From: a virus
Virus record (IMG/VR): IMGVR_UViG_3300019884_000007
Coordinates: 1 to 35,524 of that record
Length of the DNA: 35,524 nucleotides
Strand: one strand, 5' to 3'
Positions within the stretch are counted from its first letter, which is position 1, and every line of letters begins with the position of its first letter. The notes below the pieces were generated by a model. It was not told the DNA's origin. It ran no database searches and worked only from the letters and a program-made list of their open reading frames with translations. Shown here one piece after another: positions 1 through 35,524 of this stretch. The position numbers were made by a program, and so were the translations under genes.

Positions 1-136
1 AGAGTATTAAGAAAAGCAGCACAGAAAACATATTCAAAATTTAAGGAATTTTCTCCTTCTCAGCAGGCTCAGATTTTGGAACAAAAAGTTGTTCCTAAAG
101 ATCTTCCAAAAAGCCAATTTGATACTGCTCAGGAAA
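1..136. repeat. Left copy of the terminal overlap (assembly circularisation)
   Basis: Bases 11-136 are identical to the last 126 bases of the window. The ten outermost bases align with three mismatches. This is the signature of a circular or circularly permuted molecule assembled as one linear contig, because the reading frame of the long ejection-protein gene continues across the join. It could also be a short true terminal repeat, but the repeat lies inside a coding sequence, which argues against that. Confidence 0.9.
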
Positions 137-1599
137 TGTTAAAAATAGTAGAGCAGCAAAAACAGAATAATTATTTATCTAATTTCCCAGGCGCTCCTCC
201 ATCTCCTCCTGGAGGATCGGCTCCTTCAAAGCTACTGCCTGAAAGAATTACTGCTCCAAAAGATATTGGATTACGTCCTGTAAAGACCGAGGCTAATCCT
301 GCAATTGAAGATCAAGTGGGAAGTATTTTTTCAAAGAATAAGTTTTATAATACAACTGAAGGCGGACAAGCCCTAAGAAATGAAATCATGAATATTGATG
401 AAGACGTTTACAGAGGAGTAAATGATCTTTATAAGACTTCAAGAGAATTAAATTCTGAAATCAATGAAATACACCCACAGTTGGCTAATAGGATAAAAAA
501 TAGAGTTCTAGAGTTGGAGGCAATTCCTGAGCCTTCAGATGTGCAAAAGCGTCTAATAAAAGCTTCGAACAATATTTTAGAGAAGATTGCAGCTTTTGAT
601 GAATCTGGGAATCCAACAGGTTACATTCCAATAAACAATCAAATTTTAATTGATCAAGTGCAATCACTGCGACAGATTATAGATTATGATTTTGCACATG
701 GAAATACTAAGAATATCTTTAGACCTCTAATTAATGATTTGCAAGATGCTGCTTTAAGGGCTGCTGAGACTAGTGGGAAACCCGAGGCTGCCGAAGCTAT
801 TAATGAAGCAAGATCGGCTTACCGAACATGGGTAGAAGCGTTTGATAATGATTATGTGCGCCCTTTTCGAGATTCTTCTAATCAAGATTATAGCAAGCTT
901 TTTAAAAGTTCTTTAGATTTAGACGAAGCGAATATGCTTAATAAGATCCTTGGAATAACTGAAAGGGGACAAGAACTTTCTAAAGCTGCAACTCGTGAAA
1001 TAGTAGATAAACATCTTTCAAAATATTTTCAAAATCCTCGTTCTTTTGATCCTAGAGAATTTAGTAAATCTCTTAGAGAATTAGAGGCAGTAATCACTCC
1101 CGAACAATCGCAAGATATTAGAGAAAAGTTTCGAGATGCTTCTCAGAGAATAAATGTTAAAGCTACTCACAAGCCTAGAAAACCCACTAATGATGAGTTA
1201 ATTGCCGCCCGATACGAGAAGAATAAGCCCGAAGATATTATAAAAATGATGGATTCTCGTAGTGGGATTAAGCAACTTCATGAAGATTTTTCTGACACCA
1301 AAGTTAAGAGGGAAGTATTTGAACGTTTATCACGACAAAAAATGCGCTCAATGCTTCGTGAGGGCAATATAGAAAAAGAATTTACTGGAGATGATCTCTA
1401 TAGATTTCTTAATAAAGAAAAAAATTATGAGATTTTTTCAGAAATTATAGGAGAAAATGAAACTGAAAGTCTTAGAAGTGTTGCTAAAGAGATAGGGAAA
1501 GAACAGGTTAAGAAAGAGGCAAGAAAAAAAGGAGCGACAAAAGCTCTAAGAAAACTTGCTGGGTATAAATCAATCGAGATTATTTTATCCTTAATCTGA
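1..1599 (+). CDS. Large DNA-ejection (internal virion) protein, C-terminal part, continuing from the right end
   Basis: This is the downstream part of a gene that starts at 34774 and crosses the circular junction. Joined, it encodes about 737 residues. A TTG at 76 could be read as a start but has no reason to be one, since the frame is open from base 1 and matches the right end. The protein is highly charged, mostly helical and coiled-coil-like, with a basic C-terminus. No enzymatic motif is visible. It is the last of three consecutive genes after the tail nozzle gene, the position of the P22 gp7/gp20/gp16 ejection proteins, so an internal virion protein delivered with DNA is the best inference. 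Confidence 0.7.
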   Translation, partial: RVLRKAAQKTYSKFKEFSPSQQAQILEQKVVPKDLPKSQFDTAQEMLKIVEQQKQNNYLSNFPGAPPSPPGGSAPSKLLPERITAPKDIGLRPVKTEANPAIEDQVGSIFSKNKFYNTTEGGQALRNEIMNIDEDVYRGVNDLYKTSRELNSEINEIHPQLANRIKNRVLELEAIPEPSDVQKRLIKASNNILEKIAAFDESGNPTGYIPINNQILIDQVQSLRQIIDYDFAHGNTKNIFRPLINDLQDAALRAAETSGKPEAAEAINEARSAYRTWVEAFDNDYVRPFRDSSNQDYSKLFKSSLDLDEANMLNKILGITERGQELSKAATREIVDKHLSKYFQNPRSFDPREFSKSLRELEAVITPEQSQDIREKFRDASQRINVKATHKPRKPTNDELIAARYEKNKPEDIIKMMDSRSGIKQLHEDFSDTKVKREVFERLSRQKMRSMLREGNIEKEFTGDDLYRFLNKEKNYEIFSEIIGENETESLRSVAKEIGKEQVKKEARKKGATKALRKLAGYKSIEIILSLI

Positions 1600-1683
1600 A
1601 AAAAGATATTCCATAGCAAAGACGATTGCCCATATAGGGGAAGAAAAAATAATACATGCTGCTGCAACAATTAAAAAAAACAT
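1591..1683 (-). CDS. Possible 30-residue single-pass membrane peptide
   Basis: A short leftward frame starting MFFLIVAAAC, almost entirely hydrophobic with an acidic end (EYLFSD). It lies just downstream of the ribbon-helix-helix gene and overlaps the end of the convergent ejection-protein gene by nine bases. An AAGGA lies upstream of its ATG but about 14 bases away, further than ideal. It could be a small membrane protein co-transcribed with the regulator, or a chance frame in AT-rich DNA. Confidence 0.25.
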   Translation of the reverse strand: MFFLIVAAACIIFSSPIWAIVFAMEYLFSD

Positions 1684-1701
1684 ATTCTTACGATTAATCC
1701 T

Positions 1702-1878
1702 TCAAACTTGAGTGTTTTTTCCTTCAATTTCTTTAATTTTTTCAGACAACGCTATTCTTATAATATATGACATGTTTGTACGTGTCAAAATAGCCATTAA
1801 TCTTGCTTTTTCGTGGAGATATCTAGGGAGATAGATTGTCGTTCTTACAAATTGCGATCGATCGTCTTTAGGGGCCAT
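1702..1878 (-). CDS. Ribbon-helix-helix (CopG/Arc-like) DNA-binding protein, 58 aa
   Basis: Short leftward gene. Residues 8-20 (QFVRTTIYLPRYL) form the beta-strand plus turn typical of the CopG/Arc/MetJ fold, with alternating RTTIYLP contacts. The following segment, with MSYIIRIALSEKIKEIEG, matches the second helix and tail of the family. Such proteins act as dimers or tetramers on palindromic operators, usually repressing their own operon. It sits alone in the gap between the ejection genes and the fibre gene, on the opposite strand to both. Its Shine-Dalgarno site is weak. It may control the fibre module or be an antitoxin-like regulator without a visible toxin. Confidence 0.65.
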   Translation of the reverse strand: MAPKDDRSQFVRTTIYLPRYLHEKARLMAILTRTNMSYIIRIALSEKIKEIEGKNTQV

Positions 1879-1970
1879 AAGTATGTCAGTTTCTTTGTTT
1901 TAATTCAACTTTACATATTTTTTTTATTTTATTCTCTCTAATTTAAAACTTTAAATAAATGGGAGGGCTT

Positions 1971-4340
1971 ATGCCTAAATTCGCAAGACCTACAAGTTAT
2001 ACCGGTAAACAGGGCAGTCAACAGTGGACGGGGGATATTAGATTCGCTAATTCTGTAGAAGCTGCTGCTGGGGTAGATCCTCAACTCGCAATCAGTCCTG
2101 CAACATTAGCAAGCGCAGTTGGGACTTTAGTTCCTTCAGCAAGTTCAACTGTTGAGGGTGTCGTTTTCCTTACTGAGGGAACTTCTTCTATAGCTTATCC
2201 AGTTGCAACTAAATTCTATGCAGATAACTTAGCAATTGCTGGTGCTCCTGCTTGGTCTGAAACCGTTTCAGGTATTGGACAACTAGCAACTACAGCAGAG
2301 GCGATTGCTGGTACTGATGATAATACAGCAATTACTCCTCTAAAACTTGCCCAAGTAATCGCTGCTGGTGGGCCAGCTTCTTTTACCAACGTTACAATTT
2401 CTGGAACATTGGATGTTACAGGTCTTACCACTCTTAATGGAAGTGCAACAATTTTGACTGGGGCTACAGCTCTAAACCTAGCTTCAGATGCTTCTACTGG
2501 GGCAGTAAATATAGGTACAGGTGCAGGGGCGAGAACGATTACAATTGGTAACTCGACAGGTGCCACAGCAATTTCTCTTAACGTGGGAACTGGCGCTCTT
2601 AACCTTGGAACTAACGCAGTAGCTCACACAGTGACGATTGGTAACGTCACAGGTGCTACAGCAGTTAATATAAATGCTGGTTCTGGCGGATCTACTTGGA
2701 TCACAACTAACTCAACTCTAGCTCTGCTTTCAGGAACAGGTGCAACAAATATCGGGACAGATGCAGCAGCTAAAACAATCACTATCGGTAACTCAACAGG
2801 AGCAACAAGTGTTGTTATCAACGCAGGTACAGGTGCTCTGAATATCGGTACTAACTTAGTTGCTCATTCAATCACTATCGGTAATGCGACAGGTGCTACA
2901 GCAATTGTCTTAACAGTTGGAACAGGTAACTTTGTTCTAGATGGGGTTGCAGGATCTACTTATTCAATAGGTGCCTCTACGACTACAGGTACAATAACTA
3001 TTGGTGGAACTGCTCAAACAGGAACAATGACTCTAGGTAGCTCTTCAGGTATCAACATTGTGAATGTGGGTACTGGGGAAGGTGCGACAACTGTTAATAT
3101 TGCAACAGGAGCAACATCAGCAAAAGTAGTACATATTGCAGATGGAGCAGTTGCTAACTTAGTTACCATAGGTTCAACTACTGGTGCAGCAGCTCTTACA
3201 CTAAAAGCAGGTACAGGAAATTTCTCATTAGACGGGGCTGCTACAACTGTCTATACTTTTGCCCCTTCAACTACTTCTGGAACAATAAATTTCGGAGGTA
3301 CAGGAGCAAATACAGGTACAATGACAATTGCTGGTGGTACTGGGGCACAGACGATCAACATTGCTAATTCAACTGGTGGTAAAACTGTTGCAATAGCCGC
3401 AGGTGCAGGTGCTAACCTTGTTTCTCTGGGTTCAGCTACAGGCGCATCAAGCCTTACTCTTCGTGCTGGTACAGGAAATTTCTCATTAGACGGGGCTGCT
3501 GCAACAGTTTATGCAGTGGGACTTTCTACTACTACAGGGACAATTACAATAGGTGGTACCGCACAAACTGGTACTATGACTCTAGGCTCATCTTCTGGAA
3601 TTAATATTGTTAATTTAGGAACAGGTGAAGGTGCTACCACTGTTAATATAGCTACTGGGGCAACAAGTGCTAAAGTGGTTAATATTGCTACAGGGGCGGT
3701 TGCTAATCTCGTTACTATCGGTTCCGCGAGTGGAGCAGCTTCTTTATCTCTCTTAGCAGGTACAGGTAACTTTAGTTTAGATGGAGCTGCAACAACCAAC
3801 TATACTTTTGGTCCTGCTACAACATCAGGTACCTTTAACATTGGTGGTACTGGGGCAAATACTGGTACTGCAACAATATTTGGTGGAACAGGTGTTCAGG
3901 CCATTAACTTCGCAGCAAACACAGGTGTAAAAACTGTGAATATAGCCACAGGAGCCGCGGCTAACGTTGTGACAGTGGGTACTGAAACAGGTGCAGCTTC
4001 ACTGGCTCTTAAAGCAGGTTCAGGTGGGGTGAACGTATCGGGTAACTTAAGTCTTGTAAACGTAGCGACTCAGATCCGATTGAATGGGGGAGCAGTTACA
4101 GACTTCATTGGTCAAGGTACTCTAGTTGGGGGTACAGTAACAATTGCTAACACCAATATTGCAGCAACAGATCGTATCTTTGTTTCAAGATCAGCTCTTA
4201 ATGCCTCACCTGCTCTAGGTTTCTTGATAAGTACTATCAGTGCTGGTGCTTCCTTCACTGTAGCCTCATTTAGTGCAGCGGGTGCAGCAGTAGCTACAGA
4301 TGTTTCTAGCTTTGACTACATTATTTTTAGACAAACCTAG
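1971..4340 (+). CDS. Large repetitive tail-fibre protein, about 789 aa
   Basis: The start is placed at the ATG preceded by GGGAGGG; an in-frame ATG twelve bases upstream lies before that ribosome site. After a non-repetitive head of about 150 residues the protein consists of Gly/Thr/Ala/Ile-rich repeats around the motif TIGNxTGAT, present about eight times, alternating with two near-identical STTTGTITIGG blocks. This is a beta-rich repeat like a trimeric fibre shaft. A distinct 80-residue C-terminal domain, with LSLVNVATQIRLNGG and a beta-rich tail, could be the receptor-binding or trimerising tip. It opens the fibre module and is followed by a strong hairpin. Calling it an adhesin or fibre is safe by position; the receptor is unknown. 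Confidence 0.75.
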   Translation: MPKFARPTSYTGKQGSQQWTGDIRFANSVEAAAGVDPQLAISPATLASAVGTLVPSASSTVEGVVFLTEGTSSIAYPVATKFYADNLAIAGAPAWSETVSGIGQLATTAEAIAGTDDNTAITPLKLAQVIAAGGPASFTNVTISGTLDVTGLTTLNGSATILTGATALNLASDASTGAVNIGTGAGARTITIGNSTGATAISLNVGTGALNLGTNAVAHTVTIGNVTGATAVNINAGSGGSTWITTNSTLALLSGTGATNIGTDAAAKTITIGNSTGATSVVINAGTGALNIGTNLVAHSITIGNATGATAIVLTVGTGNFVLDGVAGSTYSIGASTTTGTITIGGTAQTGTMTLGSSSGINIVNVGTGEGATTVNIATGATSAKVVHIADGAVANLVTIGSTTGAAALTLKAGTGNFSLDGAATTVYTFAPSTTSGTINFGGTGANTGTMTIAGGTGAQTINIANSTGGKTVAIAAGAGANLVSLGSATGASSLTLRAGTGNFSLDGAAATVYAVGLSTTTGTITIGGTAQTGTMTLGSSSGINIVNLGTGEGATTVNIATGATSAKVVNIATGAVANLVTIGSASGAASLSLLAGTGNFSLDGAATTNYTFGPATTSGTFNIGGTGANTGTATIFGGTGVQAINFAANTGVKTVNIATGAAANVVTVGTETGAASLALKAGSGGVNVSGNLSLVNVATQIRLNGGAVTDFIGQGTLVGGTVTIANTNIAATDRIFVSRSALNASPALGFLISTISAGASFTVASFSAAGAAVATDVSSFDYIIFRQT

Positions 4341-4345
4341 TAAAA

Positions 4346-4390
4346 AATTTAAGATATGGTTAAAGTCAAATTTTAACCATATCTTAAATT
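4346..4390 (+). terminator. Perfect 19-bp stem hairpin after the repetitive fibre gene
   Basis: Two 19-base arms are exact reverse complements, separated by a 7-base loop, starting six bases after the fibre stop codon. There is no clean U-tract after the stem; GGAG of the next gene follows directly. It may be an RNA-stabilising or processing stem or a leaky terminator that steps down expression after the fibre gene. Confidence 0.6.
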
Positions 4391-4402
4391 GGAGATCGAA
4401 TA

Positions 4403-4603
4403 GTGAAACAGATACCAGCACAAAAGTTTGTTAGTGATTGTGGAAGAGCTTCTTTTATTGTTGAAAATGAAATGCCAGTGGGTTTTATCCATGACTATTT
4501 ATTACAACTAAAGGGTCATATGGTAGATATCATGATAGCAGCACATAAACAGGAAAAGGAACAAGCAGAAGCACAGAAAAAGTCCGAAAGCGCGCCAGAA
4601 TAA
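4403..4603 (+). CDS. Small protein between fibre genes, 66 aa
   Basis: GTG start with GGAG eight bases upstream. The N-terminal half (KFVSDCGRASF) looks beta-rich, and the C-terminal half is a charged helix rich in Lys, Glu and Gln that ends in SAPE. I do not recognise a family. Its place directly after the fibre gene and between two long hairpins makes a fibre-assembly chaperone or small virion component plausible, but that is inference from position only. Confidence 0.5.
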   Translation: MKQIPAQKFVSDCGRASFIVENEMPVGFIHDYLLQLKGHMVDIMIAAHKQEKEQAEAQKKSESAPE

Positions 4604-4609
4604 TAAGCG

Positions 4610-4641
4610 GGTCATGTTGAGCCTCCATTCTCAACATGACC
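4610..4641 (+). terminator. Perfect 12-bp stem hairpin, second in the fibre module
   Basis: GGTCATGTTGAG and its exact reverse complement are separated by eight bases, just after the stop of the 66-residue gene. No run of T follows, so a classical intrinsic terminator is doubtful. A second small stem (GTGTT/AACAC, 4663-4679) lies just before the next ribosome site. The arrangement suggests mRNA processing or stabilisation between fibre genes. Confidence 0.55.
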
Positions 4642-4690
4642 ATAATATGAGCATAAATCACAGTGTTAGCTCTCAACACAAGGAAAAAAT

Positions 4691-5032
4691 ATGGGTCGCA
4701 TTCTCCCTATTGAATTGAAAGAATTTGTCGCCTCTACTCTCAATGGAACAGATCAAAATTTTGGTACTCCTCTAGAAAATCCAGCAATAAAAATTTGTGT
4801 TATAAATACTTCAGATGTTGATTGCTATTTGGATTGTGATTCAGTTGTTGATTTACACATGCGTATTCCTGCTGGGGCATGTATAACATTAGATGAATCG
4901 ACACTCTATTTTAGAGGTATAGACCAGGAGTATTACCTTGTTAGAGGTGCACAATTGACTCTAACACAAGTAACGGCTGCTGGAACTTCAGGTAATATCA
5001 TTGCTCATATAGTCACGAGGGATTTACCATGA
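4691..5032 (+). CDS. Structural protein of the fibre module, 113 aa, function unknown
   Basis: Preceded by AAGGAAAAAAT and overlapping the next gene by four bases (ATGA), so translation of the two is probably coupled. The composition is beta-rich with short polar loops and no charged tail, like a small jelly-roll or sandwich domain. Three cysteines (CVINTSDVDCYLDC) lie close together. I do not recognise a family. Its place between fibre proteins suggests a tail or fibre accessory domain. Confidence 0.55.
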   Translation: MGRILPIELKEFVASTLNGTDQNFGTPLENPAIKICVINTSDVDCYLDCDSVVDLHMRIPAGACITLDESTLYFRGIDQEYYLVRGAQLTLTQVTAAGTSGNIIAHIVTRDLP

Positions 5033-5586
5033 GTAATGCTTATCTTTTAACAACTACTGTTGCTCCTCCTCCTGCTGTTCCTACTAGTTTTGAGACACAA
5101 AATGGCACAGCAGTTCCTGCTGCAAATATTTTGATTATCAATGGATTTGATTCCACAGAAAACAATGATAATGGGATAATCTCAAAGGGCGGCGTAGTAG
5201 GTACAGGAACGGCTAACGAAGTCGATATAGTTATCACTAATCGATTCACAGGACAAGTTACCACAGCAGATGCGACGGTTACACCTATTATTACAATCCC
5301 TTTAGCCGTTTCAGGAACTACCTATTCTTTTTCTGGAATAGTAACAGTAAGAGTTCCTGCAACAGGAGATGGTGCAAGTTATGGTTTTTCATCTGCTGTA
5401 AAAACGAACGGAGTGGCAGCTACCGAAATAGGCACTGAATATCCAACTACTTTTGAAGATATATCTTTACTTTTAGCTGACATAAGTTTTGTAGCTAGTG
5501 CAAATAATACAATTTTAAATGTTATTGGAGTCGCTGCTACGACGATCAATTGGGACGCATACGTAACCTATAGGCAGGTGTCATAA
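5029..5586 (+). CDS. Beta-rich tail/fibre protein, 185 aa
   Basis: Starts in the ATGA overlap with the previous gene and shares TAATG with the next one. A proline-rich N-terminal linker (VAPPPAVPTSFE) is followed by a compact Thr/Val/Ala/Gly-rich beta domain of about 150 residues with no catalytic motif. Such proteins are common as fibre or decoration subunits. The tight coupling on both sides suggests a fixed stoichiometry with its neighbours. No specific family assigned. Confidence 0.55.
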   Translation: MSNAYLLTTTVAPPPAVPTSFETQNGTAVPAANILIINGFDSTENNDNGIISKGGVVGTGTANEVDIVITNRFTGQVTTADATVTPIITIPLAVSGTTYSFSGIVTVRVPATGDGASYGFSSAVKTNGVAATEIGTEYPTTFEDISLLLADISFVASANNTILNVIGVAATTINWDAYVTYRQVS

Positions 5587-6704
5587 TGGGATCTAGCTCA
5601 GTAACAGGCGACGAAGTCATACTTTTTTCTGACAACATGTCATTCGACGGGACTGCTCGAGGTGGTAAAATGACTACAAATGGCCAATTATGGATTGGTC
5701 ATACGACTTCAGACCGTCCAAATAATGGGGGTCATGTTAAAGTTGGATCGTTAACGTCACCTAATAGTAGTATAACTTTTGGTTATTCTTCTCCTAATAT
5801 CACCGCTGTAGTCAATACTTCTGTAGTAACTGATTTTCATGTCGCTAGATATATTGTAAGTGCTGGTGGGATAACTGATGGGGCAAATTATACGACAATT
5901 GCCACCGCTTATGCTGCCGCAGTAGCAGCAGGAGCTCCTCAAACTGTTTTTATTCAGCCAGGAACTTATACAGAGAATTTAACATTAGTTGCAGGAATTA
6001 ATTTATGTGCGTTTCCTTGCGACTCTTTTACTTTTAACGTCACCATTATAGGTAAAATAACTGCTACATATACGGGAACTTGCTCTATATCTGGTATAAG
6101 ACTTCAAACGAATGGCGACTATTGCGTTGAATCTACAGGTGCAAATGTTCTTACTCTCTTCCTAATTGGATGCTATATAAATGCTACTAACGCCAATGCT
6201 ATACATTGTACTAATGCTAATGCGGGAATAGAACTTTTCGGTTGTAGAGGTGCATGCAGCACAAATACATTCTTTATTTATACAGCTGGTGCACTTAATG
6301 TTTTTTATAGTGTTCTAGCAGGAACCAATACCACCACAAACTCAACATTTTCTGGTGGGGCTATTAATGTCAGTCATTCCTACATTTCATGTCCAATTAC
6401 GACTAGCGGAACTGGGGCAATAGGATTATTTAAATCTGAATTAATTTGTACAAATACCACAGCTTTAACACATGGTGGATCTGGAAATAGTATAGCGATG
6501 GAAACTCGTTTTGAATCAGGCACTGCAAGCGCAATATCAATTGGTGCTACTTTACCTGTAATACATTCCTCTGTTTTCAGCACAAATGCGAATGCCATTA
6601 CAGGTGCAGGGACATTGCTTTACGGAATCATAGTTTTTTATGGAAGTGGTGCATCATCTACAGTAAATACAGGCACACAAACTGCTCTTGCAACGCTAAT
6701 TTAA
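5586..6704 (+). CDS. Right-handed beta-helix tail spike-like protein, 372 aa
   Basis: The N-terminal 100 residues contain a GQLWIGHTTSDRPNNGG segment of the type used to attach spikes to tails. From about residue 105, DGANYTTIATAYAAA followed by VFIQPGTYTENL is the typical entry into a pectate-lyase-like parallel beta-helix, as in phage spikes. Short turns rich in Asn, Thr and Cys then continue to the end. No clear catalytic Asp/Glu pair can be assigned, so it may bind rather than cleave a surface glycan. The family is recognised from the entry motif and repeat rhythm. Confidence 0.7.
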   Translation: MGSSSVTGDEVILFSDNMSFDGTARGGKMTTNGQLWIGHTTSDRPNNGGHVKVGSLTSPNSSITFGYSSPNITAVVNTSVVTDFHVARYIVSAGGITDGANYTTIATAYAAAVAAGAPQTVFIQPGTYTENLTLVAGINLCAFPCDSFTFNVTIIGKITATYTGTCSISGIRLQTNGDYCVESTGANVLTLFLIGCYINATNANAIHCTNANAGIELFGCRGACSTNTFFIYTAGALNVFYSVLAGTNTTTNSTFSGGAINVSHSYISCPITTSGTGAIGLFKSELICTNTTALTHGGSGNSIAMETRFESGTASAISIGATLPVIHSSVFSTNANAITGAGTLLYGIIVFYGSGASSTVNTGTQTALATLI

Positions 6705-6712
6705 GGTGAATT

Positions 6713-8401
6713 ATGGTTTTAGGTTCTAATACCAGCGGGCATCTCTTCGATACTACGTTTACTACGAATGGCGTTGCTTATTCTGCTGCCAGTGGAGTTT
6801 TATCGAATACTATTGCTGGGACTACTGGTCAAATATTGATGGGAAATACGGGTTCAGCCCCTACATTTCAATCAGGCGGAACCTCAGTTGGTCAAACGAT
6901 AACAGGAGATACTGGAGGAGCTCTTAGTCCCACATCAGGAAATTGGAATTTACTTGGAACAGGTAGTATTACTAGTGTCGGATCGGGGAGTACTCTTACT
7001 ACACAACTAACAGGTTTAACTAATCATGCTCTTTTAGTAGGCGCTGGGAACGCGACAATAACAAAAGTGGGACCTACAGCAACAGCGGGTCAATATTTAC
7101 AATCCGCGGGTTCTTCAGCCGATCCTGTTTTTAGTACAGCAACATTGCCTTCAACTGCCACAGGAACAGGTAAAATTTTACGAGCTGATGGAACTAATTG
7201 GGTAGCAACTACAGCCACATATCCCGACACAGCTGGAACGTCTGGTAATGTTTTAACGAGCGATGGAACGAACTGGACTAGTGCGGTGCCTGCAACATCT
7301 GGAACTGTAACCAGTGTAAGCGGAACAGCAAACCAAGTTGCAGTAGCCAACGGAACAACAACTCCGGTTATATCCCTTATTGGACCCTATACACCTGCTA
7401 CTTATACTGCACACGGGGTTTTGGTAGGTGAAGGAACAAGTTCTATTGTAGCTTTAGCTACGGGTAGTACAGGGCAAGTTTTACAATCAGGTGGAGCAAG
7501 CGCTGACCCGGCTTATTCGACTGCAACTTATCCTTCTATTGCAACTGGAACCGGCACTATTTTACGAGCTGATGGAACCAACTGGATCGCAACTACAGCC
7601 ACTTACCCAGCTACTACTACTGTTTCTCAAGTACTTTATAGTAGTGCCACAAACGTTGTATCTGGTTTAGCGACGGCTAATAATGGTACATTAGTAACAA
7701 GTAATACCGGTGTTCCATCAATACTAGCTGGGCCAGGTACAACAGGTAATATTTTACAATCTAATGCTGCTGCTGCGCCAAGTTTCAGCACCACCACCTA
7801 TCCTAGCACTAATGCCATAAATACTTTGCTCTACGCTTCTTCTGCAAACGTCATGGCAGTTATAACAGCAGCCAATAATGGAACATTAATTACCAGTGCT
7901 ACAGGTGTTCCTTCTTGGTTAGCTAACGGAACTACTGGACAACTCTTAACAGCCACTACAGGATCTCCACCTTCGTGGGTTGCTCCTGCTGCTGCGAGTG
8001 GTTTAGTAACCATCACTGGTACCGTGACAAATGCTCAATTAAAAGCTATATCCACTCCCGTGGTACTTCTAGCAGCTCAAGGGGCAGGAACGGTTAGTAT
8101 TGTTGTAAGTTTTACCCTTAAATTTAATTATGGTGGTACAAACGCATTTACATTAGGAAACGAATTAATATTAGAATATTCCGTTACAGGAAGAGATATT
8201 ATAGCAAGTGCCATAAGCCAAGCCGAAATGCAAGGTACCGTTAGTTTATATGCATTGAATAACTTTACTGCTACTCGTAGTAATATAACAGATTATGAAA
8301 ATACAGGAATACAAATAAGAGCTACTGCTAATTTCACGGGTAATGCGGCGAACAACAACACTGTTACATGGTCTATGACATACAAAGTAATCAGTATTTA
8401 A
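6713..8401 (+). CDS. Second repetitive tail-fibre protein, 562 aa
   Basis: Good ribosome site (AAGGTGA). Repeated elements include GTTGQxLxS (at least four copies), ILRADGTNW followed by ATTATYP (two copies) and NNGTLVTSxTGVPS (two copies). These describe a Gly/Thr/Ala/Ser-rich beta shaft, as in many phage fibres. The last 130 residues, beginning near GLVTITGTVTNAQLKAI, are non-repetitive and form a separate beta domain that is a good candidate for the receptor-binding tip. It closes the fibre module. Unlike the first fibre, its repeats remain rather similar at the DNA level. Confidence 0.7.
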   Translation: MVLGSNTSGHLFDTTFTTNGVAYSAASGVLSNTIAGTTGQILMGNTGSAPTFQSGGTSVGQTITGDTGGALSPTSGNWNLLGTGSITSVGSGSTLTTQLTGLTNHALLVGAGNATITKVGPTATAGQYLQSAGSSADPVFSTATLPSTATGTGKILRADGTNWVATTATYPDTAGTSGNVLTSDGTNWTSAVPATSGTVTSVSGTANQVAVANGTTTPVISLIGPYTPATYTAHGVLVGEGTSSIVALATGSTGQVLQSGGASADPAYSTATYPSIATGTGTILRADGTNWIATTATYPATTTVSQVLYSSATNVVSGLATANNGTLVTSNTGVPSILAGPGTTGNILQSNAAAAPSFSTTTYPSTNAINTLLYASSANVMAVITAANNGTLITSATGVPSWLANGTTGQLLTATTGSPPSWVAPAAASGLVTITGTVTNAQLKAISTPVVLLAAQGAGTVSIVVSFTLKFNYGGTNAFTLGNELILEYSVTGRDIIASAISQAEMQGTVSLYALNNFTATRSNITDYENTGIQIRATANFTGNAANNNTVTWSMTYKVISI

Positions 8402-8419
8402 ACGAGAAATGGAGAAAAT

Positions 8420-8554
8420 ATGAAACTTTACGATGCATCTATTTTAGTTGTTATATTCGCTATAGCCTTTATTGGATGGATAGGTGGCGTTGCCTCTTCT
8501 AGACATATTGAAGACCATTCACATTCAAAGGAAAAATGTCACTGTAGGAAATAA
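8420..8554 (+). CDS. Small membrane protein with His/Cys-rich tail, 44 aa
   Basis: Preceded by GGAGAAAAT. Begins MKLYDAS, has one membrane segment of about 20 residues, and ends in a short tail with HIEDHSHSKEKCHCRK, four His and two Cys that could bind a metal ion. It is a tandem relative of the next gene: both start MKLY, have a membrane segment and an SSR motif at its end. It lies directly after the fibres, the usual place for a holin or other lysis protein, but no specific family can be named. Confidence 0.55.
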   Translation: MKLYDASILVVIFAIAFIGWIGGVASSRHIEDHSHSKEKCHCRK

Positions 8555-8555
8555 A

Positions 8556-8738
8556 ATGAAACTTTATGAAGGTTCTTTTTTTATTTTTCTTGGAATACTA
8601 ATTATCGTAGGTGTTATTGGATTAGTCTCCTCACGCTATCTAGGAGATGACAATCCTATTGAGGAACTATCTGAAGAGATCATCGAAGAGAAAACTGGTT
8701 TGTCAATAGATCTTACACTAGATTCGAAGGAAAAGTGA
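8556..8738 (+). CDS. Small membrane protein with acidic tail, 60 aa; paralogue of the preceding gene
   Basis: The start is the ATG one base after the previous stop; a longer upstream frame would overlap the previous gene. MKLYEGS, a hydrophobic stretch and VSSRY mirror the neighbour, but the tail is acidic (IEELSEEIIEEK) instead of His/Cys-rich. The stop overlaps the GTG of the next gene. A tandem duplication that diverged in the cytoplasmic or periplasmic tail is the simplest reading. A holin/antiholin-like pair is possible but unproven. Confidence 0.55.
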   Translation: MKLYEGSFFIFLGILIIVGVIGLVSSRYLGDDNPIEELSEEIIEEKTGLSIDLTLDSKEK

Positions 8739-8938
8739 TTGTAGAAAAAAAGATAAAACAAAATAAGTCTACCTGGGATGTACTTGCAGAGGTTGATGAC
8801 CTGTTGCAAGATAGTCCAGGATTGGAAAATGTAGACTGGAAAGGTTATAGGCGTAAACTTCAGACTAGTTTTGTTAATATGAGATTCACTGGTGACAAAA
8901 GGCACATGAAAGAAAATAGAGCGAGATTTAAAAGATGA
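8735..8938 (+). CDS. Small basic protein, 67 aa, unknown
   Basis: GTG start inside the stop of the previous gene, with AAGGA upstream. Soluble and helical, with a strongly basic end (RHMKENRARFKR). It overlaps the following mini-gene by four bases. No family recognised. Given its place in a string of tiny membrane proteins after the fibres, it may belong to a lysis or late accessory cassette. Confidence 0.5.
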   Translation: MIVEKKIKQNKSTWDVLAEVDDLLQDSPGLENVDWKGYRRKLQTSFVNMRFTGDKRHMKENRARFKR

Positions 8939-9009
8939 TATTTGTAGGTTTTATACTTATCTCGATTGCAGTGTGTTATCTTATATGTCGTGTTCTTAAG
9001 GATGTGTGA
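8935..9009 (+). CDS. 24-residue membrane peptide at the end of the late operon
   Basis: Starts in an ATGA overlap with the preceding gene. The product MIFVGFILIS continues as an almost pure membrane helix and ends RVLKDV. Size and coupling are typical of tiny phage membrane peptides, and the last position in the late operon fits, but a frame this short in AT-rich DNA may also be chance. Confidence 0.4.
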   Translation: MIFVGFILISIAVCYLICRVLKDV

Positions 9010-9020
9010 TTTTCTAACAT

Positions 9021-9176
9021 TTATCTATCATCTATTAAAGTTTCCAAAATGCAAAACAGGATGCAAAAAATTAAGAATAGCAATCCCCAGATTGCATATA
9101 AGAGATGCCCACGTGTCATGAGTCCCGTAGATATGCCTAATGCAATCCAAAAGAACTTTCTAAATCCCTTGAACAT
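9021..9176 (-). CDS. Small membrane protein, 51 aa, end of the leftward operon
   Basis: Leftward frame with AAAGG nine bases before the ATG. A basic start (MFKGFRKFF) is followed by a hydrophobic stretch, a short TRGH turn and a second hydrophobic stretch, consistent with a two-helix hairpin. It converges on the end of the late operon. A holin-like role is possible from topology alone; there is no family evidence. Confidence 0.5.
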   Translation of the reverse strand: MFKGFRKFFWIALGISTGLMTRGHLLYAIWGLLFLIFCILFCILETLIDDR

Positions 9177-9273
9177 TTAAACCTTTTATTTTACAAAAAT
9201 AACATAACAAACGCTATCGGACGTATACTAAATTGTTAAGTACTAGACACTTAAATATTTTAACCTTCATTTT
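9177..9273. promoter_or_regulatory. Gap with a short inverted repeat
   Basis: The only structure seen is TTAAGT (9236-9241) facing ACTTAA (9249-9254) across seven bases, followed on the + strand by ATATTTT. It could be a weak terminator or an operator between two leftward genes. No gene is seen here. Confidence 0.25.
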
Positions 9274-9522
9274 TCAATCTTTCTTTCCAGAAATATAATT
9301 TCTTATTTGCTCTAACCTAGCCTCATAAACATTTTCACAATAATCTAAAAAATCTTCTTTGTTCCCGTATTTAAGGATATGCAATTCCGCAGCCATGGTG
9401 AGTGTTATGGCAAATATCATTCTTGGTTCAAGGTCTTTTGTCACAGCATCTATTTTTAGATGGTATTCTTCAAGCTCTTGCAATTCTTCACCCAGAGCTT
9501 CATAAATTATTTTATTGGTCAT
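9274..9522 (-). CDS. Small helical protein, 82 aa, unknown
   Basis: Its ATG overlaps the stop of the upstream small membrane-protein gene (ATGA), so it is probably translationally coupled to it. The protein is acidic at the N-terminus and helical throughout, with LTMAAELHILKYG in the middle and a basic end (ISGKKD). I do not recognise the family. It belongs to the downstream end of the recombination operon, where small accessory early genes are usual. Confidence 0.5.
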   Translation of the reverse strand: MTNKIIYEALGEELQELEEYHLKIDAVTKDLEPRMIFAITLTMAAELHILKYGNKEDFLDYCENVYEARLEQIRNYISGKKD

Positions 9523-9650
9523 TCAAACTTCGTCTCCAGAACAGTAATCCTATGCTCATGAGACAATGTTATGTTAGTTACCCAATAGACAAATCCCATT
9601 ACAACGCCTACAATAATAAAGGCGTTAACAAATTTATTTATTAATTCCAT
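9519..9650 (-). CDS. Small membrane protein, 43 aa
   Basis: Starts within the end of the upstream gene (a second ATG three bases further upstream is also possible). One membrane segment (about residues 8-25) is followed by SHEHRITVLETKFE, a short charged helix like the ends of XhlA-type or inner-membrane spanin-like proteins. It ends in an ATGA overlap with the next gene. The likely topology is N-in with a short outside tail. Function unknown. Confidence 0.5.
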   Translation of the reverse strand: MELINKFVNAFIIVGVVMGFVYWVTNITLSHEHRITVLETKFE

Positions 9651-9846
9651 CATTTTTTTCCATACCACATCTTTTACAAATGACTATATAAATATTTCTT
9701 TGGCTTTCTAAATATTTTTCAATGCCGTCTTTACCTTTTAACTCAAAAGTATGACATGGGAACATATTAAATTTTTCTTTTACAAGGAATTGTTTAAAAG
9801 AATGACCAAAAAACTTTCCCATCAAACCATGACATTCAGTTTCCAT
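9634..9846 (-). CDS. Small protein with a CxxC pair, 70 aa, unknown
   Basis: Product starts METECHGLMGKFFGHSF and ends with IVICKRCGMEKNDG. A single CxxC near the C-terminus plus earlier Cys and His residues could make a small zinc site. It overlaps the downstream membrane-protein gene. No known family. It sits in a run of small leftward genes that share overlapping starts and stops. Confidence 0.45.
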   Translation of the reverse strand: METECHGLMGKFFGHSFKQFLVKEKFNMFPCHTFELKGKDGIEKYLESQRNIYIVICKRCGMEKNDGINK

Positions 9847-9861
9847 AATGTATCTTTAAAC

Positions 9862-10209
9862 TTATTTATATCTTGAAGGACATTCTTCATTTTGACAAGC
9901 CTTCCCAATAGGCCAGTACATATAGCAATATGGACACTTCCACTTTTTCACATATTCTCTTTCAATCCCATTGTTAGTCATAGAGCGTCTTATATTAGCT
10001 TCATAAGCAAACAGGCCAGTATCATCTTTATGAATGGTGTTTGTTACCAACCAAATATTGTTACCCATGTGAATGTGAAAATCATCGCCCTGAGTCGCAA
10101 ATTCTTGTTCATCTATGTATATCTTTTTTGGAGAGATAAGATTTTGATGAGCAGATAAGCCACTTATAGCAAGCATTGAAAGTAAAATAAACGCTTTAAT
10201 TTTTTTCAT
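9862..10209 (-). CDS. Predicted secreted zinc-ribbon protein, 115 aa
   Basis: The N-terminus is a clear signal peptide: KK, a hydrophobic core (AFILLSMLA) and a likely cleavage near GLSAHQ. The mature part carries a central beta-like segment (HIHMGNNIWLVTN) and a C-terminal four-cysteine ribbon, CPYCYMYWP followed by CQNEEC. A zinc ribbon on an exported protein is unusual in a phage early operon. It may act in the periplasm or be released, possibly in superinfection exclusion. No family can be named with confidence. Confidence 0.5.
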   Translation of the reverse strand: MKKIKAFILLSMLAISGLSAHQNLISPKKIYIDEQEFATQGDDFHIHMGNNIWLVTNTIHKDDTGLFAYEANIRRSMTNNGIEREYVKKWKCPYCYMYWPIGKACQNEECPSRYK

Positions 10210-10213
10210 ATAT

Positions 10214-10321
10214 CTAGTTCTCTATCTTAAATAATTTTTTAAACATATAAAACGAAAAAGTTCCTATACAACCACCTATCAAACCACCCAAAATACTAAT
10301 CGATATTTTTTCAAATCCCAT
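10214..10321 (-). CDS. 35-residue membrane peptide with glycine zipper
   Basis: The ATG lies within the last codons of the upstream 126-residue gene, so expression is probably coupled. The segment SILGGLIGGCIGTF contains GxxxG spacing suited to helix packing, and the tail is basic (FKKLFKIEN). It could be a small pore-forming or membrane-modifying peptide; evidence is limited to topology. Confidence 0.4.
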   Translation of the reverse strand: MGFEKISISILGGLIGGCIGTFSFYMFKKLFKIEN

Positions 10322-10691
10322 AAACTTCCCAGGGAGAGTAAGGCATCTCTCTCCACCATTTAGGTTTATTATATACTGTTTTCGAAAGTCTTAACAAATT
10401 ATCCTTAAGTTCTTCTTCTTTAGTGATGATTGAAGACACAATCCCACTAAAAACCGCATGACCATCCGAGAAAAGTATCTCACGAAATGGCGGAGGAAGT
10501 TTAACTTCTATAAGATTCCAAACTTTCTCACCACTTAGTCTTGCTGATTTGATCATAAAAGCAGCTTTGGAGATAGCCATAGATCTTTCAGAAGTTAGCC
10601 CGTATTTTCTGGCTATAGTCATTACGGACATAAGTTCATCTTGTAGGCTTAGATGATATGCTAATGTTTCGTCTGTTATAAGATCAGTCAT
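10311..10691 (-). CDS. Helical protein downstream of the exonuclease, 126 aa, unknown
   Basis: Overlaps the end of the exonuclease gene by four bases. The product is helical, with ARKYGLTSERSMAISKAAFMI in the first half and LPPPFREILFSDGHAVFSGIV in the middle. The C-terminus is rich in Trp and Pro (PKWWREMPYSPWEVYGI). I recognise no domain. Coupling to the exonuclease suggests a role in recombination or replication. Confidence 0.55.
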   Translation of the reverse strand: MTDLITDETLAYHLSLQDELMSVMTIARKYGLTSERSMAISKAAFMIKSARLSGEKVWNLIEVKLPPPFREILFSDGHAVFSGIVSSIITKEEELKDNLLRLSKTVYNKPKWWREMPYSPWEVYGI

Positions 10692-11569
10692 TCGCTTACT
10701 TTATAATATGTCGTAGAAGGTTTTCGATATTTTTCTATTTCTTCATTAGAGATATTTTTTTCTTTGCATAATACTTTCCAATCAACTGTACCCTCTTTAG
10801 ATACTTGAAAGGCTTTTACAAAGGTTTTGCCTTCTCCATCGCACAAAGCAAAATCTCCCCCACTGCCTTTTTGTATGACCCATTTCTTTAGATTTTCTTC
10901 TTTATCTTGCAATATTTTTATTTCAGATCGAGTTTTGAGCAAATCTTGTACCATGCGCTCATCATCAGAATCAATGACAATTTCATCATATTCTCTAGAT
11001 GAAGATGGAGGAGGGGTGTTGTTTATTAAGCACTTATGAAACTCGATTGCTAATTCAAGAATCTTGTCTATCATGACTTTGTCGCGTTTTATCTCAATGA
11101 TGACACCATCCGTTCCATCAAAAGAACAGTAATAAGCCATATCTAGACCCGTTACAAGTAACTGATGCTGTACTTGTGCCATATAATAATCAGGAATCTC
11201 ACCTTGTAAAGCCAAAGCATGAGTCTTCTCACCTGGGCATTTGATCTCGACAATTGCATCGCCCTCTATGGTCATGCCATCAAGTGAAGCCATTAAAAAG
11301 TCATGTTCTTTGTGGAAACGAACAACTGGAAACATGATATTAGCCGTCTTCTTCTCGAACCACTGTCTAGCCGGCTCTTCTAAGGCCTTTCCGCGCTCCA
11401 TGGCCGCGTTACATTCTACATCAGGTATCAAGCCCTTCTTTCGAAGATAAAGCTTCAGGGGAGTGCACCAAGGGTTAACTCCTAGAAGTATCGAGGCATC
11501 CGTGCTAGTTATTTTCGTCCTACGCGACTCCAACCAATCGGGAGTGCCTTGAATTAATGATTGATCCAT
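10688..11569 (-). CDS. YqaJ/lambda-exonuclease family recombination nuclease, 293 aa
   Basis: The family degrades one strand of duplex DNA ends to leave 3' overhangs for an annealing protein. Visible signatures: TPDWLESRRTKITSTDAS at the N-terminus (the usual opening of YqaJ domains), Glu65 in KALEEPA, Asp97 in SLDG, the ExK pair in VEIK (residues 108-110), and QVQHQL (132-137). Together these form the PD-(D/E)XK core. The last 80 residues are helical and charged. The ATG has AAGGAC in a leader that recurs before other genes. It lies downstream of the RecT-type gene, which is the classical exonuclease/annealase pair. Confidence 0.85.
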   Translation of the reverse strand: MDQSLIQGTPDWLESRRTKITSTDASILLGVNPWCTPLKLYLRKKGLIPDVECNAAMERGKALEEPARQWFEKKTANIMFPVVRFHKEHDFLMASLDGMTIEGDAIVEIKCPGEKTHALALQGEIPDYYMAQVQHQLLVTGLDMAYYCSFDGTDGVIIEIKRDKVMIDKILELAIEFHKCLINNTPPPSSSREYDEIVIDSDDERMVQDLLKTRSEIKILQDKEENLKKWVIQKGSGGDFALCDGEGKTFVKAFQVSKEGTVDWKVLCKEKNISNEEIEKYRKPSTTYYKVSE

Positions 11570-11592
11570 GTTTAGTCCTTTTTAAATTAAAA

Positions 11593-11613
11593 GCCGATTT
11601 TGGCAGGTTCGGC
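11593..11613 (-). promoter_or_regulatory. Hairpin followed by T-run in the exonuclease leader
   Basis: Read leftward, GCCGA and TCGGC form a 5-bp stem with an 11-base loop, immediately followed by TTTT and then the AAAAAGGAC ribosome site. It could be a weak attenuator. A second short stem (CCTTGG/CCAAGG, 11637-11651) lies upstream of it. Confidence 0.3.
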
Positions 11614-11658
11614 AAACACCCCTCTTTCGTAGCCAACCTTGGGAACCAAGGAATTCAT

Positions 11659-11680
11659 AATGTAAAGCGCGCTTTACATT
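11659..11680. promoter_or_regulatory. 22-bp perfect palindrome (possible operator)
   Basis: Two 10-bp half-sites, AATGTAAAGC and its reverse complement, with a 2-bp centre. The same half-sites occur, one base closer, in a late-operon gap at 28319. With almost no loop this is unlikely to be an RNA hairpin and more likely a protein site. It lies in the gap between the SSB-like gene and the exonuclease gene. Confidence 0.55.
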
Positions 11681-11685
11681 TACTC

Positions 11686-11724
11686 CTAATGTTCGGAGCT
11701 AATGTTCGGACCTAATGTACGGAG
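11686..11724. repeat. Three tandem 13-bp repeats
   Basis: CTAATGTTCGGAG, CTAATGTTCGGAC and CTAATGTACGGAG follow one another without spacing. They end exactly at the stop codon of the SSB-like gene. An inverted copy of the core (GAACATTAGG on the + strand) lies 25 bases further on, inside that gene. Possible iterons or an operator array. Confidence 0.65.
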
Positions 11725-12099
11725 TCAAAAAGGGCAATCATCCAAGCTTGGAACATTAGGTTTACTCTGTAAAGCCGACCCACCCATCTGTATTTTTGTC
11801 CCACTTCTCTTCGCATTTATAGATTCCATAATGCAATATCTTATATATTTTTCTATGGCATCACTTTCGGATTTTGAATCTATAGAAATAGCATGTTCGT
11901 ATTTTTCACCAATTTTATAAGATGGGGGAGAAACGAAATGATTAGCTCCATCTTTTGTTGGCATCCATTTAAATAATACCAGTAATTTTCCATACATAAG
12001 TACTTTTGCAAATCCAGGGAATTTTTCTCCTGGCGTTTCAATATACTCAATGAATTGGCATACATTAGGATTGCACGTAATTTTTTCTTGTTTTTCCAT
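11725..12099 (-). CDS. Small protein with SSB-like acidic tip, 124 aa, in the recT-exonuclease operon
   Basis: The C-terminus reads NVPSLDDCPF, close to the DDxPF tip by which single-stranded-DNA-binding proteins recruit partners. The body has a beta-rich segment (KFPGFAKVLMYGKLLVLFKW) followed by MPTKDGANHFVSPPSY and a helix. It thus looks like a small beta-barrel or SpoVG-like nucleic-acid domain rather than a full-length bacterial SSB. Position between the annealase and the exonuclease supports a role in single-strand handling. The tip is seen directly; the fold is inferred. Three bases separate it from the RecT-type gene. Confidence 0.6.
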   Translation of the reverse strand: MEKQEKITCNPNVCQFIEYIETPGEKFPGFAKVLMYGKLLVLFKWMPTKDGANHFVSPPSYKIGEKYEHAISIDSKSESDAIEKYIRYCIMESINAKRSGTKIQMGGSALQSKPNVPSLDDCPF

Positions 12100-12101
12100 A
12101 T

Positions 12102-12926
12102 TTAACTCACTTTTTCAATTAAATTTTCTTCTGGGTTTACAACAATTTTTTCAGTCTGTTTAGTTGTTAATTTTTTTATCATTTTATCAACTGCTTCTTT
12201 AGGAACTTGGTCAAGCGACTGAACGGCATAAAAATCTAAAATCATTTGCTTAGTTGCTACAGGATCTTCCTCTTTTGAAATAATCTCTTCTAAAAGAATA
12301 AGACTACTATCTGGTTGGATTTGAAATTCAATTTGATTTTCAGGAAATTCAATCTCTGGCATGACATTTTCAAGATGATCATCGTTAAAACTGTCGTCAA
12401 TTATCTCACCCCTGACATAAACGTTCATCAGAGTATCGGGCATGAATTTTCTAGCTCCGCCAGATAAACATCGGCTGTAAAGCATATCACGCAAATGATT
12501 CTTCCAATTTGTCTTAGTAAGATAACCCGCCTTTCTTGCGTCCTCGATGGTAAATTCATATTCAAAAGTATCGCCTTGACCTGGGCGACGATCTTTTCTC
12601 CAAAATCTTATCTTGCAGCCATTCTCATCTAATTTAAACACATCAGCTCTGTGCCCAGCGTTTACAATCATCATATTCATTAATTGGGCAGATAGAGTCA
12701 CTTTTCCATCAAAAGTGTATAGGCCGCCGTTAAGACAAGTCATAATGGGCAAATTGAGTTCCCTAGCAAATAAACAGATAGCCAAAACGCCCCCCGACCC
12801 CATTTTTGCATAAAAAGGACAAGTAGCTAATGTTTTGCTAAGTTCTAAAAGCTCGGACAACTCCTTTCCCCGTGGCATAGTTTGTATGTTATTTTGTTTT
12901 TCATATTTGACAATTTCATTTGACAT
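12102..12926 (-). CDS. recT: RecT-family single-strand annealing protein, 274 aa
   Basis: The family coats single strands exposed by the partner exonuclease and anneals homologous DNA. Signatures: TCPFYAKMGSGGVLAICLFA near residue 35, NLPIMTCLNGGLYTFDGKVTLSAQLMN (about 55-80), YEFTIEDARKAG, and SRCLSGGARKFMPD before an acidic C-terminal third. The order and length fit phage RecT/Bet-like annealases. The ribosome site is AGGAGA, which overlaps the stop of a possible 10-residue leader peptide. It is near the start of the leftward early operon and should be expressed early under the divergent control region. Confidence 0.82.
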   Translation of the reverse strand: MSNEIVKYEKQNNIQTMPRGKELSELLELSKTLATCPFYAKMGSGGVLAICLFARELNLPIMTCLNGGLYTFDGKVTLSAQLMNMMIVNAGHRADVFKLDENGCKIRFWRKDRRPGQGDTFEYEFTIEDARKAGYLTKTNWKNHLRDMLYSRCLSGGARKFMPDTLMNVYVRGEIIDDSFNDDHLENVMPEIEFPENQIEFQIQPDSSLILLEEIISKEEDPVATKQMILDFYAVQSLDQVPKEAVDKMIKKLTTKQTEKIVVNPEENLIEKVS

Positions 12927-12929
12927 GTG

Positions 12930-12962
12930 TTATCTCCTAAAGCGTTTCGTGTTATTTTTCAT
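12930..12962 (-). CDS. Possible 10-residue leader peptide before the RecT-type gene
   Basis: A frame reading MKNNTKRFRR stops at a TAA that is part of the AGGAGATAA ribosome site of the RecT-type gene. It is preceded by AAGAACTAAC, a variant of the leader sequence seen before other genes. Translation could open the site for the annealase. Could be chance. Confidence 0.25.
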   Translation of the reverse strand: MKNNTKRFRR

Positions 12963-12983
12963 GTTAGTTCTTGTTTTCGTTTG

Positions 12984-13013
12984 CTCTCTCAGTTGTTAGT
13001 CCTTCTGAGAGAG
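12984..13013. terminator. 9-bp stem hairpin with T-run in the RecT leader
   Basis: CTCTCTCAG faces CTGAGAGAG across 12 bases and is followed on the + strand by TTTTT. That is intrinsic-terminator form on the + strand, although no + gene precedes it. On the - strand it is a hairpin in the leader of the RecT-type gene, and its loop carries AAGGACTAAC. It may block antisense transcription or tune recT expression. Confidence 0.5.
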
Positions 13014-13059
13014 TTTTTCTAAATATGTTAGAAATCTTATATAATATCTTTTTCTTGAC

Positions 13060-13374
13060 TTACTTAGTTGTGTCTGATTGATAATGTCTCTCATAAAATA
13101 TCTTGTATTTTCTGTCATAATGTGTGTTCCAAATTTTAGGTATAATGTCATGTTCTACTTTAAAATTTAACTTTTTAGCAAGGGAGTAAATCATTATTGA
13201 TAAAGCGGTTTTGTCATGGTCATCATAAGTAGTTTTCTCTTCTGCCAAAAAATCTAAAAGATCTTGCAGCATTTCAATAGACTCTTCGATTTGCTCTTCA
13301 AGTTCCAGTTCTCTTGTAGTAGGAGGTTTTTCAAAATCTCCGTAGTCTCTTTCTAACCAACTCCATTCATTCAT
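13060..13374 (-). CDS. First gene of the leftward early operon, 104 aa, unknown
   Basis: The start at MNEWSWLERDYGDF is chosen because AAAGAGGT precedes it; a longer upstream frame would run through the promoter/operator region. The protein is acidic and helical in its first half (ELELEEQIEESIEMLQDLL) and mixed in its second half (KKLNFKVEHDIIPKIW). No family recognised. As the promoter-proximal early gene it could be an anti-host or regulatory protein. Confidence 0.55.
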   Translation of the reverse strand: MNEWSWLERDYGDFEKPPTTRELELEEQIEESIEMLQDLLDFLAEEKTTYDDHDKTALSIMIYSLAKKLNFKVEHDIIPKIWNTHYDRKYKIFYERHYQSDTTK

Positions 13375-13462
13375 ATTTACCTCTTTTGTTGGGTTTACAC
13401 AAACAACCGCTTCGATCTTAATGCTTTGGCATTCAAGAGAGACTTGTTGTTTTGATATGATT

Positions 13463-13492
13463 ATCTTACAACCTGAGAGTGTTTTATTGCAA
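13463..13492 (-). promoter_or_regulatory. Predicted leftward early promoter
   Basis: Read on the - strand: TTGCAA as -35 (13487-13492), 18-base spacer, TAAGAT as -10 (13463-13468, five of six consensus bases). It would drive the 104-residue gene and the recombination operon. The -35 lies inside the inverted repeat described next. Confidence 0.45.
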
Positions 13493-13517
13493 ACAAAAAA
13501 ATCACGGTGCAATAAAA
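13482..13517. promoter_or_regulatory. 10-bp inverted repeat, likely operator of the divergent early region
   Basis: TTTTATTGCA and TGCAATAAAA are exact reverse complements separated by 16 bases. The left arm overlaps the -35 of the leftward promoter and the right arm lies upstream of a TATTAT element (13526-13531) serving the rightward HTH gene. Two half-sites about 26 bases apart centre-to-centre fit cooperative binding of a dimeric repressor, plausibly the Cro-like protein encoded next to it. Confidence 0.5.
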
Positions 13518-13554
13518 TCCTTCCATATTATAGAATATTCGCGGAGGTGAAAAA

Positions 13555-13761
13555 ATGAAACTTAAAGAATACATTGTTGACTCGGGGTTAAAAAATACCT
13601 ACTTTGCCAAGCAATTGGGTGTAAGTGATGCCTATCTTTACAGGGTTTTTAATGGAAGAAAACCCTCTAAACCTGTAATGAAACTAATAAAAATAATTAC
13701 TAAAGGAATGGTAACGGAAAAGGATTTTGATGATGCCAAAACAGACGAAAAAACAGCTTGA
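13555..13761 (+). CDS. Cro-like helix-turn-helix regulator, 68 aa
   Basis: Preceded by an almost perfect ribosome site (GGAGGTGA). Residues about 14-40 (NTYFAKQLGVSDAYLYRVFNGRKPS) follow the XRE/Cro pattern: first helix, turn at LGVSD, recognition helix AYLYRVFNG. The protein lacks any second domain, so it is Cro-sized rather than a CI-like repressor. Its gene opens the rightward replication operon and overlaps the next gene. It probably binds the inverted repeat just upstream and represses one or both early promoters. Confidence 0.7.
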   Translation: MKLKEYIVDSGLKNTYFAKQLGVSDAYLYRVFNGRKPSKPVMKLIKIITKGMVTEKDFDDAKTDEKTA

Positions 13762-13987
13762 AGTGAAGAAAGAATATATAAAAAAAATAATGCAAGAATC
13801 AGACGACCCAAGAGCGGCTCTTCATGAATTATACAAAGAGAAGCTTAAGGACATTGTGATGAATGCCATCATTGCCTTTGTAGAACATGGAAAGATTCTA
13901 GTTAAAAAACAGGGAAAAGTTACTGAAAAAGATGCTCTCGAATTTGTTGACAATTTTGTTGAAACCAACTGTATAAAGTCCGAATGA
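13730..13987 (+). CDS. Small basic helical protein, 85 aa, unknown
   Basis: Starts inside the end of the HTH gene (ATGATG, with AAAGGA upstream; either ATG could be used). The N-terminus is lysine-rich (KQTKKQLEVKKEYIKKIM) and the rest is helical (ALHELYKEKLKDIVMNAII). No family recognised. Coupling to the Cro-like gene suggests a small early regulator or replication accessory. Confidence 0.5.
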   Translation: MMPKQTKKQLEVKKEYIKKIMQESDDPRAALHELYKEKLKDIVMNAIIAFVEHGKILVKKQGKVTEKDALEFVDNFVETNCIKSE

Positions 13988-14003
13988 GAGAGAATTAATT
14001 TTT

Positions 14004-14270
14004 ATGGGAATATACTATTTCGCTGTAGATTATTCTGAAAAGAAACAAATGTGGTCACCAAAAAACTGGTCTGACAAGTGTATCTATTTTCCTAATCATC
14101 CTTTGCCTTCAATGATTGTAATGAAAAATTGTCAGGGGCACAATTTTGAGGTTGTTAATGATGTATCAACCTATGAAGAACATGGATTTGAGGATGTAAC
14201 AGAACAGGTTTATCAAGAGTTTAAGGATAGATTTCCCGATTTCGATTGGAAAGAGTATGAATCCGAATGA
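14004..14270 (+). CDS. Small acidic protein, 88 aa, unknown
   Basis: Weak ribosome site (GAGAGAAT). The product starts MGIYYFAVDYSEKKQMW and is rich in aromatic residues, with an acidic C-terminal helix (VYQEFKDRFPDFDWKEYESE). No family recognised. It is the last gene before a 250-base gap containing several hairpins. Confidence 0.5.
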   Translation: MGIYYFAVDYSEKKQMWSPKNWSDKCIYFPNHPLPSMIVMKNCQGHNFEVVNDVSTYEEHGFEDVTEQVYQEFKDRFPDFDWKEYESE

Positions 14271-14323
14271 GATTGCAAGAAAAAGAACTTGTGATTAGAG
14301 TTGAAGAATGTTGAAAAACTTAA

Positions 14324-14479
14324 CCCCCGGTAATTAGCCGGGGGCGATCATAGGCTTAGTGCTAGAACACTGAGTACAATCTAACAAACCATCCAATTAA
14401 CTGCAACACCTACCAAGTTTTTGCAGATAATTAATATCCTAAACGATAGATGGCCACAGGTTATACCAAGTCAGATAAC
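14324..14479 (+). ncRNA. Cluster of four hairpins in the leader of the replication gene
   Basis: Within the 250-base gap: CCCCCGG/CCGGGGG (14324-14344, 7-base loop); CTTAGTG/CACTGAG (14355-14374, one G-U pair); CTGCAA/TTGCAG (14401-14426, 14-base loop); GTTAT/ATAAC (14460-14479). No T-run follows the GC stem, so it is not a typical terminator. The group could be a structured leader, a small RNA or part of an origin. No open frame is seen in this gap. Confidence 0.4.
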
Positions 14480-14520
14480 ATTAAGTCTATGTGAAAGAAA
14501 TACTTACACGTAGGTTTAAT

Positions 14521-15480
14521 ATGTCCTCACAAGATATTTCCCCCTCAGAACTATACGCAATCGAACTTACAAATAACGAACCAGGATATTATTCTCAGAT
14601 ACCTGCCATTCTCCATCATTTAACTTACGTTAAAAAAGAGAAAAAAAAATCTAGGAAGGATGTGGGTAAGGTTGTTCGACGAAAACTCTCCCCTTATGCC
14701 ATTTCTCTTTACCTCCTTTTAAAACAGGTAGCTGGATCAAAAAATGCGGCCATTTGGATGAAGGGGGAAAACTTGGCAGAAATGATGGGAGTAAGCCCAA
14801 GTAAATTTGCTGAGGCGAAGGATGAGTTGGCAATGGAAATGGAGCAACTCAATGGAAAAGCCCTAATAAAAATAGAAAAATCAAAAAAAACAACGACGCG
14901 CAAGAACGGACAAAAAGGGTCTATTAAATATGATAAAATTATAATAAATCATATATGGCCAGAAAACAATGCTTACATGGCTACAAGGAAGTTTCAACCG
15001 TCACTTGCCATTGGCATTGTTGATAACTCTTATGCCAATCCACTTGGTGGAAATGCAAACTATGGTCTTCCACTTGGTGGAAATACAATCCCAGAGACAA
15101 CTCCACTCAGTGGAAACGCATACCAGGCAGAATCCCAGAGAGCGAATAACAACCCATCTTATCAAGAACCCATCTGTAAGATAGCAGAACCCGCCGCCTG
15201 TTGCGGCCAGTCCTGTCATTTAAATTCCAAAGAATCTGTTAATCTCTCTGTTCAGGCTCTTGCCGAAAAAACGAAAATTGAAAACTCTATGAAAAAGTTT
15301 GGTTGCGACGATAATTTTATCAAAGAAATGCTTCGAAAATATCCAATATCAAGAATTTTTGACGCTGGTTATTACACAGAAATGCAAATCAAGCGAGGTA
15401 TAGTGAAAAAAGAAAACGGATCAAAATATCTTAGAACAGCCATAACAAAAGGACTAAAATGGCAGAAGAGAGCGCGATAG
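14521..15480 (+). CDS. Phage replication initiator (O-like, winged-helix), 319 aa
   Basis: The ATG is chosen over a GTG 30 bases upstream, with TAGG as a modest ribosome site. About residues 50-105 of the protein (SPYAISLYLLLKQVAG followed by MKGENLAEMMGVSPSKFAEAKDEL) read as a winged-helix DNA-binding domain, as in phage O/DnaD-like initiators. The middle is low-complexity and encodes PLGGN repeats, because the DNA there carries iteron-like repeats. The C-terminal 90 residues (KFGCDDNFIKEMLRKYP) may contact a helicase or loader. An HNH gene follows with overlap. In lambda-type phages the initiator binds an origin inside its own gene, which is what this layout suggests. Confidence 0.65.
   Translation: MSSQDISPSELYAIELTNNEPGYYSQIPAILHHLTYVKKEKKKSRKDVGKVVRRKLSPYAISLYLLLKQVAGSKNAAIWMKGENLAEMMGVSPSKFAEAKDELAMEMEQLNGKALIKIEKSKKTTTRKNGQKGSIKYDKIIINHIWPENNAYMATRKFQPSLAIGIVDNSYANPLGGNANYGLPLGGNTIPETTPLSGNAYQAESQRANNNPSYQEPICKIAEPAACCGQSCHLNSKESVNLSVQALAEKTKIENSMKKFGCDDNFIKEMLRKYPISRIFDAGYYTEMQIKRGIVKKENGSKYLRTAITKGLKWQKRAR
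14926..14964. other. AT-rich stretch next to the iterons (possible unwinding element)
   Basis: Almost pure A/T over some 35 bases (TATTAAATATGATAAAATTA and on), about 75 bases before the first iteron-like repeat. Replication origins of the lambda type pair iterons with such a stretch. It also encodes part of the initiator protein, so codon constraint is relaxed but not absent. Confidence 0.4.
15040..15120. repeat. Three iteron-like repeats inside the initiator gene (candidate origin)
   Basis: CCACTTGGTGGAAATGCA (15040), CCACTTGGTGGAAATACA (15070) and CCACTCAGTGGAAACGCA (15103) recur at 30 and 33 bases, about three helical turns each. Each unit begins with an internal palindrome (CCAC, three bases, GTGG). 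Repeats with dyad symmetry inside an initiator gene are the hallmark of lambdoid origins. Confidence 0.65.
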
Positions 15481-16220
15481 ATTTTAAGGGATGGGATAAA
15501 TATTTAGAAGCTAGAACAACCAAAAAAATATTTATATCCAAAGAATTGAAAAGACTTACAGACGAAGAGTTATATAATTTAAAAAATTTATATTATGCTT
15601 ACGGAGCTAATGAGGTTTCGAAATGTATTAATTTGGGTGAAACAGGAACCCCCATTATTCTCGAAATTGTCTGTCCTCAATGCACTGGTGTTGAAAATGT
15701 TAAAAAAAGTAAAACCAAGTTAATCGAACACTTGAGAGATTTAAAATATGTTTGTCAAGATTGTGTTGACAGGGAAAAGGAAAAAAAAGAACAGGAGCGC
15801 ATTGAATCCTCAAAAAATAATAAAAAAAACAAAGAAAGTGCAACAAATAGATATATAGAATCTTATTTAGATCATAAGAAATCTTGGAAAGAATCATGCA
15901 AACAAAAAGACAGATTCAACGAAGTGGCAAGAAACAATTATTATATTTATTGGGTTGATTGGGAAGCTGTTAAAAATTGTATTCAGCTTATGAATTATCA
16001 AGATTTTTTGAAAACCCCATATTGGAAAGCTATAGCAGCTCAAACAAAGTATAAAGCAGGATTTTGTTGTCAACTTTGTAATGGAAAAGAAGGATTAGCT
16101 ACTCATCACAGGACCTATGAAAATCATGGAGCCGAGCATGCCCATCTTGAAGACTTAATAGTTTTGTGTGAAAATTGCCATTCTAAATTTCATGATAAAT
16201 TAAAGGAAAAACAAGAATGA
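15459..16220 (+). CDS. HNH endonuclease-type protein with N-terminal zinc finger, 253 aa
   Basis: The C-terminal third carries the HNH core: FCCQLC (two Cys), LATHHRTYENHG (the His-His catalytic turn) and LCENCHSKFH (closing Cys pair and final His). The N-terminal part has CPQC and, about 30 residues later, CQDC, a second zinc site. A lysine/glutamate-rich linker joins them. The gene overlaps the initiator by 22 bases and has AAAAGGACTAAA as ribosome site. It could be a structural HNH nuclease for replication or packaging, or a free-standing homing-type nuclease; the operon position favours the former. Confidence 0.72.
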   Translation: MAEESAIDFKGWDKYLEARTTKKIFISKELKRLTDEELYNLKNLYYAYGANEVSKCINLGETGTPIILEIVCPQCTGVENVKKSKTKLIEHLRDLKYVCQDCVDREKEKKEQERIESSKNNKKNKESATNRYIESYLDHKKSWKESCKQKDRFNEVARNNYYIYWVDWEAVKNCIQLMNYQDFLKTPYWKAIAAQTKYKAGFCCQLCNGKEGLATHHRTYENHGAEHAHLEDLIVLCENCHSKFHDKLKEKQE

Positions 16221-16489
16221 CCTACGAAAAACTCCTCAACATTGCATTAGCCTTTAGACCTATACTATGTGCCTTAGCACTTCTGCTCGTCATTTGCCAA
16301 TGTTGTTCGGAAAAGTGCGGTGCTTTTTGGCCTTCCGAAATCGTTCCACATGTCGAACCAATCGAAATACGCACCTACAACGATGAAATAAAAGACATAA
16401 CCGACAAAATCATCGAAAGACAACGCAAAGAGAATGAGCGTATACAAAATAACGAAAAACAACGTGATGATAGGAACAAAAAAAGATGA
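16217..16489 (+). CDS. Inner-membrane spanin-like protein, 90 aa
   Basis: Starts in an ATGA overlap with the HNH gene. An N-terminal membrane segment (PILCALALLLVICQC) is followed by a long charged helix rich in Glu, Lys, Arg and Asn, ending in DDRNKKR. This N-in, single-helix plus periplasmic coiled coil layout is that of i-spanins such as Rz. A small lipoprotein gene lies 400 bases downstream. There is no sequence-family evidence, so spanin is an inference from architecture. Confidence 0.45.
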   Translation: MTYEKLLNIALAFRPILCALALLLVICQCCSEKCGAFWPSEIVPHVEPIEIRTYNDEIKDITDKIIERQRKENERIQNNEKQRDDRNKKR

Positions 16490-16902
16490 TAGAAAAATTT
16501 AACTTTGAATTTTTGATTCCAGGTAGAAGAAAGTTGGCTGAAAAAATCAATGAAATTATTAATGTTTTGAGTACTTTTGTTCGTAATAATAATGATTTTA
16601 TTGATAGAACTATAGAAGACATTGATTCACTAGGAGAAAGCATTCAACAACTTGAAGATAAAGCCATTCTTAAACCCGATTACGAACCAGAAGATGTCGC
16701 TCTGCGCTGCATAGCAGAAAAAGGAACTTTCGAATGGGCGCTGATTCAGATGAAGAAAGGCAAGAAAGTTAAAAGAAAAATAAATGATCACGAAATAAGA
16801 ATCGAAGGCATGCACTTTGTTTCAAACTTCATTGGCGAATTTTATAGCATTTCTTGCGAAGCTTTGCTAGGGACTGATTGGGAGACTGTAAATGATAATT
16901 AG
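16486..16902 (+). CDS. 138-aa protein with DUF2829/Tad2-like C-terminus
   Basis: Residues 1-70 are helical and coiled-coil-like (KINEIINVLSTFVRNNNDFI). Residues about 80-135 read TFEWALIQMKKGKKVKRK, then a beta segment, then LLGTDWETV. The DUF2829 family begins with an ALxxLKxGKKVxRxxW-type motif and ends with LAxDWEVV. Some DUF2829 members (Tad2) sequester the signalling nucleotide of Thoeris defence. Here the middle of the domain is shortened, so binding ability is uncertain. It starts in an ATGA overlap with the previous gene. Confidence 0.45.
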   Translation: MIEKFNFEFLIPGRRKLAEKINEIINVLSTFVRNNNDFIDRTIEDIDSLGESIQQLEDKAILKPDYEPEDVALRCIAEKGTFEWALIQMKKGKKVKRKINDHEIRIEGMHFVSNFIGEFYSISCEALLGTDWETVNDN

Positions 16903-17032
16903 AAGATTAATTATATCTCTATGCTTGGTTTTTGTTTTTCTCTATGCTCTTACATCGTGCTTCTCAAAAACCGAAAGCCCCAAGCAGAAAGAACAACGAG
17001 AATATGTAGAACATATTAGAAATTGTGTATGA
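16892..17032 (+). CDS. Small lipoprotein (outer-membrane spanin-like), 46 aa
   Basis: Ribosome site GGGAGA. Product begins MIIRRLIISLCLVFVFLY, a signal sequence, followed by the lipobox ALTSC, after which 23 mostly charged residues remain (SKTESPKQKEQREYVEHIR). A short lipoprotein following a membrane-anchored coiled-coil protein is the composition of a two-component spanin. The presence of a lipobox suggests a host with an outer membrane. The start overlaps the end of the Tad2-like gene. Confidence 0.55.
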   Translation: MIIRRLIISLCLVFVFLYALTSCFSKTESPKQKEQREYVEHIRNCV

Positions 17033-17088
17033 TTCGGACACAATTTGGTCAAAAAGACAGGAAAAATTGAATAAGTTTTGGTTATTTT

Positions 17089-17298
17089 ATGAAAGAACTT
17101 GATTTATGTGATTCTTGCAAAAGGCATATTGAAAGAGAAGTTCTAAGAAGCAAGGGATATGCGACTAATACCTCATACATACAATGTGAAAATATGATCT
17201 GTGAAAGAAGTGGCCTCGTTAAATACACCATTCTTTGCATGGAAGATAAAAGGAAACCACATGATACCAAGAGCAAAGCCCTACAGATCGATTCATAA
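17089..17298 (+). CDS. Small cysteine-rich (zinc-binding) protein, 69 aa
   Basis: Product begins MKELDLCDSCKRHIERE and contains a second cysteine group (IQCENMICERSG), so a CxxC plus CxxxxC zinc site is likely. The end (KSKALQIDS) lies in a DNA segment that is repeated at the end of the next gene. No ribosome site is obvious. It may be a small early regulator; no family recognised. Confidence 0.45.
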   Translation: MKELDLCDSCKRHIEREVLRSKGYATNTSYIQCENMICERSGLVKYTILCMEDKRKPHDTKSKALQIDS

Positions 17299-17359
17299 GG
17301 CCGGAAAGATGAACTCAATAGAAATTGGTTGTTTTAAGGAAAAATATGAAAGGCATTGA
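17261..17359 (+). CDS. Possible 32-residue ORF, first copy of the AxxYRSxHK motif
   Basis: In another frame over the end of the 69-residue gene, a short ORF reads MIPRAKPYRSIHKAG and continues to a TGA inside the next gene. A second ORF with the matching motif occurs at the end of the next gene. The motif conservation hints at real translation or a degenerated duplicate. Confidence 0.25.
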   Translation: MIPRAKPYRSIHKAGKMNSIEIGCFKEKYERH

Positions 17360-17582
17360 TATTCCTGATGACTTTGATCCAGGCTATACTGTTCAAGAAA
17401 TTTGTGAATGCGGAAATGACAAATGGGAGCCTGGGACCATTGATATGGGCACCTTATTTGATCATCCATTAGGCCTTAAAAAGGTCAATAAATGTACCAA
17501 ATGCAGGAATGTACGGCTTTTGATCAGTAATGAATATCTAAAACAAAAGAAAAAAAATGAGATTCAAAGCAAGGGCCTATAG
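17346..17582 (+). CDS. Small zinc-ribbon protein, 78 aa
   Basis: The start is the ATG after AAGGAAAAAT; a longer frame upstream has no ribosome site. CECG near residue 22 and CTKC near residue 51 form a four-cysteine ribbon, and the tail is lysine-rich. It resembles small phage zinc-ribbon proteins of unknown role. Its 3' end shares sequence with the end of the preceding gene. Confidence 0.5.
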   Translation: MKGIDIPDDFDPGYTVQEICECGNDKWEPGTIDMGTLFDHPLGLKKVNKCTKCRNVRLLISNEYLKQKKKNEIQSKGL

Positions 17583-17610
17583 ATCGCGGCATAAGCCTGG
17601 AGTGATGTGA
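17557..17610 (+). CDS. Possible 17-residue ORF, second copy of the AxxYRSxHK motif
   Basis: MRFKARAYRSRHKPGVM, overlapping the end of the zinc-ribbon gene in another frame. It matches AKPYRSIHKAGKM of the ORF 300 bases upstream. The DNA of the two copies is also similar (AGATCGnnnCATAAG). Confidence 0.2.
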   Translation: MRFKARAYRSRHKPGVM

Positions 17611-17617
17611 ATGACGC

Positions 17618-17646
17618 TTGACATATACTTCATTTTAAGCTATATT
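17618..17646 (+). promoter_or_regulatory. Strong predicted promoter of the 201-residue gene
   Basis: TTGACA (perfect -35), exactly 17 bases, TATATT (five of six -10 bases), followed by an AGGAGA ribosome site and the ATG at 17669. It lies inside the rightward operon, so the downstream gene can be transcribed on its own. Confidence 0.7.
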
Positions 17647-17668
17647 TTTTCTTTTTTAGGAGAATTTC

Positions 17669-18274
17669 ATGAAAAAAGTAATCGGTGGCGAAGTTCCAAC
17701 AAATGGAGCAAAATCTATAATAGATCTTTGTCTGCCTTATTCTGTTAGAGTCGTGATTCAAGGTTCCTCAGATCTTTTACTGCACAGATACAACTGCGAA
17801 TCAGTCGATTCCAAGTCGAACGCTGCTAAAGGATCTAAAGCAAAAAAAACAGACGATTTAGAATCTTTTGTTTATAGGGACGAAGAAAACAACCTTTGTC
17901 TCCCAAGTGAATATTTGAGAATGTCTATTATAAATGCTGCAAAATACAAACAAGATCCTAGATCTGCAAGAAAAAGTGCTATGGATTTGTATAAAGCAGG
18001 AATAGTTTCACTAACGAATTTGTCTAGTTTAGGCGTTAAAAACTGGGATTATGAAGATAGGCGCAGAGTGGTTATACAACGAAGTAGTATAAGTAGAATT
18101 CGCCCAGCAATGAAAAAAGGTTGGGAAGCCTGCTTTGAGTTTCAAGTAAATATTCCAGAATATATTTCTCCATCCGATCTCAATGAAACTATTTCATTGG
18201 CAGGAAGGTTAATTGGGGTTGGCGATTTCAGGCCAACTTATGGACGGTTTTTAGTTGTTGAATTTTCTAGTTAA
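17669..18274 (+). CDS. Conserved phage protein with GxGDFRPxxGRF signature, 201 aa
   Basis: The N-terminus (SVRVVIQGSSDLLLHRYN) and the end (LAGRLIGVGDFRPTYGRFLVV) match a protein type I recall from many phages and mobile elements, with an opening strand ending in LLxHR and a closing GLGDWRP-like turn. Residues 70-95 (FVYRDEENNLCLPSEYLRMSI) also fit. The fold looks like a ferredoxin-like RAMP-type domain, but that is inference and no activity is established. It has its own promoter, and its 3' end leads into a GC-rich repeat and a terminator, so it is a self-contained expression unit. Confidence 0.6.
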   Translation: MKKVIGGEVPTNGAKSIIDLCLPYSVRVVIQGSSDLLLHRYNCESVDSKSNAAKGSKAKKTDDLESFVYRDEENNLCLPSEYLRMSIINAAKYKQDPRSARKSAMDLYKAGIVSLTNLSSLGVKNWDYEDRRRVVIQRSSISRIRPAMKKGWEACFEFQVNIPEYISPSDLNETISLAGRLIGVGDFRPTYGRFLVVEFSS

Positions 18275-18286
18275 AGAGGCACGCTC

Positions 18287-18356
18287 TGGCAAGACCTGGC
18301 GGGGTCCGGCGAGGCTGGGTCGGCTTTGGTACGGTCCGGTGAGCTTTGGTATGGTG
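18287..18356 (+). repeat. GC-rich degenerate period-5 repeat, 14 units
   Basis: A G recurs at every fifth base for 14 consecutive units (18288, 18293 and so on to 18353); the next base is also G in 11 of them, giving an NGGNN pattern. Base composition is sharply more GC-rich than the surroundings. It lies between the stop of the 201-residue gene and a terminator, thus in the 3' end of that mRNA. Confidence 0.75.
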
Positions 18357-18385
18357 GCCCCTAGACAATTAGGGGCCTTTTCTTT
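18356..18385 (+). terminator. Intrinsic terminator of the 201-residue gene
   Basis: GGCCCCTA and TAGGGGCC form an 8-bp stem with a 6-base loop (GACAAT), followed by TTTTCTTT. This is a textbook rho-independent terminator. Confidence 0.85.
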
Positions 18386-18390
18386 ATATT
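18362..18390 (+). promoter_or_regulatory. Promoter embedded in the terminator, for the DUF1064 gene
   Basis: TAGACA (five of six -35 bases) sits across the stem end and loop of the terminator. After exactly 17 bases comes TATATT as -10. Start of transcription would fall about 18397, one base before the ATG of the next gene. Confidence 0.5.
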
Positions 18391-18397
18391 GATTTTT

Positions 18398-18703
18398 ATG
18401 ATTTACCATAAATTTCATGCAATTAGATGTGAAAGAGACGGAAAGAAGTTCCCGTCAAAAGCCGAGCGCGCCTATTACGACAAGCTCTGCCTTCTTAGGA
18501 AGGCCGGAGACGTGTTATTTTTCATTAGACAGGTTCCGTTCGATCTACCAGGTGAAAACGTCTACAGAGCCGATTTTATGGTGTTCTATGCGGATGGGAC
18601 GGTAAAGATCATTGATGTGAAAGGAATGGAAACCCCAGAATTCAAAATCAAAAAAAAATTACTCGAAGAAACGTATCCATTTACATTGGATATTGTTAAA
18701 TAA
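18398..18703 (+). CDS. DUF1064 family predicted nuclease, 101 aa
   Basis: FPSKAERAYYDKLCLL, followed by IRQVPFDLP, YRADFMVFYADG and VKIIDVKGMETPEFKIKKKLLEE, is the typical motif order of DUF1064. The motifs resemble the Glu, Asp and DxK residues of a PD-(D/E)XK-type nuclease, and such genes often occur beside phage replication and recombination genes. The ATG at 18398 has no ribosome site; the predicted promoter places the mRNA start almost on it, so a leaderless transcript is likely. A TTG nine bases upstream is the alternative start. Confidence 0.75.
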   Translation: MIYHKFHAIRCERDGKKFPSKAERAYYDKLCLLRKAGDVLFFIRQVPFDLPGENVYRADFMVFYADGTVKIIDVKGMETPEFKIKKKLLEETYPFTLDIVK

Positions 18704-18737
18704 CATATCTTCTTAACCCATAACCCCCAGCGATACT

Positions 18738-18766
18738 TCTACATATTAAATCTTAAATTTTATAAT
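18738..18766 (+). promoter_or_regulatory. Predicted promoter of the collagen-like gene
   Basis: TCTACA (four of six -35 bases), 17 bases, then a perfect TATAAT at 18761-18766. The ribosome site TAGGTGA precedes the ATG at 18815. The -10 is strong and the -35 moderate. Confidence 0.5.
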
Positions 18767-18814
18767 GTTCGATCGCCTTAGTCGGCAAAAAAATCAAAAA
18801 AATTAGGTGATCAA

Positions 18815-19522
18815 ATGTGTAAAGAAGATATGAAAGATTATCATTGGGAACATAAAAAGTGCTGCGGTTGTCAAGAAGGCCCTGTAGGTCCAGCAGGCGA
18901 ACAAGGTCAGCAAGGTATTCAAGGCGTCCCAGGCGCACAAGGCGCTATGGGCCCAGCGGGTGCACAAGGCCCACGAGGTCTACAAGGAGCCCCTGGAAAA
19001 GATTGCGAACCTTGCCATGATCGCGAATGCAAATGCTGTGAATGCTATGCAAACGTATGGGCGCAACCTCCTCAAATCCTAGGTGCTTTCGGAGCGGCAA
19101 ATGATGCTGTTCTCTTCCAGTTCCAAAACGCAGTAAGTGCAGGGGATTTTGATCTTTCAATGATGAGCATTGACGGATCAGTGAAATTCCTAAAATCAGG
19201 AATTTACTATATTAACTATGGCGCAGAAGCAAAAGTTTCCCAGCCTATTCCCGTTCCAGTTCCTTCATTTAGTTTTGGTCTATGGAAGCAAAATGTGCTC
19301 GTTCCTGGATCAACATTGTCAGGATATACACAAGCCCCCGGGGATGACACTTTGCATATCAGCGGTGAAGTACAAATCCATGTCAATGCAGGTGATGTGT
19401 TGAAGTTGCGCAATGCTTCTTCAAACAGCGTAGATATGACACCTAACACAGTAGGCATCCTCTTCCCAGTAACAGTCGCTTCTCTTTGCATTCATGCACT
19501 ACATTGTGATGTAGTAGCCTAA
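18815..19522 (+). CDS. Collagen-like protein with cysteine-rich flanks and a jelly-roll head, 235 aa
   Basis: Residues 22-63 are fourteen Gly-X-Y triplets (GPVGPAGEQGQQGIQGVPG and on), a trimer-forming collagen helix. Cysteines lie on both sides: C16, C17, C19 before, and C64, C67, C72, C74, C75, C77 after, suited to disulfide or metal bridging. Residues about 85-230 are a beta-rich domain with GSVKFLKSGIYYINYGAEAKV and HISGEVQIHVNAGDVLKLRN, the layout of C1q/TNF or BclA C-terminal domains. A surface or virion-attached adhesin is likely. The gene has its own promoter and terminator and lies away from the fibre module, so it looks like cargo. Confidence 0.7.
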   Translation: MCKEDMKDYHWEHKKCCGCQEGPVGPAGEQGQQGIQGVPGAQGAMGPAGAQGPRGLQGAPGKDCEPCHDRECKCCECYANVWAQPPQILGAFGAANDAVLFQFQNAVSAGDFDLSMMSIDGSVKFLKSGIYYINYGAEAKVSQPIPVPVPSFSFGLWKQNVLVPGSTLSGYTQAPGDDTLHISGEVQIHVNAGDVLKLRNASSNSVDMTPNTVGILFPVTVASLCIHALHCDVVA

Positions 19523-19532
19523 CTTAACGGTT

Positions 19533-19552
19533 GGCGGTCACCCTAAACCGCC
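19533..19552. terminator. Hairpin between convergent genes
   Basis: GGCGGT and ACCGCC with an eight-base loop lie between the collagen-like gene and the convergent leftward cluster. T-runs are poor on both sides, so efficiency is unclear; it may serve both directions. Confidence 0.5.
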
Positions 19553-19556
19553 TCAT

Positions 19557-19811
19557 CTAAAATGACAAAACACAATCATTCATCACTTTGTCCAATCCAC
19601 TGCTATCTTGAAGCATCCCCCTTTGCTGAAGAATGGCCCGTAACCTATCACACTCAAGTGTCAAATTATCCATCTTTAACTGAAGCTTGTCATATCTTCC
19701 AAACAGCCCACGACGTAAAGATGACTGTGCCTTCTTCAACTCAGCCACCTCAAACCTCAAAAGAGTAGTCTCACTATCTTCAAATAGATCTAATTGTACA
19801 TACATGGGCAA
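19557..19811 (-). CDS. Small coiled-coil protein, 84 aa, last gene of the leftward cluster
   Basis: The product reads YVQLDLFEDSETTLLRFEVAELKKA, then KLQLKMDNLTLECDRLRAI, a heptad-like helix. The TTG at 19811 has AGGA nine bases upstream, better placed than for the ATG two codons later. I do not recognise a family; a small oligomeric phage protein is likely. Confidence 0.5.
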   Translation of the reverse strand: MPMYVQLDLFEDSETTLLRFEVAELKKAQSSLRRGLFGRYDKLQLKMDNLTLECDRLRAILQQRGMLQDSSGLDKVMNDCVLSF

Positions 19812-19947
19812 AGAGTTTATTCCTGAACTTTTTTTTACTCAAGAAATAAAAAAGCTTACGCCTTTCCTTGATATATTCTTGTCGAAGTTTAGAATTTTTT
19901 TCGGCTCTTATCCTAAGTATTTCAATAGCGTTACAAACTCGCGTCAT
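19780..19947 (-). CDS. Possible basic protein, 55 aa, filling a gap in the leftward cluster
   Basis: The ATG lies inside the end of the ribbon-helix-helix gene and the frame overlaps the start of the coiled-coil gene. Product: MTRVCNAIEILRIRAEKNS, then a very basic helical stretch. The otherwise tight packing of this cluster makes a gene here plausible. No motif. Confidence 0.35.
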   Translation of the reverse strand: MTRVCNAIEILRIRAEKNSKLRQEYIKERRKLFYFLSKKKFRNKLFAHVCTIRSI

Positions 19948-20125
19948 GTCCAACACCTGTTTCAGGATAAATCTTATCCAACGCTATCCTAGTCAATTCA
20001 CTTATCCCTACCCTTCTATGCTCAGCTACACTCATTTTGTAAGCCAACGTTTCAAGCCTATGCACCTGATCTTTTTCTAGAACAACACAGATAGTTTCAG
20101 GTTTGAGTAACTTCTTATTCTTCAT
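19931..20125 (-). CDS. Ribbon-helix-helix type regulator, 64 aa
   Basis: The start at MKNKKLL is chosen because GAGAGG precedes it and it overlaps the upstream stop (ATGA). KPETICVVLEKDQVHRLETLAYK then VGISELTRIALDKIYPE follows the strand-helix-helix pattern of CopG-type proteins (VxLxxDxxxRLExLA, then SxLxRxALxxI). Such proteins bind DNA as dimers. It could regulate its own cluster or the late promoter that lies on the other side of the intergenic region. Confidence 0.55.
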   Translation of the reverse strand: MKNKKLLKPETICVVLEKDQVHRLETLAYKMSVAEHRRVGISELTRIALDKIYPETGVGHDASL

Positions 20126-20472
20126 TCTATCCCTCTCCATTCACCATCTTCACCCTGTTCGACCTTTACTAACTGTGAAAAATCCTTGATAGCCAATCCT
20201 TCGAGAAAAAGCTCATATTCTTCATCATTCAATGATCCATCATTGTCCCAAGAGCTATCTCGTTCGTAAAAGGTGATAATATTCACAGCAAAAGCTATCG
20301 AAGTATCCACAATACAAGAGTCAAGGTCCATAAGCATTTCTTCACCATGAAAACCCTGTGATTGTACGAAATTAGCTATGTATCTTGCTTTTTCTTCTTT
20401 ATAGGAGGAATCAACCACTTGATGAAAAGGAGGAAAATCCTTCGGTATATGAAAACTTGAAACTCTATCCAT
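20122..20472 (-). CDS. Acidic protein, 116 aa, unknown
   Basis: AAAGGG precedes the ATG. The product is acidic throughout, with DLDSCIVDTSIAFAVNIITFYE in the middle and WDNDGSLNDEEYELFLEGL following, vaguely like an EF-hand loop but without its full set of ligands. It overlaps the ribbon-helix-helix gene by four bases. The acidity fits a DNA-mimic or anti-host protein; that is speculation. Confidence 0.5.
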   Translation of the reverse strand: MDRVSSFHIPKDFPPFHQVVDSSYKEEKARYIANFVQSQGFHGEEMLMDLDSCIVDTSIAFAVNIITFYERDSSWDNDGSLNDEEYELFLEGLAIKDFSQLVKVEQGEDGEWRGIE

Positions 20473-20473
20473 T

Positions 20474-20728
20474 TTAGCCCTTTAATTCAACTTTTTGACC
20501 CTTAAAACCAACATTCACTACATTACAATTATGTCTCTTACACCATACTTGAAAACCCGCCTCAGTCCAGCCACATTCAATAGAAGAATATTCCCTCATA
20601 TTCTGGAAGCGTTCTTTATTTTCTTCACAACATTTTTTACAGTGAAAATAAAGTTTTATTTCGTTTTCCATCACCCCATTAAAATTGTAAGAGAATCCAG
20701 ATGCTTTCTTTTTCTTGGGCCGTTTCAT
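20474..20728 (-). CDS. Small zinc-finger-like protein, 84 aa, first gene of the leftward cluster
   Basis: Ribosome site in AAAAAAGGACTAAC directly before the ATG. A basic start (KRPKKKK) is followed by FHCKKCCEENK, SIECGWTE and WCKRHNCN, enough Cys and His for one or two zinc sites. It is the promoter-proximal gene of a small leftward cluster facing the late promoter. No family recognised. Confidence 0.5.
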   Translation of the reverse strand: MKRPKKKKASGFSYNFNGVMENEIKLYFHCKKCCEENKERFQNMREYSSIECGWTEAGFQVWCKRHNCNVVNVGFKGQKVELKG

Positions 20729-20956
20729 GTTAGTCCTTTTTTGTTGATCTCTTCAGTTAGCGCATAACGCTAAGACGGCCTAAGCCGTTTCGATCTATTA
20801 AGCCCATTTCCAACCAGGAGCAGGAAGAAGGTCGTTCAAATCCTTGGTACGAGTCATGATATACGGTTTAATCTCATCGTGCGGTTATGCAATCATATTA
20901 CATTATTACATGATATTAATGCAAGCAAAAATAAATAAAAAGAAATCCTTACACAC
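20729..20956. promoter_or_regulatory. Divergent intergenic region between the leftward cluster and the late operon
   Basis: No gene seen. Two neighbouring hairpins, TTAGCG/CGCTAA (20757-20773) and ACGGC/GCCGT (20775-20788), lie in the leader of the leftward cluster. A possible leftward promoter reads TTGCTT (20923-20928), 17 bases, TAATGT (20900-20905). An AT-rich tract has ATTACATT twice in tandem (20897-20911). Confidence 0.4.
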
Positions 20957-20989
20957 TTGACAAACAACACAAACTCAATTAAAAATTGA
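20957..20989 (+). promoter_or_regulatory. Predicted late promoter with overlapping palindrome
   Basis: TTGACA at 20957, 17 bases, TAAAAA at 20980 as a weak -10. TCAATT and AATTGA (20975-20989, three-base centre) straddle the -10, a position where a bound protein would block or modulate the polymerase. AGGAGA precedes the first late gene. This is the only promoter-like element seen before the packaging genes. Confidence 0.55.
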
Positions 20990-21007
20990 AACTTATCAGG
21001 AGATAAC

Positions 21008-21196
21008 ATGGTAGCAGAAGTCACCGTCACACTAAAAAATGAAGAAGCCAAAATCTCTAAAAAATATCTTGTCTATGAAACATTCACCATAGCAGAAAGC
21101 GACCCGACTATCGAAACCTGCGTAAAATCAACAAAAGAAAGCTTCAACGGTGAAGCTGAAACTGTATCAATAAAAATTAAGCTGCTCACTAACTGA
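21008..21196 (+). CDS. First late gene, 62 aa, unknown
   Basis: Good ribosome site (CAGGAGATAAC). A mostly beta, slightly basic protein: MVAEVTVTLKNEEAKISKKY then a helix, ending VSIKIKLLTN. It precedes the terminase small subunit by one base. No family recognised; may be a small packaging or late regulatory protein. Confidence 0.5.
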   Translation: MVAEVTVTLKNEEAKISKKYLVYETFTIAESDPTIETCVKSTKESFNGEAETVSIKIKLLTN

Positions 21197-21197
21197 T

Positions 21198-21560
21198 ATG
21201 ACAAAGCATGTTCAAATAGACTGGAATATAGTCGATGAACTTCTGTTAGCAAATTGCAGCGGCGAACAGGTCGCAGCAGAATTTGGCGTTCACGCTGATA
21301 CATTATATAGAAGAGTAAAAGAAGAAAAAGGAATGAATTTTGCTGCTTTTGCTGCAACTAGATACAGGAGAGGCGAAGGGCAGATTCTAAAGGGTCAATA
21401 TAATGCTGCAATGAATGGCAATTGGCACGCTCTAGCATATCTAGGAAAGGTAAGACTCAAGCAAGTGGAAGCAAAAGCCGAGCCAGTCAACGAACTAATT
21501 CCAGCACAGCGCGCAGTCATATCTCTAGAAAAAGATTCTCAAATAAATGTCCCAGATTGA
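21198..21560 (+). CDS. terS: Terminase small subunit, 120 aa
   Basis: The N-terminal 40 residues form a helix-turn-helix (VDELLLANCSGEQVAAEFGV followed by HADTLYRRVKEEKG) used to recognise the packaging site. The following segment (GEGQILKGQYNAAMNGNWHALAYLGK) is the helical oligomerisation part. It overlaps the large subunit gene by 14 bases. The assignment rests on the HTH and on the position directly before the large subunit. Confidence 0.75.
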   Translation: MTKHVQIDWNIVDELLLANCSGEQVAAEFGVHADTLYRRVKEEKGMNFAAFAATRYRRGEGQILKGQYNAAMNGNWHALAYLGKVRLKQVEAKAEPVNELIPAQRAVISLEKDSQINVPD

Positions 21561-23055
21561 TCTAGACCGCCTCCACGACAAACTCTACAGAATGGACAAT
21601 CTCTATCATATCGTAGATAGAGACGGAAATAATATTCCCTTCAAAATGAATCACGTACAGTTAGACGTATTCAAGTCTATTCACAAGCGAAATCTTATAT
21701 TAAAGGCTCGCCAATTAGGTATGAGCACTTTTTCCGTTCTATACCTACTTGATGAAGCCCTATTCAATTTCAATATGGCATGTGGAATCGTTAGCTACTC
21801 CATGGAGCATTCACAACACATCTTCAAAAGGATTATCGGCCATGCCCTGGACTACATGCCGAAAGAAATTCGCCCCCTTGGGATTAACAATCGTTCGGCT
21901 CGTGAAATCAGTTTTAACAATGGTTCTTTCCTGCGTGTTGATACTACTCTACGCGGGGGTGCTTATCAGCTTGTACTTGTTAGTGAGTTCGGTAAAACTT
22001 GTGCAAGAAGTCCACAGAAAGCAGAAGAGATAGTCACGGGAACGCTTAACACGCTATCACAGAGCGGCGTGGCTATCATAGAAAGTACGGGAGAGGGTAA
22101 CGAGGGGTTCTATGCACAAATGGTTACAGAGGCAGCCACAAGGGGAAATAAAGACCTATCCCCGCTAGATTATCATCTATTCTTCTACCCTTGGTATCTG
22201 GAGCCTAGTTATATCCTGAATCAAAAAGTATCCTATGACATAGCCCTTACAGACTACTTTGACAATATCGAGAAAGAAGCAAACGTTAAGTTATCTCAGC
22301 TACAAAGATTCTGGTACGCGCACCAAAAGAGTCTTCTAGGAGATAAGATCAAGCAGGAATTTCCCTCGACTATCCCAGAGGCCTTTCTTTCTTCTTCGGA
22401 CGCATATTACTATTCAGAATATATATCTAAGGCTTATGAGAATAACAGATGCCTATCAACAAGCCTTTATGATGCGCTTGCTCCTGTATACGTGGCGATG
22501 GATATCGGGGTAAACGACTTAACAGTAATGATTTTTTTTCAGGTGGTTCATGGAGAAATTAGGATTATCGACTACTACGAAGACAAGAATAAAGGTGTCG
22601 ATTTTTACGCGAAATTTCTTCTCCAAGATAAGAAATATTTATACAATACAATATTCTTGCCTCATGATGCCTCTCATAGAGACGGAATTGTCGTCGAAAA
22701 TACATTTGAACGAGAATTTAGAAAACTCTTTGCGCACACGTCTACAAAGTTCATTGTCCTCAAGAGGACAGATCTTAATTTAGGCATATCACACGCGAAG
22801 ATCAAGTTCGATAGATGCGTATTTAATATAGCAAAATGCAAGCCGCTGCTAGATCATCTTAATAAGTATCGAAAGAAGTGGAACGAGCCTACGGGGAGAT
22901 ACCTTGATGAGCCATATCATGACGTTCATTCCAATTATGCAGATGCTTTTCGATATACATGCCAAGCAGTCACACACTTAGAAACAGTATCTAATCTTGG
23001 TGGATCATTAGACAAGCATAGACAAGTAGTAGATTCTCGAAGAAAGCAAATTTGA
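21547..23055 (+). CDS. terL: Terminase large subunit, 502 aa
   Basis: This is the ATP-driven DNA-packaging motor and nuclease. Residues 54-61 (ARQLGMST) are the Walker A variant of phage terminases, VLVSE around 143-147 is Walker B, and IIESTGEG near 178 is the coupling motif. The nuclease half has VAMDIGVND (Asp319), LPHDA (Asp374) and DVHSNYADAFRY (Asp459/Asp466), the acidic triad of RNase H-like terminase nucleases. Length and order fit the P22-type group. Together with the permuted ends it supports headful packaging. Confidence 0.92.
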   Translation: MSQIDLDRLHDKLYRMDNLYHIVDRDGNNIPFKMNHVQLDVFKSIHKRNLILKARQLGMSTFSVLYLLDEALFNFNMACGIVSYSMEHSQHIFKRIIGHALDYMPKEIRPLGINNRSAREISFNNGSFLRVDTTLRGGAYQLVLVSEFGKTCARSPQKAEEIVTGTLNTLSQSGVAIIESTGEGNEGFYAQMVTEAATRGNKDLSPLDYHLFFYPWYLEPSYILNQKVSYDIALTDYFDNIEKEANVKLSQLQRFWYAHQKSLLGDKIKQEFPSTIPEAFLSSSDAYYYSEYISKAYENNRCLSTSLYDALAPVYVAMDIGVNDLTVMIFFQVVHGEIRIIDYYEDKNKGVDFYAKFLLQDKKYLYNTIFLPHDASHRDGIVVENTFEREFRKLFAHTSTKFIVLKRTDLNLGISHAKIKFDRCVFNIAKCKPLLDHLNKYRKKWNEPTGRYLDEPYHDVHSNYADAFRYTCQAVTHLETVSNLGGSLDKHRQVVDSRRKQI

Positions 23056-23111
23056 ATTTGATATACTTTAAAGTTTTAAAGTGATAATTCTTTAATTATC
23101 AATTCAAATTT
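23048..23111. promoter_or_regulatory. Nested inverted repeats between terminase and portal
   Basis: An imperfect 15/16-bp outer repeat (AAATTTGAATTTGATA facing TATCAATTCAAATTT, one extra base) surrounds two inner stems: ACTTTAA/TTAAAGT (23065-23082) and TGATAATT/AATTATCA (23082-23101). Part of the outer right arm is shared with the second stem, so two alternative structures are possible. Confidence 0.5.
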
Positions 23112-23121
23112 AGGCTAGAAC

Positions 23122-25245
23122 TTGAGTCACGAAATACGCACTGAATTTCTAGAAAAATATAGGTATGCTCATGATTATTGGGCACCTTTCATTAAAGATG
23201 CTGAAGTTTATACGTTAGCAGCTTCGGGCTACACCTGGTCCGTTGGAGAGCGTACAGATCTTATTAAAGAAGGACGTGAGCCGCTTGAATTAAATATCAT
23301 GCGTCGCCCTCTGCAATTCTTTTCGGGCTATCTTAGAGACAATATAAACTCAATTATCTATGCCCCTGTAGAAGGTAGCGACCAAAAAACGGCAGATCAG
23401 TTTACTAAGTTAGGCTACTACGTATGGGACAAAGGGTATGGTTATCCTACATTCCTAGACGCTTGTGATGAGGGCATGAAATCGGGCATTTCCCTTGTAG
23501 GTATCCGCATGGATTACTCAAGGGATTTTGTTAATGGGGATATTCAATTTTTCAAACGTACTTTTAATTCTTTCTATCTTGATCCTACTTTTGAGCAGAT
23601 AAACCTAAGAGACTGTGGCTATGGCATAACTCGTGACCTCGTTGACAAAGAATATGCAAAGCAACTCTTGCCATTTATCGACCCCAAGGAAATTGACAAT
23701 ATTCAATTTGGTTTTAGAGATGATAAATTTTTGACTTATCACCCTCAATTTAGTACTTTCTCGCGGAATCGAAATATCTTGGCGTATGATCAGTACTATA
23801 AGAGAGTAAGTAAAAAACGTGATTTTCTTGTTGATAATAACAACGGGTTTTTCCGTGACATTACTGATATGGATAGCGAGGAGAAGCAAAAGTTAAAGAT
23901 GGGGTTGGCCCGTCTTGTTGATCTTCGACGCAACGCCGATCTTTATGATATTGACCCTGAGGACGTTCCCAAGGTAGATATTCAATCCCATGATAGGGGT
24001 TTTGTTGAGCTAAACATTATGCTCAACGGGGAGTTAATGTATTGCGGTAATGACAAGACTGGAATTACCGATACTTTTCCTTTTGTCCCTATTGTATGTT
24101 ACATGGAGCCATCACTTTGGATGCCTTCGCAGCGTATTCAGGGCATGGCCTCTTGCCAATACTCGAATCAAAGGCAATTCAATAAGCGCCACATGAAGAT
24201 TGTAGACATGATGGACTCTACCATCTCCACGGGCTTCAAGTATCTTATAGGTGCTGTTCCAGATCCCTCAGATATGCAGCAATCGGGTCAAAATCGACTT
24301 ATCGGGGTAGATCCTGAGCATGCTCCTGCTGGTTTAGATTCTGTTCAGCAATTGAATGGAGGAGGAGCTAACCCTGCTCTAATGGAGTATCAAGGCATAC
24401 TTGATAAGTTATCGCTTACACTTGGTAACGTCACCGAAGCTTCTTTGGGCATGGATGAAAAGAGAAACACTCTTGTTTCTGGCCGTTTAGCTCAGGTGCA
24501 GATAGCTCAAAACTTGGTATCTAATAGAAAAGTATTTGACAACGTTGAAAATGCCCAGCAGGTATTGGGTGGGTTGGTTTTACAGACTATCCAGAATCAT
24601 TATTCTCCTGGAAAAGTTAAACGCATTCTTAATGAAGATCCAACACAGCAATTCTATGAAAAGCAGTTTGAACAATATGACGCTGTTATCAAAGAAGGCG
24701 TGCGTTCACGTTCTCAACAAGATGCGTACTATTATGAACTGGTTAATCTTAAACGTGATGGGATTGTTGATGTTCCTCAAGCTGAAATTGTCCGTGCTCT
24801 TCAGATGGCGGGACTAAGCGACCTTGAGAAATCTATTGAAGAACAAGACAAACAGAAAGCGCAGCAAATTAAGCAGATGGAACAGCTTCAAGCCAAAGAG
24901 ATAGAAGATCTTGATGCTAAGAAAGAAGCAAATCTTGGTTTAGCTCAAGAAAGAAAATCTAGAGTCATCTCTAACCTTGCTCTTAAAGACGAAAGGGAGT
25001 CCGAAGCTCAGCAGAATATTGCACAAGCAGCCCTTGATAGAGCTAAAACAATTACTGAAATTGCCACAATGCGTGATGACCGCATTCTTAAGGTACTTGA
25101 GTTTGTGAATCAATTAGAGGCTCAAGAAGCTCAAGGCAGAGAGATTCAAAAGCAACAAGTAAGTAATCAAGCTCATTCTATCAATGCAGAGACATTTGGT
25201 AGCTCAGAGCAAAAAGGCATTCAAGAGATGCAACAATTTCAATAA
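23122..25245 (+). CDS. Portal protein, 707 aa
   Basis: TTG start; the ribosome site is weak (TAGGCTAG). The N-terminal region reads YWAPFIKDAEVYTLAASGYTW, then PLELNIMRRPLQFFSGYLRD and SIIYAPVEGSD, typical of P22-type portals. About 580 onward is a long coiled coil rich in Gln, Glu and Lys (KQMEQLQAKEIEDLDAKKEA), matching the extended C-terminal barrel of that group. Length about 700 residues also fits. It forms the dodecameric ring for packaging and tail attachment. Confidence 0.85.
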   Translation: MSHEIRTEFLEKYRYAHDYWAPFIKDAEVYTLAASGYTWSVGERTDLIKEGREPLELNIMRRPLQFFSGYLRDNINSIIYAPVEGSDQKTADQFTKLGYYVWDKGYGYPTFLDACDEGMKSGISLVGIRMDYSRDFVNGDIQFFKRTFNSFYLDPTFEQINLRDCGYGITRDLVDKEYAKQLLPFIDPKEIDNIQFGFRDDKFLTYHPQFSTFSRNRNILAYDQYYKRVSKKRDFLVDNNNGFFRDITDMDSEEKQKLKMGLARLVDLRRNADLYDIDPEDVPKVDIQSHDRGFVELNIMLNGELMYCGNDKTGITDTFPFVPIVCYMEPSLWMPSQRIQGMASCQYSNQRQFNKRHMKIVDMMDSTISTGFKYLIGAVPDPSDMQQSGQNRLIGVDPEHAPAGLDSVQQLNGGGANPALMEYQGILDKLSLTLGNVTEASLGMDEKRNTLVSGRLAQVQIAQNLVSNRKVFDNVENAQQVLGGLVLQTIQNHYSPGKVKRILNEDPTQQFYEKQFEQYDAVIKEGVRSRSQQDAYYYELVNLKRDGIVDVPQAEIVRALQMAGLSDLEKSIEEQDKQKAQQIKQMEQLQAKEIEDLDAKKEANLGLAQERKSRVISNLALKDERESEAQQNIAQAALDRAKTITEIATMRDDRILKVLEFVNQLEAQEAQGREIQKQQVSNQAHSINAETFGSSEQKGIQEMQQFQ

Positions 25246-25261
25246 CCACAAGGAGGGCTAA

Positions 25262-25471
25262 ATGGCCTACAAGGATAAAATGAGCGGTGGCGGGAAGTTC
25301 ATGGATAACGCCAAAGGTATGTGCTCAACAAAAGATAATCCCATGAAGCAACCATCAAGAACAAGTGCTGAATGCGGCCCTGGAATGAATGCCGATCAAC
25401 GCAAAGCTAACAAACTGCTACAGCAAGCTCAAAAGAAACAAGATAGTTTACGCGGGCTAAGCGGAATGTAA
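25262..25471 (+). CDS. Small basic protein after the portal, 69 aa
   Basis: Ribosome site AAGGAGG. Low-complexity basic product, MAYKDKMSGGGKFMDNAKG then ANKLLQQAQKKQDSLRG. No fold predicted. It resembles another small basic protein of this genome (at 29911) in size and composition. It could be a minor DNA-associated virion protein. Confidence 0.5.
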   Translation: MAYKDKMSGGGKFMDNAKGMCSTKDNPMKQPSRTSAECGPGMNADQRKANKLLQQAQKKQDSLRGLSGM

Positions 25472-25472
25472 C

Positions 25473-25862
25473 ATGGATTTGATGCAATGTCCTACTAGCG
25501 GACTGATGCTTCCCAAGCAATTTGTCGACGAGAAACAGTCGTTAAAAAAATCTATAGATTCTTGGGTTGAAAAAGCTATTAGTGAAAACCAAAGAATTGA
25601 AGGGAGTTATTTCTTAACATTTCACGCTAAGTTTAATAAGCACGATCCTTCGGTTTTCGAGATAGATGCACCAAAGATAACGAAACGATTGCCTCCTTTT
25701 ATGTCGAATACGCTTGTGTATTTTGTATGTAATAAGAGGGGATTTAGCGAGCTTTTATGGATGGTTTCTCCCAAGAAAAAAGGTGAGAAACTCAAAGTAG
25801 AATTTAATAAGCAAGGTGTCGCCTACCTTCAAGCAAAGGGTGCAATGCCGAAAACGGCATAA
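25473..25862 (+). CDS. 129-aa protein before the scaffold, unknown
   Basis: Begins MDLMQCPTSGLMLPKQF and alternates helices with strands (SYFLTFHAKFNKHDPSVFEI); the end is basic. The stop precedes the scaffold gene by about 38 bases. No family recognised. Position between portal and scaffold suggests a head-assembly accessory. Confidence 0.5.
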   Translation: MDLMQCPTSGLMLPKQFVDEKQSLKKSIDSWVEKAISENQRIEGSYFLTFHAKFNKHDPSVFEIDAPKITKRLPPFMSNTLVYFVCNKRGFSELLWMVSPKKKGEKLKVEFNKQGVAYLQAKGAMPKTA

Positions 25863-25899
25863 CTTTCGTGAGGAGAATCTCACGTTTAGACGGGGAAAT

Positions 25900-26574
25900 A
25901 TGACTGAACAGGAAACCGTGAAGCCTGAGTTAGATGAGACAATGAAGGAAGCTTTGCAAGAAGATATATATGAAGACAATCTTCCGCAAGAAGCTCCTGA
26001 GGCAGAAGCTAAAGAAGAAACTAGGGTTCCTCTTTCAGCTTTGCAAAAAGAACGTAAAAAGCGTCAAGAAGTCGAGCATGAGAAGATTCGTTTTGAGGCA
26101 GAAAACAGAGTTTTAAGGGAACAGCAACAAAGAATTGCTAACCCTGAGCCTAAAGATGATGAAACTCAATATGAATCGGCTACTAGAAAAGATGTTGATA
26201 CGCGTTTGTCTCAGACTAAAGAAGAAATTCTTCGTGAAGTGCAAGAAACTTTGTGGGTTAGACAAAACCAAGAAAAATTCTCTTATGCTAGAGAAAATTT
26301 AGAAAACTTTTTAAAACAAAGACCTAACTTACGTGATGCTATAGCAACAGCTCCAAATCGTTGGGAAGAGGCCTATATCCTTATGGAAGCATTGACACCA
26401 AAGCAACAAGCTCAATTAAAGCCAACAGCTTCAGCAGCTAAAAAGGAAACTCCTGGGAGTCCTTCAGGTGTGCCAAAAGCGGCGGCTATTAATCAAGCTG
26501 TTGACGTAATGACAATGTCGGATAAGGAGTTTACGGAGTGGAGAAATATGCAAAAGCGTAGACGTACGGGATAG
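25900..26574 (+). CDS. Capsid scaffolding protein, 224 aa
   Basis: The ATG at MTEQETV is preferred: the longer upstream frame overlaps the previous gene out of phase. Very acidic N-terminus, a central coiled coil (LQKERKKRQEVEHEKIRFEAENRVLREQ is typical), and a basic C-terminal helix (EWRNMQKRRRTG) of the kind that binds capsid subunits. Location directly before the capsid gene and absence of catalytic motifs support scaffold rather than protease. Confidence 0.75.
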   Translation: MTEQETVKPELDETMKEALQEDIYEDNLPQEAPEAEAKEETRVPLSALQKERKKRQEVEHEKIRFEAENRVLREQQQRIANPEPKDDETQYESATRKDVDTRLSQTKEEILREVQETLWVRQNQEKFSYARENLENFLKQRPNLRDAIATAPNRWEEAYILMEALTPKQQAQLKPTASAAKKETPGSPSGVPKAAAINQAVDVMTMSDKEFTEWRNMQKRRRTG

Positions 26575-26592
26575 GTCGAAGGATAGGAAATA

Positions 26593-27537
26593 ATGGCTGG
26601 ATCAGTCACAACAACCAACCAATATGGCTCAATGGCCGATAGATGGGCACACCGTGCGCTTCTTCAAAGGTCAAAGCCAAGAAACGTTCACAACCTTTTT
26701 GGTAGAGCGTTTAGTTTGCCCCAGAAAAATACCGATACGATCGCTTTCAGAAGACAAGAGAACTTGAATTCCGATCCAGTCGTTATTCCTCAAGATGCCG
26801 ATCCTGCTCCTGAGCAAGTACTAAAATTTGATATCAACGTAACTGTACAAGAATTTGGTAAAGTTGTGTTGTTATCAAGAAAAGTTATCTTAGTTGTAGA
26901 GGACGATACTGCCTCTGAAACTGCTGATAACCTTTCACAGTGCATGCACACTATGCTAGATAAGGTAACACGTGATGTATGGGACTCTTCCGTACCACAA
27001 ATTTCTTGTCTAAACGGGGTTAATGGTAATGCTATAACAGAGCTTACCCAAATCGACGTAAACCGTGCTATTCAGTACTTAGATGACGGTGATACTGAGA
27101 AGATGACTCCTACTATCGAAGGTACCTCACGTTTTGGTACGGGCCCTGTAGAAGCTGGTTTTTGGGTTACAGCACACGTAAATTTGAAACCAGATATTCG
27201 CTCCTTAGACTCCTTTGTACCTACTTCTCAATATGGTTCACAAGAGCCTGTGTTGCAAGCAGAGTATGGAGCAACTGATGAAGCAAGATGGGTTACTTCT
27301 ACTCTTGTTAAATTCTCCAATGCTAACCCGCCTGTGTATAACAACACATTTGTTGGTGCTAATGCTTATGGTTATGTAGGCATAGACGAGGTTTCGACTG
27401 AGATGATCCTAAAACCACTTGGTTTCAATGATTATCTAAATCGTTTCCAATCAATGGGTTTCACAGCATGGTTTAACTCAGCCATCTTGGATGATTCCCA
27501 TATCGTAACCTTACTTTCAACCAAAGCAGCAGCTTAA
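26593..27537 (+). CDS. Major capsid protein, N4-gp56-like, 314 aa
   Basis: N-terminal TTTNQYGSMADRWAHRALL and PRNVHNLFGRAFSLPQKNTD, then TIAFRRQENL and KFDINVTVQEFGKVVLLS, are the signature of the N4-gp56-type HK97-fold capsids. A central TARGET-like block (MTPTIEGTSRFGTGPVEAGF) and VLQAEYGATDEARWV follow. Length is in the usual range of the family. Gene order scaffold-capsid and a well-formed ribosome site fit high expression. Confidence 0.85.
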   Translation: MAGSVTTTNQYGSMADRWAHRALLQRSKPRNVHNLFGRAFSLPQKNTDTIAFRRQENLNSDPVVIPQDADPAPEQVLKFDINVTVQEFGKVVLLSRKVILVVEDDTASETADNLSQCMHTMLDKVTRDVWDSSVPQISCLNGVNGNAITELTQIDVNRAIQYLDDGDTEKMTPTIEGTSRFGTGPVEAGFWVTAHVNLKPDIRSLDSFVPTSQYGSQEPVLQAEYGATDEARWVTSTLVKFSNANPPVYNNTFVGANAYGYVGIDEVSTEMILKPLGFNDYLNRFQSMGFTAWFNSAILDDSHIVTLLSTKAAA

Positions 27538-27547
27538 GGAGTAAATC

Positions 27548-28315
27548 ATGTCTGACTTACATTGGGGACAAACTATGACCGAAGCCTACAGATTCATTTC
27601 TGCTGGGACGGCTCATACCTTCGCATTTAATTTCCCACCTGACAAAGTGGTTTTCAACAACCTTACTAAATGGACTGCTACTGCTGGTGGCGATCCTGTT
27701 TCGGTATGGTTTAGAGATCAAACAACTACAGCTCATGCCTTCCAGCAGACTGTAATTGATTCCTCCGCTGGAGCTTCTTTTAACTTTAAAGATGCAACAA
27801 CTAACGGCTTTACAGTAGCTAATACAGCCGGCGGAGCACCTGCTTATAGAGCACTTATTTCAGGTGTGACACAAGCAGATCCTTGCGTCATCACAACAGT
27901 TGCAGATCATGGCTATCAAACAAATCAAATCGTGAGAATTACTGATTTGGGCGATGTTGGCGTAACTGATAGAGGTATGGGTCAACTGAACAATAACCGT
28001 TATGGGATCATTGTTCTTTCTGATACTACTTTCTCTATTTATGATGTGACAACAGGTGAGCCAATTGATTCTACAAGCTATACAGCGTGGGTAGCTGGTG
28101 GAAGAGTGGATTTGGAATCGAGAGTTATTTCGTTGAATAACCCTCAGCAGTTCCCTTATTTGGTAACTCCTTATGTTCCAACTCCATTTGTCTATAATCC
28201 TATTACTTATCAACTGACAGCAGGCACCGATGTTATGCAGTCTGATGGGGATGAATTCCTTATCGAAGTTTATAAGTGGGGAGCTGTTTACGACCTAGGT
28301 GATTTAGTAACCTAA
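27548..28315 (+). CDS. Head-associated protein with FCCH-like beta domain, 255 aa
   Basis: Residues 104-187 carry SGVTQADPCVITTVADHGYQ, then GQLNNNRYGIIVLSDTTFSI and YDVTTGEPIDSTSY, a beta-sheet module that in phages is often annotated as like the FCCH domain of E1 enzymes. The same module recurs in the next gene and in the tail nozzle protein. The N-terminal 100 residues (HWGQTMTEAYRFISAGTAHTF) may be the virion-binding part. A decoration or joining protein is likely. Ribosome site AAGGAG. Confidence 0.6.
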   Translation: MSDLHWGQTMTEAYRFISAGTAHTFAFNFPPDKVVFNNLTKWTATAGGDPVSVWFRDQTTTAHAFQQTVIDSSAGASFNFKDATTNGFTVANTAGGAPAYRALISGVTQADPCVITTVADHGYQTNQIVRITDLGDVGVTDRGMGQLNNNRYGIIVLSDTTFSIYDVTTGEPIDSTSYTAWVAGGRVDLESRVISLNNPQQFPYLVTPYVPTPFVYNPITYQLTAGTDVMQSDGDEFLIEVYKWGAVYDLGDLVT

Positions 28316-28318
28316 GGT

Positions 28319-28339
28319 AATGTAAAGCAGCTTTACATT
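28319..28339. promoter_or_regulatory. 21-bp palindrome matching the one in the early operon
   Basis: AATGTAAAGC, one base, and its exact reverse complement, in the 36-base gap between two late genes. The half-sites equal those at 11659-11680, where the centre is two bases. It may be an operator or a very tight RNA stem. Confidence 0.5.
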
Positions 28340-28351
28340 TGGAAAATAAGT

Positions 28352-28714
28352 ATGGGACAAATCCCTCATAGGGCAAATATACTGAATGTAACCAATGCGC
28401 TTCCAGCCGTTGTAACGACGGATGGAGCGCATGGGTTTAGTTCTTTTCAATTTGTTCGATTGACAGATCTTAATGGGATGATGCCCACTCCCCGTGGGGA
28501 AGATCAGCTAAACAACGGACGATTTAGAATTGTTGTTATAGATGATACAAGTTTTTATCTTCAAAACCCGATCACTTTTGAAGATATAGACTCAACAACA
28601 TATCCTCCTTATGTTGAAGGGGGAAGTGCTAACAGAGTGCCTACGGATTTTTATTTTTATCCTCAAGACTCTGAGACTTATACGAATCCTGATGACATAG
28701 TACCTAATCCTTAA
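28352..28714 (+). CDS. Small FCCH-like beta-domain protein, 120 aa
   Basis: Residues 8-92 are one FCCH-like module: NVTNALPAVVTTDGAHGFSS, then DQLNNGRFRIVVIDDTSFYL and DIDSTTYPPYVEGG. It aligns well with residues 104-187 of the preceding protein (shared QLNNxRx, DDTxF, DSTxY). This suggests duplication of a head-surface or connector domain. The C-terminus is short and acidic. Confidence 0.6.
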   Translation: MGQIPHRANILNVTNALPAVVTTDGAHGFSSFQFVRLTDLNGMMPTPRGEDQLNNGRFRIVVIDDTSFYLQNPITFEDIDSTTYPPYVEGGSANRVPTDFYFYPQDSETYTNPDDIVPNP

Positions 28715-28721
28715 GGAAAAC

Positions 28722-29174
28722 ATGGTAAAGAAATCAAAAGAAGAAGAGATGGAAAGTGCGTTAGCAGCGGTTGAAAAGCCAGCTATCGAGGACATGCCTT
28801 TCGAGTCACTACGCGATTATAGGCTTTACAACGAAGCTGCCAGGGCAGCGAATAAGAAGCTACGTATATGTCGCTATCCTATTAAACCTTGTCCTATTGA
28901 ATTGCACCCGAAACAGAGAGTTCAATTTGGAAGAGTGGATCAGCCTTCTAACCCCCTTCCTGTTCATGTAAGCGATGATAAAATTCATTATCACGAGACA
29001 TTGATCCCTGGGAAGATTTATGATTTACCGATTTATATCGTTGATTATTTAGCTAAGAAGGGCACTCCTGTTTGGAAATGGTTTGATCTTGCTGATGGCT
29101 CAAGAGAAACTAGAATTGCCTCTACAACACCACGTTTCACATTAAGAACGATTCATGATGAAGCTATAGCGTAG
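28722..29174 (+). CDS. 150-aa virion protein, unknown
   Basis: After a charged helix (KKSKEEEMESALAAVEKPA), the core reads RICRYPIKPCPIELHPKQR and VQFGRVDQPSNPLPVHV, then GKIYDLPIYIVDYLAKKGTPV and WKWFDLADGSRE. It looks like a conserved small structural protein that follows capsid genes in podoviruses, as I recall, but no role is established. A minor capsid or neck protein is likely. Confidence 0.55.
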   Translation: MVKKSKEEEMESALAAVEKPAIEDMPFESLRDYRLYNEAARAANKKLRICRYPIKPCPIELHPKQRVQFGRVDQPSNPLPVHVSDDKIHYHETLIPGKIYDLPIYIVDYLAKKGTPVWKWFDLADGSRETRIASTTPRFTLRTIHDEAIA

Positions 29175-29181
29175 GTATAAA

Positions 29182-29898
29182 ATGGTACGGTACGTCTCTG
29201 ACATTTTAAGGACAATGCGGTTAGCGATAGCTCGACGCAATGAAAATGATCCTGATAGTAACGATCAAACATTGATGCAATACATCAATGATTTTTATTC
29301 TCTTACAATGTCTGACGACGTAAAACTTTTTGAGCAGTTTGGGACACTTGTTTTTAATATTGACGAGACAAGCACTACAGGTGTTTATACTTTTCCTCAG
29401 GAAAACTTAGGAAATTCTTTTGAATTTGTTAATATAAGTTCGGAGGCTTTGATATCGCTTACTGATCCTATAGATAACTCTGTTTCTTGGAATCAACTCT
29501 ATGTTTATCAAGACCCTGGGGAATTTTTCTTGAAATGGGGTATCAACAATGATGAAGTGTTGATTCCTGGTTTCCCAACAGAAATGCTCTATTATTCTAA
29601 TGAATTTACCTTCCGTACAATTCCCAATACTGAATATACAGTAAAAATTTATGGTTATAAGAAAAACTTAGATTTTCCTCAATTTGAAGAGGATAATGAT
29701 GAGGGAAATCCTGAGATTCCTTTTGACTATTGGATGCGTTATATAGCGTATGGGGCTGCATTAAACTACGCAAGAGACTACAAATTTACTTCGGAGAGTA
29801 GAACTCAGCTTCAGGCTGATTTTATGCATGAAAGGAAGCAATTGCTTACACGTACACACAATCAAATAAAAATCTCTAGGGCTTTTCCTAGATTTTAA
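29182..29898 (+). CDS. Head-to-tail adaptor, P22 gp4-like, 238 aa
   Basis: The N-terminal third is helical (YVSDILRTMRLAIARRNEND, LMQYINDFYSLTM), the middle is a beta domain, and the C-terminal part (YWMRYIAYGAALNYARDYKF, then QADFMHERKQLLTRTHNQIK) is a helical hairpin with basic tip, as in gp4-type adaptors that dock under the portal. Gene order after the capsid block and before the nozzle agrees. Confidence 0.6.
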   Translation: MVRYVSDILRTMRLAIARRNENDPDSNDQTLMQYINDFYSLTMSDDVKLFEQFGTLVFNIDETSTTGVYTFPQENLGNSFEFVNISSEALISLTDPIDNSVSWNQLYVYQDPGEFFLKWGINNDEVLIPGFPTEMLYYSNEFTFRTIPNTEYTVKIYGYKKNLDFPQFEEDNDEGNPEIPFDYWMRYIAYGAALNYARDYKFTSESRTQLQADFMHERKQLLTRTHNQIKISRAFPRF

Positions 29899-29910
29899 GA
29901 GGGTTAGGCG

Positions 29911-30135
29911 ATGAAAAAAGAAATGATGGCTCCTACAAAGAAGAAGCAAAAACCTGCTAAAAGGGTAGCGCAGAGAAAATATACTGAAGCAGACGAGAAA
30001 TACGACAAAAAACATGAGTTTAATAATATTAAAAAGAATCCCCCAGGGATTGCTGCTGCTATGAATAAATCAAAAATTGGTTACAGTAAAAAACCTCGTA
30101 TAAAGCAATCCAAAAAAACAAGCAGTGGTTTTTAA
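29911..30135 (+). CDS. Small lysine-rich protein, 74 aa
   Basis: Almost one residue in three is Lys or Arg (MMAPTKKKQKPAKRVAQRKY), with no hydrophobic core, so it is probably disordered and DNA-associated. Its composition resembles the small protein after the portal. It lies between adaptor and structural genes, with weak ribosome site. Confidence 0.5.
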   Translation: MKKEMMAPTKKKQKPAKRVAQRKYTEADEKYDKKHEFNNIKKNPPGIAAAMNKSKIGYSKKPRIKQSKKTSSGF

Positions 30136-30145
30136 GGAGTGAAAA

Positions 30146-30811
30146 ATGGTCTGGACTTCTTTATCCCCTGATGGGACGAAATCAGTACGTTTTAACACGC
30201 CCCAAATGCTTGGTAATACGGAATATACTGAAACTACAATGAATCTGGACCATTATTGGAATGCTGATGCAGATCTTGATGGACATCATAAATTTGCTCA
30301 GATGACTCAGGTTGGAAGTGCAGCTTCTCCTGCTGATCCTGTAATTCAGGCTGGGATCGATTTAGTTTATTATTGCAGAACGAAAACCACAACTGAATCT
30401 CCTTCACATCAAGACGTGCAACCTTTTACTGTCTCAGACATCACAAATCCTCAAGTGATGCAATTGTTGGGTATAAGGGCAATGGGTGTTTTTTCTGTCT
30501 CTGGAGCAGGAGCTATCACTTTAAATTATACTCATAACTTAACAAGTGTGAGTAGACTTCCTTTAGCGACAACAGGACAATTCAGGGCTAATTTTGCTAA
30601 CGCATTACCTTCTGTAAATTATTTAATATTGGGCGGGGCGATTAGTAATGTTAATGATGTAAATTCTTTATTAGATTTTAACGTTTGTGGAGCTACTGCT
30701 CTTGCTACGGTAAAAAGCGCTTCGTCTTTTAGATTTCAAACAAGAACTACTGGCGGAAACCCAACTTTAGCTGATCCATTACAATGTTGGTTTGTGGTAT
30801 TTGGAGGATAA
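30146..30811 (+). CDS. Beta-rich virion protein, 221 aa
   Basis: Ribosome site AAGGAG; stop overlaps the next ATG (TAATG). Begins MVWTSLSPDGTKSVRFNTPQ and carries DHYWNADADLDGHHKFAQM, a segment seen in virion proteins whose N-terminus repeats NxDxHW-like motifs. The last 100 residues are Thr/Ala/Ser-rich strands. It may be a decoration, tail or fibre-attachment protein. Confidence 0.5.
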   Translation: MVWTSLSPDGTKSVRFNTPQMLGNTEYTETTMNLDHYWNADADLDGHHKFAQMTQVGSAASPADPVIQAGIDLVYYCRTKTTTESPSHQDVQPFTVSDITNPQVMQLLGIRAMGVFSVSGAGAITLNYTHNLTSVSRLPLATTGQFRANFANALPSVNYLILGGAISNVNDVNSLLDFNVCGATALATVKSASSFRFQTRTTGGNPTLADPLQCWFVVFGG

Positions 30812-32715
30812 TGGCCGTTTACGAAATCACAGGTACGCATACGGGAGTTTCTAAGGAGGGAGTTAATTTTCTCCAACCTGCTGACTCATACCAAAATATG
30901 TACAATGGTTTTATTTATAGACAGGTCCTACAATCGCGTTTTGGTTTTACTCAGTTCTCTCTAAGACGTGTCTCTGACAATATAGTGACGGACAATACCC
31001 GTATCATGGGTATTTTTGAAAATGTATTGACTAGTGGAGTGAATAACATAAGAGAAACTCTAGTAGTCACGAAGAAATTTCTTTATAGATACAATGATAC
31101 CACTAATGTTTTCGATCGAATTCCAATGGCAGGATCAGCTCCCGCTGGGGGTTTTAATATCATCTCCAATAATGAATATGTATCAGGTACAACATATCCT
31201 TTTAAAGACGGTACAAACCGTTTCCTCTTTACTGGGAAGGGAATGACAGATGTTTATAGTTATAATGGGACAAATGTTCAAAGTTTCACCTTGGACAATC
31301 CTGACTATGCTGATCCTATAGAAGGGGCGTTAACAAATGCTTGGTATATCATTTGGTTTGGAGAGAGGTTAAATTTATTTTATCCTACTATTGCAGGCCA
31401 AACTTATCCTCAGGCTGTACTCTATTCGGGAATTCGCGACACTTTAGGCAATGGGGACAAATTCAATGTCCCTGGGGCGGGTTTACTTTCCGCTGATACC
31501 TATGAGTATCTTAATGGGGCATGTGTCCTTGGTAATGTCATCATTGCAAATTTCTCTCAATCAAATTGGACATTAGAAAAGACTAGAGATGCCTTTAATC
31601 CCTATTTTTGGAGAAAAATCCCCTCTGTATTGGGTACAGATGCTTCTTTTTCTTTTCAGGAATGGAATGACGAGGTGCGTTCTTTGGGACGTACAGGAAT
31701 CATTAGAACGGATAATCGAGTCTCTCTTAGAATAGACAACAAGATTCCTTTCTTTACGGCAGATGAAATAGATCAAGAATTGTTTGATCTTACTTATGGT
31801 GGTTTTGATCCTATTAGAGGGCAGTTTCTCTTTTCCTATCTTGATAAAAATTCAGACGAGAGCCTTACTCAAGATAAGGTATTAGTAAACAATTACGAAG
31901 AAACGACATGGGCTATTAATGATCAAAGATTTAGCGTTTTTGGTAATTCAACAAATGGAATCAATTTTGTGATGAATGATATCTATGAGGTTAATAATCC
32001 CTCATGGATAGCTATGGATTCTACAGAAGAGATTTGGAATCGGATAGGAATAGGTAAAGAGACTCAGAAAACTCTTGCGGGAGACGATGATGGATTTGTT
32101 TATGAGTTAAATCAAGATTTTGATGATTATTTTGCCACTATCAGTGCTATCACAAATGCTCCTCAAGCTGTATTGACGGTGGCCGATTCTGCTTTTAAAG
32201 CTGGCGACAGAGTGACAATTAGCAATGTTGAGGGGATGACTGAGATAAACAACTTTGATCCTCTAAATCCTTACGCTCCTTTTACACCTTACACCGTGGT
32301 CTCAGCTACAAATACAAGCATTACAATAGATAAAGATTCCTCTGATTTTGGGATATACACACCCGATACAGGCTCTATAACGAAAGTTATTAGCTTTTAC
32401 GCACAAACAATCCCATTCAATCCTTTTCGTTCTCAGGGACTTAAATGTCGCATTTCCCATGTTGAGTTTCTTTTGGACTGTAATGCAGGCTTTTTAGAAG
32501 TCGATGTGTTTGAAGACGAAGAAAGCACCCCTTTCAAATCCAATATTCTTGTTATACCTGATTCAGATAGAAAGGGGCGCCAATGGGTTGAGATGAGTAT
32601 CAATAATGAAGCTAACTTCATGACCTTTGCTTTGAAGCAGGAATCACCTGCATTGCAGGTGCGTTTAACAAGTATGCGTATCCATTGTGAGCCAGGAGCA
32701 TATACAAGTGCCTAA
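30811..32715 (+). CDS. Tail nozzle / DNA-stabilisation protein, P22 gp10-like, 634 aa
   Basis: Start at the ATG in TAATG with TTGGAGG upstream. The long beta-rich body contains ADTYEYLNGACVLGNVIIAN, SQSNWTLEKTRDAFNPYFW and NDEVRSLGRTGIIRTDNRV, characteristic of the tail-hub/nozzle beta-propeller proteins that plug short tails. Around residue 443-530 an FCCH-like module is inserted (TNAPQAVLTVADSAFKAGDR). Position before ejection proteins fits a P22 gp10 role. The next gene starts within its last eight bases. Confidence 0.65.
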   Translation: MAVYEITGTHTGVSKEGVNFLQPADSYQNMYNGFIYRQVLQSRFGFTQFSLRRVSDNIVTDNTRIMGIFENVLTSGVNNIRETLVVTKKFLYRYNDTTNVFDRIPMAGSAPAGGFNIISNNEYVSGTTYPFKDGTNRFLFTGKGMTDVYSYNGTNVQSFTLDNPDYADPIEGALTNAWYIIWFGERLNLFYPTIAGQTYPQAVLYSGIRDTLGNGDKFNVPGAGLLSADTYEYLNGACVLGNVIIANFSQSNWTLEKTRDAFNPYFWRKIPSVLGTDASFSFQEWNDEVRSLGRTGIIRTDNRVSLRIDNKIPFFTADEIDQELFDLTYGGFDPIRGQFLFSYLDKNSDESLTQDKVLVNNYEETTWAINDQRFSVFGNSTNGINFVMNDIYEVNNPSWIAMDSTEEIWNRIGIGKETQKTLAGDDDGFVYELNQDFDDYFATISAITNAPQAVLTVADSAFKAGDRVTISNVEGMTEINNFDPLNPYAPFTPYTVVSATNTSITIDKDSSDFGIYTPDTGSITKVISFYAQTIPFNPFRSQGLKCRISHVEFLLDCNAGFLEVDVFEDEESTPFKSNILVIPDSDRKGRQWVEMSINNEANFMTFALKQESPALQVRLTSMRIHCEPGAYTSA

Positions 32716-32974
32716 GATTTCAGAAATTTTCAATATGGGTGATACAAGCAATATTGATGCTGAACGTATGCTTGTATTAATGCAAGAAATGTATCGTGAC
32801 CTTGCTATTTCGATTAATCGTAAACCCGATATTGTTCAGAGAACGACAGATGGGTTAGTTACCGATTCCTTTTTAAGTAACGGTGATATAAATATAAATT
32901 TGAATACCAACAAAGTCCAAATGCTTACGAATCACCCTACAATCAATACGGTGACATGGACAACCTTGAGTTAA
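32708..32974 (+). CDS. Small protein between nozzle and ejection genes, 88 aa
   Basis: GTG start (MPKISEIFNMG) with CAGGAG nine bases upstream; a GTG further upstream lacks a ribosome site. N-terminal helices (DAERMLVLMQEMYRDLAISI) and a beta C-terminus (ININLNTNKVQMLTNHPTI). It may be a tail tip or fibre-attachment subunit. No family recognised. Confidence 0.55.
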   Translation: MPKISEIFNMGDTSNIDAERMLVLMQEMYRDLAISINRKPDIVQRTTDGLVTDSFLSNGDININLNTNKVQMLTNHPTINTVTWTTLS

Positions 32975-32984
32975 AGGATAAATT

Positions 32985-33587
32985 ATGCCAGTTCCAATTC
33001 CTATTATAGCTGCACTAATTACAGCCGCAGGATCGATTGGGTCAAGTATTTTAGGAAAGCAGAAAGATCCTGAAACAAAACTTCAGGCAACTAAAAGAGA
33101 GTTGATAGATGATCTTTTAGCTTCAGTCAAGGGTGGAGGATCGTATAATGATCTTTTTAAATCAGATTATGATTCTTTTCAAAAATCTTATGTTGATCCT
33201 GCAAAGTCTATTTTCAAAAACCAAATAGCTCCTCAGATACAACAAAGTTATATAGCGACTGGACAGCAAAGAGGCACAGGTCTTGATGATCAACTGCTTA
33301 GGGCTGGGGTTGACATGGATATGTTGTTGAATCAGCAATATGGAAATTATCAGAATGAGGCTAGGAATAGAAAATCTAATGTTTTAAATTCTATTTTAGG
33401 TCAAGGGGCAGGTGCTCCTAATGCTATAACAACAGGTGAAGCATTTCAACAAGGCACTGCTGGTTACTTAGGGAGTGAAGGGTTTCAAACTGGGATAAAC
33501 TCTATATTAGATCTTTTAAAAAAAGAGCCCTATGAAGGGAATACATTTGGTACAGCAGGTACTCCACGAAAAGGATTTGAATCATGA
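32985..33587 (+). CDS. Predicted DNA-ejection protein 1, 200 aa
   Basis: Begins with a hydrophobic Ala/Gly/Ile helix (PIIAALITAAGSIGSSILG) as many injected podoviral proteins do, followed by amphipathic helices (SYNDLFKSDYDSFQKSYVDP; IAPQIQQSYIATGQQRGTGL). Its position in a row of three genes matches P22 gp7. It overlaps the next gene by four bases. Confidence 0.6.
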   Translation: MPVPIPIIAALITAAGSIGSSILGKQKDPETKLQATKRELIDDLLASVKGGGSYNDLFKSDYDSFQKSYVDPAKSIFKNQIAPQIQQSYIATGQQRGTGLDDQLLRAGVDMDMLLNQQYGNYQNEARNRKSNVLNSILGQGAGAPNAITTGEAFQQGTAGYLGSEGFQTGINSILDLLKKEPYEGNTFGTAGTPRKGFES

Positions 33588-34771
33588 GTCCATTTGAGAT
33601 AGCACAAAATGTGGGCAATGCTTTTGGAAAAGCACAGCAAAGACAAAGTGATATATCTGCAATAGATGAGATTCTGCTCAAAGCAAATGCCTCAGGACGA
33701 CAAGAAGATGTAAACCAGGCTATGAGTCAGATTCTTAATCGCGTCTCACCTGAGAGGCAGCAAGGGGCCTTGGCTATACTTCAGAATAAGCAACAGATGA
33801 TTCAACAGCAGATAGAAGAACAAAAGAAACAGGAATCAGCAAGAAAAAAAGGACAAGCTTACAAAACTCAAGGCCTTGATGAGTCTACTCAATTTCTTCC
33901 TGATTCCGTGCAAGCGCAAATATTGAAGAATAAGCAAGCTCAAGATGCTTATAATCAAATTACTGGAAAAAATAGCACCTTTTCGCAAGAGGGAAATGAT
34001 TCTGTAAATCCTCCAAATGAGCAAAATACATCTTCTCAAAAATCTTCTAACGCACTAAATGCTAATAAAAATTTTTCTTTTCCAAATGATGAAGAGTTGC
34101 TTCAACTTTCTTCTGTTCCTCAATATGCAAAATATGCAGAACAGGGTCTAAAATTAAATCAAGAAAACAGAAAATTAAACTTAGATATTCATAAAGAAAG
34201 TCAAAGTTATGATGACGAATTGAATAAGCAATTGAAGGTAGCAAAAAATCAAATTAGTACAGTGAAAGATGTAGCAAAAGCAATTCAATCTGGGAATGTA
34301 ACGCCTACTTCTATAGCAAATATTTTAAAAGATTTAGGTAAAATTGGAAATAAAGTAGCAGAGGCTTTCTTAAATAAAGATCAGGCTAAATTGCAGGCAG
34401 CTATTCCAAGTTTACTGGAAGGCTGGAAAGATATATTTGGTGTTCGCTTATCTGATGCTGATTTAAAGTTACTACAAGACAAACTTCCTTCAATAGGAAA
34501 ATCTCCTGAGGCTAACTCTGCTATTTTGAAAGTTTTGAATAAATATGCAGAGATGAATCTCTTGAGAGGGCGGATAGCCGATGAAATTAAAATGGCTAAC
34601 GGGGGCTATCGTCCATTAGGTTTTGCTAATCAAGTAGAAAAAAGATTTGATGAACTTACTAAAGAAGTACTTATTATAAATCCTGCTAATGGAAAAAAAA
34701 TTCCTATTCCAGCCTATAAAGTTCAAGATGCTTTAAAGGGAGGCGGGAGACTAGCCTCTGAGGAAGAATAA
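33584..34771 (+). CDS. Predicted DNA-ejection protein 2, 395 aa
   Basis: ATGA overlap with the previous gene. Gln/Lys-rich helices (QQRQSDISAIDEILLKANAS, QQMIQQQIEEQKKQES), a polar linker (NPPNEQNTSSQKSSNALNAN) and a helical C-terminal domain. No enzymatic motif. Second of three ejection genes, comparable with P22 gp20. A long coiled coil is typical of internal virion proteins. Confidence 0.6.
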   Translation: MSPFEIAQNVGNAFGKAQQRQSDISAIDEILLKANASGRQEDVNQAMSQILNRVSPERQQGALAILQNKQQMIQQQIEEQKKQESARKKGQAYKTQGLDESTQFLPDSVQAQILKNKQAQDAYNQITGKNSTFSQEGNDSVNPPNEQNTSSQKSSNALNANKNFSFPNDEELLQLSSVPQYAKYAEQGLKLNQENRKLNLDIHKESQSYDDELNKQLKVAKNQISTVKDVAKAIQSGNVTPTSIANILKDLGKIGNKVAEAFLNKDQAKLQAAIPSLLEGWKDIFGVRLSDADLKLLQDKLPSIGKSPEANSAILKVLNKYAEMNLLRGRIADEIKMANGGYRPLGFANQVEKRFDELTKEVLIINPANGKKIPIPAYKVQDALKGGGRLASEEE

Positions 34772-34773
34772 AA

Positions 34774-35524
34774 ATGAATGGTTTCGATTTTTCAGCTTAT
34801 GATTTCTCAGATTATGCTTCTCCTTTGGTAGATGAAGAAGAAGGAGATAAAAGTGGTTTTGACTTCGATAAATATGATTTAACTGCCATACCCAAAGAAA
34901 AAAACACGCCTACGCCTTCTTATAAAAATCCTTTTGAAGTAAGAGAAGTTTCAAAAGATGAATACAATAAGATGTCGCAGTCTGAAAAAATTCAATATGC
35001 TAAAAATTTAGACAAGGAACAGAGATTTGATTTTTCAAAAGGTTTGTCAAAATCTCTTGGATCATCTCTAAGTTTTGGGGCCACAGAAAATATTCTAGGA
35101 TTTGAGCCTGAAGAAAGTGATAACCCTTATGGATCGTTTTTAGGAAATGTAGTAGGTAATGTTTTGCCTATTGCAGGGGCAGCTAAAGTAGCCTCTATTC
35201 CTGTAAAAGCAGCTTTTAAGAATGCTCCTAAAATTTTGCAACCCCTACAAAATCTTATGCAAGCTTTTGGTACAGGGGCGGTTTATGAAACTGGCAAACA
35301 AGGCGTTAATGTAGCTTCGGGAAAAGAGGCAGATTTGTCCCAAATACCAATTACTGGGGGTGAATTTGCAACTTTAGATTTAATTTTTAGGGGATTAGGA
35401 AAAGCAGCACAGAAAACATATTCAAAATTTAAGGAATTTTCTCCTTCTCAGCAGGCTCAGATTTTGGAACAAAAAGTTGTTCCTAAAGATCTTCCAAAAA
35501 GCCAATTTGATACTGCTCAGGAAA
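34774..35524 (+). CDS. Large DNA-ejection protein, N-terminal part (continues at base 1)
   Basis: Starts two bases after the previous stop. The N-terminus contains a repeated aromatic motif, GFDFSAYDFSDY and GFDFDKYDL, with an acidic linker. Residues about 125-165 (GSFLGNVVGNVLPIAGAAKV) are Gly/Ala-rich and membrane-active in look. The frame stays open to the last base and continues at the left end, giving 737 residues in total. Comparable with the largest P22-type ejection protein; no lysozyme or transglycosylase motif is visible. Confidence 0.7.
   Translation, partial: MNGFDFSAYDFSDYASPLVDEEEGDKSGFDFDKYDLTAIPKEKNTPTPSYKNPFEVREVSKDEYNKMSQSEKIQYAKNLDKEQRFDFSKGLSKSLGSSLSFGATENILGFEPEESDNPYGSFLGNVVGNVLPIAGAAKVASIPVKAAFKNAPKILQPLQNLMQAFGTGAVYETGKQGVNVASGKEADLSQIPITGGEFATLDLIFRGLGKAAQKTYSKFKEFSPSQQAQILEQKVVPKDLPKSQFDTAQE
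35389..35524. repeat. Right copy of the terminal overlap
   Basis: Repeats bases 1-136 with three differences in the first ten positions. Reading this copy, the protein at the join is RGLGKAAQ; the left copy reads RVLRKAAQ. Confidence 0.9.

Follow-up and report, generated by a model that had tools for sequence, protein, structure and literature searches.

The window analysed here, a stretch of viral DNA of 35,524 nucleotides, contains a gene (18815–19522, plus strand) for a short protein that joins a collagen-like stalk to a C1q-type head. The locus raises the question of what such a protein does for a phage: whether it is a part of the virion, a product acting in the infected cell or an adhesin on the host surface. 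The original prediction had left two of these options side by side, a host-surface adhesin expressed during infection and a virion appendage. The last ~135 bases of the window (about 35390–35524) repeat the first ~135 (1–135), with translated ends that are identical except for the first residues, and the gene starting at 34774 continues across the join to 1599. This terminal overlap identifies the window as a complete phage genome, circularly permuted and ~35.4 kb long. The genome encodes a P22-type portal, a terminase and a capsid protein (gene at 26593–27537), together with large fibre-like genes at 1959–8401 and, on the minus strand, genes for YqaJ/RecT recombination; a DUF1064 gene immediately precedes the collagen gene. 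No tyrosine or serine integrase and no ParA were found in the complete genome, and the window has no tRNA or Rfam matches.

Layout of the collagen-like protein and predicted fold of its head

The open reading frame encodes 235 residues. It is preceded by a Shine-Dalgarno-like AGGTG (18805–18809, plus strand) located 5 nt upstream of the ATG, and a motif of this kind is present in 13 of 14 carriers. The protein starts with a short N-terminal peptide, MCKEDMKDYHWEHKKCCGCQE (18815–18877), with cysteines at positions 2, 16, 17 and 19; its MC start is invariant, and the CC/CxC cluster is found in nearly all homologues. The collagen-like stalk follows (18878–19003). As originally predicted, it has exactly 14 Gly-X-Y triplets, which run uninterrupted through residues 22–63; the homologues have 13–26. 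The Pfam Collagen family (PF01391) matches the protein over its cut-off (32.9 bits vs. 27.2, E 5.4e-8). A chance run is ruled out, since shuffling the residues of all window ORFs 200 times gave no run longer than 6 triplets. Matches to the NCBIfam Scl/Lcl families are far below the cut-off and span the collagen repeats alone, and this identity was set aside. The Y positions of the triplets are mostly Gln or Pro (Gln accounts for 54%), and the usual Thr sites for O-glycosylation are missing.

A Cys-rich linker (19004–19045) with cysteines 64, 67, 72, 74, 75 and 77 connects the stalk to the head. The cysteine right after the last triplet is invariant and the rest is variable, with a mean linker identity of 30% among the homologues. 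The counts given in the original prediction, three cysteines before the helix (16, 17, 19) and six after it, are correct, and the protein has further cysteines at position 2 and near the C-terminus (225 and 231). Cysteine makes up 5.1% of the window protein, compared with a mean of 1.1% for the window ORFs of at least 100 residues. No signal peptide, lipobox, cell-wall sorting signal or membrane anchor was found in the window protein. Its N-terminus of 21 residues shows no exosporium leader-like motif by eye and no recognisable virion-docking motif.

Profile matches and the predicted structure assign the C-terminal 158 residues (78–235; 19046–19519) to a BclA_C-like head with a C1q/TNF-type fold. 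The AF2 model of the head alone is a C1q/TNF-type jelly roll with a pLDDT of 83. In the full-length single-chain model the jelly roll has a pLDDT of mostly 70–90 and the stalk has low confidence, as expected because a single collagen chain was modelled. Structural comparison of the head model using VIA-align gave the C-terminal domains of F-BclA (9h38; Z 18.5, 1.8 Å over 132 residues) and BclA (1wck; Z 17.1), and both BxpB (Z 15.7) and the animal C1q/TNF heads (Z 13.7–15.6) scored below these two. The window head matches Pfam BclA_C (PF18573) below the cut-off, at 18.4 bits against a gathering cut-off of 38 (E 2e-3). The first four heads scanned without collagen all match this family weakly and under the cut-off (best E 1e-4), and the head profile has weak matches in the PDB to the exosporium proteins BxpB and ExsF (E 0.02–0.09). 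The model thus agrees with the C1q/BclA-like jelly-roll head that had been proposed. In the viral structure library, the fold of the head was found in many uncultured Caudovirales and in collagen proteins of giant viruses. The C1q-type domain itself is not new in viruses, and many phage proteins have a C1q fold.

A collagen stalk followed by a C-terminal TNF/C1q jelly-roll head is also the layout of BclA, F-BclA and L-BclA of the Bacillus cereus group, which form the exosporium nap and the tip fibrilla of endospore appendages. BclA, which lacks an export signal, is assembled around the spore from within the cytoplasm of the mother cell; the phage protein likewise has no export signal. It differs from BclA in its low identity (15–17%, below the Pfam cut-off), in being encoded by a phage, with no exosporium leader seen, in the cysteines that flank the stalk at either end, and in triplets that are rich in Gln rather than Thr/Ser. 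BclA_C and C1q heads trimerise and register the collagen helix, and the chains of collagen III are locked by a cystine knot. From sequence and model, the phage protein would most naturally be read as a trimer, with a collagen stalk and a head of the BclA/C1q trimer type. A CC motif lies in the Cys-rich N-terminal connector of the L-BclA-type tip fibrilla (PMC11952670), and the window protein has one in its Cys-rich N-terminus as well. In contrast to the collagen region of F-BclA of ~700 residues (PMC11952670), its stalk has 14 triplets. The cysteines at both stalk ends resemble the locks of collagens and of CC-motif spore-appendage tips (PMC11952670). The proposed covalent or metal-based lock of the trimer fits the conservation of these flanking cysteines, but we infer both its existence and its chemistry.

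Distribution, position and expression signals of the gene

Two scans of IMG/VR found 15 contigs, from uncultured phages of the environment, encoding a protein of equal architecture. The complete homologues share the MC(K/D/N) start, the Cys cluster, the stalk, a cysteine at or directly after the helix end and the head, and most have further linker cysteines. Among 14 homologues, C2 and C64 are invariant and C17 and C19 nearly so. The dN/dS of the head is 0.06–0.21, and in most pairs the synonymous sites are close to saturated. This strong purifying selection, together with the near-saturated synonymous sites, indicates that the sharing of the gene is old and functional. None of the 14 homologues has a hydrophobic N-terminal stretch (the highest 15-residue Kyte-Doolittle mean is 0.51) or an export signal. 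Bacterial genomes, where the same gene had been suggested as a check, gave no homologue of the collagen-stalked protein in a GTDB scan with exact head patterns of 7–8 residues, which distant cellular homologues may escape. Searches with the full protein found no homologue in plasmids and, at E 1e-5, none in phage isolates. The nearest head in an isolate, a weak match, is that of gp52 (phrog_30509, E 1e-5; tblastn E 0.9) of Synechococcus phage S-CBS2, a siphovirus of cyanobacteria. This protein of 372 residues, annotated as collagen or collagen-like minor tail, adjoins a 'head decoration protein' and an 'unknown structural protein'. Its C-terminal part resembles the window head weakly, with 25% identity over 62% of the head.

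In the window, as in G001, G002, G004, G005, G007 and G009, the gene is located where the early and packaging regions meet. It occupies the terL–portal gap in G010 and G011/G012 and, inverted, in G015, and it adjoins terS, also inverted, in G014. It has the same strand as its neighbours in two carriers with the terL–portal placement, and it lies opposite to the packaging genes in two relatives. The gene follows the fibre cluster in G003 and G013 and lies between fibre genes in G008. Thus, the predicted position outside the fibre module holds for the window but not for these three relatives.

Comparisons with 54 portal relatives (records mostly of 35–41 kb with a portal ~63–77% identical to that of one of two carriers) showed that the head is present in none of them, vs. 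16 of the 16 carriers in the control; no collagen protein of any kind was found in the 54. The portal and capsid proteins of the carriers are mostly only 20–30% identical to those of the window. The heads of the carriers are 62% identical on average, whereas the portals average 43% and fall to ~20%. Between the window and G001, the head is 76% identical, compared with 22% for the portal, 32% for TerL and 28% for the capsid protein. Between G002 and G010, the portal (77%) and the capsid protein (91%) are more similar than the head (55%). In AU tests, the head and portal trees reject each other's clades (p 2.5e-4, 1.7e-56 and 3.4e-6). The mismatch of head and portal identities and the mutual rejection of the trees indicate that the gene has been exchanged among distantly related phages. 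These comparisons give good support for a conserved accessory gene of unusual mobility that distantly related phages with a P22-type portal have exchanged, presumably in shared hosts. The gene is an optional, exchangeable accessory cassette, sporadic in its distribution and inserted at different genome positions. An empty insertion site is not definable because the early region of the relatives is wholly mosaic.

Modules of the collagen and C1q types are found repeatedly in animals, spores, giant viruses and phages, but the phage modules usually belong to large fibres or to receptor-binding proteins that are hypervariable. In the present case, a whole adhesin-like protein, short and with a well conserved head, moves as one unit among phages that otherwise share little. 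Phage collagen-like and C1q-headed proteins are already known; the Cys-clamped, free-standing and wandering form is a variation on them.

The idea that the gene has its own promoter and terminator appears to be at best half right. The promoter-like site TCTACA-17-TATAAT (18738–18766, plus strand; a 10/12 match) is only near chance level, with P ~0.05 for that stretch. It has no counterpart in the homologues, which show no enrichment, and with a combined P of 0.63 a conserved promoter was rejected. The region has 14 promoter-like sites vs. 12.2 ± 3.0 in shuffles. The terminator fared better: a hairpin, GGCGGT-CACCCTAA-ACCGCC (19533–19552, plus strand), lies 3' of the stop, although without a T-tract in the window. 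Most homologues have a hairpin directly 3' of the stop, usually with a T-tract. The gene and the late genes next to it point in one direction in 12 of the 14 carriers. In the window the collagen gene ends the early/middle block, and the next gene on the plus strand (21008) follows ~1.5 kb downstream. This location, and the strand opposite to the packaging genes in two relatives, leave late expression uncertain.

Two further features were seen near the gene. A G+T-rich, repeat-looking stretch of the window (...GGTCCGGTGAGCTTTGGTATGGTG..., 18300–18377) ends in a strong intrinsic terminator at 18356–18377 (GGCCCCTA...TAGGGGCC TTTTCTTT). In two carriers (L009 and L012), small ribbon-helix-helix/CopG-HicB-like genes with weak Pfam matches (L009:9525–9710, L012:9486–9692 and L012:10500–10697, all on the minus strand) adjoin the collagen gene on the opposite strand; these genes are possible local regulators.

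Proposed function of the protein and alternative readings

Since no homologue has an export signal, the protein should work in the cytoplasm, as part of the virion or once the cell has lysed. An adhesive head on a collagen stalk is easiest to understand as part of a particle, which argues for an accessory homotrimeric mini-fibre of the phage that would be built in the cytoplasm, locked by cysteines, and either decorate virions or be released at lysis. We give this reading a probability of about one half. Association with the virion is inferred, the appendage among the two original options is the best single guess, and any function assigned to the protein is an informed guess.

In such a mini-fibre, the head would nucleate the trimer and set the register of the collagen helix, as in BclA_C and C1q heads. 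The cysteines on either side of the stalk would be free or metal-bound in the reducing cytoplasm and oxidised after lysis, locking the three chains through disulfides at that stage or through metal bound earlier. The N-terminal cysteines may anchor the trimer on the virion surface or on a further late protein. Because there is no export signal, assembly would occur in the cytoplasm, like that of other virion fibres, with exit at lysis. The head might then bind a ligand common to the hosts or the surroundings of the carrier phages, so that the particle adheres better; particles or debris released at lysis would also adhere better through the head.

The conserved architecture of 14 homologues, the fold nearest to F-BclA and BclA, and the N-terminus without a hydrophobic stretch, as in other cytoplasm-assembled fibres, are consistent with a mini-fibre. 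Co-direction with the late strand in 12 of 14 carriers, the fibre-cluster location in three, the same-strand terL–portal location in two more, the terminator hairpin of most and the cassette behaviour (0/54 vs. 16/16, with discordant trees) point the same way, as does, weakly, the place of S-CBS2 gp52 among structural genes. SPP1 gp12, a trimeric capsid spike predicted to be collagen-like/coiled-coil, binds a known capsid site (PMC7602432), and the EHEC prophage side-tail fibres EPclA-D are phage-encoded trimeric collagen proteins (PMC3368898). Both are precedents for collagen in phage particles. Like gp12, the window protein is a short phage collagen-like protein outside the tail-fibre system; unlike gp12, for which no C1q head is mentioned (PMC7602432), it has one. 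It shares with EPclA-D a phage-encoded collagen, but the PfN/PfC domains that these have in common with lambda Stf were not found in it. If the mini-fibre is a virion part, inserting one gene at one of several places is enough to give a phage a functional surface appendage, and the protein would provide a compact, probably easily expressed Cys-locked collagen trimer for biochemistry.

Several observations weigh against a mini-fibre. The gene lies in the early/middle block in the window and on the opposite strand in two relatives, and the head is far more conserved than the known hypervariable phage C1q receptor-binding heads (PMC3909814). One short N-terminus without a docking motif, on capsids that share little, is odd for specific docking. 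This difficulty suggests either attachment through cysteines or a role off the virion. In the former case, the protein might be a transplantable, self-trimerising, Cys-locked BclA-like appendage that attaches to dissimilar capsids through the invariant Cys2 and the CC cluster, a proposal that we regard as doubtful. It would have no specific docking domain and may be likened to the CC-motif tip fibrilla capping spore appendages. If it is true, one insertion anywhere in a phage genome would equip the particle with a new adhesive head of the conserved type.

A role off the virion is possible, if somewhat unlikely. The gene would then be of the moron type, its product acting in or on the infected cell by accumulating in the cytoplasm or by coating debris or neighbouring cells at lysis, for example in receptor masking, particle trapping or metal sequestration through cysteines. 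The cassette distribution, the variable position and orientation, the own terminator and the lack of a single structural partner agree with such a gene, and so do a head that is conserved, not hypervariable, and Cys clusters that could bind metal. However, neither an export signal nor an integrase accompanies the gene, and a collagen stalk with a C1q-type head usually means multivalent adhesion on a particle or surface. If the protein is absent from the virion, it would represent a novel type of accessory protein that phages produce while infecting.

An ordinary receptor-binding tip of the tail-fibre apparatus, displaced from the fibre operon in the window genome, is an unlikely explanation. 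In G003, G008 and G013 the gene is part of the fibre cluster or follows it immediately, and C1q domains are recognised phage receptor-binding heads, often beside the tail fibre (PMC3909814, PMC7468147). C1q receptor-binding proteins from marine metaviromic islands (PMC3909814) and a cryoconite Mu-like phage (PMC7468147) are accessory or exchangeable, as is the C1q-headed protein described here. However, their heads are hypervariable and their N-termini better conserved (PMC3909814, PMC7468147), whereas in the protein described here the long, conserved part is the head, at 62% against the 43% of the portals with their minimum of ~20%. The gene wanders instead of varying in place, and close relatives of the carriers lack it altogether; it is missing from all 54 relatives whose portal is of the same kind. 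The window genome also has its own large fibre genes at 1959–8401.

We consider the host-surface adhesin of the original prediction, on an infected or lysogenic bacterium, very improbable. Collagen-like adhesins exist (Scl1/2, Lcl), and BclA is a spore surface protein. Unlike the secreted cell-wall collagen adhesins Scl and Lcl, the window protein has no hydrophobic segment or sorting motif, and its 14 homologues likewise have no hydrophobic N-terminus or export signal. A secreted adhesin or a lysogenic-conversion gene is unlikely because there is no signal peptide, lipobox or anchor and no recognised integrase in the complete genome; furthermore, no homologue was found in bacterial genomes by the pattern scan or in plasmids. 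Nothing observed points to the eukaryotic niche that the original prediction had suggested for the phage or its host, the C1q fold being common in phage proteins. A degenerate or low-complexity ORF without a product can be dismissed: Gly-X-Y repeats can arise in repetitive DNA, but this is refuted by the selection on the head (dN/dS 0.06–0.21 at near-saturated synonymous sites), the architecture conserved in 15 records and the SD-like motifs.

Host assignment and other genes of the window and its relatives

A scan of genome contigs with conserved portal blocks found four contigs of 18–40 kb (L207–L210), portal relatives binned with Patescibacteria, Nitrospiraceae, Pseudomonadota and Bacteroidales. 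No head homologue was found in the four genomes to which they belong. Host assignment failed; the contigs, assigned to four different phyla, are most simply phage contigs that were probably misbinned into GTDB genomes.

In the 16 carrier records no tyrosine integrase was found, and a serine recombinase was found in G010 only. ParA-type ATPases are encoded in the carrier G008 (G008:C1:2823–3230) and in L192 (7964–8617) and L198 (on the reverse strand of the locus), relatives without a tyrosine integrase. These genes suggest that some P22-portal phages may persist as plasmids.

A protein of 88 residues of no recognised family (MGIYYFAVDYS..., 14004–14270 of the window) is 71–74% identical in the carriers L006 and L012. 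It is encoded there elsewhere and on the other strand, and the portals of these carriers are only ~22% identical to that of the window. By these comparisons, the gene appears to be a second wandering small gene.

A protein of 138 residues (16486–16902) has a weak match, below the cut-off, to Tad2 (Thoeris anti-defence 2; E 4e-4). Pfam matches to E1_FCCH, a domain of the ubiquitin-activating enzyme, were seen in phage structural proteins encoded at 30784–32715 of the window, where the match is at the cut-off, and at 4947–5393 of L014. The latter protein resembles that encoded at 27548–28315 of the window, and its gene lies directly upstream of the L014 collagen gene.
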